Source of the DNA: Streptomyces changanensis
GTDB lineage: Bacteria > Actinomycetota > Actinomycetes > Streptomycetales > Streptomycetaceae
DNA length: 64,000 nt
Reading direction: 5' to 3'
NCBI RefSeq assembly: GCF_024600715.1
Contig: NZ_CP102332.1
Coordinates: forward strand, 4,712,001-4,776,000
Made by a program: the position numbers and the translations under genes. The notes below the pieces were generated by a model. It was given only the letters and a program-made list of their open reading frames with translations. It had not been told where the DNA came from and made no database searches. Positions 1 through 64,000 of the stretch are shown here, piece after piece (position 1 is the stretch's first letter; every line of letters begins with the position of its first letter).

Positions 1-501
1 GACCGGGAGCCCCTGCTGCGCGACACGCTGCGGCTGCTCGCCTCACCCGACCGGCCCACCGGTCCCGGCGACCGGCTCATCACCCTGCGCGCCTTCGAGA
101 TGGCGCTCGTCCTGGCGCTCCGGCCCCTGCTGCGCGACCTCACCGAGAAGCCGGGCGTCCTGCCCGTCCTGCACCACCCGGGCATCAGCCGCGCCATGGT
201 CATGATCGCCACCCGGTTCGCCGAACCCTGGACGATCGAGTCCCTCGCCCGCGAGGTCGGCATGTCCCGCTCGGCCTTCACCGCCGCCTTCCGCGAGCTC
301 GTCGGCGAGGCGCCCGCCCGCCACCTGACGGGGCGGCGGATGCAGGAGGCGGCCCGGCTGCTGTGCGAGACCTCGCTGCCGCAGTCGGCCGTGCCGCAGC
401 GGGTGGGGTACCAGAGCGCGGTCGGCTTCCACCTGGCGTTCCGCAAGTGGTTCGGCAAGACCCCGGGGGAGTACCGGTCGCACGCGGCGAACGTCGCGTG
501 A
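1..501 (+). CDS. AraC-family transcriptional regulator (3' part)
   Basis: The frame is open from base 1 and ends at TGA 499-501, giving 166 visible residues; the 5' end lies outside the window. The C-terminal 100 residues form an AraC-type double helix-turn-helix. The first helix pair is around 'ESLAREVGMSRSAFTAAFRE', the second around 'VPQRVGYQSAVGFHLAFRKW', and the closing 'FGKTPGEYR' is the family signature. The visible N-terminal part fits the end of a cupin-type sensor domain (AraC_binding_2-like), so the protein probably senses a small ligand and controls nearby genes. It is co-directional with the PrnB-like operon starting at 1385 and could regulate it, but about 880 nt separate them, so this is only inference. 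Confidence 0.85.
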   Translation, partial: DREPLLRDTLRLLASPDRPTGPGDRLITLRAFEMALVLALRPLLRDLTEKPGVLPVLHHPGISRAMVMIATRFAEPWTIESLAREVGMSRSAFTAAFRELVGEAPARHLTGRRMQEAARLLCETSLPQSAVPQRVGYQSAVGFHLAFRKWFGKTPGEYRSHAANVA

Positions 502-607
502 CCCGGCCCCGGCCCGGCCCGGGCGGTCGCGTGACGCCGCCCCGGCCGGGCGCGCCGCTCCCCGCGTACGGGAACATTCCGGTCGCAACGGTACGCGAAG
601 GCTGGCC

Positions 608-621
608 GGTTCTTAAGGACC
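608..621. promoter_or_regulatory. Imperfect palindrome, possible operator
   Basis: GGTTCTTAAGGACC is a 14-nt imperfect dyad centred on CTTAAG. It lies in a locally AT-richer stretch between the AraC gene and the first frame with a good ribosome site (699). It could be a regulator site for the downstream PrnB-like operon. No second copy was seen. Confidence 0.3.
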
Positions 622-698
622 GCTGGACGGTCGTTCATTGCCGCAGGTGGCCGGGGGCGGACAGGCTCTGCAGGGCGCAGCCGTTCCGCGGAGGAGAC

Positions 699-863
699 AT
701 GGTGACCAGGTCGGGTCAGGATTACTCGCAGTCGCGACGCGACGGCCGCGTGACGGGGCCCGACGGCATGCCCGGCGCGGCGGCCACTGCCGGTACCTCC
801 CCGCGCTCCGCCCCGCGTGCCGCGGCGGCCTCGCCGCTCCCGCCGGCCCGCCGGGAGCGGTGA
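699..863 (+). CDS. Possible 54-residue small protein (unrecognised)
   Basis: ATG at 699 follows GGAGGAG a few bases upstream, one of the best ribosome sites in this part of the window. The 54 residues are Arg/Ala/Pro/Ser-rich with no domain, signal peptide or transmembrane segment; there is one Tyr and no Trp or Cys. TGA at 861-863 is followed after one base by GTG 865, which opens another low-complexity frame. It may be a genuine leader gene of the PrnB-like operon, a leader peptide, or a chance frame in GC-rich DNA. I do not recognise the product. Confidence 0.3.
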   Translation: MVTRSGQDYSQSRRDGRVTGPDGMPGAAATAGTSPRSAPRAAAASPLPPARRER

Positions 864-864
864 C

Positions 865-1266
865 GTGCCTGCGGCGGGTACGGCGCGGGCACCGCACGCC
901 TGCGCCCCGCCGCCCCTGACCGCGGCCCCGGCGGCCACCGGCGCCGCGCCCCCACCCCCCGGCGACGGCCCCCCGCGCACGAGCGGGGACCACCCCGCCG
1001 ACGCGGCGGCCACCACCCGCACCACCCCCGGGGCCCCGGCCGCCCCCGCGGCTCCCGCCGCCCCCGCCGTCCCCGCGGCCTTCGCCGCCGCTCGCGTCCG
1101 TACCCCCGGACGGGCGGCGCCGCCCGCGCGGACCCCCTGCTCGCGTACGGCCCCGCCGTCCGGCGCCGTCCTCGCGGCGGCCGCCCCGCGCCCCGTGCGA
1201 CCGCGCCCGCCCGCCCCCGTACCGGCGGCCACCCCGCGCCAGGGCCGGGTGAGCGCCCCGCGGTGA
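865..1266 (+). CDS. Doubtful Ala/Pro/Thr-rich ORF (133 aa)
   Basis: This GTG-started frame covers most of the 520-nt gap before the PrnB-like gene. It has a GGGAG sequence 8 nt upstream and begins one base after the preceding small frame ends. Third codon positions are mostly G or C, as in real Streptomyces genes, but composition is almost entirely Ala, Pro, Thr, Arg and Gly with no fold visible. The same Pro/Ala/Thr bias occurs in the N-terminal extension of the flavin hydroxylase downstream. It could be a disordered protein or non-coding C-rich DNA. From 1267 to 1384 I see nothing except the AGAGGGGCC ribosome site at about 1371-1379. Confidence 0.2.
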   Translation: MPAAGTARAPHACAPPPLTAAPAATGAAPPPPGDGPPRTSGDHPADAAATTRTTPGAPAAPAAPAAPAVPAAFAAARVRTPGRAAPPARTPCSRTAPPSGAVLAAAAPRPVRPRPPAPVPAATPRQGRVSAPR

Positions 1267-1384
1267 CGCCGGGGGCCCGGCGGGGCGCACACGCCACACC
1301 GCCACCCCCGCCGCGGTCCGCCCGAGGGCCCGACCGCGACCACCCCGTCCACACCCGCCACACCCGCCCGAGAGGGGCCTTCCG

Positions 1385-2506
1385 TTGAGCCTGTACGACG
1401 TCGTCGAGCCAGGACTCGTCACCTGCGCCGAACCGCGCTACCGCATCGCCGAGATACGCGCCGCCGACCCGCTCGGCGCCGACGCGGTCCTCGCCGCCGT
1501 CCCCGGCATCAACCGGGACGCGGACACCGCCGCCCTCACCGTCGCCCTGCGCGCCCTCGTCCCCGACCTCGACCGGGTCGCCGGGTGGAGCGTCGTGGAG
1601 GCCCTGGCCGGAATGCGGGACCTGGGGGTGCTCCTCGGCTCCCTCAAACGCCACGGCACCGAACCCGTCGCCGCGGTGCCGGAGGTCCTGCCCGTCCTGG
1701 AGGAGCTGGGCCGCCGCACCGACATGGTGCCGCGCGACACGGTCCACCACTACACGACCTGGAACCCGCTCGGCCGGCGCCGCCGCAGCTACACCGGATC
1801 GGAGACGGAGGCCCACCTCCAGGACGCCGTCCGGATGGTCTTCCCGGGCCTCGTCGCCGCCCTCGGCACCTGCGGGGAGCTGGCCCGCCTCGAACCGTAC
1901 GACCCGGGCTTCGCCTGCGCACTGGACCGCACCGCACAGCACGTCCAGTCCATGGTCGACTCGATCGACTTCACCGTCGCCCACGTCGCGCCCGAGTTCT
2001 TCGCCCGCACGCTGCGCCCGTACTTCGAGGGGATCGACGTCGCGGGCCGCGAGTACCTCGGCCCGGCCGCCGCGCAGGTCCCGCTCTGGCTGGTCGACCT
2101 GACGCTTTGGCAGAGCGACCGCTCGGACCCCCGGTACGACGCCTTCCTCGACGAGTCCGTGCGGTACAGCCTGCCGTCCTGGCGGGCCTTCCACGCCGCG
2201 CACCGCGGCGGCGTCTCCGCCGTGGGCAAGCTCACCGCCGCGCTCAGCTGGGAGAGCGGGCACCGGACGCCGCCCGCCCTCACGGCCGCGGCCGTGTCCC
2301 TGACGCGGGTGCTGCGGCTGCTGAAGACCTTCCGCGCCCGTCACCTCGGCATCGCCCGCAAGGCGTACCACGACGACCTGCGCCTCTACGAGACGGGAAG
2401 CGGCGGCGCCCCGGTGGCCCTGCTCCGCTCGGTCCTCGACCTGACCCGGGACAACGAGAACCTGGTCCGCCGCGCCACGGTCCCGCCCCGCACCCCGGCC
2501 GCCTGA
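1385..2506 (+). CDS. PrnB-family heme enzyme (TDO/IDO superfamily)
   Basis: This 373-residue protein matches PrnB (monodechloroaminopyrrolnitrin synthase, formerly DUF1864), which rearranges 7-chlorotryptophan in pyrrolnitrin biosynthesis; PrnB is about 361 residues. Collinear shared blocks as I remember PrnB: 'PGINRDAD' (40-47), 'LGSLKRHG' (84-91), 'WNP' then 'RSYTG' (126-138), 'YLGP' (224-227), the 'FRARHL' segment and the 'GSGG' loop (338-341). His320 aligns with the proximal heme ligand His313 of PrnB. The start is TTG 1385, behind AGAGGGGCC; no better codon lies close by. The flavin hydroxylase follows after 14 nt, so the two form an operon. No halogenase (PrnA) or Rieske oxygenase (PrnD) is nearby, so the substrate is probably not chlorotryptophan. 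Family membership is well supported; substrate and product are unknown. Confidence 0.85.
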   Translation: MSLYDVVEPGLVTCAEPRYRIAEIRAADPLGADAVLAAVPGINRDADTAALTVALRALVPDLDRVAGWSVVEALAGMRDLGVLLGSLKRHGTEPVAAVPEVLPVLEELGRRTDMVPRDTVHHYTTWNPLGRRRRSYTGSETEAHLQDAVRMVFPGLVAALGTCGELARLEPYDPGFACALDRTAQHVQSMVDSIDFTVAHVAPEFFARTLRPYFEGIDVAGREYLGPAAAQVPLWLVDLTLWQSDRSDPRYDAFLDESVRYSLPSWRAFHAAHRGGVSAVGKLTAALSWESGHRTPPALTAAAVSLTRVLRLLKTFRARHLGIARKAYHDDLRLYETGSGGAPVALLRSVLDLTRDNENLVRRATVPPRTPAA

Positions 2507-2520
2507 GAGGACCACGCCAG

Positions 2521-4296
2521 ATGACTCCGGACACCACCCCGGACAGCACCTCCCGCACCCCGGGCGCCCCCCGCATCGCAGACGGCACCCCCGTCCCGGA
2601 TGGCACCCCCGCCCCGGACGGCACCCCCGCGCCGGCCAGGCCCGCGAGCACCGACCGGACGCCGACCCCGGTCCGGCCCGCGACCCCCGCCGACACGACC
2701 GCCGCCGACAGGCCCCCCGCCGACACGACCGCCGCCGACAGGACCCCGGCCGACACGACCGCCGCCCCGGGCAACGTCACCGACGGCGCTCCCGGCCCGC
2801 ACGCCACGCCCGACCCGACCCCCGGCACCACGTCCGCCCTCGGCACCGCCCCGGGCACCGCCCCGGGCGCCGTCGAGGACGCCACTCTGGGCGGCGGAGC
2901 GGGCGTCCGCCCCGACACCCCCGCCCGGCGGGCCGCCGCGCGCTGCGCCCTGCGCGACACGTCACCCGACATCCTCGTCGCGGGCGGCGGCGTCGCCGGG
3001 CTCACCACGGCGCTCGCGCTGCACGCCGCCGGCCACGGGCGGGTCACCGTCGTGGAGGCCGCGCCCGGGCTGCGGCCCCTCGGCGCGGGACTCAACCTCA
3101 TGCCCAACGCCGTGCGGGAGCTCGACGCGCTCGGCCTGCTCGACCGGCTGGAGGCCGACGCGGTCCGCACTCGCGAGCTGCGCTACTACCACCGCTGCGG
3201 CGCCCTGATCGCCCGTGAGGAGCGCGGTCTGCGCGCCGGCTACCGCTGGCCGCAGCTGTCCGTGCACCGCGCGCACCTCCAGCGCGTGCTCGCCGACGCC
3301 GTCGAGGAGCGCCTCGGCCCCGGCACGCTCGTCACCGGTGCCCGCGTCACCGGGGTGGAGCAACCGCCCGGCGGCGCGCGGCCGCGCGTGCGGATCGAGC
3401 ACTGCTCCGGCGGGGTGCGGGGCGTGACCCACCTCGAACCGGACGTGCTGGTCGGCGCGGACGGCATCCGCTCGGCGGTGCGGTCCGCGCTCCATCCGGA
3501 CGAGGGCGAGCCGCCGTGGAACGGCGTGCTGGTGTGGCGGGGCGTGTCGCCGATGGACGCCCACCGCACCGCGCCGTTCATGCTGGTGGCGGGCGACGAC
3601 CGGCAGAAGGCGGTCGTCTACCCGATGACCGAGCCGTCCCCGCGCCGCCCCGGGGTCCTCGTCAACTGGGCGCTGGCCATGCCGGCCGACGCCGTGGACG
3701 AGCGGTTCCTCGGCGACTGGAACCGGCCGGTCCCGGTCGAGCGGTTCCTCGACCACTACGCCGGCTGGGAGTTCGGCGGGGTCAGCGTCCCGGAGGTCCT
3801 GCGCGCGGCCGACGGCGCGTACGAGTACCCCATGGTGGACCGCGAGCCCCTCGGCCGCTGGAGCCACGGCCGCACCACCCTCGTCGGGGACGCGGCCCAC
3901 GCCATGTACCCGACCGGCTCCAACGGCGCCACCCAGTCGATCGTCGACGCTCGGGCCCTCGCCCACGCCCTGGGGGTCCACCGCGACCCGGTGGAGGCCC
4001 TCGCCGCCTACGACGCGCACCGGCGGCCGGCCATGACGGAGCTCCAGCGCGCCAACCGGCGCCTGGGGCCCGAGGCCGTCATCCACCTGGCCCACGAGCG
4101 GGCCCCCGGCGGGTTCACCGACGCCGACGCCGTCGTCCCCCCGGAGGAACGCCGCGCCATCGCCGCGCGGTACGCCGCCACGGGCGCGTTCGACCCGGAG
4201 GCGGTCAACCGGGGGACCCCGTACGCCGTGCCGGTGCGGGACCTGGCGGCCGCGCGCACCCGTCCGGGCGACACGCCGGTACGCGCGCGCCCCTGA
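2521..4296 (+). CDS. PhzS-like FAD-dependent monooxygenase with long Pro/Thr/Ala-rich N-terminus
   Basis: The 591-residue protein has a class A flavin hydroxylase core from about residue 150: 'DILVAGGGVAGL' (GxGxxG, FAD ADP), 'LVGADGIRSAVR' (DG motif), 'YPMVDREPL' and 'TLVGDAAHAMYPTGSNGA' (GD motif). The core resembles PhzS (phenazine 1-carboxylate-type hydroxylase) along its length, so it probably hydroxylates an aromatic ring using NAD(P)H and O2. Residues 1-149 are low-complexity Pro/Thr/Ala/Asp with repeated 'DGTPAP' and 'PADTTAADR' units. No ATG, GTG or TTG occurs in frame between 2524 and 2968, so this region should be translated from ATG 2521 (ribosome site AGAGG). PhzS itself starts only a few residues before its FAD motif. 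It is coupled to the PrnB-like gene and probably acts on that enzyme's product. Confidence 0.88.
   Translation: MTPDTTPDSTSRTPGAPRIADGTPVPDGTPAPDGTPAPARPASTDRTPTPVRPATPADTTAADRPPADTTAADRTPADTTAAPGNVTDGAPGPHATPDPTPGTTSALGTAPGTAPGAVEDATLGGGAGVRPDTPARRAAARCALRDTSPDILVAGGGVAGLTTALALHAAGHGRVTVVEAAPGLRPLGAGLNLMPNAVRELDALGLLDRLEADAVRTRELRYYHRCGALIAREERGLRAGYRWPQLSVHRAHLQRVLADAVEERLGPGTLVTGARVTGVEQPPGGARPRVRIEHCSGGVRGVTHLEPDVLVGADGIRSAVRSALHPDEGEPPWNGVLVWRGVSPMDAHRTAPFMLVAGDDRQKAVVYPMTEPSPRRPGVLVNWALAMPADAVDERFLGDWNRPVPVERFLDHYAGWEFGGVSVPEVLRAADGAYEYPMVDREPLGRWSHGRTTLVGDAAHAMYPTGSNGATQSIVDARALAHALGVHRDPVEALAAYDAHRRPAMTELQRANRRLGPEAVIHLAHERAPGGFTDADAVVPPEERRAIAARYAATGAFDPEAVNRGTPYAVPVRDLAAARTRPGDTPVRARP
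2573..2770. repeat. Coding minisatellite in the flavin hydroxylase N-terminus
   Basis: Two short in-frame tandem repeats are present. The first is an 18-nt unit (about 2.5 copies from 2585) encoding 'GTPxPD'. The second is a 30-nt unit (about 2.5 copies, 2695-2766) encoding 'PADTTAADRx'. Both lengths are multiples of three, so copy-number change keeps the frame. Confidence 0.6.
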
Positions 4297-4431
4297 GTGC
4301 GCCCCCCGTGCCACGTGCGCCGTGCGCCATGGCCGCGCGCGGCGCCGTGGCACTACCGTCATCCCGGAACGGCGGACGCATACCGTGGTGGGTCCGCCAC
4401 TGTACGTACCTCGCCTGCGAAGGTGGAACAC

Positions 4432-7068
4432 GTGAAGGCCATCCGTCGGTTCACCGTCCGCCCCGTCCTGCCCGAACCCCTCCGACCCCTCAGCGACCTC
4501 GCGCGGAACCTGCGCTGGTCCTGGCACGCCGAGACCCGTGAGCTGTTCCAGGCCGTCGACCCCGAGGGGTGGCGCGCGGCCGGCGGCGACCCGGTGCGGC
4601 TTCTCGGCACCGTCTCCGCCGCGCGGCTCGGCGAACTCGCCCGCGACCGGCGGTTCCTGCGCCGCCTGACCGCCGCCGCCGACGACCTCGACGACTACCT
4701 GCGCGGCCGCCGCTGGTACCAGAACCACGCGGAGGGGGGTGGCGACGAACCCCCCGCGGCCGTCGCCTACTTCTCCCCGGAGTTCGGCGTCACCGCCGCG
4801 CTGCCCCAGTACTCCGGCGGCCTCGGCATCCTCGCCGGGGACCACCTCAAGGCCGCCAGCGACCTCGGCGTCCCGCTGGTGGGCGTCGGCCTGCTCTACC
4901 GGCACGGCTACTTCCGCCAGTCGCTCTCCCGCGACGGCTGGCAGCTGGAGCACTACCCGCTCCTCGACCCCAACGAGCTGCCCCTGACCCTGCTGCGCCG
5001 CCCCGACGCCACCCCGGTCCGGATCTCCCTCGCCCTGCCGGGCGGCCGCTCCCTCTTCGCCCACGTGTGGGTGGCGCAGGTCGGCCGGGTCCCGCTCCTC
5101 ATGCTCGACTCGGACGTCGAGGAGAACGGGCCGGGCGAGCGGAACGTCACCGACCGGCTCTACGGCGGGGGCAGCGAGCACCGGCTCCTGCAGGAGATGC
5201 TCCTGGGGATAGGAGGTGTCCGGGCCGTACGGGCGTACTGCGCCCTCACCGGCCACCCCGCCCCGGAGGTGTTCCACACCAACGAGGGCCACGCCGGCTT
5301 CCTGGGCCTGGAGCGCATCAGGGAGCTGACCGATCAGGACACCGACTTCGACGCCGCCCTGGAGGCCGTGCGGGCCGGGACGGTGTTCACCACGCACACG
5401 CCCGTGCCCGCCGGCATCGATCGCTTCGACCGCGACCTCGTCGCCCGCCACTTCGGCCCCGGCGCCGAGCTCCCGGACGTGGACGTCACGCGCCTGCTCC
5501 AGCTGGGCCGCGAGACGTACCCGGGCGGCGAGCCGCACGTCTTCAACATGGCCGTCATGGGGCTGCGCCTCGCCCAGCGCGCCAACGGCGTCTCCACCCT
5601 GCACGGCTCGGTGAGCCGTTCGATGTTCTCCGGGCTGTGGCCCGGCTTCGACGCGGAGGAGGTGCCGATCACCTCCATCACCAACGGCGTCCACGCCCCC
5701 ACCTGGGTGGCGCCCGAGGTGCTCCGGCTGGGCGCCCGCAGGATCGGTGCCCAGCGGGCCGAGGACGCCCTCAGCGTGGGCGGCTCGGAGCGCTGGGACG
5801 CCTTCGCCGAGATCGACGACGCCGCCGTCTGGGAGCTCCGCCGCGAGCTGCGCGAGCAGCTGGTGCACGAGGTGCGGACCCGGCTGCGGGCCTCCTGGCG
5901 GGAGCGCGGCGCCGGGTCGGCGGAGCTCGGCTGGATCGACGGGGTCCTTGACCCGGACGTCCTCACGATCGGCTTCGCCCGCCGGGTGCCGTCCTACAAG
6001 CGGCTCACGCTGATGCTCCGCGACCGCGACCGGCTCCGCGAGATGCTGCTGCACCCGACCCGGCCCGTCCAGATCGTCGTCGCGGGCAAGGCCCACCCGG
6101 CCGACGACGGGGGCAAGCGGCTGGTGCGGGAGATGGTCCGCTTCGCCGACGACCCGCGGGTCCGCCACCGCATCGTCTTCCTGCCGGACTACGGCATGGG
6201 GATGGCGCGGAAGCTCTACCCGGGGTGCGACGTCTGGCTCAACAACCCGCTGCGCCCGCTGGAGGCGTGCGGCACGAGCGGGATGAAGGCCGCGCTGAAC
6301 GGCTGCCTCAACCTCTCGGTGCGGGACGGCTGGTGGGACGAGTGGTACGACCCGGACTTCGGCTGGGAGATCCCCACCGCCGACGGTCCGACCACCGACG
6401 AGGAGCGCCGCGACGACCTGGAGGCGCACGCCCTGTACGAGCTGATCGAGCAGCGGGTCGCGCCGCGCTTCTACGACCGGGGCGCGAACGGCCTGCCCGA
6501 GCGGTGGATCGAGATGGTCCGCCGCACCATCACCTCGCTCGGCCCGAAGGTGGTGGCGGGGCGCATGGTGCGCGAGTACGTCGAGCGGCTGTACACCCCG
6601 GCGGCGCGGGCCCACCGCGCGCTGGACCTGGAGGGGGCGGGCGAGCTGGCCGCCTGGAAGGCCCGGGTCCGCGCGGCCTGGCCGGGCGTGGCCGTCGACC
6701 ACGTGGAGGCGGACGAGAGCAGCGAGGTCGCCGAGCTGGGCGCCACGCTCGCCCTGCGGGTCCGCGTCACCCTCGGCGAGCTGCAGCCGGAGGACGTGGA
6801 GGTGCAGGCGGTCGCGGGCCGGGTGGACACGCGGGACGCGCTCGCCGACGCCCGGACCTTCCCGCTGAAGCCGGCCGGCGGCGGCGGTCCCGACCAGCAG
6901 GGCCGTTGGGTGTACGAGGGTCCGCTGAGCCTGGACCGCACCGGGCCCTTCGGCTACACCGTGCGGGTGCTGCCCGCGCACCGGCTGCTCGCCGCCGGGG
7001 CGGACCTCGGGCTGGTGGCACTGCCGGCCGAGTCGCCGGGCGAGGGCGCGGGCGTCCTGCTGCGCTGA
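4432..7068 (+). CDS. glgP: Alpha-glucan (glycogen) phosphorylase
   Basis: This enzyme releases glucose 1-phosphate from alpha-1,4-glucan ends. The 878-residue protein is the actinobacterial type: an N-terminal DUF3417 segment ('LARNLRWSWH', about 20-30), then a GT35 catalytic domain. 'EACGTSGMKAALNG' contains the PLP-binding lysine (about Lys619), and 'YFSPEFGV' and 'GGLGILAGDHLK' mark the N-terminal catalytic lobe. The start is GTG 4432, preceded by AAGGTGGA, although the frame stays open further upstream. It stands alone with a terminator behind it. A debranching enzyme (glgX) lies 13 kb downstream, so both steps of glycogen breakdown are encoded in this region. Glycogen turnover in Streptomyces accompanies sporulation. 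Confidence 0.95.
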   Translation: MKAIRRFTVRPVLPEPLRPLSDLARNLRWSWHAETRELFQAVDPEGWRAAGGDPVRLLGTVSAARLGELARDRRFLRRLTAAADDLDDYLRGRRWYQNHAEGGGDEPPAAVAYFSPEFGVTAALPQYSGGLGILAGDHLKAASDLGVPLVGVGLLYRHGYFRQSLSRDGWQLEHYPLLDPNELPLTLLRRPDATPVRISLALPGGRSLFAHVWVAQVGRVPLLMLDSDVEENGPGERNVTDRLYGGGSEHRLLQEMLLGIGGVRAVRAYCALTGHPAPEVFHTNEGHAGFLGLERIRELTDQDTDFDAALEAVRAGTVFTTHTPVPAGIDRFDRDLVARHFGPGAELPDVDVTRLLQLGRETYPGGEPHVFNMAVMGLRLAQRANGVSTLHGSVSRSMFSGLWPGFDAEEVPITSITNGVHAPTWVAPEVLRLGARRIGAQRAEDALSVGGSERWDAFAEIDDAAVWELRRELREQLVHEVRTRLRASWRERGAGSAELGWIDGVLDPDVLTIGFARRVPSYKRLTLMLRDRDRLREMLLHPTRPVQIVVAGKAHPADDGGKRLVREMVRFADDPRVRHRIVFLPDYGMGMARKLYPGCDVWLNNPLRPLEACGTSGMKAALNGCLNLSVRDGWWDEWYDPDFGWEIPTADGPTTDEERRDDLEAHALYELIEQRVAPRFYDRGANGLPERWIEMVRRTITSLGPKVVAGRMVREYVERLYTPAARAHRALDLEGAGELAAWKARVRAAWPGVAVDHVEADESSEVAELGATLALRVRVTLGELQPEDVEVQAVAGRVDTRDALADARTFPLKPAGGGGPDQQGRWVYEGPLSLDRTGPFGYTVRVLPAHRLLAAGADLGLVALPAESPGEGAGVLLR

Positions 7069-7081
7069 GCGGCGCCCCGGG

Positions 7082-7113
7082 CCGTCGCCCCCTCCCCTCG
7101 TGGGGGGCGACGG
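7082..7113 (+). terminator. Terminator after glgP
   Basis: CGTCGCCCCC and GGGGGGCGACG form a 10-bp GC-rich hairpin 14 nt after the glgP stop. There is no T-run, which is usual in Streptomyces. Confidence 0.7.
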
Positions 7114-7297
7114 GCCCGGGGCCAGCCTGCCGTGCCGCCCGCCGCTGCGGCATCGTCCTGCGGTCCCGGGCCGCCTCGGCCGTACGGCGGACCCCGACCG
7201 GTACCGCGGGAGGAGTCCGCCGGTCCCGACCCGGTGGGCCGGGGGTGACGGAGCGGCACCGGGCACACGGGCGACCGCCGTCCCCGGGTACGCGCGG

Positions 7298-7327
7298 AGG
7301 CCGCCGTCCCGAGGGGGACGGCGGCCT
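7298..7327. terminator. Bidirectional hairpin between glgP and the M4 protease
   Basis: AGGCCGCCGTCCC (7298-7310) pairs perfectly with GGGACGGCGGCCT (7315-7327) over 13 bp around a GAGG tetraloop. It sits between convergent genes and could stop transcription from both sides. Confidence 0.7.
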
Positions 7328-7344
7328 CTGCATCCGTGGGGGGT

Positions 7345-7439
7345 GGCGGTGCGCCCGTCACCGGGCGGTGCGCCCGTCACCGGGCGGTGCGCCCGTCACC
7401 GGGCGGTGCGCCCGTCACCGGGCGGTGCGCCCGTCGCCG
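7345..7439. repeat. Five tandem copies of a 19-bp repeat
   Basis: The unit GGCGGTGCGCCCGTCACCG starts at 7345, 7364, 7383, 7402 and 7421; the last copy has one change. There are no spacers. The array abuts the protease stop codon (7449). With the two hairpins it accounts for the whole 7069-7448 gap. Confidence 0.9.
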
Positions 7440-7448
7440 GGCGGGCGG

Positions 7449-9491
7449 CTACGGGAAGGTGAGCTTGAACCCGTTGATGTAGCCGGTGTCCTGCGCGGCC
7501 CGGTCCTGGACGCGGAGCTTCCAGGCGCCGTTGGCGACCTCGCTGGAGGCGTTGACCGTGTAGGTCGCCTTCACGTTGTCGGCCGAGTCGGACGAGCTGT
7601 ACGGCTTCAGGTTGTAGACCGAGCCGTCCGGGGCGACCAGGTCGACGACCAGGTCGCCGCGCCAGGTGTGGACGATGTCGACGTCGACCTTGAGGGCGGA
7701 GGGGGCGTTGCCCGCGACGCCGGTGACGTCGACGGTCGAGGTGACGGCGGCGCCGTTGTCCGGGATGGAGACGTCCGCGGTGTTCTCGAAGACCTTGCCC
7801 GTGCCCGGGTCGCCGCCACCGGGGCGGGCCCCGACGTTGACGCCGGCCCAGGCGTGCTCGACGGCCTTGACCTCGGCGCTGCCGGCGCCGTACAGCTCGG
7901 TGGCGACGGCGACCGTGCCGGTGCGGGCGCCCGCGTAGTTCGTGGTGCTGGTGAACTTGGTGGTGAGCGCCTTGAACCAGATCAGCGCGGCCTTGTCGCG
8001 GCCGATGCCGGTGACGGGCAACCCGTCGGAGGTCGGCGAGTCGTAGGCCACGCCGTTGATCGTCTTGGTGCCGCTGCCCTCGGAGAGCAGGTAGAACCAG
8101 TGGTTCGCCGGGCCCGAGGAGTAGTGGACGTCGATGCTGCCGATGCCCGAGTACCAGGCGTCCTTGGACGAGCCGTCCTTGCTCGGCTTGTCCATGTAGC
8201 GCAGCGGGGTGCCGTTGCCGCGGATGTCGATCTTCTCGCCGACGAGGTAGTCGCCGACGTCCTTGGCGTTGTTCGCGTGGAACTCGACCGCGGCGGCGAA
8301 GATGTCGGACGTCGCCTCGTTGAGGCCGCCGGACTCGCCGCTGTAGACGAGCTTGGCCGTGACCGAGGTCAGGCCGTGCGTCATCTCGTGCGCGGCGACG
8401 TCGATGGACGTGAGCGGCTTGGCGTTGCCGGAGCCGTCGCCGTACGTCATGCAGAAGCAGCTGTCCTGCCAGAACGCGTTGACGTAGTTGTTGCCGTAGT
8501 GGACGCGCGAGTACGCGCCGACGCCATCACCCCGGATGCCGGAGCGGCCGTGCACGTTCTTGTAGTAGTCCCAGGTGAGGGCCGCGCCGTAGTGGGCGTC
8601 GGCGCCCGCGGTCTCCAGGTTGGTCGGCGTGCCGTCGCCCCAGACGTCGTCGGAGCCGGAGAAGAGCGTCCCGGTGCCGGAGGTGCCGCGGTTGAGGTTG
8701 TACGTCTTGTGGCTGCCGCGCGCCGTGTCGGTCAGCGTGAAGTTGCTGCCGGACTGGGCGGTGCCCAGGGTGACCTGGCCGCTGTACTGGGTGTTGCCGG
8801 TCCCGTTGTGGACCGCCTGCCACTCGTACAGCTTGGCGCCCGTCGCGGCGTCGGTGACCACGTGCAGCTCGTTGGGGGTGCCGTCGTGCTGGAGGCCGCC
8901 CACGACGGTCTCGTACGCGAGGACGGGCTTGCCCTGGGCGAGCCACACCACCTTGCGGGGCGCCTGCTGCGCCTCGGTGGCCTTCGAGCCCTCGGCGCGG
9001 GCGGCGCCGAGCGCCTGCTTCTCGGCCGCGGCCGGGGCGACGTCGGCGCTGAGGTCGACGTTCTTCAGCTCCGCGCGGGCGGCCTTGGCGACCGCCTCGG
9101 TCCTCCCCGCCTTCGTCTCGGTGACGAGGAGGTCGCCGCCGAGGACCGGCAGGCCGGCGTACGTGCGCTCGTAGCGCGTGTGGGTCGTGCCGTCCCGGTC
9201 CTGCGTCACGTCGCGCACGACGAGCTTCTCCTGGGCGCCGAGACCCAGTTCCTTCGCGGTCTCGGCCTTGCCCGCGTCGGCCGCGCGGATGAGCGCGGTG
9301 CGCTGGGCGGGGGAGAGGTCGGCGGGGAGGGCGCCCGGATCGGCCTGGCCGGCGGCCTGGCCCTTCGGGGCCGCGGTGCCCCATGCGGCGCCGGCGGAGG
9401 CGGGTCCGGTCTGGACGCCCACGGCGAACATGGCGGCGGCGGCTATCAGAGCGCCCGTCGCGGTCGCGCGACGGCTTGGCGTGGATCTCAC
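7449..9491 (-). CDS. Secreted M4 zinc metalloprotease with C-terminal P-domain
   Basis: This thermolysin-like neutral protease has 680 residues. Order: signal peptide (basic start, hydrophobic core, cleavage near 'GPASA'), FTP and PepSY propeptide domains, the M4 catalytic domain with HEMTH (368-372) and the third zinc ligand in 'GGLNEATSD' (Glu392), the catalytic histidine in 'DVHYSSG' (His456), then a P-proprotein domain from about 572. The propeptide probably acts as an intramolecular chaperone and inhibitor, as in this family. GTG 9491 is chosen because AAAAGGAGT precedes it and the signal peptide begins there; the frame is open 32 codons further upstream. The P-domain may aid folding or substrate binding. 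It is transcribed away from the MerR gene. Confidence 0.93.
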   Translation of the reverse strand: MRSTPSRRATATGALIAAAAMFAVGVQTGPASAGAAWGTAAPKGQAAGQADPGALPADLSPAQRTALIRAADAGKAETAKELGLGAQEKLVVRDVTQDRDGTTHTRYERTYAGLPVLGGDLLVTETKAGRTEAVAKAARAELKNVDLSADVAPAAAEKQALGAARAEGSKATEAQQAPRKVVWLAQGKPVLAYETVVGGLQHDGTPNELHVVTDAATGAKLYEWQAVHNGTGNTQYSGQVTLGTAQSGSNFTLTDTARGSHKTYNLNRGTSGTGTLFSGSDDVWGDGTPTNLETAGADAHYGAALTWDYYKNVHGRSGIRGDGVGAYSRVHYGNNYVNAFWQDSCFCMTYGDGSGNAKPLTSIDVAAHEMTHGLTSVTAKLVYSGESGGLNEATSDIFAAAVEFHANNAKDVGDYLVGEKIDIRGNGTPLRYMDKPSKDGSSKDAWYSGIGSIDVHYSSGPANHWFYLLSEGSGTKTINGVAYDSPTSDGLPVTGIGRDKAALIWFKALTTKFTSTTNYAGARTGTVAVATELYGAGSAEVKAVEHAWAGVNVGARPGGGDPGTGKVFENTADVSIPDNGAAVTSTVDVTGVAGNAPSALKVDVDIVHTWRGDLVVDLVAPDGSVYNLKPYSSSDSADNVKATYTVNASSEVANGAWKLRVQDRAAQDTGYINGFKLTFP

Positions 9492-9785
9492 GCGGACTCC
9501 TTTTGCGAGGGGGGTACCGGGGACCTGGGTGTGTCCCCGGGCGGTGCAAACAGAGCTGGCGGAGCAAGAACGGGGGAAGAGTCGCACTGGAGTGCGCGCC
9601 CTGTCAGGACCGCGTCAAGAAGTTGGCCGGAAGTCGTCCGTTGCCTGAAAAGTCATGTTCGTTAAGCGGACGTCAACCCCGTGTTTCCCCGGGCGGCCCG
9701 GCCGGTGCGGGGCGGTCCCCCGGCGGTACCGTCACCGGACCCCTCCCACGCAGGACTTGAGTCTCCACCCGCTGGAAGGTCGACG
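9492..9785. promoter_or_regulatory. Divergent promoter region, protease / MerR
   Basis: This 294-nt gap separates two divergent genes and is AT-richer around 9605-9675, where both promoters should lie. The MerR gene has GGAAGG just before its start. I could not assign convincing -35/-10 pairs. Confidence 0.45.
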
Positions 9786-10703
9786 ATGGATCCCGTGAGC
9801 GACCGCGCCGCCCTGTTGACGATCGGCGAGCTCGCCCGCCGCACCGGACTGCCGGTGCGCACCATCCGCTTCTGGTCCGACAACGGCGTCGTCGAGCCGA
9901 CCGACCGCTCCACGGGCGGCTACCGGCTCTACGACCCGGACGCCGTGGCCCGCCTCGACCTGGTCCGCACCCTGCGCGAACTGGGCCTGGACCTCGACAC
10001 GGTCCGCCGGGTGCTGGCCCGGCAGGTCACCGTCCACGACGTGGCCGCGGCGCACCTGCGCGCCGTCGAGGCGGAGCTCCGCACGCTCCACGTGCGGCGC
10101 GCGGTGCTGCGGCGGGTGGCCCGGCACGGAACCACCACCGAGGAGATGAGACTCATGCACGAACTGACCCGGATGTCCGCCGACGAACGGCAGCGCATCA
10201 TCGACGACTTCGTCCACGCCACCTTCGACGGCCTTCCCACCGACGGACCCGGCGGGCACATCGCCGACGCCATGCGCGCCCTCCCGGCGGAGCTGCCCAC
10301 CGACCCCACCTCGGAACAGCTCGACGCCTGGGTGGAGCTGGCCGAACTGGTCGGCGACGAGGCATTCCGCGCCCGCGTGCGGGAGATGGCGGTGGCCGGC
10401 GCGCCCACCGGCCCGGAGCCGCGGCCGCAGGGCCCCGACCCCGCGCTGGTCGCCGAACACGCCGGCCGCGCGGTGCGCGAGGGCGTCGCCCCGCAGTCGG
10501 CCGCCGGCAGGGAGGTCCTGCACCGGATCGTCGACCCGGCCCTGGCCCCGGCGGACCGCGCCCGGCTCGCCGACCACCTGGCCACCTTCACGGACGTCCG
10601 GGTGGAGCGGTACTGGCAGCTGCTCGGGGTGCTCAACGGCCGGCCGCCGTTCCCGCCGCAGGCACCGGCCTTCACCTGGCTGATCACCGCCCTGCGGGCG
10701 TAG
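9786..10703 (+). CDS. MerR-family transcriptional regulator
   Basis: The 305-residue protein opens with a MerR DNA-binding domain: 'LTIGELARRTGLPVRTIRFW' (about 11-30) is the winged helix-turn-helix and 'STGGYRLYD' the wing. A dimerisation helix follows (to about 115). The remaining 190 residues are a helical effector domain without the cysteines of metal sensors, so a small organic ligand or another cue is likelier. The start is ATG 9786 behind GGAAGG. Divergence from the M4 protease makes that gene a possible target, which the sequence alone cannot prove. Confidence 0.88.
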   Translation: MDPVSDRAALLTIGELARRTGLPVRTIRFWSDNGVVEPTDRSTGGYRLYDPDAVARLDLVRTLRELGLDLDTVRRVLARQVTVHDVAAAHLRAVEAELRTLHVRRAVLRRVARHGTTTEEMRLMHELTRMSADERQRIIDDFVHATFDGLPTDGPGGHIADAMRALPAELPTDPTSEQLDAWVELAELVGDEAFRARVREMAVAGAPTGPEPRPQGPDPALVAEHAGRAVREGVAPQSAAGREVLHRIVDPALAPADRARLADHLATFTDVRVERYWQLLGVLNGRPPFPPQAPAFTWLITALRA

Positions 10704-10753
10704 GGACCGCCGGGCCCGCCACCCCGGGGACAGGCGCGTAGGGCCCGGTTCCG

Positions 10754-10759
10754 TACGCT
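10754..10759 (+). promoter_or_regulatory. -10-like box TACGCT
   Basis: TACGCT ends 6 nt before ATG 10766. That spacing would give a leaderless mRNA, and no ribosome site is visible. No clear -35. Confidence 0.35.
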
Positions 10760-10765
10760 GCTCCC

Positions 10766-11386
10766 ATGAGTGAGGGGACCCGTACGAGCAGGCGGACCAT
10801 GCTGCTCCGCACACTGCTGGTGCTGCTGTTCGCCTGGGGCATCGCCGTCGGCAACACCGCGCTGGCCTACGTCACGCTCGGCTACGACGCCGTCCCGATC
10901 GCCGTGGGCGTCGTGCTGAGCCTCGCCTTCGTCATCGTCCTGCGCCTGCTCCACCAGGCGTGGTGGCTGGCGCTGCTGTCGGCGGTGCCCGCCCTGTTGG
11001 TCCTGGTGGGCTCGGTGCAGTACGCCCCCGAGGCCGCGCTGGAGCGGCGCGGGGTCCGCGAGAGCGTGCTCGTCTTCGCCCACGAGGGCAGCGGCAACGA
11101 CCACAGCTACACCCTCGTCGGCCCGGAGGGCCGGCTCGACGAACCGCTGGAGTACCGGGGCTCGAACCCCGGCTACCGGATCGGTCAGCGCATCGAGATC
11201 GTGCGCGACCCGGAGGGCGAGGTGCCGCTGGCCGACGCCGCCGACGTGGACGCGCGGGGCCGCCGCGCCGGCCTCGTCATCGGCGTCACCGCCTGGACGC
11301 TGATGGTGCCGCTCGCCGGATGGCGCGGGTACGTGCAGCGGCGCAAGAACCGCGAACCGCTGCTGGAGCGGCTCGGCGTCATGTGA
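10766..11386 (+). CDS. Membrane protein of unknown function (DUF3592-like)
   Basis: The 206-residue protein has hydrophobic helices at about 12-35, 40-58 and 65-83, a soluble segment (about 90-168), and a last helix at about 170-187 followed by a basic tail. The soluble part, 'YRIGQRIEIVRDPEG', resembles DUF3592 proteins, in which a small beta domain sits outside the membrane; I hold this loosely. It is transcribed alone and ends at the hairpin it shares with the convergent barstar-like gene. Confidence 0.7.
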   Translation: MSEGTRTSRRTMLLRTLLVLLFAWGIAVGNTALAYVTLGYDAVPIAVGVVLSLAFVIVLRLLHQAWWLALLSAVPALLVLVGSVQYAPEAALERRGVRESVLVFAHEGSGNDHSYTLVGPEGRLDEPLEYRGSNPGYRIGQRIEIVRDPEGEVPLADAADVDARGRRAGLVIGVTAWTLMVPLAGWRGYVQRRKNREPLLERLGVM

Positions 11387-11404
11387 GCCGCCGGGGCGTC
11401 CGCC

Positions 11405-11437
11405 GAGGGCCCGGAGCGCGTGCCGCTCCGGGCCCTC
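11405..11437. terminator. Bidirectional terminator
   Basis: GAGGGCCCGGAGCG (11405-11418) pairs perfectly with CGCTCCGGGCCCTC (11424-11437) over 14 bp around a 5-nt loop. It lies between convergent genes and overlaps the stop codon of the minus-strand gene. Confidence 0.8.
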
Positions 11438-12587
11438 AGCGCAGCTCCACCGTGACGCCGACGCGGCGCAGCAGCTTCACGACGCTCTCGACGTAACCCA
11501 GCTCCCCGGCGCTGTCCACACTCACCCCGGCCAGCGCCTCACGGGCCACGTCGGCGTCGTGCCACACCAGCGTGAAGGGCTCCGGGGGCGCCTCCCCGCC
11601 GCACTGGCAGCCGCGCAGCGCCGCCCAGCACTGGAAGTAGCCGCGGCCCGGCCCGGCGACCGCCTCGCCCAGGGCGCACTCCAGCCCCGGTACGTCGGTG
11701 ACGAACCGGCCGTCCAGCTCGCACACCGCGCCCGCCGCGTCCGGGCCGGGCCGCGGCTCCGTGTACCGCAGCCACTCCCGCCGCCCCTCGGTCGACAGCC
11801 CCGCCCAGGCGTTGCGCTCGCGCGGCGGCCCCTCGAACCAGGCGTCCCGCGCCGCGCGGGCGGCCGACGGGCGCGGGTCGGGCGCCCCGTACAGCAGAGT
11901 CACGTCCACGAGGGCCCCGCCGAGCGTCGAGGGGCGGCACTCGGTCACCTCGACCGACACCGCCTCCTCCACGTACAGCGTCCGGCCGGACCGGTCCAGC
12001 GCCCGCAGCAGCAGCCCGCCGTCACCGCCGTTCCGCTCGCGCCGCATCCGCCTCAGCAGCGGCTCCCACGGCTCGCACCCGAGCAGGCGCAGCGGCGGCG
12101 CCTGCGGCCGGCGGCGTACCCGGTCGAGCCCCGCCACGCCCCGGGCCCGTCCGATGACGTCGCCGGAGACCCCGTTGAACACGAGCACCTCGGGCTTCAC
12201 GGGCCGCGCGGGGTCGCGGGGCTCCTCGGTCACGACGGCCTCGACGACGACGTCGCCGTCCGCCGCACCGACCACGACGGCCTGGTCGAGCGTCCACCAG
12301 TCGCCGACGGAGTCGTCCGCCTCGTCCTGCACCAGGACCGTGAGTTCCCCCAGCGGTACGGGCCCGCGCGCACACCGCTCGGCGGCCAGCCGCAGCCGCC
12401 CGTAGGGCTCGCACCCTTCGAGGACCAGCCGCTCGCGCACCGGCTCCCGGTCCACGAACAGCCCCTCGACGTCGACGCACCGCGCCCACACGACCTGCTC
12501 GCCGTCCCACTCCTCGTGGCCCAGCACGTACCGCAGGGGGAGGTCCCGGTCCCAGGTGACGGCGCTACTCAGCGAGGCCCCCGTCAC
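11436..12587 (-). CDS. Protein with C-terminal barstar-like domain
   Basis: The 383-residue protein has a long N-terminal part without a recognised fold ('TWDRDLPLRYVLGHEEW' near the start). A C-terminal segment of about 90 residues looks like barstar, the inhibitor of the RNase barnase: 'ALGEAVAGPGRGYF', 'PFTLVWHDADVAREAL' and the closing 'VVKLLRRVGVTVEL' strand-helix pattern. GTG 12587 is the preferred start: it overlaps the end of the DUF397 gene by 23 nt, implying translational coupling. GTG 12596 and GTG 12527 are alternatives. No barnase-like nuclease is visible in the window. It may be an orphan immunity protein, or barstar may serve as a generic protein-binding module. Confidence 0.75.
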   Translation of the reverse strand: MTGASLSSAVTWDRDLPLRYVLGHEEWDGEQVVWARCVDVEGLFVDREPVRERLVLEGCEPYGRLRLAAERCARGPVPLGELTVLVQDEADDSVGDWWTLDQAVVVGAADGDVVVEAVVTEEPRDPARPVKPEVLVFNGVSGDVIGRARGVAGLDRVRRRPQAPPLRLLGCEPWEPLLRRMRRERNGGDGGLLLRALDRSGRTLYVEEAVSVEVTECRPSTLGGALVDVTLLYGAPDPRPSAARAARDAWFEGPPRERNAWAGLSTEGRREWLRYTEPRPGPDAAGAVCELDGRFVTDVPGLECALGEAVAGPGRGYFQCWAALRGCQCGGEAPPEPFTLVWHDADVAREALAGVSVDSAGELGYVESVVKLLRRVGVTVELR

Positions 12588-12774
12588 GCACGGCACCGAC
12601 GAACGCCGCCCAGGCGGCCCGGTCGAAGGCGAGGACGGGCCCGAACGGGTCCTTGCTGTCACGCACGGGGACGGCGCCGGGGAAAGCGGGGGCGATTTCG
12701 ATGCAGTTGCCGCTGTTGTTTCCGCTGTAGCTGCTCTTGATCCAGTGCGCCGCGTGGAGGTTTCGCCTGTCCAT
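12565..12774 (-). CDS. DUF397 protein, partner of the adjacent regulator
   Basis: The 69 residues carry the DUF397 signature 'WIKSSYSGNNSGNCIEIA', then 'VRDSKDPFGPVLAFDRAAW'. Such proteins are paired with DUF5753 helix-turn-helix regulators in Streptomyces (WhiJ/AbaA/Scr1-type loci) and are proposed to act as the other half of a toxin-antitoxin-like switch. ATG 12774 has GAAGG just upstream. The gene overlaps the regulator's 3' end by 116 nt in a different frame and the barstar-like gene's 5' end by 23 nt. The block is lower in GC than its neighbours. Confidence 0.9.
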   Translation of the reverse strand: MDRRNLHAAHWIKSSYSGNNSGNCIEIAPAFPGAVPVRDSKDPFGPVLAFDRAAWAAFVGAVRDGGLAE

Positions 12775-13606
12775 GGCCTTCGTACCCTTCCATCACGTTC
12801 CTGATCAGGGCTGCTGATTCGCGAGCCGACAGAACATCCGCCCGCATCACATCATAGGTGCGGTTGTAGCGCGCCAAGTCGGATGGGTCCGTGCTGAAAT
12901 GACCTCGGAGAAGCGATTCCGAGTACAGCAACTCCTCCCCGTCGGGCAGCCTGATCAATGACAACGACGTGTTGGGGCGGTCGATCCGCGGATCCGCGAA
13001 CGGCGCCACCTGAAGGCGGATGTTGGGCCGCTCGGCGACATCGAGCAGGTGCGCGCACTGGTCCCGCATGACTGCTGGGCTTCCCATGACCGTCCGTAGG
13101 CAACTCTCGTCCAACACCACGATGTAGAGCGGCCCCTGCGGTGACAGGTAGCGGGGTTGGCGACTCAGGCGGGCCCGGACGCGTTCCTCGACCTCTTCGG
13201 CGTCAGGGCAGTGGAGGGAGAACAGCGACCGCACATACGCGGCTGTCTGCAAGAGCCCCGGAATGACGAGGGCCTGGTATTCGCGGACGACCACGGCCTC
13301 CGCCTCCATGCGGACCCGTCGCTCGAACCAGTCCGGGTGCTCGACGTTCGGATACCAGTCGACCTTGCCCCACAGCCGCAGCAGCATCCCGCCGGTGCCC
13401 AGCAGCTCGTCGCAGCGGCTCGCGAAGGTGTCCTGGGGTACCCGCGTGCCCGACTCGACGCGAGCGATGTGGGAGCGGTCGCAGGGGATGTCGCGGGCCA
13501 GGGCGTCCTGGGTGAGGCCCGCCGCCTCGCGGTGGTGCTTCAGCACCTCGCCGAAGAGGGCGGCCGTCGTGGACGCCGCCCCTCCCGTCGCGTTCCTCCT
13601 GCTCAC
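12659..13606 (-). CDS. Helix-turn-helix regulator with DUF5753 (WhiJ/Scr1 type)
   Basis: The 315-residue protein has an XRE-type helix-turn-helix ('AGLTQDALARDIPCDRSHIA', about residues 33-52), then the DUF5753 domain: 'YPNVEHPDWFERRVRMEAEA', 'LVIPGLLQTAAYVRSLF', 'YSESLLRGHF'. Typical members stop just after the helix ending in 'ALIR...YE'. Here the frame continues about 38 further basic, Gln/Arg-rich residues through the start of the DUF397 gene, suggesting the usual stop codon was lost. GTG 13606 has GGAGGGGG upstream. These regulators normally repress their own locus and influence aerial development or antibiotic timing. Lower GC suggests a variable, possibly acquired module. Confidence 0.9.
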   Translation of the reverse strand: MSRRNATGGAASTTAALFGEVLKHHREAAGLTQDALARDIPCDRSHIARVESGTRVPQDTFASRCDELLGTGGMLLRLWGKVDWYPNVEHPDWFERRVRMEAEAVVVREYQALVIPGLLQTAAYVRSLFSLHCPDAEEVEERVRARLSRQPRYLSPQGPLYIVVLDESCLRTVMGSPAVMRDQCAHLLDVAERPNIRLQVAPFADPRIDRPNTSLSLIRLPDGEELLYSESLLRGHFSTDPSDLARYNRTYDVMRADVLSARESAALIRNVMEGYEGHGQAKPPRGALDQEQLQRKQQRQLHRNRPRFPRRRPRA

Positions 13607-13743
13607 CGTGGCCCCCTCCGTGACAGTCGATCACTGGCACGCCGTCAGCGTTGAGTTGCGTCACCGCGCTGCGCGACGCTGAGGGAACCCAACGTAACCA
13701 GCGCCCCGCCGACGCGGGGCGCGAAGCCACCTACGGAGCACCG

Positions 13744-13944
13744 ATGGAACGCCAGCCCGAATACGGCACACCTGTCCACGACCGGCCGCCCGTGCCGAGG
13801 CCCGGCTGCCTGCCGTGTCTGGAACTGGCGGCGCAGCGCGCCGGCGCCCGCCACCGGGGGGACGTCAGCGCCGCCACGGACGCGAACGTGCTGCTCCGCC
13901 GCCACCTGGCCGAGACCCACGAGGGCGACGGGTACACGGGCTGA
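13744..13944 (+). CDS. Small CxxC protein of the regulator locus
   Basis: This 66-residue protein starts at ATG 13744 and is divergent from the DUF5753 regulator. It contains 'PGCLPCLEL' (a CxxC pair) and a C-terminal 'LLRRHLAETH' helix. Similar short proteins often sit beside WhiJ-type regulator/DUF397 pairs, as I remember. It has no signal peptide or transmembrane segment. The stop lies only 5 nt from the convergent ABC gene stop. Function unknown. Confidence 0.65.
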   Translation: MERQPEYGTPVHDRPPVPRPGCLPCLELAAQRAGARHRGDVSAATDANVLLRRHLAETHEGDGYTG

Positions 13945-13949
13945 CGACC

Positions 13950-15869
13950 TCAGCCGACGACGCTCTCCCGCCACGCCCGGTGGAGTCCGGCGAAGCGGCC
14001 GTCGCCGGTGATGAGGCGCTCCGGGGGGCCGTCCTCGACGATCCGGCCGTGCTCCATGACCAGCACCCGGTCGGCGATCTCCACGGTGGACAGGCGGTGC
14101 GCGATCACCACGGCCGTCCGCCCGTGCAGAACGGTGTCCATCGCGCGCTGCACCGCCCGTTCGCCGGGGATGTCCAGGGAGCTGGTCGCCTCGTCGAGGA
14201 TCAGCACCCCCGGGTCGGCCAGCAGCGCGCGGGCGAAGGCGACCAGCTGGCGCTGGCCGGCCGAGATGCGTCCGCCGCGCTTGCGCACGTCCGTGTCGTA
14301 CCCGTCGGGCAGGGCCGCGATGAAGTCGTGCGCGCCGATCGCCTTCGCGGCGCGCTCGATCTCGTCGCGGGTCGCGTCGGGGCGGCCGAGGGCGATGTTC
14401 TCGGCGACCGTCCCGGAGAACAGGAACGCCTCCTGCGTCACCATCACCACCCCGCGCCGCAGCTCCGGCGTGGTGAGGTCGCGCAGGTCGACGCCGTCGA
14501 GGAGGACGCGCCCCTCGGACGGGTCGTAGAACCGCGCCAGCAGTTTCGCGAGGGTCGACTTGCCCGCCCCGGTCGAGCCGACGACCGCGACCGTCTGGCC
14601 CGCCGGGACCGTCAGGTCGAAGCGCGGCAGCACCTCGCCGCCCGTGCGGTAGGCGAAGCGCACCCCCTCGAAGACGACCTCCCGGCCCGGCGCGCCGGCC
14701 GGGCGGGGCGGCAGTTCGCGGGAGACGGCCGGCTCGGGCACCGTCGGCTCCTGCGCGAGGAGTCCGGCGATCTTCTCCAGGGAGGCGGCGGCGGACTCGT
14801 AGGCGTTGAGGAACATCGCGAGCCGGTCGATCGGGTCGTACAGCCGCCGCACATACAGCACGGCCGCGGCGAGCACGCCCAGTGCGAGGGTGCCGTCGGC
14901 GACCCGGTACGCGCCCCACAGGACCATGCCGGCGACGGCCGTGTTGGCGACGAGGCGGGAGCCGACCACGTACCGGGCCATCTCCAGGATCGCGTCGCCG
15001 TTGCGCCGCTCGTGGTGGTGGTTGAGGGCGCCGAACACCTCGTCGTTGCCGCGCTCCCGGCGGAACGCGCGCACCGGCCGGATGCCGTTCATCGTCTCCG
15101 CGAACTTCACGATGACCGCCGCGATGGCAGTGGACCGGGCGCTGAACGCCCGCGACGCGCGCCGCCGGTAGTACCGCACCAGCAGGTACAGCGGCCCGAA
15201 CGACGCCACCGCGACGGCGCCGATGCCCAGGTCCAGCCAGAGCAGGAGCAGTGAGATCGCCACGAACGACACCACCACGTTGACCAGTTCCTGCAGGCCC
15301 TCGCTCAGCAGCTCCCGCAGTGACTCCACGTCGGTCGTCGACCGGGAGATGAGCCGCCCGGAGGTGTAGCGCTCGTGGAAGTCGACGCTGAGCGCCTGGG
15401 CGTGGCGGAAGATCCGGCCCCGCAGGTCCAGCAGCACGTCCTGGTTGACGCGCGCGGACGTCCGGGTGAAGGCGTACTGGAACAGCCCGGCCCCCACCGC
15501 GCACAGCCCGTACCCGACCGCCACCGCGACCAGCGGCCCCCGGTCCCCCTGGCGCAGGGCCGGCACGGCCCGGTCGATCGCGTACGCCACGACGAGCGGC
15601 CCGGCCTGCACCGCCGCCTGCTGGAGCAGGAGCAGCAGCGCCGACAGCGCCACCCGCGCCCGCCGGGGCGCCAGCAGCGACCGCAGCAGCGCGCCCGTGG
15701 CGCCCGCGGGGGCGGGCAGCTGGTCCCGGTCGAACCGGTCCCGTTCCGCCGCCTGTTCCGCCGCGGCCCGCTCCTCGGGGGTGGGCTCCGCCCGTTCCTC
15801 GTGTGCGGCGGTCGCGTGCTCCGCCCGGGGCGCGGGCCCCTTTCCCCGCCGTTCCTCCCGTGTCGTCAT
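13950..15869 (-). CDS. ABC exporter half-transporter (consensus ATPase subunit)
   Basis: The 639-residue protein has a cytoplasmic N-terminus of about 70 charged residues, a six-helix type 1 exporter membrane domain (about 80-370) and an ATPase domain. It has Walker A 'GSTGAGKST', signature 'ISAGQRQ' (variant of LSGGQ), Walker B 'VLILDEATSSLD' with the catalytic glutamate, and the H-loop in 'AHRLSTV'. ATG 15869 overlaps the stop of the upstream ABC gene (ATGA), so the two are translated together and almost certainly form a heterodimer. The substrate is unknown; related pairs export lipids, peptides or drugs. Confidence 0.92.
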   Translation of the reverse strand: MTTREERRGKGPAPRAEHATAAHEERAEPTPEERAAAEQAAERDRFDRDQLPAPAGATGALLRSLLAPRRARVALSALLLLLQQAAVQAGPLVVAYAIDRAVPALRQGDRGPLVAVAVGYGLCAVGAGLFQYAFTRTSARVNQDVLLDLRGRIFRHAQALSVDFHERYTSGRLISRSTTDVESLRELLSEGLQELVNVVVSFVAISLLLLWLDLGIGAVAVASFGPLYLLVRYYRRRASRAFSARSTAIAAVIVKFAETMNGIRPVRAFRRERGNDEVFGALNHHHERRNGDAILEMARYVVGSRLVANTAVAGMVLWGAYRVADGTLALGVLAAAVLYVRRLYDPIDRLAMFLNAYESAAASLEKIAGLLAQEPTVPEPAVSRELPPRPAGAPGREVVFEGVRFAYRTGGEVLPRFDLTVPAGQTVAVVGSTGAGKSTLAKLLARFYDPSEGRVLLDGVDLRDLTTPELRRGVVMVTQEAFLFSGTVAENIALGRPDATRDEIERAAKAIGAHDFIAALPDGYDTDVRKRGGRISAGQRQLVAFARALLADPGVLILDEATSSLDIPGERAVQRAMDTVLHGRTAVVIAHRLSTVEIADRVLVMEHGRIVEDGPPERLITGDGRFAGLHRAWRESVVG

Positions 15870-17674
15870 CGCCCCTCGCCCTCCGCACCCGACATCAGCC
15901 ACGCGTACTCCGTGCTGCTCCGCAGCAGCTCCTGGTGGGTGCCGACCGCCGCGATCCGGCCCTCCGAGAGGAGGGCGACCCGGTCGGCCAGCAGCACCGT
16001 CGACGGGCGGTGCGCCACCACCAGCGCCGTCGTACCGCTCAGCACCTCCCGCAGCGCGGCCTCCACCAGCGCCTCCGTGTGCACGTCGAGCGCCGACAGC
16101 GGGTCGTCGAGGACGAGGAAGCGGGGCTCGCCCACCACCGCCCGGGCGAGCGCCAGCCGCTGGCGCTGCCCGCCGGACAGGCTCAGGCCCTGTTCGCCGA
16201 CCTCGGTGGCCGGGCCCTGCGGCAGGTCGTCGACGAAGCCCGCCTGCGCCACGTCCAGCGCGCGCCGCAGCTCCACGTCCCCCGCGCCGGCGCCGGCGCC
16301 CATGAGGACGTTCTCCCGGACGCTCGCCGAGAAGAGCGTCGGCTCCTCGAACGCCACCGCGACCAGCGTCCGCAGGCGCTCGCGGGGCATGGCCGCGATG
16401 TCCTCGCCGTCCAGCAGGACGCGCCCCGACGTCAGCTCGTGCAGCCGCGGCACCAGCGCCGTGAGCGTCGTCTTGCCCGACCCGGTCGCGCCCACCAGCG
16501 CCATGGTCTCGCCGGGGCGGATGTGCAGGTCGACCCCGCGCAGCACGGGCGGTGCGTCCGGCGGCGCGTCGGGGTAGCGGAAGGACACGCCCTCGAACAC
16601 CACCCCGCCGCGCGCGTCCCGCGGGGCGGTAGCGGCAGCGGCGGCGGCCGGCGGGCCGCCCGGGTCCTCCTCAGCCTGGTCCATCACCTCGAAGTACCGC
16701 TCCGTCGCCGTCGCGGCCTCCTGGCTCATGGCCAGCAGGAAGCCTATCGACTCCACAGGCCACCGCAGCGCCAGCGCCGTCGACAGGAACGCCACCAGGG
16801 TCCCCGCCGACAGCTCCCCGTCGGCGACCCGCACCGTGCCCAGCACGAGGGCGGCGCCGATCGCCAGCTCCGGGACGATCGTGATGAACGCCCAGATCGA
16901 CGCCAGCAGCCGGGCCTTGCCCAGCTCGGTGCCGCGCAGCCGCTCCGCCAGCACGGCGAAGGCGCGGGCCTGGCTGCGGTGCCGGCCGAAGCCCTTGACC
17001 ACGCGGATGCCGAGGACGCTCTCCTCGACCACCGTCGTCACGTCGCCCACCTGGTCCTGCGCCGCGCGCGCCACCCGCGAGTACCGCGTCTCGAACAGGG
17101 AGCAGCCCACGATCAGCGGCACCACCGGCAGGAGCAGCACCAGCCCCAGGCCCCAGTCCTGCCACAGCAGCACGACGAAGCCCACGAGCACCGTCACGGC
17201 GTTGACGAAGAGGAACGTCAGCGGGAAGACGAGGAACATCCGCAGCAGCGACAGGTCCGTCGTCCCGCGCGACAGCAGCTGACCCGACGCCCACCGGTCG
17301 TGGAAGGCCACGGGCAGCCGCTGGAGCCGCTGGTACAGGTCCCGGCGCAGCGCCGCCTCCACCGCCGTCATCGGCCGGGCCACCAGCCAGCGGCGGAGCC
17401 CGAACAGCACCGCCTCGGTGACGCCCAGTCCCAGCAGCGCCAGCGCCCCCAGCCACACCCCGCCCGGGTCGCGGTCCGCGACGGGCCCGTCCACCATCCA
17501 CTTCAGGACCAGCGGGATGACCAGGCTCAGACAGGACGCGACGACGGCGACGAACGCCGCCGCGAAGAAGCGCCCCCGGACGGGGCGCAGGTACGGCCAC
17601 AGCCGCAGCAGGGAACGCACGGCGGAGCGCTTGGCGACGGGGGACGGGGCGGCGGGTGGGGGCGAGGAAGGCAT
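15866..17674 (-). CDS. ABC exporter half-transporter (degenerate ATPase subunit)
   Basis: This is the partner of the gene behind it: 602 residues with six membrane helices (about 35-320) and an ATPase domain with 'GATGSGKTT' and a perfect 'LSGGQRQRLALA' signature. Walker B reads 'LVLDDPLSALD': the catalytic Glu is Asp, and the switch histidine is kept ('AHRPSTV'). Heterodimeric exporters such as TM287/288 and BmrCD have exactly one such degenerate site, with ATP hydrolysed mainly at the other. On the minus strand a TACGCT box (17683-17688) lies 8 nt before ATG 17674, and no ribosome site is seen, so the mRNA may be leaderless. Confidence 0.92.
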   Translation of the reverse strand: MPSSPPPAAPSPVAKRSAVRSLLRLWPYLRPVRGRFFAAAFVAVVASCLSLVIPLVLKWMVDGPVADRDPGGVWLGALALLGLGVTEAVLFGLRRWLVARPMTAVEAALRRDLYQRLQRLPVAFHDRWASGQLLSRGTTDLSLLRMFLVFPLTFLFVNAVTVLVGFVVLLWQDWGLGLVLLLPVVPLIVGCSLFETRYSRVARAAQDQVGDVTTVVEESVLGIRVVKGFGRHRSQARAFAVLAERLRGTELGKARLLASIWAFITIVPELAIGAALVLGTVRVADGELSAGTLVAFLSTALALRWPVESIGFLLAMSQEAATATERYFEVMDQAEEDPGGPPAAAAAATAPRDARGGVVFEGVSFRYPDAPPDAPPVLRGVDLHIRPGETMALVGATGSGKTTLTALVPRLHELTSGRVLLDGEDIAAMPRERLRTLVAVAFEEPTLFSASVRENVLMGAGAGAGDVELRRALDVAQAGFVDDLPQGPATEVGEQGLSLSGGQRQRLALARAVVGEPRFLVLDDPLSALDVHTEALVEAALREVLSGTTALVVAHRPSTVLLADRVALLSEGRIAAVGTHQELLRSSTEYAWLMSGAEGEGR

Positions 17675-17891
17675 CAGGACCGAGCGTAGGGTTCACCACT
17701 GACAGGTCTCACGCGGTTTTCCGCCGAACAGCCGCGCCGCCCACCCGCCCGCGTGCGCCGCCCACCAGCAGCACGCGCCGCTCACCAGCCCGCGCCCGCC
17801 GCCCCCGCGCCTCGGCCGGCCCCGCGCCCCCGCCCCTTCGGCCGTCCGGCCCCTTCGGCCGGTCCCGCGCCCCGGCGGGCCCGGCCGCCCC

Positions 17892-20213
17892 TCAGTCGGC
17901 CACCCGCCACAGCAGCGCCGACCTGGCCGGTACCGTCACCGTCCCGCCGCCCGGGCACACCACCTCCGGCGCCCGCTCCTGCTCCTCCCGCGAGGTGTCC
18001 ACCACCAGCGCGTACTCCGCCGCCCACGGCACGCCCGGCAGCCGGTGCTCCACGGGGCCGTCACCCGCGTGCAGGATCACCAGGAAGCTGTCGTCCACGA
18101 CCTTCTCGCCCCGCTCGTCGCGCCCCGGGATGTCACGCCCCGACAGGTAGAAGGCGATCGTCCGGGCCGGCGCGTACCAGTCGGCCTCCGTCATCTCCTC
18201 CCCGCCCGCCGTGAACCACGCGAGGTCCCGCAGCCCGTCCGTGCCCTGCGGCCGGCCCGAGAAGAACGCCCGGCGCCGCAGCACCGGATGGGCGTGGCGC
18301 AGCGCCAGCAGCCGACGGGACAGCGCCAGCAGCTCCCGCGCCCACGGCTCGTCGAGGAGCGACCAGTCCACCCAGCCGGTCTCGTTGTCCTGGCAGTAGG
18401 CGTTGTTGTTACCTCCCTGCGTACGGCCCATCTCGTCACCCGCGACGATCATCGGGACGCCCGTCGACAGCAGCAGCGTGGTGAGCATGTTGCGGATCTG
18501 GCGGCGGCGCAGCGCGCCCACCGCCTCGTCGTCCGTCGCGCCCTCGGCACCGCAGTTCCACGACCGGTTGTCGTCCGTGCCGTCGCGGTTGTCCTCGCCG
18601 TTGGCCTCGTTGTGCTTGCGCTCGTACGACACGAGGTCCCGCAGCGTGAAGCCGTCGTGCGCGGTGACGAAGTTGACCGACGCGTACGGGCGCCGCCCGC
18701 CCCACGCGTACAGGTCGCTGGACCCGGACAGCCGGTAGCCGAGGTCCCGCACGTCGGGCAGCGCGCCCCGCCAGAAGTCCCGCACCGCGTCACGGTAGCG
18801 GTCGTTCCACTCCGTCCACAGCGGCGGGAAGGCGCCCACCTGGTAGCCGCCGCTGCCCACGTCCCACGGTTCGGCGATCAGCTTCACCCGCCGCAGCACC
18901 GGGTCCTGCGCGATGACCGCCAGGAACGGCGACAGCATGTCGACGTCGTGCATCGACCGGGCCAGCGCGGCCGCCAGGTCGAACCGGAAGCCGTCCACGC
19001 CCATCTCGGTGACCCAGTAGCGCAGCGAGTCCGTGATGAGCCGCAGCACCTGCGGCTGGACGACGTGCAGGGTGTTGCCGCACCCGGTGTAGTCGGCGTA
19101 CCGGCGGGCGTCGTGCTGGAGCCGGTAGTAGCCCCGGTTGTCGATGCCCCGCAGCGACAGCATCGGCCCCAGCTCGCCCGCCTCGGCCGTGTGGTTGTAG
19201 ACGACGTCCAGGATCACCTCGATGCCCGCCTCGTGCAGGGCGCGCACCATCCGGCGGAACTCCCCGACCTGCTCCCCGCCCGTGCCCGTCGCGGCGTACG
19301 CGGCGTGCGGCGCGAAGTAGCCGATGGAGTTGTACCCCCAGTGGTTGCGCAGCCCGCGCCGCAGGAGGTGGTCCTCGTGCGCGAACTGGTGGACCGGCAG
19401 CAGCTCCACCGCCGTCACCCCCAGGCGCACCAGGTGCTCGACCGCCGCCGGGTGGGCGAGCCCCGCGTACGTGCCGCGCAGCTCCCGCGGCACGCCCGGG
19501 TGGCGCATGGTGAAGCCCCGCACGTGCAGCTCGTAGATGACCGAGTCCGCCCACGGCGTCTTCGGCCTGCGGTCGTCGGCCCACTCGTCGCCCGGCACGT
19601 CGTCGTGGACCACGACGCCCTTCGGCACGTACGGCGCCGAGTCGCGGTCGTCGCGCACGGTGTCCGCGACCGGCTGGTCCGGCCAGTCCCGCACGTGCCC
19701 GTACACCTCGGGGGGCAGGGTGTAGTCACCGTCCACGGCCCGTGCGTACGGGTCGAGGAGGAGCTTCGCCGGGTTCCAGCGGGCGCCCGTCCACGGGTCC
19801 CACCGCCCGTGCACCCGGTAGCCGTACCGGCGGCCCGGCCCTACGCCCGGCACGAAGCCGTGCCAGATGCCATGGGTCTGCTCCGTCAGCGGCACCCGCG
19901 TCTCCGCGCCGTCGGGCGCGAACAGGCACACCTCGACGGCCTCCGCGCCGCCCGCCCACAGGGCGAAGTTGGTGCCCGTCACCCCGCCGGGACCCGTGCG
20001 GACCCGGGCGCCCAGCGGGGTCGGCGCCCCCGGCCAGGCGGGTGGCGTCGGCGGCGGTGCCTCCGCCCCCGTACCGGCCCCCGGTCCCGTGCTCGTCACC
20101 GGGACCGCGCCCCGGCGTACCCCGTCCGGCCGCGTGCGACGCGCCCCGGCGGGCGCGTCCGGTGCCCCCGGCACCGCGCCCTCGACTGGCCTCTGTTCGG
20201 CTGCGCTCGACAC
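17892..20213 (-). CDS. glgX: Glycogen debranching enzyme
   Basis: The 773-residue protein is a GH13 isoamylase-type enzyme that removes alpha-1,6 branches after phosphorylase trimming. A CBM48 domain ('GTNFALWAGGAEAVEVCLF', about 80-98) precedes the catalytic barrel. Catalytic residues are Asp412 ('GFRFDLA'), Glu448 ('AEPWDVG') and transition-state Asp520 ('AHDGF'); 'VYNHTAE' is the first conserved GH13 region. Residues 1-65 are Pro/Ala/Gly-rich and unlike typical GlgX, but GTG 20213 has GGGAGG at good distance. It is divergent from the first L,D-transpeptidase gene. The 217 nt between its stop and the ABC operon hold only C-rich low-complexity DNA. Confidence 0.93.
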   Translation of the reverse strand: MSSAAEQRPVEGAVPGAPDAPAGARRTRPDGVRRGAVPVTSTGPGAGTGAEAPPPTPPAWPGAPTPLGARVRTGPGGVTGTNFALWAGGAEAVEVCLFAPDGAETRVPLTEQTHGIWHGFVPGVGPGRRYGYRVHGRWDPWTGARWNPAKLLLDPYARAVDGDYTLPPEVYGHVRDWPDQPVADTVRDDRDSAPYVPKGVVVHDDVPGDEWADDRRPKTPWADSVIYELHVRGFTMRHPGVPRELRGTYAGLAHPAAVEHLVRLGVTAVELLPVHQFAHEDHLLRRGLRNHWGYNSIGYFAPHAAYAATGTGGEQVGEFRRMVRALHEAGIEVILDVVYNHTAEAGELGPMLSLRGIDNRGYYRLQHDARRYADYTGCGNTLHVVQPQVLRLITDSLRYWVTEMGVDGFRFDLAAALARSMHDVDMLSPFLAVIAQDPVLRRVKLIAEPWDVGSGGYQVGAFPPLWTEWNDRYRDAVRDFWRGALPDVRDLGYRLSGSSDLYAWGGRRPYASVNFVTAHDGFTLRDLVSYERKHNEANGEDNRDGTDDNRSWNCGAEGATDDEAVGALRRRQIRNMLTTLLLSTGVPMIVAGDEMGRTQGGNNNAYCQDNETGWVDWSLLDEPWARELLALSRRLLALRHAHPVLRRRAFFSGRPQGTDGLRDLAWFTAGGEEMTEADWYAPARTIAFYLSGRDIPGRDERGEKVVDDSFLVILHAGDGPVEHRLPGVPWAAEYALVVDTSREEQERAPEVVCPGGGTVTVPARSALLWRVAD

Positions 20214-20377
20214 CTGCCGGCCTCCCGCGGCTCGTGCGGCGTCCGGGCCGGGGTCCCCGACGACCCCGCCCCGGTCCTCCCCGTGTTCTGCCCGCGCGCA
20301 CCTGCTCCCAACATGACCCGCCCGAACAGGACCCGTACAGACGTTTCCCCCGCCGGGGGCCCGTCGTTGGGCGGGGC

Positions 20378-21631
20378 GTGAGACACCTACGCAAAAGGGC
20401 AGGTCTGGGCGTCGCCGCGGCGGCGCTGTGGGCGGGAGTGGCGGTCGGGCTGACCGGGTGCGCGGCGGCGGGCGGCGCGGGCGCGCCGGGCGCCCCCGGT
20501 GCGCCGGGCGGGCGCCCGGACCGGGCGGTCGGGGACACCATCCGGATCACCCCCCGGGACGGAGCGGAAGGCGTCGCCCCCGACGCCCGGCTGGAGGTAC
20601 GGGTCCCGGACGGCCGGCTGGAGGCCGTACGGGTGCGCCGCATCGAGGACGCGCAGCCCGCCGACGTGCCGGGCGCCCTCTCCCCGGACGGGCTGAGCTG
20701 GCGCCCGGCCCCCGGCACACGGCTGGCCACGGCGGCCAAGTACGCCGTCGACGCCGTCGCCCTCGACGGGCACGGACGCCGCTCGGCCCGGCACTCCGCC
20801 TTCACCACGCTCGTCCCCGACCACCGCTTCATCGGCTACTTCTCGCCGGAGAACCGCTCCACCGTCGGCACCGGCATGATCGTCTCCTTCCGCTTCAACC
20901 GGCCGGTGCGGGACCGCGCGGCGGTGGAGCGGGCCATCCGCGTCACCGCCGACCCGCCCGTCGAGGTCGCCGGCCACTGGTTCGGCGCCGACCGGCTCGA
21001 CCTGCGCCCCGAGGAGTACTGGCGGCCCGGCACCGAGGTCACCGTCGACGTGCGGCTGAGGGACGTCGAGGCGGCGCCCGGCGTCTACGGCATCCAGCAG
21101 CGCACGGTGCGCTTCACCATCGGCCGCTCGCAGGTGTCCCTCGTCGACGCCGAGGCCCACACCATGCAGGTGCGCCGCGACGGCCGGCTCCTCGCCACCC
21201 TCCCCGTCACGGCCGGCGCCCCGAAGACCACCACCTACAACGGCAGGATGGTGGTGACCGAGCTGTACGAGGTGACCCGGATGAACGGCGCGACCGTCGG
21301 CTTCAAGGACGCCCGCGGCAAGAGCGAGTACGACATCAAGGACGTGCCCCACGCCATGCGGCTGACCACCTCGGGCACCTTCCTGCACGGCAACTACTGG
21401 GCGTCCCCGACCACCTTCGGCAGGACCAACGTCAGCCACGGCTGCGTCGGACTGCGCGATGTGAAGGGCGGGAGCACCGAGACGCCCGCGGGCTGGTTCT
21501 TCGAGCGGACCCTCGTCGGGGACGTCGTCGAGGTGGTCAACTCGCGTGACCGGAAGGTCGCTCCCGACAACGGCCTGGGCGGCTGGAACATGGACTGGCG
21601 GCAGTGGAGGGCCGGTTCGGCGCTGCGCTGA
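20378..21631 (+). CDS. L,D-transpeptidase lipoprotein (first of a tandem pair)
   Basis: The 417-residue protein has a lipoprotein signal ending 'VGLTGC', a Gly/Ala-rich linker, two Ig-like domains (about 50-240) and a YkuD catalytic domain (about 260-390). The active site is 'HGNYWASPTTFG' then 'VSHGCVGLRD', with Cys356 as nucleophile. Such enzymes make 3-3 peptidoglycan cross-links outside the membrane; the layout matches mycobacterial LdtMt2. GTG 20378 is chosen because the signal peptide begins there; only a weak GGGCGGG precedes it and the frame stays open upstream. A second copy follows 186 nt downstream. Confidence 0.9.
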   Translation: MRHLRKRAGLGVAAAALWAGVAVGLTGCAAAGGAGAPGAPGAPGGRPDRAVGDTIRITPRDGAEGVAPDARLEVRVPDGRLEAVRVRRIEDAQPADVPGALSPDGLSWRPAPGTRLATAAKYAVDAVALDGHGRRSARHSAFTTLVPDHRFIGYFSPENRSTVGTGMIVSFRFNRPVRDRAAVERAIRVTADPPVEVAGHWFGADRLDLRPEEYWRPGTEVTVDVRLRDVEAAPGVYGIQQRTVRFTIGRSQVSLVDAEAHTMQVRRDGRLLATLPVTAGAPKTTTYNGRMVVTELYEVTRMNGATVGFKDARGKSEYDIKDVPHAMRLTTSGTFLHGNYWASPTTFGRTNVSHGCVGLRDVKGGSTETPAGWFFERTLVGDVVEVVNSRDRKVAPDNGLGGWNMDWRQWRAGSALR

Positions 21632-21639
21632 CCCCCTCG

Positions 21640-21817
21640 ACCGGAAGCACCCCCTCCGGGAAAGTTGCCGTGTGAACAAGTTGGGACCCAACGGTGACAA
21701 TCCGGGGCGCTCCACCAGGCGCGCGGTGTGATTATCTATCGCGGTGCGCGCGGCTACAGCGCGCGGGGGTGCAGGCCACGGCGGTGCCGGGGGCCGTGCG
21801 AGGGGAAGAGGTACAGC
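21640..21817 (+). promoter_or_regulatory. Probable promoter region of the second L,D-transpeptidase
   Basis: This 178-nt gap is AT-richer than its flanks around 21660-21745 (for example TGATTATCTATC at about 21728). It separates the two transpeptidase genes, so the second gene probably has its own promoter. I could not assign boxes. Confidence 0.35.
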
Positions 21818-23077
21818 GTGAAGGGGCAGCCGATATCGGGGGCGTCGGCCGGGGCGGCGCCGCAGGGGCGGCGCGGCCGGGGCAGGGGGCCGCTGGCCGT
21901 CGTTGCCGGAACGTTGCTGCTGCTGGTGACCGCCTGTGGAGGCGGCGGCCAGGCGGACGGCGACAAGGGCGGGGCCGCGGGCAAGGACGGCGCGGGACAG
22001 GTCGCCACCGGGCCCTCGCAGGCCGTCGTGACCGTCACGCCGAAGGACGGCGCCGAGGCGGTCGAGACGAGCGGCGTGCTGAAGGTCGCCGCGGAGAACG
22101 GCACGCTCACCACGGTCGAGGTGACCGACTCCAAGGGCACGCCCGTCGAGGGCAAGCTGTCCGCCGACGCCACCGGCTGGCAGCCGGTCAGGCACCTCGC
22201 GGCGGGCACCAGGTACAAGGTGCACGCCGTCGCCAAGGACGCCGACGGCCGGGAGTCGGCGAAGGACACCACCTTCACCACCCTCGTCCCGAAGAACACC
22301 TTCCTCGGCCACTACACGCCGGAGGACGGCTCGACCGTCGGCGTCGGCATGCCGGTGTCGATCAACTTCACCCGCGGCATCACCAATCCGGAGGCCGTGG
22401 AGAAGGCCATCAAGGTGACCGCCGTCCCGGCTGTGCCGATCGAGGGCCACTGGTTCGGCAACGACCGCCTGGACTTCCGCCCCGAGAAGTACTGGGCCGC
22501 CGGCACCAAGGTGACCGTGCGGCTCGACCTGGACGGTGTCGAGGGCCGCCCCGGCGTGTACGGCAAGCAGGCCAAGACGGTGACCTTCACCGTCGGCCGC
22601 AGCCAGGTCTCCACGGTCGACGCGAGCGAGAAGACCATGAAGGTCGTCCGCGACGGCAAGCTGATCAAGACGATTCCGATCACCGCCGGCGCGCCGTCCA
22701 CGACGACGTACAACGGCCAGATGGTCATCAGCGAGAAGTACAAGGTGACCCGGATGAACGGCGCCACCGTGGGCTTCGGCGGCGAGTACGACATCAAGGA
22801 CGTGCCGCACGCGATGCGCCTGTCCTCCTCGGGCACCTTCGTCCACGGCAACTACTGGGCGTCGGCCGGCACCTTCGGCTCCGCCAACGTCAGCCATGGC
22901 TGCGTCGGCCTGCGCGACGTGCGCGGCGCCTACGACGGCTCCATGCCGGCGGCCTGGTTCTACGACAACTCCCTCATCGGCGACGTGGTCGTCGTGAAGA
23001 ACTCCAAGGACAAGCAGATCCAGCCGGACAACGGCCTCAACGGCTGGAACATGTCCTGGGCGGAGTGGACCAAGTAG
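21818..23077 (+). CDS. L,D-transpeptidase lipoprotein (second of a tandem pair)
   Basis: The 419-residue paralogue of the preceding gene shares its layout: lipobox 'LLVTAC' (Cys about 38), Gly/Lys linker, two Ig-like domains, and a YkuD domain with 'HGNYWASAGTFG' and 'VSHGCVGLRD' (Cys362). GTG 21818 has GAGGGGAAGAGG upstream. Long blocks align without gaps, such as 'DVPHAMRL' and 'TTYNG', while the N-terminal thirds differ. This points to an old duplication with divergence, perhaps for different growth stages. A strong terminator follows. Confidence 0.92.
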   Translation: MKGQPISGASAGAAPQGRRGRGRGPLAVVAGTLLLLVTACGGGGQADGDKGGAAGKDGAGQVATGPSQAVVTVTPKDGAEAVETSGVLKVAAENGTLTTVEVTDSKGTPVEGKLSADATGWQPVRHLAAGTRYKVHAVAKDADGRESAKDTTFTTLVPKNTFLGHYTPEDGSTVGVGMPVSINFTRGITNPEAVEKAIKVTAVPAVPIEGHWFGNDRLDFRPEKYWAAGTKVTVRLDLDGVEGRPGVYGKQAKTVTFTVGRSQVSTVDASEKTMKVVRDGKLIKTIPITAGAPSTTTYNGQMVISEKYKVTRMNGATVGFGGEYDIKDVPHAMRLSSSGTFVHGNYWASAGTFGSANVSHGCVGLRDVRGAYDGSMPAAWFYDNSLIGDVVVVKNSKDKQIQPDNGLNGWNMSWAEWTK

Positions 23078-23097
23078 CGGACGGACGCGCTCCGTTC

Positions 23098-23136
23098 GGA
23101 GGGACCGGTGCTGTGACGAACCGCACCGGTCCCTCC
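23098..23136 (+). terminator. Terminator after the L,D-transpeptidase pair
   Basis: GGAGGGACCGGTGC (23098-23111) pairs perfectly with GCACCGGTCCCTCC (23123-23136), a 14-bp stem with an 11-nt loop, 20 nt after the stop. Confidence 0.85.
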
Positions 23137-23151
23137 GTCGTTAACGGCGGC

Positions 23152-23157
23152 TAACCT
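23152..23157 (+). promoter_or_regulatory. -10-like box TAACCT
   Basis: TAACCT lies 7 nt before ATG 23165, just after the terminator of the previous gene. No ribosome site precedes the ATG, so a leaderless transcript is likely. Confidence 0.4.
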
Positions 23158-23164
23158 GCCCCGT

Positions 23165-23932
23165 ATGACAGTGACTCTCGAAGTTTCCGCGGGCGTCGGC
23201 ACGATCCGCCTGGACCGCCCCCCGATGAACGCGCTGGACATCGCCACGCAGGACCGGCTCAAGGAGCTCGCCGAGGAGGCCGCGGGCCGCGACGACGTCC
23301 GCGCCGTCGTCGTGTACGGCGGCGAGAAGGTGTTCGCGGCCGGTGCGGACATCAAGGAGATGCAGGTCATGGACCACGCGGCCATGGTGCGCCGCGGCAA
23401 GGGGCTCCAGGACTCCTTCACCGCCGTGGCCCGGATCCCCAAGCCCGTCGTCGCCGCCGTCACCGGTTACGCGCTGGGCGGCGGCTGCGAGCTGGCGCTC
23501 TGCGCCGACTTCCGCATCGCGGCGGACAACGCCAAGCTCGGCCAGCCCGAGATCCTGCTCGGCCTCATCCCCGGCGCCGGCGGCACCCAGCGGCTCGCCC
23601 GCCTCGTCGGCCCCTCCAAGGCCAAGGACCTCATTTTCACCGGACGCCACGTCAAGGCCGACGAGGCGCTGGCGATCGGCCTCGTCGACCGGGTCGTCCC
23701 GGCCGCCGAGGTGTACGAGCAGGCGCACGCCTGGGCCGCCAAGCTCGCCCAGGGCCCGGCGCTGGCGCTGCGGGCCGCCAAGGAGTCCGTCGACACCGGC
23801 CTGGAGACGGACATCGACACGGGCCTCGCCGTCGAGCGCAACTGGTTCGCGGGCCTCTTCGCCACGGAGGACCGGGAGCGGGGCATGCGCAGCTTCGTGG
23901 AGGAGGGCCCGGGCAAGGCCAAGTTCCTCTAG
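23165..23932 (+). CDS. Enoyl-CoA hydratase
   Basis: This 255-residue crotonase adds water across 2,3-enoyl-CoA in beta-oxidation or a related acyl-CoA route. The oxyanion hole 'AGADI' (59-63) is present. Both catalytic glutamates of true hydratases are kept: Glu109 in 'GGGCEL' and Glu129 in 'GQPEILLG', followed by 'PGAGGTQRL'. Length is normal and no fused dehydrogenase domain is present. It stands alone between two terminator-like regions, so its physiological substrate cannot be read from context. Confidence 0.93.
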   Translation: MTVTLEVSAGVGTIRLDRPPMNALDIATQDRLKELAEEAAGRDDVRAVVVYGGEKVFAAGADIKEMQVMDHAAMVRRGKGLQDSFTAVARIPKPVVAAVTGYALGGGCELALCADFRIAADNAKLGQPEILLGLIPGAGGTQRLARLVGPSKAKDLIFTGRHVKADEALAIGLVDRVVPAAEVYEQAHAWAAKLAQGPALALRAAKESVDTGLETDIDTGLAVERNWFAGLFATEDRERGMRSFVEEGPGKAKFL

Positions 23933-24238
23933 CCGGCGCCGGGGCCGGTCCTCCAGCCGCCGCCCGGGCCGGTCCCCGGTCGGTGGGGCTGGGAACACCC
24001 GGGAGAACGTTCACTCCTGGGGGTGGTTTGAAGTCCCCGGGACGCGGGATGGGGAGCCCCCGCGGCACCCCGTCCCGTGAACACGTCGGTGCGTCGCGTC
24101 ACCGCTGGTCAGTGCGGTTCCGGCGGCCCTCGGGTGCCTCCGTCATATGTCGGACGCCTCCGGCGGGGCCGCGGGGCCCGCCGGACGATTCCCGCGGAAC
24201 CGCCCCGTGGGCCCCGCCCGGCGGCCATCATGGGGGGC

Positions 24239-24742
24239 ATGGCGGGGCTGGAAGGCGTGGAGCGACCGGGGGAGCGCGGCGGGGTGACCGCCGCGAGGTG
24301 GGTGCCGTCCGTGGACGAGGAGCGGGCGCTCAAGGCGCTGGCGGAGTACGGGGACCCCACCGTCGAGGAGGTGCGGCTGCCGTCGCTCCCCGAGTCCGCC
24401 GCGACGGCCCGCCGGATCGCCCGCTGCGTCGTGCTCCGCCACTGGTTGCTCGGTCCGCAGGTCGCCGAGGACGTGGTCCTGCTCGTCTCCGAACTCGTCG
24501 GCAACGCCGTGCGGCACACCGGGGCGCGGGCGTTCGGGGTACGGATGCACCGCCGCCGGGGCCGGATCAGGATCGAGGTCCGCGACCCCTCGCGGGGGCT
24601 GCCCTGTCTGATGCCGGTGCAGGAGCTGGACGAGAGCGGGCGCGGGATCTTCCTCGTCGACAAGCTCTCGGACCGCTGGGGCGTGGACCTGCTGCCGCGC
24701 GGCAAGAACACGTGGTTCGAGATCCGCGTCGCCGACCGCTGA
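24239..24742 (+). CDS. Anti-sigma-factor-like ATP-binding protein (GHKL kinase fold)
   Basis: From ATG 24239 (ATG 24230 is an alternative) the protein has 167 residues with a single HATPase_c_2 domain. The N-box is 'ELVGNAVRHT' (85-94), then 'IEVRDPSRG' and the glycine lid 'GRGIFLVDKLSDRWG' (134-148). Streptomyces has dozens of such RsbW/SpoIIAB-like proteins, which bind sigma or anti-anti-sigma factors and may phosphorylate the latter. No anti-anti-sigma (STAS) or sigma gene is adjacent. The frame is open back to 24077, but the intervening residues look non-coding. Confidence 0.85.
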   Translation: MAGLEGVERPGERGGVTAARWVPSVDEERALKALAEYGDPTVEEVRLPSLPESAATARRIARCVVLRHWLLGPQVAEDVVLLVSELVGNAVRHTGARAFGVRMHRRRGRIRIEVRDPSRGLPCLMPVQELDESGRGIFLVDKLSDRWGVDLLPRGKNTWFEIRVADR

Positions 24743-24760
24743 ACCGTCGCCCGCTCGCCC

Positions 24761-24900
24761 CGCGACCCGCTCGTACCGCTCGTACCGCTCGGCCCGCCGC
24801 CCCTCGGGCCGCGACCCGCTCGTACCGCTCGGCCCGCTCGGCCCGCCGCCCCTCGGGCCGCGACCCGCTCGTACCGCGGCCCGCTCGGCCCGCCGACCCC
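24761..24900. repeat. 41-bp direct repeats downstream of the anti-sigma-like gene
   Basis: A 41-bp block at 24788-24828 recurs at 24837-24877, with a partial third copy from 24883. CGCTCGTACCG and CTCGGCCCG sub-units are scattered between them. No reading frame fits. Confidence 0.8.
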
Positions 24901-24910
24901 TGAACGCACC

Positions 24911-24952
24911 GGAGCCCCCTTGTGCGCCGTGGTCCGGCGCCGCGGGGGCTCC
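24911..24952 (+). terminator. Terminator-like hairpin
   Basis: GGAGCCCCC (24911-24919) pairs with GGGGGCTCC (24944-24952) over 9 bp, with a 24-nt GC-rich loop. Confidence 0.5.
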
Positions 24953-25269
24953 TCGTGGAGCGCCGCGGACGGAGGTGGGGTGTTGTCCGACGGCGCTGTC
25001 GACGACCTGGCCCGGGTCGAGGGGGTCGTAGGACTCGACTATGGCAGACGACGAGCTCCCCGCCAAAACGGCATTCCGTGCGAAACGTCAGCCTTCCGGC
25101 ATAGTGGAGAGCAATCCAAGGTGAAACACGCCACTCACCTGGCAAACCATGAATAACTATCGAACAGAACGAGTACTTTCCTCGCCCCGCCGGTGTCACC
25201 GACCGATCCGCAGAGGAGCGTGACAGGTCAATCCGGGAGGTACCGGGCGCACCATCCTTAAATGGTCGC
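24953..25269. other. Gene-free, AT-richer stretch
   Basis: I see no protein gene in these 317 nt. From about 25060 to 25200 the DNA is markedly richer in A and T than anywhere nearby. It holds only tiny frames (a 27-codon one from ATG 25041, a 24-codon one from ATG 25149) of unclear meaning. A TTAAAT (25257-25262) just before GTG 25270 could be a -10 box. A promoter, leader or small RNA are all possible. Confidence 0.4.
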
Positions 25270-26481
25270 GTGACCGTGCACCTCAGCAAGCGAACCACCG
25301 GCCTCCTCACGGCCGCCGTGCTGGCCCTCCTCGCCGGGTGCGGCGGCGCGGGGGCGCCCGCCGGATCGCCCGCCGGTCCGGGGGCGGCGGCGCCGCCCGG
25401 CCGGCCGCACGCGACCGCGACCACGACCGCCCCGGACACCGGGACGGGCCCCCTGCCCGGCATGCCGCCCCCGCTCGACCCCCGCGACGTCTACGCCGCC
25501 GCCCGCCCCGGCCGGCTCTCCCCGGCCGTCCGGGACTTCCCCTCCCGGGTCTACGTCCCCAACACGCTCTCCGGCACCGTCTCGGTCATCGACCCCGCGA
25601 CCTACCGCGTCGTCGACACCGTCCCGGTGGGCAAGCACCCCCAGCACGTCGTGCCGTCCTGGGACCTGAAGACCCTCTGGGTCACCAACGACCAGGGCCA
25701 CACCCTGACCCCCCTCGACCCGGCCACGGGCCGGCGGCGCGGCGGGGACGTCGCGGTCCGCGACCCGTACAACCTCTACTTCACCCCCGACGGCCGCTAC
25801 GCCGTCGTGATGGCCTCCCTCGACCGGGAGCTCGTCTTCCGCGACCCGCACACCATGGAGCGCCGCCACACCGAGCCCGCCCCCTGCCACGGCGTCAACC
25901 ACGCCGACTTCTCCGCCGACGGCCGGTACGCCGTCGTCTCCTGCGAGTTCTCCGGCGAGCTGCTGAAGGTCGACACGCGCCGCAAGGAGGTCGTCGCGCG
26001 GCTGGCGCTGCCCTTCGCCGGGGCCATGCCGCAGGACGTGAAGCTCTCGCCCGACGGCAGGACGTTCTACGTCGCCGACATGATGGCGCACGGCCTGTGG
26101 GCCCTCGACGGCGACGCCTTCACCACCCCGCGCCTGCTGCCCACCGGCAAGGGCTGCCACGGCCTGTACGTCTCCCGCGACTCCCGGGAGATGTACGTGC
26201 CGAACCGCGGCGAGGGCTCCGTCTCCGTCTTCGACTTCGCCCGGCAGCGGGTGACGAAGAAATGGTGGCTGCCCGACGGAGGCTCGCCCGACATGGGCGG
26301 CGTCTCGGCGGACGGCACGGTGCTCTGGCTCTCCGGGCGGTACCACTCCGAGGTCTACGCGATCGACACGCGGACCGGCCGGCAACTCGCCCGCATCCCC
26401 GTCGGCGACGGCCCCCGCGGCCTGGCCGTCTACCCCCAGCCCGGCCGCTACTCGCTGGGGCACACGGGCGTCTTCCGCTGA
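25270..26481 (+). CDS. YncE-like beta-propeller lipoprotein
   Basis: The 403-residue protein begins with a lipoprotein signal ending 'LLAGC' (Cys24) and a Pro/Ala/Thr linker. A seven-bladed YVTN-type propeller follows, with repeated 'VYVPNTLSGTVSVIDPATY' and 'YFTPDGRYAVV' strand motifs. Such proteins sit on the outer membrane face and bind ligands or partner enzymes; no catalytic motif is visible. 'PCHGVNH' and 'GKGCHGLY' place two Cys-His pairs in loops, which might bind metal. GTG 25270 is used; GGGAGG is too far upstream (about 28 nt), so leaderless translation is possible. Confidence 0.85.
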   Translation: MTVHLSKRTTGLLTAAVLALLAGCGGAGAPAGSPAGPGAAAPPGRPHATATTTAPDTGTGPLPGMPPPLDPRDVYAAARPGRLSPAVRDFPSRVYVPNTLSGTVSVIDPATYRVVDTVPVGKHPQHVVPSWDLKTLWVTNDQGHTLTPLDPATGRRRGGDVAVRDPYNLYFTPDGRYAVVMASLDRELVFRDPHTMERRHTEPAPCHGVNHADFSADGRYAVVSCEFSGELLKVDTRRKEVVARLALPFAGAMPQDVKLSPDGRTFYVADMMAHGLWALDGDAFTTPRLLPTGKGCHGLYVSRDSREMYVPNRGEGSVSVFDFARQRVTKKWWLPDGGSPDMGGVSADGTVLWLSGRYHSEVYAIDTRTGRQLARIPVGDGPRGLAVYPQPGRYSLGHTGVFR

Positions 26482-26564
26482 CGCCCCACCGCAACCCCGC
26501 CTCCGCCCGGCCTTCGGCTGCTGCCCGGCTTCCGGCCCCCGTCCGGCCCGCCGTTCCTGCCCGG

Positions 26565-26644
26565 CGGCCCCCCGCCCCGGCTCCGCCCGGCCTCCGGTTC
26601 CTGCCCGGAGTCGGCCCCCCGCCCCGGCTCCGCCCGGCCTCCGG
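26565..26644. repeat. Direct repeats after the YncE-like gene
   Basis: A 33-bp block at 26565-26597 recurs at 26612-26644. The whole 26482-26757 gap is built from variants of CGGCTCCGCCCGGCCTCCGG. No gene seen. Confidence 0.75.
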
Positions 26645-26757
26645 CCCCGTGCGTGCCTGGTGTCAGCGGCGTACGAGCAGCGCCCCCCGGCCCGCCCCCG
26701 CCCCGCCGAGACCGGCCCGCGCACCGTCTCGTCCCCGACCGCTCCCGCTCGCGGCGG

Positions 26758-27396
26758 TCAACGGGGGACGAGCAGCGCCTCCGCGCATACCGGGCGGTAC
26801 CCGGCCGCCTGGAACGTGCGCACACTGCGGGCGTTGCCCGGCGGCTGCTGCGCCCACACGGCCGCGTCCGGCACCAGATGGCGGGCGGCCAGCGCCAGCC
26901 GCACGCCCAGGCCCTGCCCCCGGGCGGCCTCGTCGACCTCGACCGCGGCCTCCCAGCGCCCCGCCACCGCCCGCCCCAGGACCACCACCCCGCCGTCGGC
27001 GGCCCACACCCGCACGTCGTCGCGGTACGCCCGCGCCCGGACCACCCGCGGGTGATCCGGGTCCCGCACCTCGCGCAGCGGCAGCGGCGGCGGGCCGTCC
27101 AGCCGGCCCGCGACGGTCAGCATGTCGACGGTGTCCATGCGGCGCCCCGTCCGGGCCATCAGCGCCGTCAGGAAGCCCGGGCTCATCGCCGCGGCCAGCG
27201 GATCGGCCGACGACGCCGCCAGCTCGGCCCGCACCCAGGCCGGGTCCTCGTCCACGAACACCACCGAGTGCGCCGTGAACGCCAACACGCCGGCGTCCCG
27301 CCGGCTCGGCTGCGGGACGATCACGGTGGAGCCGTCGGGCGGCGGGAACACCCCGCGCGCCGCCGCGGACAGCACACGGGCCACATGGTCGCTCAT
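26758..27396 (-). CDS. GNAT-family N-acetyltransferase
   Basis: The 212-residue protein has an N-terminal half without a clear fold and a C-terminal GNAT core (about 110-212). Acetyl-CoA motif A is 'VDEAARGQGLGVRLA' and the closing strand region 'NARSVRTFQAAGYRPV' is typical. It transfers an acetyl group from acetyl-CoA to an amine; the substrate is unknown. It is transcribed alone, divergent from cabC. Confidence 0.85.
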   Translation of the reverse strand: MSDHVARVLSAAARGVFPPPDGSTVIVPQPSRRDAGVLAFTAHSVVFVDEDPAWVRAELAASSADPLAAAMSPGFLTALMARTGRRMDTVDMLTVAGRLDGPPPLPLREVRDPDHPRVVRARAYRDDVRVWAADGGVVVLGRAVAGRWEAAVEVDEAARGQGLGVRLALAARHLVPDAAVWAQQPPGNARSVRTFQAAGYRPVCAEALLVPR

Positions 27397-27512
27397 ACCG
27401 CCATCGTCCCCCGGAGCCCCGCCCCACCGGCCCCCGGGGCCCCGCGGTGCACCTTGAGCCCCTGCCGTTACGCTAGCCGCCGAAGTTGCACAGATCCTTA
27501 AGGGGTGGAGCG

Positions 27513-27728
27513 ATGGCGGACATGGAGTCTGCGCGCAAGGCTTTCGACCGGTACGACGTCAACGGCGACGGCTTCATCACGGCCGCCGAGTACAAGAGCG
27601 TCATGGCTCAGCTCGGCGACTTCAACGTCACCGAGCCCGTCGCCCAGGCCGTCATCAACGCCCAGGACGCCAACGGCGACGGCCTGCTCAGCTGGGACGA
27701 GTTCTGGTCGCGCCTGAACAGGGCCTGA
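27513..27728 (+). CDS. cabC: Two-EF-hand calcium-binding protein
   Basis: The 71-residue calmodulin-like protein has two canonical EF-hand loops: 'DVNGDGFITAAE' (15-26) and 'DANGDGLLSWDE' (52-63). Both have Asp, Asn/Asp, Asp and Glu at the calcium positions. ATG 27513 has GGGGTGGAG upstream; an in-frame ATG at 27486 is less likely. Its size and its position next to sdaA match CabC of S. coelicolor, which affects spore germination and aerial hyphae. It is cytoplasmic, without a signal peptide, and acts probably by binding partner proteins in a Ca2+-dependent way. Confidence 0.9.
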   Translation: MADMESARKAFDRYDVNGDGFITAAEYKSVMAQLGDFNVTEPVAQAVINAQDANGDGLLSWDEFWSRLNRA

Positions 27729-27763
27729 CCGACCCGCGGCGGCCCTGACCGCCCCCGCACACC

Positions 27764-27800
27764 GAGCGGCGCCCCCCGGGAGACCCGGAGGGCGCCGCTC
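27764..27800. terminator. Bidirectional terminator, cabC / sdaA
   Basis: GAGCGGCGCCC (27764-27774) pairs with GGGCGCCGCTC (27790-27800). An inner CCGGG/CCCGG extends the stem. It lies between convergent genes. Confidence 0.8.
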
Positions 27801-27834
27801 CGCGTCCGCCACGGCCCCGAGGCCCGGCCGACGC

Positions 27835-29205
27835 TCAGCACTCGATGATGTTCACCGCGAGGCCGCCGCGCGCGGTCTCCTTGTACTTCACCGACATGTC
27901 CGCGCCGGTCTCCTTCATCGTCTTGATGACCTTGTCCAGGGAGACCTTGTGGCTGCCGTCGCCGCGCAGCGCCATCCGCGCCGCCGTGACCGCCTTCACC
28001 GCCGCCATGCCGTTGCGCTCGATGCACGGGATCTGCACGAGGCCGCCGACCGGGTCGCAGGTCAGGCCGAGGTTGTGCTCCATGCCGATCTCCGCGGCGT
28101 TCTCCACCTGCTCGGGGGAGCCGCCCATGACCTCGGCGAGGGCGCCCGCCGCCATGGAGCAGGCCGAGCCGACCTCGCCCTGGCAGCCGACCTCGGCGCC
28201 GGAGATCGAGGCGTTCTCCTTGAACAGCATGCCGACCGCGCCGGCCGCGAGGAGGAACCGCACCACGCCGTCCTCGTCGGCACCGGGCACGAAGTTCATG
28301 TAGTAGTGCAGCACCGCCGGGATGATGCCGGCCGCGCCGTTCGTCGGGGCGGTGACGACCCGGCCGCCGGCGGCGTTCTCCTCGTTGACCGCCATCGCGT
28401 AGAGCGTGATCCACTCCATGGAGAGCGCCAGCGGGTCGCCCTCGGAGCGCAGCTTGCGGGCGGTGGTCGCGGCCCGGCGGCGGACCTTCAGACCGCCCGG
28501 CAGGATGCCCTCGCGGGACATGCCCCGCTCGACGCACGCCTGCATGACGCGCCAGATCTCCAGCAGCCCCTCGCGGATCTCCCGCTCGGTGCGCCACGCC
28601 TTCTCGTTCTCCAGCATCAGGGCGGAGATCGACAGGCCCGTCTCGCGGGTCAGGCGCAGCAGCTCGTCACCGGTGCGGAAGGGGTACGTCAGCACGGTGT
28701 CATCGGGGACGATCGGGTTCTCGCCCTGCACGGCGTCCTCGTCCACGACGAAGCCGCCGCCGACCGAGTAGTACGTCTTCTCCAGCAGCGTCGCGCCCTC
28801 GGCGTCGTACGCCCACACGGTCATGCCGTTGGCGTGGTAGGGCAGGGCCTTGCGGCGGTGCAGGACCAGGTGCTCGTCGAAGTCGAAGGGGATCTCGTGC
28901 ACGCCGAGGAGGTTGATGCGCCCCTCGCGCTTGATCCGCTCGACCTCGGCGTCGGCCGTCTCCACGTCGACGGTGCGGGGCGAGTCGCCCTCCAGGCCCA
29001 GCAGGACGGCCTTGGGGGTGCCGTGGCCGTGGCCGGTGGCGCCCAGGGAACCGAACAGCTCGCACCGCACGGAGGCGGTGTGGGCGAGCAGGCCCTCGTT
29101 CTTCAGGCGGCGCGCGAACATGCGGGCGGCGCGCATGGGGCCGACCGTGTGGGAGCTGGACGGGCCGATGCCGATCGAGAACAGGTCGAAGACCGAGATG
29201 GCCAC
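27835..29205 (-). CDS. sdaA: L-serine ammonia-lyase, single-chain Fe-S type
   Basis: The 456-residue enzyme converts L-serine to pyruvate and ammonia. It is the fused form with the beta domain first ('[18 protein letters not shown]', about 14-31) and the alpha domain second. Cysteines for the 4Fe-4S cluster are in 'SACSMAAG', 'GLTCDPVGG' and 'IPCIERNG', as in the family. GTG 29205 is preceded by AAGGAG. It is last in the minus-strand series gcvT-gcvH-glyA-sdaA, so it can drain serine made from glycine. The 195-nt gap before it contains a hairpin and a GC-rich leader. Confidence 0.95.
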
Positions 29206-29326
29206 GGGGGACTCCTTGGTGGGAAGACGTCGCTGTCTGCCGGGGTGGTGCGGGACAACGGGGTGGGACCTGGGACGCGGGGAGCGGGACGGGTGCGGGG
29301 GCGGGACGGGGTGGGGGGCAAGGGAC

Positions 29327-29364
29327 GGGGCACCGCACTCACTGTCCAGTGTGCGCGGTGCCCC
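29327..29364 (-). terminator. Hairpin between glyA and sdaA
   Basis: GGGGCACCGC (29327-29336) and GCGGTGCCCC (29355-29364) pair over 10 bp. The site is 37 nt after the glyA stop, so it may end or attenuate the gcv-glyA transcript before sdaA. Confidence 0.65.
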
Positions 29365-29400
29365 GCAGATCAGTCTGTTGCGTACGTAACGCCGTAAGGA

Positions 29401-30660
29401 CTACAGACCAGGGTAAAGCGGGTGCTTCGCGGCGAGCGCGGAGACCCGGGCCTTCAGCGCCTCGGCGTCGTACGACGGCTTGAGCGCCTCGGCGATGACG
29501 TCGGCGACCTCGGCGAAGTCCTCGGCCTGGAAGCCGCGGGTGGCCAGGGCCGGGGTGCCGATGCGCAGACCGGAGGTGACCATCGGGGGCCGGGGGTCGT
29601 TCGGGATCGCGTTGCGGTTGACGGTGATCCCGACCTCGTGGAGGCGGTCCTCGGCCTGCTGGCCGTCCAGCTCGCTGTTGCGCAGGTCGACCAGGACCAG
29701 GTGCACGTCGGTGCCGCCGGTCAGGACCGACACGCCGTGCTCGGTGACGTCCGGCTGGACCAGGCGCTCGGCGAGGGTGCGGGCGCCGTCCAGGGTGCGC
29801 TGCTGGCGCTCCTTGAACTCCTCGCTCGCCGCGACCTTGAAGGAGACCGCCTTCGCCGCGATCACGTGCTCCAGCGGGCCGCCCTGCTGACCGGGGAAGA
29901 CCGCGGAGTTGATCTTCTTGGCGAGCTCGGCGGTCGACAGGATGACGCCGCCGCGCGGGCCGCCCAGCGTCTTGTGGGTCGTGGTGGTGACCACGTGGGC
30001 GTGCGGCACCGGGTTGGGGTGCAGCCCGGCCGCGACCAGGCCCGCGAAGTGGGCCATGTCGACCATGAGGTACGCGCCGACCTCGTCCGCGATCCGGCGG
30101 AAGGCGGCGAAGTCCAGCTGGCGCGGGTAGGCGGACCAGCCGGCGACGATCAGCTTCGGCTTGGACTCCTTGGCGAGGCGCTCGACCTCGGCCATGTCGA
30201 CCTGACCGGTGGCGTCGTCCACGTGGTAGGCGACCACGTTGTAGAGCTTGCCGGAGAAGTTGATCTTCATGCCGTGGGTCAGGTGCCCGCCGTGGGCGAG
30301 GTTCAGACCCATGATCGTGTCGCCCGGCTTGAGCAGGGCGAACATCGCGGCGGCGTTGGCCTGCGCGCCGGAGTGCGGCTGCACGTTGGCGTGCTCCGCG
30401 CCGAAGAGCGCCTTGATGCGGTCGATCGCGATCTGCTCGACCACGTCGACGTGCTCGCAGCCGCCGTAGTAGCGGCGGCCCGGGTAGCCCTCGGCGTACT
30501 TGTTGGTGAGGACGGAGCCCTGGGCCTCCATGACGGCCACCGGAGCGAAGTTCTCCGAGGCGATCATCTCCAGGGTGTCCTGCTGGCGGCGGAGCTCGGC
30601 GTCGACGGCGGCGGCGACGTCCGGGTCCAGCTCGTGGAGAGGGGTGTTCAGAAGCGACAT
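29401..30660 (-). CDS. glyA: Serine hydroxymethyltransferase
   Basis: This PLP enzyme interconverts serine and glycine with tetrahydrofolate. From ATG 30660 it has 419 residues; GTG 30663 directly before it is the alternative, but AGGGACC is better spaced for 30660. The PLP lysine is Lys230 in '[14 protein letters not shown]'; 'ASENF', '[15 protein letters not shown]' and '[10 protein letters not shown]' are the folate and PLP site motifs. It follows gcvH by 34 nt, forming a path from glycine via methylene-THF to serine. Confidence 0.96.
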
Positions 30661-30694
30661 CACGCGGTCCCTAAGGGTGTGGGTGTCGGGCTGG

Positions 30695-31069
30695 TCAGCC
30701 GGCGAACTCGGTGTACTCGTCGGCGGAGAGCAGGTCCTGCGGCTCGTCCGTGACGCGCACCTTGAACAGCCAGCCGCCCTCGAACGGAGCGGTGTTCACC
30801 AGCGACGGGTCGTCCACGACCGCCTGGTTCGCCTCGACGACCTCACCGGTCACGGGCGAGTACAGGTCGCTGACGGACTTGGTGGACTCCAGCTCACCAC
30901 AGGTCTCGCCGGCGGTGATCGTGGCGCCGACCTCGGGGAGCTGGACGTACACGACGTCGCCCAGGGCGTTCGCCGCGTGCTCCGTGATGCCGACCGTCGC
31001 GACGCCGTCCTCGGCGGGCGACAGCCACTCGTGCTCCTTGCTGTAGCGCAGCTGCTGGGGGTTGCTCAT
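30695..31069 (-). CDS. gcvH: Glycine cleavage system H protein
   Basis: The 124-residue lipoyl carrier shuttles the aminomethyl group between the P, T and L proteins. The lipoylated lysine is Lys64 in '[14 protein letters not shown]', the same number as in E. coli GcvH. ATG 31069 has AGGAG about 10 nt upstream; the frame runs further but with non-family sequence. It sits 73 nt after gcvT. The P protein gene is not in the window. Confidence 0.96.
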
Positions 31070-31142
31070 GAGCTGAATTCTCCTGTACGCGCGGGAGTGG
31101 TGGTGAACGGGGGAGTCGTGCGGGTGACGGGTGTGCCGGGCG

Positions 31143-32258
31143 TCACTTCTGACGCTTGTAGAACGGCAGCGCCACCACGTCGTACGGCTCATGGGTACCG
31201 CGGATGTCGACGCCGACCCCGCTCGTACCCGCCTCGGCGTACGCGGCGTCCACGTACGCCATGGCGATCGGCTTGCCGAGGGTGGGGGAGGGGGCGCCCG
31301 AGGTGACCTCGCCCACCACGGTGCCGTCGGCGACCACGGACATCCCGGCGCGCGGCACCCGGCGACCCTGGGCGACCAGGCCGACGAGCCGGCGCGGCGG
31401 GGCGGTCGCGGCGCGCTCGGCGGCGGCTTCGAGCGCCTCGCGGCCGACGAAGTCGCCCTCCTTCTCGAACTTCACGACCCGGCCCAGGCCCGCGTCGAAC
31501 GGCGTCAGCGCGGTCGTCAGCTCGTGCCCGTACAGCGGCATGCCCGCCTCCAGGCGCAGCGTGTCGCGGCAGGACAGCCCGCAGGGGATCAGGCCGACGG
31601 GGGCGCCGGCCTCCGTCAGCGCCCGCCACAGCCGCTCGGCGTGCTCCGGCGCGGTGAACAGCTCGAAGCCGTCCTCACCGGTGTAACCCGTACGGGCGAT
31701 CAGCGCGGGGACGCCCGCGACGGTGCCGGGCAGGCCCGCGTAGTACTTCAGCCCGTCGAGGTCGGCGTCGGTGAGGGACTTCAGGATGCCGGGGGACTCG
31801 GGGCCCTGCACGGCGATCAGCGCGTACGCGTCGCGGTCGTCGCGCACCTCGGCGTCGAAGCCGGCCGCGCGCTCCGTCAGGGCGTCCAGCACCACCTGGG
31901 CGTTGGAGGCGTTGGCGACGACCATGTACTCCTGCTCGGCGAGCCGGTACACGATCAGGTCGTCGAGGATGCCGCCGTCCTCGCGGCAGATCATGGTGTA
32001 GCGGGCGCGGCCCACGCCGACGCCGCCGATGTTGCCGACCAGCGCGTGGTCCAGCAGGGCGGCCGCCTGGGCGCCGGTCACGGTGATCTCGCCCATGTGG
32101 GAGAGGTCGAACAGGCCCGCGCGGGTGCGTACGGCGGTGTGCTCGTCGCGCTCGCTGGCGTACCGCAGCGGCATGTCCCAGCCGGCGAAGTCGGTCATGG
32201 TCGCGCCCAGCGAACGATGCAGCGCATCGAGGGCCGTGCGGCGGGGGGAAGTGCTCAT
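31143..32258 (-). CDS. gcvT: Aminomethyltransferase (glycine cleavage T protein)
   Basis: The 371-residue T protein releases ammonia from the aminomethyl-lipoyl H protein and passes the methylene group to tetrahydrofolate. Family blocks are clear: '[10 protein letters not shown]' (24-33), '[10 protein letters not shown]', '[13 protein letters not shown]' and '[22 protein letters not shown]'. The start is ATG 32258 behind GGAG. It is first in the operon and lies directly after the glycine riboswitch, so induction by glycine is expected. Confidence 0.96.
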
Positions 32259-32301
32259 GGAAAGGGCTCCCAGGTCCGGGGCATGGGTGGCGAGGACACG
32301 T

Positions 32302-32515
32302 CCTCCCCATCTGTCATCGGAACCTGAGAGGTTCGCCGTGACCCCGTGCGGGGCGCGGCTTGCACCTTGGGTGGAGCCGCGCGGCCCCGGCGTGCGGGGG
32401 ACGGCTCGCTTTTCAGATCTGCCTCATCCGTGCGGTGCGGGGCCTGAGAGATTCAAGGGAGGAACTTGCTCCTTCGGCGCCCGGGCCACGGGGGCCCGGA
32501 ACTCTCCCGCGCGGA
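32302..32515 (-). promoter_or_regulatory. Tandem glycine riboswitch upstream of gcvT
   Basis: Read on the minus strand, two aptamers follow each other. The first spans about 32515-32405: CGGGAGAGTTCC, GGCGCCGAAGGAGCAA, AATCTCTCAGGC, ACGGATGAGGCAGATCTG. The second spans about 32400-32302: CACCCAAGGTGCAAGCC, GAACCTCTCAGGTTCC, GATGACAGATGGGGA. These are the conserved glycine-aptamer cores with the linker between them. The element ends about 45 nt before gcvT, leaving room for a control hairpin at the ribosome site. In this class glycine binding turns on gcv genes. Confidence 0.93.
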
Positions 32516-32668
32516 TTCGATCGGCCGGTATGCGGTTGTCGGCGCGCACATCATCGCACGAGGGTCCGGATCGGCAAACCCTCGACCGGCGGCAAATCAC
32601 TTGTGTCCCATTGCCGTTTCTTTACACTTCTTGGGCAGGCTGTGGGGGAGCCGAGCCCGGGAGGGGCC

Positions 32669-33322
32669 ATGACGTTGCAGCGGTCCGGCGCTTACGCCAC
32701 GACCGCGGGGGTACCGGCGCCGCCGGCGCTGCCCGCCCGTACGACCGCCGCCCCGGTCCTGCGCGACCTGCGCGAGCGCGGCGGGCGGGTCCCGCGCGAG
32801 CTGCTCTTCGGGGAGGGGGACGTGGTCGTAGTCTCCGGTCTTCCCGGCAGCGGCAAGTCCACACTCATCCGTTCCGCGGCCGCCGACCGCGCCGTCGACT
32901 CGCAGGACGTCCGCGAGCGCTGGGAGCGGCGCATGCCGCGCCTCCTCCCGTACGCCCTGTACCGGCCGCTCGTCCGCGTCGCCCACTACGCCGGGCTGCT
33001 GCGGCGGCTGCGCGACGGCGGGGGCGTCGTCGTCCACGACTGCGGCACCCAGTCCTGGGTGCGCCGCTGGCTCGCCCGCGACGCCCGTCGCCGGGGCCGT
33101 TCCCTGCACCTGCTGCTCCTCGACGTCGACGCCCCCACCGCCCGCGCCGGCCAGCGGGAGCGGGGCAGGGGCGTGTCCTCGTACGCCTTCGCCCGGCACC
33201 GCAGGGCCGTCGGGCGCCTGGTGCGCGACGCCGAGCGGGGGCACCTGCCGGCGGGCTGCGCCTCCGCCGTCCTCCTCGACCGCGACGCCGCCTCGGCCCT
33301 CACCCGCATCCACTTCCGCTGA
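32669..33322 (+). CDS. P-loop NTPase / kinase-like protein
   Basis: The 217-residue protein has Walker A 'GLPGSGKST' (57-65) and a likely Walker B region 'LHLLLLDVDAP'. It resembles the AAA_33 zeta-toxin/small-molecule kinase-like ATPases. ATG 32669 has GAGGGG upstream; the frame stays open through the riboswitch DNA, but that part is unrelated. The first 40 residues are Ala/Pro/Arg-rich. The substrate is unknown. It is divergent from gcvT. Confidence 0.75.
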   Translation: MTLQRSGAYATTAGVPAPPALPARTTAAPVLRDLRERGGRVPRELLFGEGDVVVVSGLPGSGKSTLIRSAAADRAVDSQDVRERWERRMPRLLPYALYRPLVRVAHYAGLLRRLRDGGGVVVHDCGTQSWVRRWLARDARRRGRSLHLLLLDVDAPTARAGQRERGRGVSSYAFARHRRAVGRLVRDAERGHLPAGCASAVLLDRDAASALTRIHFR

Positions 33323-33436
33323 CCCGCCTCGCCCCGCGCGGGCCCGCGTCCGGCCGCCTCGCCCCCGCCGGCCCGCGTCCCGTCGAGCTGCCGCCCGCCC
33401 GCTTCCGTCGTTCCGGTCGACCCGGCTCCCGCCATC

Positions 33437-33654
33437 TCGCCGCCCGTCGGCTCGCGTCCCGCCACCGCCCGTCCCGCCACCTCGCCGCCCGTCGGCTCGC
33501 CCGTCACCTCGCCTCCCGCCGGCCCGCCTCCCGCCGGGCCGCGTCCCCCGGCCGACCCGTCCCGTGGACGCCCCGCCACCGGGCCGCCCCGGCACCGGGC
33601 CGCCCCGGCACCGGGCCGCCCCGGCACCGGGCCGCCCCGGCACCGGGCCGCCCG
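33437..33654. repeat. Tandem repeats in a gene-free gap
   Basis: The 33323-33742 gap (420 nt) holds no gene. A 16-bp unit, GGCACCGGGCCGCCCC, is tandem from about 33575 to 33654 (five copies, the first a variant). Upstream, CTCGCCGCCCGTCGGCTCGC occurs twice (33437-33510). A TAGGGT box at about 33694 may be the -10 of the next gene. Confidence 0.8.
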
Positions 33655-33742
33655 CCCGGGCCCGGGGCGCCGGTGCCCCGTACGCCCCGCGCTAGGGTGC
33701 TGCGGCACGCACCGGACGGACCGGAAGGACGCACGAACGCCC

Positions 33743-34522
33743 GTGGACACGACAGCCGCAGCCGTCGACACCGCATGGCCCGCCAACGAGCTGGAGGAGG
33801 TCCTCTCCGCCTCCCTCGGCCGGAGCACGGCCGGCGCCCGCATCGTCGAGGTCCTCGGCCGCAGCCCCGTCTGGGTGCCGCTGCCCCGCGGCGGCGCCCC
33901 CGACTCCGCCGGCCCCGGCGCCCCCGGCCTGGACCTGCCCACCCTGGAGCTCGACGGCCTCCCGTACGTCCCCGTGTTCAGCTCCGAGACGCAGCTGCGC
34001 GCCTGCGCCGGTGCCCACATGGCGTACGCGGTGGCCCCCGCCGTCGAGTTCGCCCGGGGCCTGCCCCCGCAGCTCGGGATCGCCCTGAACCCCGGCGGCA
34101 CCATAGGGGTACCGCTCCCGCCGCCCGCCGTCGCCGAACTGTGCCGCGCGGGCCGCACCCCGCTCGACGGGCCCGCGAGCGGCGGCCGCGTGCGGCTCTT
34201 CGAGCCGGACTGGCAGGACGACCCCGTCGACTTCCTCGGCGCCGCCGGCGCGGAGTTCGAGGCGACCGGCCTCGTCCGCACCGCCCGCCGCGCCCTGGCC
34301 AGCGTCGAGGGGGAGCCGCCCGCCCTCTTCGTCGGCGTCGAGCTCACCGCCCCGGAGACGGCCGACCGCACCGCCCCGCTGGACGCCCTCGGCCGGGCCC
34401 TCGGCCGCGTCCCCGTGCCCTGGCCGGTCAACCTCGTCCTCCTCGACGTCGCCGAGGACCCGGTCGGCGACTGGATGCGGGAAAAGGTCGCCCCCTTCTA
34501 TCGCCGCGCGCACGGTTCCTGA
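33743..34522 (+). CDS. SseB-family protein, copy 1
   Basis: The 259-residue protein is of the type annotated as 'enhanced serine sensitivity protein SseB' in Streptomyces. 'NELEEVLSASL' leads into an SseB beta/alpha domain ('LPYVPVFSSETQLRAC', then 'VEFARGLPPQLGIALNPGG'), and a C-terminal domain ends 'DWMREKVAPFYRR'. GTG 33743 is used. No catalytic motif is known. It lies near the glycine/serine operon, fitting the serine link of the family name. A second, divergent copy follows after 55 nt, so the two are probably co-transcribed. Confidence 0.8.
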   Translation: MDTTAAAVDTAWPANELEEVLSASLGRSTAGARIVEVLGRSPVWVPLPRGGAPDSAGPGAPGLDLPTLELDGLPYVPVFSSETQLRACAGAHMAYAVAPAVEFARGLPPQLGIALNPGGTIGVPLPPPAVAELCRAGRTPLDGPASGGRVRLFEPDWQDDPVDFLGAAGAEFEATGLVRTARRALASVEGEPPALFVGVELTAPETADRTAPLDALGRALGRVPVPWPVNLVLLDVAEDPVGDWMREKVAPFYRRAHGS

Positions 34523-34577
34523 CCCCAGGCCCCCGTAAGCTGGACCGGAAGGCTTGCGGACGAGGGGCGGGATCCAG

Positions 34578-35396
34578 GTGAGCACGTCAGGCACGGCGGC
34601 GGCCGGTGGGGGCTCCCCCGGTCGGGCGGAGTCGGCTGCGGGGGGACAGGTCGAGCACCTGCTGGGGCAGGTCGCGCCCGGCCGCTACGACGCGTACGAG
34701 GCGCTGCTCCACGCCCTCGCCGACGCCGCCGTCCGGATGCTGCTGTGGCACGGCGAGGCCGGCGGCCCCGACGCCCAGTACGGGAACATGGAGGTCGACG
34801 GCCTCGGCTACGCCCCGTGCGTCACCTCCGCCCAGGAGCTCGCCGCCTCCGGCTGGAACCGGGCCCACGAGGTCGTCGCCGTCCGCGACGTCGCCCGCGC
34901 CCTTTACCCCGACCGCTGGGGAATCTGGCTCAACCCGCACGCCCCGGGCGGCGGCGTCGGCATCCCCTGGGCCGACCTGCGCCGTATCGCCACCGGCCTG
35001 GACCGCATGCCCGCCGGGCCCCTCCGGCTCAGCGAGCCAGCCATCGAGCTGCCGCAGTTCTACGCCCTGCTCACGCAGAACGCCCACCGCACCCCGGCCG
35101 TCCGCTCCCTGCGCCGCGCCTGGGTCCAGCCGTCGCTCGGCACGCCCTACCTCGCGATCGGCCTCGACCTCTACGACACGGGCCGGGCCTCGGTCGACGC
35201 GGTGCGCGAGATGATGCGCCAGTCCGTCGCCGCCGTCCCGGACGGGCTGCCGGTGTCGACGGTCGCGATGTCGGACGCGTACGACCCGGTCGCCATGTGG
35301 CTGCGCGCCCACACCCGCCCCTTCTACGACCGCGAGGCGCACCTCGCCCCGCCCGTCCCCGGCGCGGCCGGATACGGCTACCCGCAGCAGCGCTGA
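34578..35396 (+). CDS. SseB-family protein, copy 2
   Basis: The 272-residue protein has the same two-part plan as its neighbour: 'RYDAYEALLHALADAAVRML', then 'GYAPCVTSAQELAAS', 'WGIWLNPHAPGGGVGIPW', and a C-terminal half ending 'AMWLRAHTRPFYDREAH'. GTG 34578 is behind GAGGGGCGGGA; the N-terminal 30 residues are Gly/Ala-rich. Sequence identity to copy 1 looks low outside the core, so the pair may form a heterodimer or have split roles. The reaction, if any, is unknown. Confidence 0.78.
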   Translation: MSTSGTAAAGGGSPGRAESAAGGQVEHLLGQVAPGRYDAYEALLHALADAAVRMLLWHGEAGGPDAQYGNMEVDGLGYAPCVTSAQELAASGWNRAHEVVAVRDVARALYPDRWGIWLNPHAPGGGVGIPWADLRRIATGLDRMPAGPLRLSEPAIELPQFYALLTQNAHRTPAVRSLRRAWVQPSLGTPYLAIGLDLYDTGRASVDAVREMMRQSVAAVPDGLPVSTVAMSDAYDPVAMWLRAHTRPFYDREAHLAPPVPGAAGYGYPQQR

Positions 35397-35601
35397 GGCG
35401 CCGCTCGGCGACCGCCCCGAACTCCCCCGTGTGTCGGCGGTGTTACGTCCACCAGGGGTCTTGTCCGGGAACTGCCCGGTTTGGCGAGTGTCCGGGTCTC
35501 GACTGGGTATCACCGCTATCCGGACTGTTCTCCGCCGTGCCACCCGTCGGTAGTGTTCGGCCGTCAAGACCTCATTCACTAGGCCAGACCAGGGGTGGCC
35601 C

Positions 35602-37272
35602 ATGCGAATATCCAAGTCCCGTACGGTCCGGGCGGTCACCGCGGCGCTCGCCGTCGGAATGATCGCTACGGGCTGTGCCAGCGAGCGCGGCAAGGACGGC
35701 GACAAGGGCGGCGACAAGGACACGTTCGTGTTCGCCGGTGCCGGTGACCCGAGCTCACTGGACCCCGCCCTCGCCAGCGACGGCGAGACCTTCCGGGTCA
35801 CCCGCCAGGCCTTCGAGGCGCTGCTGGAGCACGAGCCCGGCGGCAGCAAGCTCGTCGGCGGCCTCGCCGAGTCGTGGTCCAGCAACGACGCCGGCACGGT
35901 GTGGACCTTCAACCTCCGCGAGAACGTGAAGTTCCACGACGGCGAGGCGTTCAACGCCGCCGCCGTCTGCGCCAACTACGACCACTGGTTCAACTGGAAG
36001 GGCACCTACCAGTCCAGCGCGGTCTCGTACTACTGGCAGTCCATCATGGGCGGCTTCGCGAAGAACGAGGACAAGGACGCCCCCAAGGCGAACTACAAGT
36101 CCTGCACCGCGAAGGACCCCAACACCGCGGTCATCGAGGTCCACGCGCCCTCCGCCAACCTGCCGGGCGGCTTCTCCCTCCAGGCGCTGGCGATCCACTC
36201 GCCGAAGGCCCTGAAGGCGTACGCCACGCAGGCGGCGACCGGCAAGGACGACGCCATCTCGTACCCGAAGTACAGCCAGGAGGCCGGCACGGTCGCCGGC
36301 ACCGGCCCGTACCGGATCACGAAGTGGAACAAGGGCAACAAGGAGGTCACCCTCCAGCGCTTCGACGAGTACTGGGGCGACAAGGCGAAGGTGAAGAACC
36401 TCGTCTTCCGCACCATCTCCACCGAGGAGGGCCGCCGCCAGGCGCTCCAGGCGGGTGACATCCAGGGCTACGACCTGGTCTCCCCGGCCGACGTGAAGAC
36501 GCTGGAGAAGGGCGGCTTCCAGGTCCCCACGCGTGACGTCTTCAACATCTTCTACGTGGGCATGTCGCAGGAGAAGCACCCGGCGCTGAAGAAGCCGCAG
36601 GTCCGGCAGGCGCTCGCGCACGCCATCGACCGCGACAACATCGTGAAGACGCAGCTGCCCGAGGGCGGCAAGACCGCGACGCAGTTCATGCCCGACACGG
36701 TCGCCGGCTTCTCGGACAAGGTGAAGACGTACCCGTTCGACACCGCCAAGGCCAAGCAGCTGCTGGCCGCCGCCGGCGAGTCGAAGCTGAAGATCGAGTT
36801 CTGCTACCCGACCGAGGTCACCCGGCCCTACATGCCGGCCCCGCAGGACATCTTCGAGCTGATGAAGGCCGACCTGGAGAAGGCGGGCGTCACCGTCACC
36901 CCGAAGCCGCTGAAGTGGGCGCCGGACTACCTGGACGCCACCGAGGCCGGAGCCTGCGCCCTGCACATGCTCGGCTGGACCGGTGACTTCAACGACGGCT
37001 ACAACTTCATCGGCACCTGGTTCGCCGAGTACGACAAGCAGTGGGGCTTCAAGGACCCGAAGGTCTTCGACGCGGTCACCGCGGCCTCCAAGGAGACCGA
37101 CCCGGCCAAGCGCGTCGAGGCGTACAAGAAGGCCAACGACATCATCATGGAGTACCTGCCGGGCCTCCCGGTCTCGTCCTCCCCGCCGGCCATCGCGTTC
37201 GCCAAGGACGTCAACCCGCCGAAGGTCTCCCCGCTGACGCAGGAGAACTTCGCCGAGGTCTCCTTCAAGTAA
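35602..37272 (+). CDS. Oligopeptide-type ABC substrate-binding lipoprotein
   Basis: The 556-residue family 5 binding protein has a lipoprotein signal ending 'IATGC' (Cys25) and a Lys/Asp/Gly linker. SBP_bac_5 motifs are 'LDPALASDGETFRVTRQAFE', 'WTFNLRENVKFHDGEAFNA' and 'RQALAHAIDRDNIV'. It captures peptides or similar solutes outside the cell for the four transporter proteins behind it. ATG 35602 has AGGGGTGG. An 18-bp hairpin separates it from the permease genes. The 205-nt upstream gap should hold the operon promoter. Confidence 0.93.
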   Translation: MRISKSRTVRAVTAALAVGMIATGCASERGKDGDKGGDKDTFVFAGAGDPSSLDPALASDGETFRVTRQAFEALLEHEPGGSKLVGGLAESWSSNDAGTVWTFNLRENVKFHDGEAFNAAAVCANYDHWFNWKGTYQSSAVSYYWQSIMGGFAKNEDKDAPKANYKSCTAKDPNTAVIEVHAPSANLPGGFSLQALAIHSPKALKAYATQAATGKDDAISYPKYSQEAGTVAGTGPYRITKWNKGNKEVTLQRFDEYWGDKAKVKNLVFRTISTEEGRRQALQAGDIQGYDLVSPADVKTLEKGGFQVPTRDVFNIFYVGMSQEKHPALKKPQVRQALAHAIDRDNIVKTQLPEGGKTATQFMPDTVAGFSDKVKTYPFDTAKAKQLLAAAGESKLKIEFCYPTEVTRPYMPAPQDIFELMKADLEKAGVTVTPKPLKWAPDYLDATEAGACALHMLGWTGDFNDGYNFIGTWFAEYDKQWGFKDPKVFDAVTAASKETDPAKRVEAYKKANDIIMEYLPGLPVSSSPPAIAFAKDVNPPKVSPLTQENFAEVSFK

Positions 37273-37284
37273 CCCCATCCACCA

Positions 37285-37328
37285 GCGGGTCCGCCCGGCC
37301 ACAGCACTGCGTGGCCGGGCGGACCCGC
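37285..37328 (+). terminator. Strong hairpin inside the peptide-transporter operon
   Basis: GCGGGTCCGCCCGGCCAC (37285-37302) pairs perfectly with GTGGCCGGGCGGACCCGC (37311-37328), 18 bp with an 8-nt loop. It lies between the binding-protein gene and the first permease gene. It probably ends most transcripts or protects the 3' end of the binding-protein mRNA. Confidence 0.85.
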
Positions 37329-37361
37329 ATCTGACGCACACGCAAGAAAGGGGCACGCGGG

Positions 37362-38366
37362 GTGCTGCGACTCGTCGTACGAAGACTGCTACAGCTGATA
37401 CCCACCCTGCTCGGCCTGTCGGTTCTCCTCTTCCTCTGGCTGAACCGGCTGCCCGGCGGACCCGCCTCGGCGATCCTGGGCGAACGGGCGACACCCACCG
37501 AAGTGGCGCGCATCAACCGTGCGCTCGGCCTCGACCAGCCGGTGTGGGTGCAGTACGGCCGCTTCCTCAAGCGCATCGCCGAACTCGACCTCGGCACCTC
37601 GACCAAGACCGGCCAGCCCGTCTGGGACGAGTTCGCGCTGCGCTTCCCGGCCACGGTCGAGCTGAGCGTCGCCGCCATGCTGATCGCCGTGGTCGTCGGC
37701 ATCCCGCTCGGCTACCTCGCCGCCCGCCGCCGCGGCGGCTGGCTCGACGTCGCCTCGGTCTCCGGCTCGCTCATCGGCATCTGCGTGCCGGTCTTCTTCC
37801 TCGGGCTGATCCTCAAGGGCATCTTCGCGGTCAACCTGCACGTCTTCCCGACGTACGGGCGCCTGACCACCGGCCTCGACGCGACCGAGGTCACCGGCTT
37901 CGCCGTCCTCGACGGACTGCTCACCGGGGAGCTCGACGCGGCCGGCGACGCCCTGTGGCACCTCGTCCTGCCCGCCGTGACGCTCGCCTCCATCCCCCTC
38001 GCCGTGATCGTCCGCATGACGCGCGCCAGCGTCCTGGAGGTCCTCGGCGAGGACTACGTCCGCACCGCCGAGGCCAAGGGCCTGGAGAAGCGGGTCGTCC
38101 GCCTCCGCCACGTCCTGCGCAACGCCCTCCTCCCGGTCGTCACCGCCATCGGCCTGCTCACCGGCTCCCTGCTGTCGGGCGCGGTCCTCACCGAGTCCGT
38201 CTTCGACTTCGGCGGGATCGGCTCCTTCATCAAGATCGCCATCGACGCCCGCGACTACCCGGTGCTGGTGGGCTTCATCATGTTCATCGCCATGATCTAC
38301 GTCGTCATCAACCTCCTCGTCGACCTGGCCTACAGCCTCATTGACCCGAGAGTGCGGGTGAACTGA
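37362..38366 (+). CDS. Peptide ABC transporter permease (DppB/OppB type)
   Basis: The 334-residue inner-membrane protein has six predicted helices. It opens with 'RRLLQLIPTLLGLSVLLFLW' and has the permease coupling loop 'RMTRASVLEVLGEDYVRTAEAKGLEK'-type region, split here by position at about residues 207-232. 'NRLPGGPASAILGERATP' is the usual first periplasmic segment. GTG 37362 has AAAGGGG upstream. The next permease gene starts one base after its stop codon, so the two are translated together. Confidence 0.93.
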   Translation: MLRLVVRRLLQLIPTLLGLSVLLFLWLNRLPGGPASAILGERATPTEVARINRALGLDQPVWVQYGRFLKRIAELDLGTSTKTGQPVWDEFALRFPATVELSVAAMLIAVVVGIPLGYLAARRRGGWLDVASVSGSLIGICVPVFFLGLILKGIFAVNLHVFPTYGRLTTGLDATEVTGFAVLDGLLTGELDAAGDALWHLVLPAVTLASIPLAVIVRMTRASVLEVLGEDYVRTAEAKGLEKRVVRLRHVLRNALLPVVTAIGLLTGSLLSGAVLTESVFDFGGIGSFIKIAIDARDYPVLVGFIMFIAMIYVVINLLVDLAYSLIDPRVRVN

Positions 38367-38367
38367 C

Positions 38368-39321
38368 GTGTCCACCAAGACCGACAAGATCGCCAGGCTC
38401 GCCGAGCTGACCCAGGCCAACGAGAGCACGAGCGGCGCCAGCCTGTGGCGCGAGGCGTTCCGCCGCCTCAAGACGAGCAAGATGGCGGTCATCGGCGCCG
38501 TGGTCATCGCGCTGTTCGTCGTCGTCGCCGTCATCGGCCCGTGGGTCGCCCCGCACGCCCCGACCGCGCAGAGCTGGCGCGGCGAGGTCTTCCCCAACCA
38601 GGGCAAGTTCGTCGGCGCCCGCGGCGAGAACTGGTTCGGCCTCGACCACCTCGGCCGCGACATGTTCTCCCGGATGCTCGTCGGCGCCCGGCAGACACTG
38701 CTCGTCGGCGTCGTGTCGATGCTCATCGGCCTCGTGGTCGGCGCGACGATCGGCATGCTCTCCGGCGCCGCCGCCACCCTCGGCGGCAAGGCCGGCCGGC
38801 GGATCGACACCGTCGTCATGCGGTTCATCGACATCCTGCTGTCCCTGCCGTCGCTGCTCCTCGCCGTCTCCGTCGCGGCCGTCATGGGGCAGTCCCTGAC
38901 CACCGTGATGATCGCCGTCGGCGTCGTGCAGATCCCGATCTTCGCGCGTCTGCTGCGCGGTTCGATGCTCGCCCAGGGCGGCTCGGACTACGTGCTGGCG
39001 GCCAAGGCCCTCGGCGTGCGCCGCCGGCGGATCGTCCTCACGCAGATCCTGCCCAACTCGCTCAGCCCCGTGATCGTCCAGGCGACCCTCAGCCTCGCCA
39101 CCGCGATCATCGAGGCCGCCGCCCTGTCCTACCTGGGGCTCGGCAACCCGGACCCGGCCGTCCCCGAGTGGGGCGTGATGCTCTCCCAGGCGCAGCGGTT
39201 CTTCGACAACGCGCCGATGATGGCGGTCTACCCGGCCGTCGGGATCATCATCACCGCCCTCGGCTTCACCCTGCTCGGCGAGGCCATGCGCGAAGCCCTC
39301 GACCCGAAGCTGCGAGGCTGA
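38368..39321 (+). CDS. Peptide ABC transporter permease (DppC/OppC type)
   Basis: This 317-residue permease pairs with the preceding one. An N-terminal cytoplasmic part with '[20 protein letters not shown]' enters the first helix (OppC_N). '[20 protein letters not shown]' is the conserved periplasmic-side motif, and the EAA-like loop '[17 protein letters not shown]' contacts the ATPases. '[20 protein letters not shown]' near the end is typical of DppC. The start is GTG 38368, and six membrane helices are expected. Confidence 0.94.
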
Positions 39322-39327
39322 ACTGCC

Positions 39328-40325
39328 ATGCCACTGCTCACTGTCGACGAACTCACCGTCACCTTCGGCGGACGCGGCCGCAAGCCCTCCACCGCCGTCG
39401 ACGGGGTCTCCTTCACCGTGGACCAGGGCCAGGTCGTGGGCCTGGTCGGCGAGTCCGGCTGCGGCAAGTCCGTGACCTCCCTCGCCCTCATGGGACTCCT
39501 CCCGCGCAAGGGCGTCACCGTCGGCGGCCGCGCCGTCTTCGACGGCGAGGACCTGCTCACCATGGGGGACAAGCGGATCCGGGACATGCGCGGCAGCAAG
39601 CTCGCCATGATCTTCCAGGACCCGCTCTCCTCCCTGAACCCGGTCGTCCCGATCGGCGTGCAGGTCACCGAGATCCTCAAGCGTCACCGCGGCATGAAGG
39701 GGGAGGCCGCCCGCAAGGAGGCCGCCCACCTGCTCGACCGGGTCGGCATCCCCGACCCGGCGCGGCGGCTCGACGAGTACCCGCACCAGCTCTCCGGCGG
39801 CATGCGCCAGCGCGCCCTGATCGCCATGGCGGTGGCGTGCGCGCCCCGGCTGCTCATCGCCGACGAGCCGACGACCGCCCTCGACGTGACGATCCAGGCG
39901 CAGATCCTGGAGCTGCTCAAGGAGCTCGTCGAGGAGGAGGGCACGGCCCTGCTGATGATCACGCACGACCTCGGGGTCGTCGCGGGCCTGTGCGACGAGG
40001 TCAACGTCCTCTACGCGGGCAAGGCCGTGGAGTCGGCGGGCCGCCGCGAGCTGTTCGCCCACCCCACCCACCCGTACGCGCACGGCCTGCTGGGGTCCAT
40101 CCCCCGCCTGGACGCCCCGCGCGGCGAGCCGCTCCGCCCCATCCGCGGCTCCATCAACGACAAGATCGCCTGGGCGGACGGCTGCGCGTTCGCGCCGCGG
40201 TGCGACTTCTACACGATGGAGTGCCTCACCGGCACGCCCCAGCTCACCGAGCCGCGCGCCGAGGGCCACCAGGTGCGCTGCGTGAACCCCGTCATGCCCG
40301 ACGCACCGGCCGAGGAGGTACCGGC

Positions 40326-40329
<4 letters not shown>
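39328..40329 (+). CDS. Peptide ABC transporter ATPase (DppD/OppD type)
   Basis: The 333-residue ATPase has Walker A 'GESGCGKS', signature '[12 protein letters not shown]', Walker B '[12 protein letters not shown]' and H-loop 'MITHDLGV'. The C-terminal oligopeptide-transporter domain has its cysteine-rich segment ('[16 protein letters not shown]', then 'VRCVN'). ATG 39328 follows the permease stop by 6 nt. Its stop overlaps the next gene's start (GTGA), so it should be made in equal amount with its partner ATPase. Confidence 0.94.
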
Positions 40330-41440
<1,111 letters not shown>

Positions 41441-41441
<1 letters not shown>

Positions 41442-41459
41442 CGGCGGGCCGCCCGCCGT
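41441..41459 (+). terminator. Hairpin at the end of the peptide-transporter operon
   Basis: ACGGCGGGC and GCCCGCCGT form a 9-bp inverted repeat around one base, starting at the last base of the stop codon. The rest of the gap to 41720 is GC-rich low-complexity DNA with CCCGCACCGCG(C)GGGCCTGGGCGGC-type repeats at about 41477-41530. Confidence 0.55.
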
Positions 41460-41708
41460 ACCGGATGGCCGCCGCCCGGCCCGCACCGCGCGGGCCTGGG
41501 CGGCGACCCGCACCGCGGGCCTGGGCGGCCCGTGCCGGTGGACGGGCGTGTCGGGTGTGGCGGCGGCCGGCGTGGCGGGCGGACGGTGCCGGGTGCGGCG
41601 GCCCGCGCGGCGGGCGGACGGGGTCGGAGGCCGTGAGGACCGGGCCGCGGGCCGGGCCGGGACGGGCCGGCGGGTGAGACGGCGCGCCGCGACCCGCCTG
41701 GCACGCGG

Positions 41709-41714
41709 TACAAC
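41709..41714 (+). promoter_or_regulatory. -10-like box TACAAC
   Basis: TACAAC lies 6 nt before GTG 41721, with no ribosome site between. This fits a leaderless start. Confidence 0.35.
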
Positions 41715-41720
41715 AGTGCG

Positions 41721-42398
41721 GTGCTCCAGTCTCTGTTCACCCCCTCCGTGCTCCACGCGCTCGACCTCGCGGGGATCTTCGTCTTCGCGATCTCCGGCGC
41801 GCTCCTCGCCGTCCGGAAGAACTTCGACGTCTTCGGGATGGCCGTGCTCGCCGAGGTCACCGCGCTGGGCGGCGGGCTGCTGCGGGACCTGATCATCGGC
41901 GCCGTACCGCCCGCGGCCTTCACCGACCTCGGGTACTTCCTGATGCCCCTGGTCGCCACGGTGCTGGTGTTCTTCCTGCACCCCGTCGTCGAGCGCACCC
42001 AGGCGGCCGTCAACACCTTCGACGCCGCCGGACTGGGGCTGTTCTGCGTGGCCGGGACGACCAAGGCGTACGAGTACGGGCTCGGGCTCACCCAGTCCGC
42101 GGTCCTCGGGCTGGCGACCGCCGTCGGGGGCGGCGTGCTGCGCGACGTGCTCGCCAACGAGGCGCCGTCGCTGCTGCGCTGGGACCGCGACCTCTACGCG
42201 GTGCCCGCGATCGTCGGCTCGACCATGGTGGTGCTCTTCCTCCACTTCCAGATGCTCAACCCGTTCACCAGCGCCGTCGCCGCGCTCGCCGCCTTCGTCC
42301 TGCGCCTGCTCGCGCTGCGCTACCGCTGGCGGGCGCCGCGCGCCTGGAACCGGCGCTCCACCGCCTCGGAGGAGGCCCCCGAGAAAGCTACCGCTTAG
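41721..42398 (+). CDS. TRIC-type cation channel (YadS/UPF0126 family)
   Basis: The 225-residue membrane protein has seven predicted helices and two repeats of the family motif: 'GGGLLRD' (50-56) and 'GGGVLRD' (136-142), each in an inverted-topology three-helix unit. Bacterial TRIC homologues form trimeric K+-selective channels. The C-terminal tail is cytoplasmic and basic, then acidic. The start is GTG 41721. It is followed after 26 nt by a thioesterase gene with no obvious link. Confidence 0.9.
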   Translation: MLQSLFTPSVLHALDLAGIFVFAISGALLAVRKNFDVFGMAVLAEVTALGGGLLRDLIIGAVPPAAFTDLGYFLMPLVATVLVFFLHPVVERTQAAVNTFDAAGLGLFCVAGTTKAYEYGLGLTQSAVLGLATAVGGGVLRDVLANEAPSLLRWDRDLYAVPAIVGSTMVVLFLHFQMLNPFTSAVAALAAFVLRLLALRYRWRAPRAWNRRSTASEEAPEKATA

Positions 42399-42411
42399 TA
42401 GTTTCCTGTTG

Positions 42412-42417
42412 TACGGT
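42412..42417 (+). promoter_or_regulatory. -10-like box TACGGT
   Basis: TACGGT lies 7 nt before ATG 42425, with no ribosome site visible. Confidence 0.35.
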
Positions 42418-42424
42418 GCTGCGC

Positions 42425-43243
42425 ATGGACAGCAGTCAGTTCGACCGCGACACCGCGGTCGCCCTCCGCTCCCCGGGCGTCTACGACACGGACCTCTCCG
42501 CCGACTGGACGATCTTCGGCGTCGTCAACGGCGGATACCTGCTCGCCCTGCTGGGCCGCGCCCTCGGCGACGCGCTCCCGCACCCGCACCCCTTCTCGGT
42601 CTCGGCCCACTACCTGGCGCCCTCGCTGCCCGGCCCCGCCGTCATCCGCACCGAGGTCGTCCGGACCGGCCGCACCCTCTCGACCGGCCAGGCGTCGCTC
42701 TACCAGCGCGCCGAGGACGGCACCGAGCGCGAGCACATCCGCGTCCTCGCCACCTACGGCGACCTCGACGCCCTCAGCGACGACGTGCGCACCAGCGCCA
42801 AGCCGCCGGCCATCCCCCCGTACGAGCACTGCCTCGGTCCGTCCGACGCCCCCGAGCCGCTGCCGGGCTCCGCCGAGATCACCCGGCTGCTCGACATCAA
42901 GCTCGACCCGGCCACCCTCGGCTGGGCGCTCGGCGCCCCTTCCGGCAAGGGCGAGGTGCGCGGCTGGTTCGGCCTCGCCGACGGCCGCGACCCCGACCCG
43001 CTCTCCCTGCTGCTGACCGTCGACGCGCTGCCGCCCACCGCCTTCGACCTCGGCCTCAGCGGCTGGACGCCGACCGTCGAGCTCACCGCCCACGTCCGCT
43101 GCCGCCCCGCCCCCGGGCCGCTGCGCGTCTCCATCACCACGCGCAACCTCGCCGGCGGCTTCCTGGAGGAGGACGCGGAGGTCTGGGACAGCGCCGACCG
43201 GCTCGTGGCGCAGTCCCGCCAGCTCGCCCGCGCGCCCCGCTGA
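42425..43243 (+). CDS. Thioesterase-family protein (TesB-like double hotdog)
   Basis: The 272-residue protein has two hotdog-like halves. 'VVNGGYLLALLGRAL' (about 33-47) is the long helix of the first; 'FSVSAHYLAPSLPGPAVI' and 'TLSTGQASLYQ' are its strands. The second half ends 'VWDSADRLVAQSRQLA'. It probably hydrolyses acyl-CoA thioesters. ATG 42425 is preferred over an in-frame GTG three codons earlier. It converges with a TetR gene, which might control it, since TetR/acyl-CoA pairs are common. Confidence 0.8.
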   Translation: MDSSQFDRDTAVALRSPGVYDTDLSADWTIFGVVNGGYLLALLGRALGDALPHPHPFSVSAHYLAPSLPGPAVIRTEVVRTGRTLSTGQASLYQRAEDGTEREHIRVLATYGDLDALSDDVRTSAKPPAIPPYEHCLGPSDAPEPLPGSAEITRLLDIKLDPATLGWALGAPSGKGEVRGWFGLADGRDPDPLSLLLTVDALPPTAFDLGLSGWTPTVELTAHVRCRPAPGPLRVSITTRNLAGGFLEEDAEVWDSADRLVAQSRQLARAPR

Positions 43244-43260
43244 CCCCGGGGCCCGCGCTT

Positions 43261-43457
43261 GTACCGGGGTGCCGCTGACGCCCGGGCCGTTGCCGTACCC
43301 GTACGCCGCTGACGCCGGGGGGCCGCGCCCGTGCCCGTACCGGGGTGCCGCTGACGCGTGCGCCCGCCTGTGCGGGGCCTTCCGGGGGTGGGTCCCGGCT
43401 GAGGTGCGGGCTCCCGGGGGTGGGTCCCGGCCGAGGTGCGGGCTCCCGGGGGTGGGG
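43261..43457. repeat. Tandem repeats between thioesterase and TetR genes
   Basis: GTACCGGGGTGCCGCTGACG occurs at 43261 and 43337. A 32-bp unit starts at 43382, 43414 and 43446 (2.4 copies). No gene in the 43244-43476 gap. Confidence 0.8.
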
Positions 43458-43476
43458 GCGCGGCGTGGACGGGCCG

Positions 43477-44115
43477 TCAGTCCAGCCAGTGGCGGCTGCC
43501 GAGCGTCACCAGCCGCAGCCGCCGCCGGGCCTCGTCCGCCACCCGCTCGCGGGCGGTGGGATCCGGTCCGGCCGCCAGGAGCGCCGACGCGGTCGTCACC
43601 ATCAGGTCGACGTACAGCCGCGCCAGCATCAGCAGGTCCGCGCGCTCCCAGCCGCGTCCCTCCGGCAGGGCGGCCAGCGTGTCGGCCACCTCGACCGCGA
43701 AGCGGTCCAGCTCGCCGCCGATCGCCTCGCGCACCCGCCGCACGCCGCCGTGCCGCTCCCGCGCCAGGAACAGCACGTGGGCGGGGGAGTCCGCCACCAG
43801 CCGGCCGATCAGCTCCACCGTCCCGGCGATCCGCTCCTCGCTGTCCCCCGTGGCCGTGAGCGTCGTGCGGATCGTGCCGTGGAGGCTGCCCAGGGCCTCG
43901 TCCACGAGTGCCACGCCGAGGTCCGCCACGCCGTCGAAGTGCCGGTAGAAGGCGGTCGGCGCGATGCCCGCCGTCCGCGCCACCTCCCGCAGGCCCAGGC
44001 TCCCGAGGCTCTGGTCCTCCAACAGGGCGAGCGCCGCGTCCATGAGGGCCCGGCGGGTCCGCTGTTTGCGCGCCTGCCGGACGCCCGCCGCCGGGGCGCC
44101 GGTGCTGTGACTCAT
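43477..44115 (-). CDS. TetR-family transcriptional regulator
   Basis: From ATG 44115 the protein has 212 residues. The DNA-binding domain has 'RRALMDAALALLEDQSLGSL' then 'LREVARTAGIAPTAFYRHF' (the recognition helix and the family's YRHF end). The rest is a helical ligand-binding domain. An in-frame GTG at 44166 would add 17 unusual residues and is less likely. The start overlaps an AT-richer stretch (44114-44215) shared with the divergent small membrane genes, where its operator probably lies. Confidence 0.9.
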   Translation of the reverse strand: MSHSTGAPAAGVRQARKQRTRRALMDAALALLEDQSLGSLGLREVARTAGIAPTAFYRHFDGVADLGVALVDEALGSLHGTIRTTLTATGDSEERIAGTVELIGRLVADSPAHVLFLARERHGGVRRVREAIGGELDRFAVEVADTLAALPEGRGWERADLLMLARLYVDLMVTTASALLAAGPDPTARERVADEARRRLRLVTLGSRHWLD

Positions 44116-44215
44116 GCCATGCAGTAAACAACCGTTCCTCCCCCGCCTCCAGGGGTACACGGTCACTAGACTGGAAAGTCAGTGCACAGTTGTCCGCTCA
44201 ACGAGAGGCAACCCG

Positions 44216-44374
44216 ATGCTCTTCCTCGTCGCAGCCCTGCTGGTACTCGGCACGCTCATGGGTACCGCGGCCTTCGTCCCCCCGCCCGTCACCGCCGTGG
44301 CGGCCGCCGCCATCGCCGCGTGGCTGCTCGTCTTCGCGGCCCGCGAGCGCGGCGCCCGACGGCACCGGAACTGA
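44216..44374 (+). CDS. Small two-helix membrane protein
   Basis: The 52-residue protein starts at ATG 44216 behind GAGAGG. Two hydrophobic helices (about 2-20 and 24-42) are joined by 'VPPPV', with a basic Arg/His tail. No family is recognised. It is followed after 11 nt by another small membrane protein, so the pair is probably co-transcribed. Confidence 0.65.
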   Translation: MLFLVAALLVLGTLMGTAAFVPPPVTAVAAAAIAAWLLVFAARERGARRHRN

Positions 44375-44385
44375 AGGGGGTCGCC

Positions 44386-44703
44386 GTGGAACGCGCCGTG
44401 ACCCCCACTCGCCACCAGACCCGGCCCCCCGGTGACCAGGCCCGGTCCGGGGCCCCGAACCCCATCCCGCGCCGCGACGCCGACGGCATGGCCGTCGCCG
44501 CCTTCGTGCTGGGCCTCGTCGGCCTGCTCGTGCTCAACATCCTGCTCGGGCCGCTCGCCATCGGCCTCGCCCTGCTGTCCCTGCGCCGCGGCACCGCCCG
44601 GCGGGGCCGCGCCTTCCTCGGCCTCGCCCTCGGCGCCGCCGACCTGGTGATCCTCGCCGTCCTCACCTCGCTCAACGGCACGGTCTCCTGGAGCCTCGGC
44701 TGA
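44386..44703 (+). CDS. DUF4190 membrane protein
   Basis: The 105-residue protein has a hydrophilic N-terminus, then the DUF4190 pattern: two helices separated by a short basic loop ('AAFVLGLVGLLVLNILLGPL' and 'GRAFLGLALGAADLVILAVL', joined by 'LRRGTARR'). GTG 44386 has AAGGGGG upstream. DUF4190 proteins are common in actinobacteria; their role is unknown. Confidence 0.8.
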   Translation: MERAVTPTRHQTRPPGDQARSGAPNPIPRRDADGMAVAAFVLGLVGLLVLNILLGPLAIGLALLSLRRGTARRGRAFLGLALGAADLVILAVLTSLNGTVSWSLG

Positions 44704-44811
44704 CCGGCCGGTGACGGGCGGAGGGGCCCGGGCGACGGCCCGGCGGCGGCCCGGGAGGGCGGCCCGGGGAATGGCCGGATACGCCGCCGACGGCGGCGCG
44801 CGGCGGGCTCG

Positions 44812-44817
44812 TAGAAT
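44812..44817 (+). promoter_or_regulatory. -10 box TAGAAT
   Basis: TAGAAT, a good -10 match, ends 9 nt before ATG 44827. The mRNA would be leaderless or nearly so. Confidence 0.45.
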
Positions 44818-44826
44818 CGGGTCACC

Positions 44827-45990
44827 ATGGCCTACCTCGACCACGCCGCGACCACTCCGATGCTCCCGGAGGCGATCGAGGCGATGACCGCCCAGCTGAC
44901 CGCCACGGGCAACGCCTCGTCCCTGCACGCCGCCGGGCGCCGGGCCCGCCGCACCGTCGAGGAGGCCCGCGAGACGCTCGCCGAGGCGCTCGGGGCCCGG
45001 CCCAGCGAGGTCGTCCTCACCTCCGGCGGCACCGAGGCCGACAACCTCGCCGTGAAGGGCCTGTACTGGTCCCGCAGGGCGGCCGACCCGCGCCGCGTCC
45101 GCGTCCTCACCAGCCCCGTGGAGCACCACGCCGTACTGGACGCCGTCCACTGGCTCGGCGAGCACGAGGGCGCCACCGTGGAGTACCTGCCCGTCGACGC
45201 CCACGGCCGCGTCCACCCCGACGCCCTGCGCGAGGCCCTCGCGCGCGACCCGCACGACGTCGCGCTGGCCACGGTCATGTGGGCGAACAACGAGATCGGC
45301 ACGGTCCAGCCCGTCCGCGAACTCGCGGCCGTCGCCCGCGAGTTCGACGTTCCGCTGCACTCCGACGCCGTCCAGGCCGTCGGTCAGCTCCCCGTCGCCT
45401 TCGCCGACTCCGGGCTCGCCGCCATGACCGTCTCCGGCCACAAGATCGGCGGCCCGTACGGCATCGGCGCGCTCCTGCTCGGCCGCGAGCACAGCCCCGT
45501 GCCCGTCCTGCACGGCGGCGGCCAGGAGCGCCACGTGCGCTCCGGCACGCTCGACGTGCCCGCCGTCGCCGCCTTCGCCGTCGCCGCCCGGCTCGCCACC
45601 GAGCGTCACGAGACGTTCGCCCGCGAGGTCGGGGCCCTGCGCGACGCGCTGGTCGACGCCGTCCGCGCGGCCGTCCCGGACGCCGTCCTCGGCGGCGACC
45701 CCGTCGACCGGCTCCCCGCCAACGCCCACTTCAGCTTCCCCGGCTGCGAGGGCGACTCCCTGCTCCTGCTCCTCGACGCCCAGGGCATCGAGTGCTCCAC
45801 CGGCTCCGCCTGCACCGCCGGCGTGGCCCAGCCCAGCCACGTCGTCCTGGCCACCGGTACCGACGCCGACCTGGCCCGCGGCACGCTCCGCTTCACCCTC
45901 GGCCACACCTCGACCCGCGCCGACGTCGACGCCCTCGCCCGGGCCATCGGCCCGGCCGTCGCCCGCGCCCGCACCGCCGGCCTCAGCTAG
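44827..45990 (+). CDS. Cysteine desulfurase (NifS/IscS type)
   Basis: The 387-residue PLP enzyme takes sulfur from cysteine as an enzyme-bound persulfide. The PLP lysine is Lys206 in '[10 protein letters not shown]', the base-stacking histidine is in 'VEHHAV' (100-101), and the persulfide Cys329 is in '[10 protein letters not shown]', where the loop has IscS-like rather than SufS-like length. The sulfur acceptor is probably MnmA, encoded 965 nt downstream on the same strand, which needs persulfide sulfur for tRNA thiolation. No iscU-like gene is present, favouring a tRNA role over Fe-S assembly. Confidence 0.93.
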
Positions 45991-46215
45991 CGGGCCTGCC
46001 CTGCCGCTCGGGCCGGGTCCGGTGGGCGGCCTCGGCGCCGGAGGCGGCCCCGGGGTCCGGTGGGCGGCCCCCGGTCCGGTGGGCGGCCTCGGGCTCGACG
46101 GGCACCCCCTGCCCGGCGGGCGGCCCCGGGTTCGTCGGACGCGCCCCGGCCCAGCGGGCGCCCCCGGTTCCGGACGGCGGCCTCCGGGTCCGGAGGGCGG
46201 CCCCCGGGGTCCGGC

Positions 46216-46893
46216 TCAGGCCCGGGGTGAGGGGGGCGGCGCCGTGGCGGGCGCCGTCGCGGCGCGCCGCACCAGCCGCAGGTACCGGTCCCAGTCCCAG
46301 TGCGGCCCGGGGTCGGTGTGGTCCGTGCCCTCCACCTCGACGTGGCCGATGATGTGCTCCCGGTCGACGGGTATGCCGTACCGGGCGCATATCCCGGCCG
46401 TCAGCCGGGCCGACGAGGCGTACATCGCCTCCGTGAAGTCCTGCGGGCGGTCGACGAACCCCTCGTGCTCGATGCCGATGCTCCGCTCGTTCATGTCGCG
46501 GTTGCCCGCGTGGAAGGCCACGTCCAGTTCGCGGATCATCTGCGCGACCCGCCCGTCCTTGCCCACCACGTAGTGCGCCGCCGCGCCGTGCCCCGGGTTC
46601 TTGAAGACCCGCAGCGCCGTCGCGAAGCTGCCCTGCACGACGTGGACCACCACCCGGTCGATGCCGAAGTCGTCCGGGCGGTCCGCCCGCCGCCAGTTCG
46701 CCCGCGCCGCCGCCGTCCACTGCGCGCCGGCGTGGTCCAGCGCGCCCTCCACCCGCTTGCGCTCCGTACCGGGCAGCCGCCACCAGGCGCGCCGCAGCTC
46801 GTCCCACCCCAGCGCCGCCGCGCCCACCGCGGCGGCCCCGCCGCCGATCAGCAGGGCGCGCCGCCCCACCCGTGCACTCTCTCCACTGCCCAT
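46216..46893 (-). CDS. Exported N-acetylmuramoyl-L-alanine amidase
   Basis: The 225-residue protein begins with a Tat-like signal ('VGRRALLIGGG', 9-19, then a hydrophobic Ala/Gly stretch). An amidase_2 domain follows: His84 in 'VVVHVVQGS', 'AAHYVVGKDG', 'SIGIEHEG', His184 in 'IIGHVEVEG', and the closing 'TDPGPHWDW'. These are the zinc ligands and catalytic acid region of T7-lysozyme-like amidases, which cut the muramic acid-peptide bond. It is divergent from mnmA. The 225 nt between it and the desulfurase gene contain repeated GTCCGGTGGGCGGCC blocks and no gene. Confidence 0.88.
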   Translation of the reverse strand: MGSGESARVGRRALLIGGGAAAVGAAALGWDELRRAWWRLPGTERKRVEGALDHAGAQWTAAARANWRRADRPDDFGIDRVVVHVVQGSFATALRVFKNPGHGAAAHYVVGKDGRVAQMIRELDVAFHAGNRDMNERSIGIEHEGFVDRPQDFTEAMYASSARLTAGICARYGIPVDREHIIGHVEVEGTDHTDPGPHWDWDRYLRLVRRAATAPATAPPPSPRA

Positions 46894-46939
46894 GTGACCG
46901 TGAACGCTTACTCACGCGACGACGGTTCCCGGCGCCCCG

Positions 46940-46945
46940 TACCCT
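46940..46945 (+). promoter_or_regulatory. -10-like box TACCCT
   Basis: TACCCT lies 9 nt before ATG 46955 of mnmA; GGTGGGG between them could also serve as a weak ribosome site. Confidence 0.35.
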
Positions 46946-46954
46946 GGTGGGGCT

Positions 46955-48085
46955 ATGACTGACACCTCCCCGCGCCCCCTCCGTGTCCTCGCCGCCATGT
47001 CCGGCGGTGTGGACTCCGCCGTCGCCGCCGCCCGCGCCGCCGAGGCGGGGCACGACGTGACGGGGGTGCACCTCGCGCTCTCCGCGAATCCGCAGTCCTT
47101 CCGCACCGGTGCCCGGGGCTGCTGCACCATCGAGGACTCCCGCGACGCCCGCCGCGCCGCCGACGTGATCGGCATCCCCTTCTACGTCTGGGACCTGGCG
47201 GAGCGGTTCCGCGAGGACGTGGTGGAGGACTTCGTCGCCGAGTACGAGGCGGGCCGCACCCCCAACCCGTGCCTCCGCTGCAACGAGAAGATCAAGTTCG
47301 CCGCCCTCCTGGACAAGGCCCTGGCGCTCGGCTTCGACGCCGTCTGCACCGGCCACTACGCCAAGGTGGTCACCCTCGCTGACGGCACGCGCGAGCTGCA
47401 CCGGGCCTCCGACATGGCGAAGGACCAGTCGTACGTCCTCGGCGTCCTCGACGAGCGCCAGCTGGCCCACGCCCTGTTCCCGCTGGGCGACACGGTCACC
47501 ACCAAGGACGAGATCCGCGCCGAGGCTCAGCGGCGGGGCCTCGCCGTCGCGAAGAAGCCCGACAGCCACGACATCTGCTTCATCGCCGACGGCGACACGC
47601 AGGGCTTCCTGGCGTCCCGCCTGGGCAAGGCGGAGGGCGACATCGTCGACGAGTCCGGCACGAGGGTCGGCAGCCACGACGGCGCGTACGGCTTCACCAT
47701 CGGCCAGCGCAAGGGTTTGCGCATCGGGCACCCGGCGCCGGACGGCAAGCCCCGCTACGTCCTGGACATCTCGCCCGTGGACAACACCGTCACCGTCGGC
47801 CCCGCCGAGGCCCTGGACGTCACGGCCCTCACGGCGATCCGGCCCCGCTGGTGCGGCCGCGCCCCCGAGGGCCCCGGCACGTACACCGCGCAGCTGCGCG
47901 CCCACGGCGGCGAGACGGAGGTGACGGCGTCGGTGGAGGGCGACGAGCTGCGCGTCACCTTCACCGAGCCGGTCCGCGGCGTCGCCCCGGGCCAGGCGAT
48001 CGTCCTCTACGACGGCACCCGCGTGGTCGGTTCGGCCACCATCGCCACGACGACCCGCCGCACGACCGCCCCCGCCACCGCCTGA
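46955..48085 (+). CDS. mnmA: tRNA-specific 2-thiouridylase
   Basis: The 376-residue enzyme thiolates uridine 34 of Glu, Gln and Lys tRNAs. The ATP-binding PP-loop 'SGGVDS' is at 16-21. The catalytic pair is Cys106 ('TPNPCLRCN') and Cys208 ('[11 protein letters not shown]'); 'GHYAKV' and '[11 protein letters not shown]' follow as in the family. A cysteine desulfurase gene upstream supplies the sulfur source. The ending is followed by a run of 23-bp repeats rather than a hairpin. Confidence 0.95.
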
Positions 48086-48180
48086 CGCCGGGCCCGGCCA
48101 CCGCCTGACCAGCCGGGCTCAGGTACCGCCTGATACCGGGCCGAGCCATCGCCTGACGCAGGGACCAGCCGTCGCCTGAC
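48079..48180. repeat. About 23-bp degenerate repeats after mnmA
   Basis: CGCCTGA(C/T) recurs at 48079, 48102, 48127, 48150 and 48173, with related flanks. The first copy is the last codons and stop of mnmA itself. The rest of the gap to 48347 is GC-rich with a CGTCCGCCGC/GCGGCGGACG hairpin at about 48251-48270. Confidence 0.75.
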
Positions 48181-48347
48181 GCCCGGCCCGCACCTGCCCG
48201 GGCCACCGGCCACCGTCCGCGGCACCCGCCCCCGCCCCACCACCGCCTGACGTCCGCCGCGGCGGACGCCGTCGTCAGCAGGCGGGGGCCGCCCCGGGGT
48301 AGCCCCCGCCGTCACCGGGCCGGGCCGCCCGGCACCGGCCGCCGCCG

Positions 48348-48977
48348 TCACGGGGCGAAGAAGCCCGCCAGCACCGGGGCCAGCACGTGCGGCGCCGCCG
48401 TGTGCGTCTGGCCGGTGAGCGTCGTGTGCCGCCCGTACGGCAGCGCCCCGGCGACCGCGCGGGCCGTGTCGCGCAGCCGGCGCGGGCTCGCCCCGCCGTC
48501 CACGACCAGTACGCGCGCGTGGATGCCCGCCAGGCGCCACGCCGGTACGCCGTCGTGGGCGTCGTCGTCCGCGCCGTAGGGCGGCTCGTACACCGACAGC
48601 CGCCCCACCGGGACCCCCGCCGCGGCCGCCTCCAGGGCGAGCGCCCCGCCCGTCGACGTGCCGTGCACCCCCGCGCCGGCGCCCGCCACGGCGACCACCG
48701 CGGCCAGGTCCTCGACCTCGCGCTCCGGGGCGTGACCCGCGGCGCCGCACCCGCTGCCGCCGCGCCCGCGCCGGTCGTACGTGTACGTCGTGAACCGGCC
48801 CGCCGGCAGCTCCGCGAGCCGCCGCTCCCACCCGCCCGGCGACAGGGCACCGCCGACCAGCACCAGCGGCGGGCCCCCGCCGCACCGGCGGTACGCGATC
48901 GGGGTGCCGTCCGCCGACGTCACCCGGCCCCCGGCGGTCGCGGCGGGGCCGGCCGGTGTCGTCCTCACATCGTCCAT
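48348..48977 (-). CDS. Alpha/beta hydrolase lacking the cap region
   Basis: The 209-residue protein has the hydrolase core: oxyanion 'LVLVGGALSP', strand 'YDRRGRGGSG', nucleophile elbow 'GTSTGG' (Ser108), 'VLVVDGGASP' (candidate acid Asp160) and 'GQTHTAAP' (His192). Relatives I remember are about 270-280 residues, with some 65-70 more between 'LSVYEPPYGADD' and 'W..L' before the seventh strand. Here the two parts are joined almost directly, as if by in-frame deletion of the cap. The triad is intact, so it may still be active with an open site. Substrate unknown. Confidence 0.82.
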   Translation of the reverse strand: MDDVRTTPAGPAATAGGRVTSADGTPIAYRRCGGGPPLVLVGGALSPGGWERRLAELPAGRFTTYTYDRRGRGGSGCGAAGHAPEREVEDLAAVVAVAGAGAGVHGTSTGGALALEAAAAGVPVGRLSVYEPPYGADDDAHDGVPAWRLAGIHARVLVVDGGASPRRLRDTARAVAGALPYGRHTTLTGQTHTAAPHVLAPVLAGFFAP

Positions 48978-49040
48978 GCCGGGGCAGACCGGCGGACGGC
49001 GCGCAACTCATCGGTCCGGGCCGAAGCCCGGCCGAACCAC

Positions 49041-49176
49041 CCGCCCCGCCGGCCCCCGCTCCCGCCCCGCCGGCCCCCGCTCCCGCCCCGTCGGCCCCGC
49101 CCGCGTCCCGCCGGCCCGCTGCGGCCTCGCCGGCCCCCCCCGCGTCCCGCCGGCCCGCTCCGGCCTCGCCGGGGTC
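49041..49176. repeat. GC-rich direct repeats
   Basis: A 22-bp unit (CCGCCCCGCCGGCCCCCGCT core) is repeated from 49041. A 39-bp block at 49102 recurs at 49141. These fill the 48978-49179 gap, and no gene is seen. Confidence 0.7.
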
Positions 49177-49179
49177 CCG

Positions 49180-49527
49180 TCAGGACCCTTCCGGCCCCCT
49201 TGGGTCACCTTCCTGCCCGTAGAAGCAGAAGTGGCCCCGGATGGCGGCGACTTCCGGCTTCGGGTCGAGGTAGGCCCACACCGCGTCCGGCCGGCCCGGC
49301 AGGGACCAGTAGGAGGCGGTGCCCTTGAACGGGCAGTAGGTCGTCGTCCCGGAGGGGACCAGCAGCTCGGTCGCCACGTCCTCGGGCGGCAGGTAGTACC
49401 GGACGGGGCAGCCCGTCTCCCGCAGGGCGAGGGCGCGCTCGCTGTCGGCGAGGACCCGGCCGTCCCGCTCGACCCGTACCGGCCCGTCCGCCGGGCCGAC
49501 CGTGATGCGGTGTCCTGGAGGCGTCAT
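49180..49527 (-). CDS. DUF427 protein
   Basis: The 115-residue single-domain protein has the DUF427 signature: 'VRVERDGRVLADSERALALR', 'VRYYLPPEDV', 'TTTYCPFKGTASYWSL' and 'VWAYLDPKPE'. The fold is a small beta barrel of unknown role. ATG 49527 starts 59 nt from the divergent LOG gene. Its tail ('EGDPRGPEGS') runs into repeat DNA. Confidence 0.88.
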   Translation of the reverse strand: MTPPGHRITVGPADGPVRVERDGRVLADSERALALRETGCPVRYYLPPEDVATELLVPSGTTTYCPFKGTASYWSLPGRPDAVWAYLDPKPEVAAIRGHFCFYGQEGDPRGPEGS

Positions 49528-49574
49528 GTCCGGTCAACGGCCCCCGCGGCGGGTGGGTTCCCGGACCGGGCCCG

Positions 49575-49580
49575 TACCGT
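49575..49580 (+). promoter_or_regulatory. -10-like box TACCGT
   Basis: TACCGT lies 6 nt before ATG 49587, with no ribosome site, fitting a leaderless start. Confidence 0.35.
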
Positions 49581-49586
49581 GAGCCC

Positions 49587-50126
49587 ATGGACATCTGTGT
49601 CTTCCTCTCCGCCGCCGACCTCGACGAGCGCTACACGACCGCGGCCCACGAGTTCGCCGAGCTCCTCGGCAAGGGCGGCCACACCCTCGTGTGGGGCGGC
49701 TCGGACGCCGGGCTGATGAAGGTCGTTGCCGACGGCGTGCAGGCGGCGGGCGGGCGGCTGGTCGGGATCTCGGTGGAGTTCCTGCAGCACAAGGCCCGCC
49801 CCGGCTGCGACGAGATGGTCGTCGCCCGGGACCTCGCCGAGCGCAAGGCGCAGCTCCTCGCCCGCGCCGACGCGATCGTCGTCATGGTCGGCGGCACCGG
49901 GACGCTGGACGAGGCCACCGAGATCCTGGAGCTGAAGAAGCACGGCCTGCACACCAAGCCCGTCGTCCTGCTCAACACCGCCGGCTTCTACGACGGGCTG
50001 AAGCAGCAGTTCCGCCGCATGGACGAGGAGGGGTTCCTGCCGCTGCCCCTCACCGAGCTGGTGTTCTTCGCGGAGGACGCCGTCTCCGCCCTCGCCTACC
50101 TGGAGGAGTCCGCCGGCATCCGGTAG
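49587..50126 (+). CDS. LOG-family protein (TIGR00730)
   Basis: The 179-residue Rossmann-like protein belongs to the family containing LONELY GUY, which releases cytokinin bases from nucleoside monophosphates. Motifs are 'VWGGSDAGLMKVVADG', 'LAERKAQL' (the Arg-Lys pair of the active site) and 'VGGTGTLDEATEI'. The last is usually PGGxGTxxE; here Pro is Val, while Gly, Thr and Glu are kept. It is probably a nucleotide phosphoribohydrolase. Confidence 0.88.
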   Translation: MDICVFLSAADLDERYTTAAHEFAELLGKGGHTLVWGGSDAGLMKVVADGVQAAGGRLVGISVEFLQHKARPGCDEMVVARDLAERKAQLLARADAIVVMVGGTGTLDEATEILELKKHGLHTKPVVLLNTAGFYDGLKQQFRRMDEEGFLPLPLTELVFFAEDAVSALAYLEESAGIR

Positions 50127-50304
50127 AGGGGCCCCCGGGCCCCCGCAGCCCAACGGCGGCCCGGACTCCGGTGGCGGGCCGTCGTCCGCTCGGCACCCCG
50201 AAGGCCCCGCCACCCCGCAGCACCCACCGGCCCCCGGGCCCTACCGGCCCCGGCACCCACCGGCCGCCGGGACCCCCCGGCCGCCCGGGTGCGAGCATGG
50301 CCCC

Positions 50305-50994
50305 ATGACCACACACCTGATCACCGGCGCGGGCTCCGGCATCGGCGCGGCGGTCGCCCGCCGCCTCCACGCGCGCGGGGACGATCTCATCCTGCTGGCC
50401 CGGGACGCCGGGCGCGCGAAGGAGCTGGCGGAGCTCCACCCCGGTGCCCGCACGCTCGTCGGGGACCTCGCCAACCCCGACCGGCTCTCCTGGGCCTTCT
50501 CCCACCAGGAGCTGCCCGACCGGCTCGACACGCTGCTCCACATCGCCGGCATCGTGGACCTCGGCCCCGTCGGCGAGCTCACCACCAAGGCGTGGCGCGC
50601 GCAGCTGGACGTGAACCTCGTCGCCCCGGCCGAGCTGACCCGGCTTCTCCTGCCGCAGCTGCGCGTCTCCCAGGGCCACGTGGTGTTCGTCAACTCCGGC
50701 GCGGGCCTCCACGCGAACGCCGACTGGTCCGCCTACGCCGCCTCCAAGCACGGCCTGCGGGCCCTCGCCGACGCGCTGCGCGCCGAGGAGCGCCCCCACG
50801 GCGTGCGCGTCACCTCCGTCTACCCGGGCCGTACGGCCAGCCCCATGCAGGTCAAGGTCCACCAGCAGGAGGGCAAGGAGTACGACACCTCCCGCCTCAT
50901 GGACCCGGAGTCGGTCGCGACGACGATCCTCACGGCCGTCGACCTGCCCCGCGACGCGGAGATCCAGGACCTGACCGTCCGCCCGGGCCACTAG
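50305..50994 (+). CDS. Short-chain dehydrogenase/reductase
   Basis: The 229-residue classical SDR has the cofactor motif 'TGAGSGIG' (7-14), 'LLHIAGI' (the NAG-like strand), 'VFVNSGAG' with the catalytic Ser, and 'YAASKHG' with Tyr and Lys. A missing Arg after the second strand and 'LLARD' leave NADP preference plausible. The substrate is unknown. An in-frame start at 50305 is the only good ATG. The 178-nt gap before it is CACCGGCC-rich low-complexity DNA. Confidence 0.9.
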   Translation: MTTHLITGAGSGIGAAVARRLHARGDDLILLARDAGRAKELAELHPGARTLVGDLANPDRLSWAFSHQELPDRLDTLLHIAGIVDLGPVGELTTKAWRAQLDVNLVAPAELTRLLLPQLRVSQGHVVFVNSGAGLHANADWSAYAASKHGLRALADALRAEERPHGVRVTSVYPGRTASPMQVKVHQQEGKEYDTSRLMDPESVATTILTAVDLPRDAEIQDLTVRPGH

Positions 50995-51018
50995 GAAGCC
51001 CGTCCGGCAAGCGGCGCG

Positions 51019-51024
51019 TACCCT
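51019..51024 (+). promoter_or_regulatory. -10-like box TACCCT
   Basis: TACCCT lies 6 nt before GTG 51031, with no ribosome site. Confidence 0.35.
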
Positions 51025-51030
51025 TCCCGG

Positions 51031-54250
<3,220 letters not shown>

Positions 54251-54512
54251 ACCGGAACCGGCCGCGAAGGGCGGTAACAGGCCGGAAATCATAACCCGTT
54301 CAGCGCATACCGGACGGTTACGGGTGGCCGGGTCTCATTCGGGCAAGAGCTGTAGAGCGCCGCCCGCGAAAGCGCTCCGCGGCCTACTGTTGTGACGTGC
54401 GCCTGTCGTGCGCGGCCGCCATGGGAACGTCCGTTCGCGGTGGTCGTGGTGGTGTGACGACGGGCCACCACGAGGCAGAGGCAACGGCACCGCCGGCTGT
54501 GAGAGGGACGGA
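54251..54512. other. Gap between ligA and the GGDEF/EAL gene
   Basis: No gene seen. The first 100 nt are AT-richer (ATCATAACC, CATACCGGACGGTTACGGG) and probably contain the promoter of the downstream gene. AGCGCCGCCCGCGAAAGCGCT at about 54356 is a partial inverted repeat. Confidence 0.35.
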
Positions 54513-56642
54513 ATGAAACCGACCGAGAGTGCCGACCCGGTCGCACGACCGCGTCCGCGCGCCTGCCCGGCGGCCGCGGCCCTCCAGGGCCTCGCCGCCA
54601 GGCTCCCCGCCCTCGTGGTGGTCCTCGCGGGCGTCGCGCTCGCCAGCGGCTTCCACCGCGCCGTCAGCCAGGGACACGCCCTCTTCCCCGGCGGAGCCAC
54701 CGGCTGGTCCCTGGCCGTCCTCACGGGCATCGTCGTCGGCCACCTCGTCGCCCTCGGCCGTGACCGCTGGTGGGGCGGCACGGGCTCCGGCGCCGCCCTC
54801 ACCCTCGCCGTCCTCATCCTGTACGGCTGGGTGCCGGCCGGGCTGGTCAGCCTCGCGGTCGTCGTGCTCGTCAGCGCCGCCCGCCGGCACCGCTGGCGGC
54901 AGGGCCTGCTGCACGGCGCCGCCGACGTCCTCGGCATCGGCGCCGCCGCGCTCGTCCTCGCCGCCTTCGGCGACGTCCCGTCCGTCGAACGGCCCTGGGA
55001 GCCCCTCGAATGGGGGATCGCCGCCGTACCGGAGGTCTCGCTCGCCGCCGCCACCTACCTGGTGGTGACCCGGCTCCTCCTGTGGTACACCCTCGCCCCC
55101 CAGGTCGGGAGCCTGCCCACCGCCGCCCGCACGGCGCTGCTCCGACAGGGCCTCGTCGCCGTCGCCCTCCTCGGCATCGCCCCGCTCATCTGCGTCGTCG
55201 CCGTCTCGCTGCCGGTGCTGCTGCCGCTCTTCGCCGTGCCCTTAATCGCCCTCGACTCCACGCTCTGGATCGCCCGGGCCCGCGCCGAGGAGCAGCTGCG
55301 CGACCCGCTCACCGGCCTCCCCAACCGCCACTGGCTCCTCGAACGCACCTGGTCCGCCCTGGAGGCCGCCGAAGCCGACGGCACCCGCGCCGCGCTCGTC
55401 CTCATCGACCTCGACCGCTTCCGGTCGGTCAACGACACCCTCGGCCACCTCGCCGGCGACCGGCTCCTGCTGCAGATCGCCGAGCGCCTGCGCCTCGCCC
55501 TGCCCCGCGGGGCTGAGGCCGCCCGGCTCGGCGGTGACGAGTTCGCCGTGCTCCTGCCCACCGCCGACTCCACCACCAGCGCCCAGCGCGTCGCCCGGCA
55601 CCTCGCCGCCGACCTCTCCTCGCCGCTCGACCTCGACGGGCTCACGCTCGTCCTGGAGGCCAGCGCCGGGGTCGCCGTCTTCCCCGACCACGCCCTGGAC
55701 GCCGAAGGGCTCCTCCAGCGCGCCGACGTCGCCATGTACCAGGCCAAGCGCGACCGCACGGGCGTCGAGGTGTACGAGTCCAAGCGCGACTCCAACACCC
55801 CCGACCGCCTCGGCCTCCTCGGCGACCTGCGCCGCGCCCTGGACGCCGGCGAGGTCGAGCTGCACTATCAGCCCAAGGTCCGCTTCGACGGCCACGTCGC
55901 CGGACTGGAGGCGCTGGTGCGCTGGGTGCACCCGGAGCGCGGCCGGGTCCCCCCGGACGAGTTCATCGCCATCGCCGAGTCCTCGGGCCTGATGCCCCAC
56001 CTCACCGAGTACGTCCTGGAGACCGCCCTCGCCCAGGTCGCCCGGTGGCGCGCCCAGGGCCTGGAGGTCCCCGTCGCGGTGAACGTCTCCCCACGCGACG
56101 TCCACAGCCCCGGCTTCGCCGGCGCGGTCGCCGCCCGGCTGGCGCGGCACGGCGTCCCCGCCGGGGCGCTCCAGCTGGAGATAACGGAGCACGTGCTGCT
56201 GGAGGACCCGCAGCGCGCCGCCGACACGCTCGCCGCCCTCACCGCCCACGGCGTGAAGATGTCCCTGGACGACTTCGGCACCGGCTACTCGTCCCTGGTC
56301 CACCTGCGCCGCCTCCCGGTGAGCGAGCTCAAGATCGACCGGTCGTTCGTGGCCCGCCTCGCCGTCGACACCGAGGACGCCGAGATCGTGCGCTGCACGG
56401 TCGACCTCGCCCACTCCCTCGGCCTCCTCGTCGTCGCCGAGGGCGTCGAGGACGACGAGACCTGGGAGCGGCTGCGCGACCTGGGCTGCGACGCGGTCCA
56501 GGGCTGGCTGGTCGCCGCCGCGATGCCGCCCCAGGAGACCACGGCGTGGCTGCGCGCCCGCGGCGAACACGGCTGGCACCGCCCCCAGGCCGCCCTCCCG
56601 CCGTCCCCGTCGGACCGCCCCTCCAGCCACCCGGTGACGTAG
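54513..56642 (+). CDS. Membrane GGDEF-EAL cyclic-di-GMP enzyme
   Basis: The 709-residue protein has an N-terminal membrane sensor of seven to eight helices (about 25-255), then GGDEF (about 265-430) and EAL (about 445-695) domains. Both signatures are intact: 'RLGGDEFAVLL' (340-344) and 'LEALVRW' (466-468), with 'DDFGTGYSSL' and 'LKIDRSFV' in the EAL domain. It could therefore both make and degrade c-di-GMP, which in Streptomyces binds BldD and blocks development. ATG 54513 has GAGAGGG. It lies just before gatCAB. Confidence 0.94.
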   Translation: MKPTESADPVARPRPRACPAAAALQGLAARLPALVVVLAGVALASGFHRAVSQGHALFPGGATGWSLAVLTGIVVGHLVALGRDRWWGGTGSGAALTLAVLILYGWVPAGLVSLAVVVLVSAARRHRWRQGLLHGAADVLGIGAAALVLAAFGDVPSVERPWEPLEWGIAAVPEVSLAAATYLVVTRLLLWYTLAPQVGSLPTAARTALLRQGLVAVALLGIAPLICVVAVSLPVLLPLFAVPLIALDSTLWIARARAEEQLRDPLTGLPNRHWLLERTWSALEAAEADGTRAALVLIDLDRFRSVNDTLGHLAGDRLLLQIAERLRLALPRGAEAARLGGDEFAVLLPTADSTTSAQRVARHLAADLSSPLDLDGLTLVLEASAGVAVFPDHALDAEGLLQRADVAMYQAKRDRTGVEVYESKRDSNTPDRLGLLGDLRRALDAGEVELHYQPKVRFDGHVAGLEALVRWVHPERGRVPPDEFIAIAESSGLMPHLTEYVLETALAQVARWRAQGLEVPVAVNVSPRDVHSPGFAGAVAARLARHGVPAGALQLEITEHVLLEDPQRAADTLAALTAHGVKMSLDDFGTGYSSLVHLRRLPVSELKIDRSFVARLAVDTEDAEIVRCTVDLAHSLGLLVVAEGVEDDETWERLRDLGCDAVQGWLVAAAMPPQETTAWLRARGEHGWHRPQAALPPSPSDRPSSHPVT

Positions 56643-56682
56643 CGCGGCACAAACCGTTTCACGGGCATCGCGGCACGCCCCA

Positions 56683-56688
56683 TAGGAT
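56683..56688 (+). promoter_or_regulatory. -10-like box TAGGAT before gatC
   Basis: TAGGAT sits 38 nt before ATG 56727; TTCACG about 19 nt further upstream is a weak -35. Likely promoter of the gat operon. Confidence 0.4.
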
Positions 56689-56726
56689 TGGGCCAAAACC
56701 GCTCACTCACCCCTGAGGATCGCTGC

Positions 56727-57023
56727 ATGCCTGGCATCACGCGCGAGGAGGTCGTCCACCTCGCCCGGCTGGCGCGTCTGGAGCTGAAGGGCGAAGAGGT
56801 CGACCACTTCGCCACCCAGCTCGACGACATCATCGGCGCGGTCGCCCGCGTTTCCGAGGTCGCCGACCAAGACGTCCCGCCGACCTCCCACCCGCTGCCG
56901 CTGACGAACGTCATGCGCGCGGACGAGGTCCGTCCGTCGCTCAGCCCCGAGCAGGCGCTCTCCGGAGCCCCCGCGCAGGAGCAGCAGCGTTTCAAGGTGC
57001 CGCAGATCCTCGGGGAGGACTGA
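56727..57023 (+). CDS. gatC: Asp-tRNA(Asn)/Glu-tRNA(Gln) amidotransferase subunit C
   Basis: The 98-residue GatC wraps around GatA and stabilises the GatCAB complex. It begins '[17 protein letters not shown]', the family opening, and ends '[10 protein letters not shown]'. ATG 56727 has TGAGGAT upstream. It is the first gene of the gat operon; gatA follows after 5 nt. The complex converts mischarged Glu-tRNA(Gln), and where needed Asp-tRNA(Asn), to the correct aminoacyl-tRNA. Confidence 0.95.
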
Positions 57024-57028
57024 CCGAC

Positions 57029-58528
57029 ATGACGGACAGCACCATCACGAAGCTGACGGCCGCCGAGCTCGCGGCGAGGATCGCCTCCGGCGAGCTCACC
57101 GCCGTCGAGGTCACCGAGGCCCACCTCGCGCGCATCGAGGCGGTCGACGAGAAGGTCCACGCCTTCCTCCACGTCGACCGCGAGGGCGCGCTCGCCCAGG
57201 CGCGCGCCGTGGACGAGAAGCGCGAGCGCGGCGAGGCGCTCGGCCCGCTCGCCGGCGTGCCGCTCGCCCTCAAGGACATCTTCACCACCCGGGACATGCC
57301 GACCACCGTCGGCTCCCGGATCCTGGAGGGCTGGCTCCCGCCGTACGACGCGACCCTCGTCGGCCGGCTGCGCGCCGCCGACGTCGTCATCCTCGGCAAG
57401 ACCAACATGGACGAGTTCGCCATGGGCTCCTCCACCGAGAACAGCGCCTACGGCCCGACCGGCAACCCCTGGGACCTCACCCGGATCCCCGGCGGCTCCG
57501 GCGGCGGCTCCTCCGCGGCGCTCGCCTCGTACGAGGCGCCGCTCGCCATCGGCACGGACACGGGCGGCTCCATCCGCCAGCCCGCCGCCGTCACCGGCAC
57601 GGTCGGCGTCAAGCCGACGTACGGCGCGGTGTCCCGCTACGGCATGGTCGCGTTCTCGTCCTCCCTGGACCAGGGCGGCCCCTGCGCCCGTACCGTCCTC
57701 GACGCGGCCCTGCTGCACGAGGTGATCGCCGGGCACGACCCGATGGACTCCACGTCCATCGACGCACCCGTCCCGCCGGTCGTCGAGGCCGCGCGGAACG
57801 GCAGCGTCACCGGCATGCGCGTCGGCGTCGTCAAGCAGTTCCGCGGCGAGGGCTACCAGGCCGGCGTCCTGCAGCGGTTCGACGAGTCCGTCGAGCTGCT
57901 GAAGGAGCTGGGCGCCGAGGTCGTCGAGCTGGACTGCCCCTCCTTCGACCTGGCGCTCTCCGCGTACTACCTGATCGCGCCGTCGGAGTGCTCGTCCAAC
58001 CTGGCCCGCTTCGACGGCCTGCGCTACGGCCTGCGGACCGGCGACGACGGCACCCGCTCGGCGGAGGAGGTCACCTCCCTCACCCGCGAGGCCGGCTTCG
58101 GCGACGAGGTCAAGCGCCGCATCATGCTCGGCACGTACGCGCTCAGCTCCGGCTACTACGACGCGTACTACGGCTCCGCGCAGAAGGTCCGCACGCTCAT
58201 CACGCGCGACTTCGAGCGGGCCTTCGAGCAGGTCGACGTGATCGTCTCCCCGACGACGCCGACCACCGCCTTCCCGATCGGCGAGCGCGCCGACGACCCG
58301 ATGGCGATGTACCTGGCCGACCTGTGCACCATCCCGACCAACCTCGCGGGCAACGCCGCCATGTCGCTGCCGTGCGGTCTGGCGCCGGAGGACGGCCTGC
58401 CGGTCGGCCTCCAGATCATCGCCCCGGCCATGAAGGACGACCGCCTGTACACGGTGGGCGCCGCGGTCGAGGCCGCGTTCACGGCGCGCTGGGGCCACCC
58501 GCTGCTGGAGGAGGCTCCGGCACTGTGA
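57029..58528 (+). CDS. gatA: Amidotransferase subunit A (glutaminase)
   Basis: The 499-residue amidase-signature enzyme frees ammonia from glutamine for GatB. The catalytic Lys-cisSer-Ser triad is visible: Lys in '[12 protein letters not shown]' (about 81), Ser in '[14 protein letters not shown]' (about 156) and the nucleophile Ser in '[12 protein letters not shown]' (about 180). Length is normal. A 79-residue gene follows after 28 nt and separates it from gatB. Confidence 0.96.
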
Positions 58529-58556
58529 GCGACGCACGAGCGAACGGAGACACGCT

Positions 58557-58796
58557 GTGAGCGCACTGAGCAAGGCCAAGGGCTTCAAGAAGTCCCGGAC
58601 CGGCACGTACCTGTCCATCGGCACCACCGCGTTCGGCGCCGTCAGCGTGGTGAAGCAGCTGCGCCACGCGCGCACCGAGAGCGACACGCTGATGCTGCTG
58701 GACGCCGTCGTGTCCGCCGCCGCCATCGCGACGGGCCTCGCCATCCTGGTGCGCGAGCTGAAGCGCATCGGCGACGACGACGTCCTGTTCGGCTGA
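58557..58796 (+). CDS. Small membrane protein inside the gat operon
   Basis: The 79-residue protein starts at GTG 58557 (GGAGA upstream). It has a basic N-terminus ('[11 protein letters not shown]'), a short hydrophobic helix (about 18-33), and a stronger one (about 48-66) followed by a charged tail. No enzyme motif. Short spacing on both sides (28 and 16 nt) shows co-transcription with gatA and gatB. I recall a gene in this place in other Streptomyces, but its function is unknown. Confidence 0.8.
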
Positions 58797-58812
58797 GAGG
58801 GATAGTTCCACC

Positions 58813-60327
58813 GTGATCGCCACGACTGACCTGGTGTCCTACGAGGACGCCCTCGCCACCTACGACCCCGTGATGGGCCTCGAGGTGCACGTCGAGCTCG
58901 GCACCCGCACCAAGATGTTCTGCGGCTGCTCCACCGAGCTGGGCGCCGAGCCGAACAGCCAGACCTGCCCGGTCTGCCTCGGCATGCCCGGCGCGCTGCC
59001 CGTGGTCAACGCCACCGGCGTCGAGTCCGCCATCAAGATCGGTCTCGCCCTCCACTGCGAGATCGCCGAGTGGTGCCGCTTCGCCCGGAAGAACTACTTC
59101 TATCCGGACATGCCGAAGAACTTCCAGACCTCCCAGTACGACGAGCCCATCGCCTTCGACGGCTACCTGGACGTCCAGCTGGAGGACGGCGAGGTCTTCC
59201 GCGTCGAGATCGAGCGCGCGCACATGGAGGAGGACACCGGCAAGTCGACGCACGTCGGCGGTGCCACCGGCCGCATCCACGGCGCCTCGCACTCCCTCCT
59301 CGACTACAACCGCGCGGGCATCCCGCTCATCGAGATCGTCACCAAGCCGATCGTCGGCGCCGGTGACCGCGCCCCGGAGGTCGCCAAGGCGTACGTCGCG
59401 GAGCTGCGCTCCCTGATCCGCGCCCTCGGCGTGTCCGAGGCGCGGATGGAGATGGGCCAGATGCGCTGCGACGTCAACCTGTCGCTGCGCCCCATCGGCA
59501 CGGAGAAGTTCGGCACCCGCAGCGAGACGAAGAACGTCAACTCGCTGCGCTCCGTCGAGCGGGCCGTCCGCTACGAGGTGCGGCGGCACGCCGCGGTCCT
59601 CTCCGGCGGCGGCACCATCGTGCAGGAGACCCGCCACTTCCACGAGGACGACGGCTCCACCACCTCCGGCCGCGTGAAGGAGGAGGCGGAGGACTACCGG
59701 TACTTCCCGGAGCCCGACCTCGTCCCGGTCGCGCCGTCCCGTGCGTGGGTGGAGGAGATCCGCGCCGGGCTGCCCGAGCTGCCGCGCGTGCGCCGCAACC
59801 GGCTGCGCGAGGAGTGGGGCGTCTCGGAGCTGGACATGCAGGCCATCCTCAACGCCGGCGCGCTCGACCTGATCATCGCCACGATCGACGCCGGCGCCCC
59901 GGCCGACCAGGCCCGCAAGTGGTGGATGGGCGAGCTGTCCCGGCAGGCCAACGAGTCCGGCACGGCCCTGGAGGAGCTGGCGATCACCCCGGCGCAGGTC
60001 GCCCGGGTCACCGCGCTCGTCTCGTCCGGCGACCTCAACGACAAGCTGGCCCGCCAGGTCATCGAGGGCGTGCTCGCGGGCGAGGGCGACCCCGACACCG
60101 TGGTCGAGAAGCGCGGCCTGAAGGTCGTCTCCGACGAGGGCGCCCTGACCTCGGCGGTCGCGGAGGCCATCGCCGGGAACGCCGCCATCGCGGACAAGAT
60201 CCGCGGCGGCAAGGTCGCGGCGGCCGGCGCGCTGGTCGGCGCGGTCATGAAGGCCACGCGCGGCCAGGCCGACGCCGCCCGCGTCCGGGAGCTGATCCTG
60301 GAGCAGCTGGGCGTCAGCGAGGGCTGA
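58813..60327 (+). CDS. gatB: Amidotransferase subunit B
   Basis: The 504-residue subunit binds the mischarged tRNA, activates the acyl group with ATP and amidates it. Conserved parts are '[13 protein letters not shown]', a zinc site from 'CGCSTELG' and 'CPVCLGMPG', '[18 protein letters not shown]', '[13 protein letters not shown]', and a C-terminal YqeY-like helical domain (about 360-504). GTG 58813 is behind GAGAGGG. Tandem hairpins follow the operon. Confidence 0.96.
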
Positions 60328-60332
60328 TCCGC

Positions 60333-60395
60333 CGGCGCCGTCGTGACGGCGCCGACGGCGGGGGAGGCGGTGCACCGGTCGACGGTGCGCCGCCT
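60333..60395 (+). terminator. Tandem hairpins ending the gat operon
   Basis: CGGCGCCGTC (60333-60342) pairs with GACGGCGCCG (60345-60354). AGGCGGTGCACC (60365-60376) pairs with GGTGCGCCGCCT (60384-60395), with one G-U. The remaining DNA to 60591 holds the AT-richer promoter region of the MMPL gene around 60480-60540. Confidence 0.75.
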
Positions 60396-60591
60396 TCCGC
60401 GTTCCCCGGGCGGGCCGGTGTCGCCGACGGGACCCCGGTGCCGCCGCTGTAGCCCTGCATCCGGAGCTGTGACGAAGCCCACGAACAGGACAAACGATCT
60501 CTTATCGCTGCCAAAGTTGGCTTTCACAGGGTCGAGTGTTCCCCCCGGGAGGTTCCCGGCGAAGGGCCGCGGACCTCAGGGAGCGAACCTT

Positions 60592-63060
60592 TTGGCAGCC
60601 ATCGCCCGGTGGTGTGTGCGCCACCGACTCGTCGTCGTCCTGCTCTGGCTCGCCGCCTTCGGCGGCGCCGCGGCGGCCACGGGCGTCGCGGGCACCGCGT
60701 ACTCGAACGAGTACGAGGCCCCGGGCACCGAGTCCGGCCGCGCGACGGCCGTGCTCCGCGAGGCGTTCCCGGGCGGCGGCGGAGACACCGCCACCGTCGT
60801 CTGGCACACCGACCGCGGCGACGTGCGCTCCCCGGTGGTCACACAGCGGATCGCCCCCATGCTCGACGCGGTCGCCGCCCTGCCGGGCGTCGCGGTCGTC
60901 ACCTCCCCGTACGGCCCCGCCGGGCTCCCCGCGCCCGCGGACGGCCCACCCCCGCGGGCGAAGGCCCCCGGGCGGCCCACGGCGCAGAGCGCGACCACGA
61001 CCGGTACGGCGGGCGCGACCGCGGCCGGGACCGCCGCAGGGGCCTCGGGTGCGTCCACGACCGGTACGGGTACGGCGACAGGGGGTGGGACCGGAACCGG
61101 AACCGCGGCGGCGAGCGCGACCGGCGCCGACGCGGCGACGCGGGACTCCGGCACGCCCCACGGCGGGATCAGCGAGGACGGCCGGACCGCCTACGCCACC
61201 GTCACCTTCGACCAGCGCGTCGAGGACGTCGACGCGGCGCGGGCCGACGCCCTCGTCGACACCGCCCGCCAGGCCGCCGGCGACGGCGTCCGGGTCGAGG
61301 TCGGCGGCAGCGTGGCCGCCCTGACCGGGGGCGGCGGCGGGCACACCGCCGAGATCGTGGGCGTCGCCGTCGCCGCGGTCGTGCTCTTCCTCGCCTTCGG
61401 CTCCCTCGCGGCCAGCCTCCTGCCGATCGCCACGGCCCTGGTGAGCGTCGGCACCGCCGCCTCCGGCATCGCCCTCCTCGGCCACGTCATGACGGTCGCG
61501 GACTTCGCCCCGATGCTCGGCATGCTCATCGGGCTCGGCGTCGGCATCGACTACGCCCTGTTCATCGTCACGCGGCACCGCAAGGGGCTCAAGCGCGGCC
61601 TCGGCGTCACCGAGGCCGCCGAGAGCGCCGTCGCCACCACCGGCCGTGCGGTCGTCTTCGCCGGCGCGACGGTCTGCATCGCCCTGCTCGGCATGCTCAC
61701 CCTGCGGCTGGGCTTCCTCAACGGCGTCGCCATAGCGGCGTCCCTGACCGTGGTCCTCACCGTCGTCGCCTCCGTGACGCTGCTGCCCGCCCTGCTCTCC
61801 CTCATCGGCATGCGCGCGCTCTCCCGCCGCGAGCGCCGCCGCCTCGCCGAGCACGGCCCGCAGCCCGAGCCGCCCACCGGGTTCGCCGCCCGCTGGTCCG
61901 CGTTCGTCGAGCGCCACCCGAAGAAGCTCGGCGCCGTCGCCGCCGTCGTGATGCTCGTCCTGGCGCTGCCCACGCTCTCGCTCCGCCTGGGCACCTCCGA
62001 CCAGGGCAACGACCCCGCGTCGGCCACCACCCGGCAGGCGTACGACCTGCTCGCCGGCGGCCCGGACGGCGACGGCTTCGGCCCCGGCGTCAACGGGCCC
62101 CTCACCCTCGTCGCCGAGCTGGAGGGCGCCGGCGACCGCATCGCCATGAACCAGCTCGCGGCCCGGCTGCCCGCCACGCCCGGCGTCGACTCCGTCGGCC
62201 CCGTCAGCTACAGCGGCAGCGGCAACACCGCCGTGGTCACCGTCGTCCCGGACTCCGCGCCCCAGTCGCAGGAGACCAGCGACCTGGTCGACCGGCTCCG
62301 CCAGGACGTCCTGCCCACCGCCGAGGCGGGCAGCTCCCTCGACGTCCACGTCGGCGGCGTCACCGCGGCGTACGACGACTTCGCCCAGGTCGTCGTCGGC
62401 AAGCTGCCGCTCTTCGTCGGCGTCGTCATCACCCTCGGCTGCCTGCTGCTCCTGCTCGCCTTCCGGTCCGTCGGCATCCCGCTGAAGGCCGCCGTGATGA
62501 ACGTCGCCGCCGTCGCCTCCGCGTTCGGCGTCGTCGTCGCCGTCTTCCAGTGGGGGTGGGGCAGCGAACTGCTCGGCCTCGGACGGGCGGGTCCCATCGA
62601 ACCGTTCCTGCCGGTGATCGCCGTGTCGGTGCTCTTCGGGCTGTCCATGGACTACCAGGTGTTCCTGGTGAGCCGCATGTACGAGGAGTGGCTGGAGACC
62701 GGGGACAACCGGCGGGCCGTCCGCGTCGGCCTCGCCGAGACCAGCCGGGTGATCAATTCCGCCGCGGTCATCATGATCGCCGTCTTCCTGGCGTTCGTCC
62801 TCTCCGGGGACCGGGTCATCGCGATGTTCGGCATCGGCCTCGCCGCGGCGGTCGCGCTCGACGCGTTCGTCCTGCGGACGCTGCTCGTGCCCGCGCTGAT
62901 GCACCTGCTCGGCGGCGCCAACTGGTGGCTGCCCCGCTCCCTGGACCGGGTGCTGCCCCGCATCAGCATCGAACCCCCCGATCCACCCGAGATGCCCGGC
63001 CCGGCGCGTGTGAGAATCCCCGGGAAGCGCACCAGCGGGGACGGGGAGCTCGTACCGTAG
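60592..63060 (+). CDS. MMPL-family RND transporter
   Basis: From TTG 60592, preceded by AGGGAG, the protein has 822 residues and starts 'LAAIARWCVRHRLVVVLLW' as usual for the family. The frame is open back to 60343, but that sequence is not family-like. There are two repeats of one helix, an extracellular domain and a five-helix bundle; 'GLGVGIDYALFIVTRHR' and 'GLSMDYQVFLVSRMYEEW' carry the transmembrane Asp-Tyr pairs of the proton relay. It exports lipids or hydrophobic compounds by proton motive force. The first extracellular domain contains a Thr/Ala/Gly-rich insert (about residues 116-190). Confidence 0.9.
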   Translation: MAAIARWCVRHRLVVVLLWLAAFGGAAAATGVAGTAYSNEYEAPGTESGRATAVLREAFPGGGGDTATVVWHTDRGDVRSPVVTQRIAPMLDAVAALPGVAVVTSPYGPAGLPAPADGPPPRAKAPGRPTAQSATTTGTAGATAAGTAAGASGASTTGTGTATGGGTGTGTAAASATGADAATRDSGTPHGGISEDGRTAYATVTFDQRVEDVDAARADALVDTARQAAGDGVRVEVGGSVAALTGGGGGHTAEIVGVAVAAVVLFLAFGSLAASLLPIATALVSVGTAASGIALLGHVMTVADFAPMLGMLIGLGVGIDYALFIVTRHRKGLKRGLGVTEAAESAVATTGRAVVFAGATVCIALLGMLTLRLGFLNGVAIAASLTVVLTVVASVTLLPALLSLIGMRALSRRERRRLAEHGPQPEPPTGFAARWSAFVERHPKKLGAVAAVVMLVLALPTLSLRLGTSDQGNDPASATTRQAYDLLAGGPDGDGFGPGVNGPLTLVAELEGAGDRIAMNQLAARLPATPGVDSVGPVSYSGSGNTAVVTVVPDSAPQSQETSDLVDRLRQDVLPTAEAGSSLDVHVGGVTAAYDDFAQVVVGKLPLFVGVVITLGCLLLLLAFRSVGIPLKAAVMNVAAVASAFGVVVAVFQWGWGSELLGLGRAGPIEPFLPVIAVSVLFGLSMDYQVFLVSRMYEEWLETGDNRRAVRVGLAETSRVINSAAVIMIAVFLAFVLSGDRVIAMFGIGLAAAVALDAFVLRTLLVPALMHLLGGANWWLPRSLDRVLPRISIEPPDPPEMPGPARVRIPGKRTSGDGELVP

Positions 63061-63304
63061 CCCGCCGCGACGGCGGCTCCTCCGGTCGCACGCCGACGGG
63101 GCCACCGCCGACACCGGCCGCCCCCCACGGCATCCGCCGTGCCCGCCGGGTCCCGCCACGAGGCGCCCCGCCGGGCTCCCGGTCCCGCCGCCCGTGGCGT
63201 CGGCGGCGGGGCCTCCGCCCCCCGTACCGGCCCCCGGTCGAGCCGGTCCTCGGCGGGCGGCCCCTCGTCCCGCCGCCCGGCGCCCCGCCCCGCGGGCGGC
63301 CGGG
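63061..63304. other. GC-rich gap with no gene
   Basis: Low-complexity DNA between convergent genes. CACGGCATCCGCCGTG (about 63128-63143) is a 6-bp hairpin. Nothing else seen. Confidence 0.4.
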
Positions 63305-63493
63305 TCACAAGCCGTCCGGGGTCTCCGCCGGCCCCGCCGGGCGCACCGTCACCTGGCCGGAGGCGAGGTCTATCGGCCCGCTCCCCGGGTCGCTGTCGCC
63401 GACGTCGACGCGGCTGAGGACCAGGCGCCGCGCCTCCTCGTCGGTGTGCTTGCGACCCGGTGCGAACAGCTCGTCCATCGCGTTGCCGAACAT
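63305..63493 (-). CDS. Small DUF6191-like protein
   Basis: The 62-residue protein from ATG 63493 contains 'MDELFAPGRKHTDEEARRL', then 'SRVDVGDSDPG' and 'IDLASGQVTVRPAGP', which matches my memory of DUF6191 proteins. It is soluble and of unknown role. It starts 13 nt after the stop of the sugar dehydrogenase gene, so they are probably one transcript. Confidence 0.75.
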   Translation of the reverse strand: MFGNAMDELFAPGRKHTDEEARRLVLSRVDVGDSDPGSGPIDLASGQVTVRPAGPAETPDGL

Positions 63494-63506
63494 GGGCAGC
63501 CGCCTC

Positions 63507-64000
63507 TCACCTGACCTCCAGCAGGAGGATCCTGTCGTCGCCGGCCTCGGGCGTGCCACGGGTGTCGGTCTCGCTCGTGACCAGCCACAGCCGGTCGCCG
63601 CCCGCGGCCAGCACCGTGCGCAGCCGGCCGTACGTCCCCTTCAGGAACGCCTGGGGGGCCGCCGAGGGTTCCCCGCCCGCCAGCGGGACCCGCCACAGCC
63701 GCTCGCCGCGCAGCGCGGCCATCCACACCGAGCCCCGCGCGACGGCGATGCCGCTCGGCGACGCGTCGGCCACGGGCCACTGGACCACCGGGTCGACGAA
63801 CGCGCCCCCGCCGCCCTTGCCCTCCGTCTCGGGCCAGCCGTGGTTGCCGCCCGGCCGGACGAGGTTCAGCTCGTCGTAGGTGTTCTGGCCGAACTCGGCC
63901 GCCCACAGCCGCTTCTGCGCGTCCCACGCGAGGCCCTGCACGTTGCGGTGGCCGTACGAGTAGACGACCGAGTCCGCCTCCGGATTGCCGTGCACGGGCT
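63507..64000 (-). CDS. PQQ-dependent sugar dehydrogenase-like protein (C-terminal part)
   Basis: The gene runs off the right edge, with its 5' part missing. The 164 visible residues fit the end of a glucose/sorbosone dehydrogenase beta-propeller: 'VVYSYGHRNVQGLAWD', 'LWAAEFGQNTYDELNLVRPG', 'NHGWPETEG', and repeated blade strands to 'DDRILLLEV'. Members are usually exported and oxidise sugars with bound PQQ and calcium. Whether this one binds PQQ cannot be judged from the fragment. Confidence 0.85.
   Translation of the reverse strand, partial: PVHGNPEADSVVYSYGHRNVQGLAWDAQKRLWAAEFGQNTYDELNLVRPGGNHGWPETEGKGGGGAFVDPVVQWPVADASPSGIAVARGSVWMAALRGERLWRVPLAGGEPSAAPQAFLKGTYGRLRTVLAAGGDRLWLVTSETDTRGTPEAGDDRILLLEVR

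Follow-up and report, generated by a model that had tools for sequence, protein, structure and literature searches.

Why does a homologue of the pyrrolnitrin enzyme PrnB lie directly before a phenazine-hydroxylase-like flavin-dependent monooxygenase (FMO) in Streptomyces changanensis, and which chemistry could the two enzymes share? The window analysed here is a 64,000-nucleotide stretch of the forward strand (assembly GCF_024600715.1, contig NZ_CP102332.1, positions 4,712,001 to 4,776,000), and its features around the two genes are collected in Table 1. Type I, II and III below denote versions of the gene cluster.

Table 1. Features around the prnB-like/FMO pair, numbered from the first letter of the window.
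Feature	Position	Strand	Basis or remark
AraC/cupin-family regulator gene, 3' part	1..501	+	HTH_18 E 4.9e-21; gene begins upstream of the window
Conserved promoter/operator-like element	603..640	+	Conservation across type I loci; palindrome CGGTTCTTAAGGACCG at 607-622
Relic of hpaB 5' end	699..767	+	tblastn vs L090 HpaB; first 23 codons recognisable
Relic of MFS exporter 3' end	1049..1267	+	blastn; DNA similarity only
PrnB-branch protein, predicted His-ligated heme holder (heme-dependent aromatic oxygenase superfamily)	1385..2506	+	PF08933, 2v7i matches
PhzS-like FAD-dependent aromatic monooxygenase	2521..4296	+	NF005720, 2rgj/3c96, FMO adjacency
Low-complexity N-terminal extension of the FMO, about 140 aa	2521-2946	+	Catalytic core from about 2947

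The PrnB-like Protein and Its Flavoenzyme Neighbour

The prnB-like open reading frame encodes 373 amino acids and begins with TTG, a start that was also found in all seven relatives inspected. The protein matches PF08933, a family broader than PrnB proper, with an E-value of 5.6e-37 and 127.9 bits, above the curated cut-off of 27. Structure matches were obtained with 2v7i (E 8.3e-66) and 9dfg (E 5.1e-51), and the membership in the PrnB branch that a sequence-only reading of this DNA had proposed is thereby borne out. Profile A1 reached 1zee/2nwb, which we take from its SO number to be a Shewanella protein, at 2e-15, while IDO1 was matched only at an E-value of about 0.03 and TDO not at all at E<=1.

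In the alignment with 2v7i, His320 falls on residue 313, Tyr328 on Tyr321 and Ser339, within the GSGG loop, on Ser332. We take His313 to be the heme ligand, on which assumption the earlier claim of an aligned ligand and GSGG loop stands, and Tyr321 and Ser332 are presumably residues that matter. Among 42 aligned rows, made up of the window and 41 loci chosen for diversity among the best 80 of 91, each of the three positions is conserved in 41; L138 has Pro at the heme-ligand position and Gly at that of the loop Ser339. From these residues, the protein is expected to hold a His-ligated heme. Assuming a tag offset of 20 residues in the chain, Ser339 equals FbPrnB Ser319 and Tyr123 equals FbPrnB Tyr104, and Ser319 is reported as a contact to the substrate carboxylate (PMC11791213).

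The second open reading frame contains an FAD_binding_3 domain and scores 490.6 bits against NCBIfam NF005720, a model entitled "hypothetical protein", with its cut-off of 400 passed. Among solved structures, it is most closely related to 2rgj/3c96 (catalytic core, E about 1e-81), which are listed only as "Flavin-containing monooxygenase" and which we take to be PhzS. The PhzS reaction is a hydroxylation with loss of the carboxylate. The intergenic gap is 14 nt long (2507-2520), and the description of the pair as a PrnB-like gene followed by a PhzS-like flavoenzyme is thus upheld.

Conservation of the Pair

A PF08933 match is present in 49 of the 392 genus genomes, that of the window included. 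An FMO homologue adjoins the PF08933 gene in 40 of the 50 genus loci fetched, with the window's own counted, and is not adjoining in L039, L057, L073, L080 and L082-L087. Among the best 80 of 91 loci of named genomes, an FMO match on the same strand that starts within 3 kb of the end of the prnB match was present in 71, one of which (L131) has a split FMO; the nine without it are L113, L149, L151, L153, L154, L156, L158, L165 and L167. The genus and named sets overlap in many genomes and their counts are not additive, nor are the 80 named loci independent, as 55 of them represent one and the same type I locus of Streptomyces (L089-L142, L157), with glgP in view in 53. The surroundings of the pair are varied (glgP, trpD and others), and it also occurs in Kitasatospora, Plantactinospora, Verrucosispora, Micromonospora, Nonomuraea, Thermocrispum and one Neisseriaceae contig.

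After omission of two of the 71 loci for an FMO match of <=300 residues, the pairwise distances of the PrnB-like proteins in the other 69 correlate with those of the FMOs at r = 0.97, and in the 17 non-type-I loci at 0.964; none of 2000 permutations reached the value in either case. Because of this correlation and the adjacency in the named loci, the pair is not accidental, and the adjacency is more than chance. The co-occurrence in other actinomycetes that the sequence-only reading had proposed to look for is therefore found.

A Larger Operon and Its Loss in the Window

The type I order is a divergent nmrA-like gene, araC/cupin, hpaB, an MFS exporter gene, prnB-like, FMO and glgP, with the pair usually closing the operon in Streptomyces; operon orders were derived from a home-made gene caller and from Pfam scans in which a single locus stood for each type. 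The araC-prnB interval is in view in 52 type I named loci (the 55 minus L094, L099 and L108, among the best 80 of 91), and in 45 of them HpaB and MFS each gave a tblastn match. The HpaB match is absent from L089 and L138 and spans only 86 residues in L115, and the MFS match is absent from L089, L102, L115, L119, L122, L132 and L138. In most Streptomyces relatives, the operon holds at least three oxygenases.

In the window, neither hpaB nor the MFS exporter gene is intact in the 883-base araC-prnB interval, where relics of both were found. The hpaB relic matches residues 1-23 of the L090 HpaB with 73.9% identity (tblastn, E 1.7e-6). The MFS relic has a DNA similarity of 71-77% to the 3' end of the gene in five of 11 loci compared (L042, L050, L067, L068, L071; blastn), and no tblastn match of the L090 MFS protein was obtained at E<=1. 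The stretch leading up to the hpaB start and the start itself show DNA similarity to all 11 loci, in L078 only for the conserved element. Strain DH12 (L089), with a PrnB-like protein 97% identical, can be aligned over the entire interval and is likewise devoid of both genes, which are present in TRM49041 (L090), with a PrnB-like protein 89% identical; the loss therefore most likely occurred on the branch of the window. What the window retains in the pair is the residual core of an operon that is larger elsewhere.

The AraC regulator is the orthologue of the relatives' ARAC (c4), and the divergent NmrA-like gene is positioned further upstream; L088 shows the full context. Of the 52 type I loci, 48 keep a 38-base element between araC and hpaB with <=6 mismatches, and a variant with 11 mismatches occurs in the others (L135, L136, L137, L140). 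The best value in composition-shuffled loci was 14 mismatches, and 25 other loci gave 12-17, the lowest of them (L144, L150) being slightly under the shuffled minimum. The own genome has one exact site of the element core and one further site with three mismatches. Identity between the window and DH12 is 97.9% over 601-648, 95.6% over 649-693, 85-89% in the relics and filler and about 96% in the coding flanks. We read the element as the likely promoter/operator of the operon, to which the AraC protein might bind, and the operon is probably controlled by this neighbouring AraC-type regulator.

Other Versions of the Cluster

Type II loci were found in the genus set (L043, L046, L052, L059) and, among the best 80 of 91, in nine named genomes (L143-L148, L150, L152, L155), where the contigs L143 and L148 are short. 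All nine have a ketosynthase and a DsbA-like protein, eight a second FMO, seven a TrpC and six a berberine-bridge-type oxidase. In the four type II genomes searched, the cluster TrpC always exists in addition to another TrpC, the match in G345 containing one TGA, and the genome of the window has one full-length TrpC. This second TrpC is the best hint of tryptophan/indole chemistry and covers type II only, the window being of type I. TrpD was rejected as a type II cluster member, as it lies on the other strand and the genes after it (c27-c29) are shared by those loci.

In type III (L161-L164 and L168, among the best 80 of 91), an LCM-type methyltransferase is added, and the FMO is fused to the methyltransferase in L162-L164 (Verrucosispora, Micromonospora, Nonomuraea; Pfam run on L162). 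A PrnB-FMO read-through exists in L126; it was rejected as strong fusion evidence, because the apparent old FMO start is still inside the fused protein and a simple stop loss or a sequence error could produce it. In L160 (Thermocrispum), the PrnB-FMO pair is accompanied by a ketosynthase, KAS III and an ACP. The Neisseriaceae contig L166 carries araC, nmrA, prnB, FMO, hpaB and MFS at 39-52% identity.

A Proposed Route and Its Alternatives

The pair is probably the oxidative core that has been kept from an uncharacterised operon for a specialised metabolite, in which a heme enzyme step would be followed by hydroxylation by the FMO. The PrnB-like enzyme would bind an aromatic amino acid and oxidise or rearrange it; L-tryptophan or one of its derivatives is the most likely candidate and our best guess for the substrate. 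The PhzS-like enzyme would then hydroxylate the product, possibly with loss of the carboxylate, as the presumed precedent of PhzS suggests. In the relatives, HpaB would place another hydroxyl group on the ring, and export would fall to the MFS protein. The strain of the window would form a less hydroxylated product with another export route or use the two-step product itself. The two-step route of the sequence-only reading, rearrangement and then hydroxylation, is hence incomplete for the family, where HpaB and an exporter are usual, and may fit what this strain has retained.

In a narrower version of this reading, the PrnB-like enzyme is a simple tryptophan/indole hydroxylase, FMO and HpaB add further hydroxyls, and no ring rearrangement takes place. 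The three hydroxylase-type enzymes of the usual operon would agree with it, as would the PrnB homologue PdnC of Paenibacillus, for which hydroxylation of the tryptophan indole is predicted, and heme-dependent tryptophan hydroxylases such as Luz15, both in excerpts of one source (PMC13036774). However, PdnC and Luz15 fall into different clades according to that source, and the product of PrnB itself is non-oxygenated (PMC11791213); we regard pure hydroxylation as possible, if rather unlikely. The context of the heme-dependent aromatic oxygenase superfamily is given elsewhere (PMC11904535, in excerpt).

The pair in the lineage of the window might also be a dying leftover without present function. 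The disappearance of hpaB and the exporter gene speaks for this, as does decay in related lineages: besides the residue changes in L138, the FMO is missing between prnB and glgP in L113, and the FMO of L131 and the prnB of G015 are split, because of which the locus is dispensable in some lineages. Against it stand the dN/dS values between the window and L089, two strains sharing the loss: the PrnB-like gene gave 0.116 (13 nonsynonymous and 39 synonymous differences) and the FMO core 0.092, alongside 0.081 in glgP and 0.249 in the protease gene at 7449. When the low-complexity extension was included, the complete FMO gave 0.336, a value from an unreliable alignment. Both genes of the pair have thus been under purifying selection, at a dN/dS of about 0.1, after the loss of hpaB and the exporter gene. 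A pseudogene remnant is disfavoured by these ratios, the promoter-like element is also preserved, and absence of function is therefore unlikely.

The two pathways to which the enzymes owe their names were considered as well. The sequence-only reading had noted that the other pyrrolnitrin genes are missing, and no PrnA/PrnC-type halogenase was found in the window, where PF04820 (flavin halogenase) matches nothing but the FMO (C1:4714968), with a score at the cut-off. A pyrrolnitrin cluster was rejected on this ground, and the pair stands outside a pyrrolnitrin locus. Genome-wide, PF04820 gave five matches, all partial and the best with 50.8 bits, in a search that was also positive in five of 14 control genomes. 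The claim that the window lacks phenazine core genes stands as to PhzA/B, but the genome has two PhzA/B genes outside the window, each in a stretch whose called proteins we interpret as a phz cluster. The FMO could then be a trans-acting phenazine tailoring hydroxylase of true PhzS function with the PrnB-like gene as a chance neighbour, as its nearest solved relatives and the two clusters might suggest, but this is very improbable and not favoured as the main role, since PhzA/B is absent from 33 of the 40 pair-bearing genomes (all pair carriers of the genus set; present in 7), near one phz cluster, on the other strand and about 4 kb from its PhzB gene, lies a further enzyme of the same kind, 46% identical to the FMO of the window, and FMOs widely adjoin PrnB-like proteins and diverge along with them.

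A Possible Heme-Flavin Partnership

Purified PrnB was inactive, and partner proteins, cofactors or modifications may have been missing; in the part of the source that deals with this, a missing partner is one explanation considered (PMC11791213). With the retained oxidative core as the preferred reading, we consider it doubtful, and worth naming, that the FMO, besides its downstream hydroxylation, is a partner devoted to activating the PrnB-like heme enzyme. It would supply electrons or reduced oxygen, or remove an inhibitory product. If this were true, the two would form an obligate heme-flavin oxygenase pair that could be used to reconstitute PrnB-type chemistry, and such a partnership may throw light on how PrnB-type enzymes are brought to activity. 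A large PrnB-branch group with one conserved FMO neighbour, FMO fusions, a conserved element and minimal two-gene strains offers a testable system for PrnB activation. The gene cluster is apparently unstudied, a search of open-access literature by title and abstract having found no work on it, which is weak evidence of absence.

Comparison with Known Systems

The FMO of the window shares the subfamily model (NF005720) and the catalytic core with the PhzS-type monooxygenase (2rgj/3c96). In contrast to PhzS, it lies outside a phenazine cluster, has a PrnB-like gene as its conserved neighbour and carries a long low-complexity N-terminus in this lineage. Like the two-component oxygenase 4-hydroxyphenylacetate 3-hydroxylase (HpaB), the relatives' enzyme has the HpaB_N and HpaB domains (tested in L045); it differs in scoring below both HpaB equivalog cut-offs, and the window has only the relic.

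The PrnB-like protein belongs to PF08933 as does monodechloroaminopyrrolnitrin synthase (PrnB; 2v7i, 9dfg), and likewise has the His, the Ser of GSGG and a Tyr at the Tyr321 position. It is 38% identical to PfPrnB of Pseudomonas and 32% to FbPrnB over ~347 aligned positions, and in the tree its group is apart from both, which are long branches of uncertain placement. Unlike the gene of PrnB, that of the window is paired with a PhzS-like flavoenzyme and adjoins no flavin halogenase gene. PdnC, from the paenidepsin cluster of Paenibacillus, is likewise a PrnB-family protein outside pyrrolnitrin biosynthesis with a predicted tryptophan substrate, as an excerpt of the source describes it (PMC13036774); it is likened here by description only, and its NRPS context is unlike that of the window.

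PrnB-Like Genes With Other Partners

Eight loci (L073, L080, and L082–L087) form a distinct clade of the PrnB branch, at ~30–35% identity, in which the PhzS-like FAD monooxygenase (FMO) gene is lacking. All eight carry a GHMP-kinase-like protein (group c12) and a PLP decarboxylase-like protein (c13), and seven also a methyltransferase (c17), the family names being taken from L083 alone with every score below the cut-off. A further protein, c14, read as glycosyltransferase-like, is present at 8/8 loci, and its L083 representative had no NCBIfam match.

Other FMO-less PrnB-like genes have different neighbors (table). Of L149 and L151, only L149 has a Pfam basis for the methyltransferase-like neighbor; L154 resembles this arrangement, judged by gene sizes. 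The luciferase-like monooxygenase at L158 is perhaps a different flavoenzyme partner for the PrnB-like protein. A PLP enzyme, read as TrpB-like, lies nearby on the opposite strand.

At 319 bits, the PF08933 protein of L039 greatly outscored the PrnB-like group, yet it gave no tblastn match with the window protein at E 1e-8. It represents a separate branch of this Pfam family.

FMO and Phenazine-Type Genes in S. changanensis

Two phenazine-type core clusters, apart from each other, are found in this genome. The called FMO is 591 aa long in the window, 584 in strain DH12 (a close relative), 511 in strain TRM49041 and 484 at L141, a further type I Streptomyces locus.

Positions of the features discussed
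Feature	Position	Context	Basis
PF08933 protein	L039:8464-9696		
Methyltransferase-like (class I) + FMO-less PrnB-like gene	L149:8210-10041	Methyltransferase-like directly upstream	Pfam
Methyltransferase-like (class I) + FMO-less PrnB-like gene	L151:8303-10065	Methyltransferase-like directly upstream	
Luciferase-like monooxygenase gene, 26 nt, PrnB-like gene	L158:7703-10074	PrnB-like gene downstream	
Phenazine-type core cluster 1	L169:11741-18020	Same genome, outside window	PhzA/B by search; remaining genes by reading called proteins
Phenazine-type core cluster 2	L170:4203-9981	Same genome, outside window	PhzA/B by search; remaining genes by reading called proteins
Additional FMO of the window's kind	L169:6655-7875	Near the L169 phenazine-type cluster	
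FMO N-terminal extension	window 2521-2946	Low-complexity, Pro/Thr/Asp/Ala-rich
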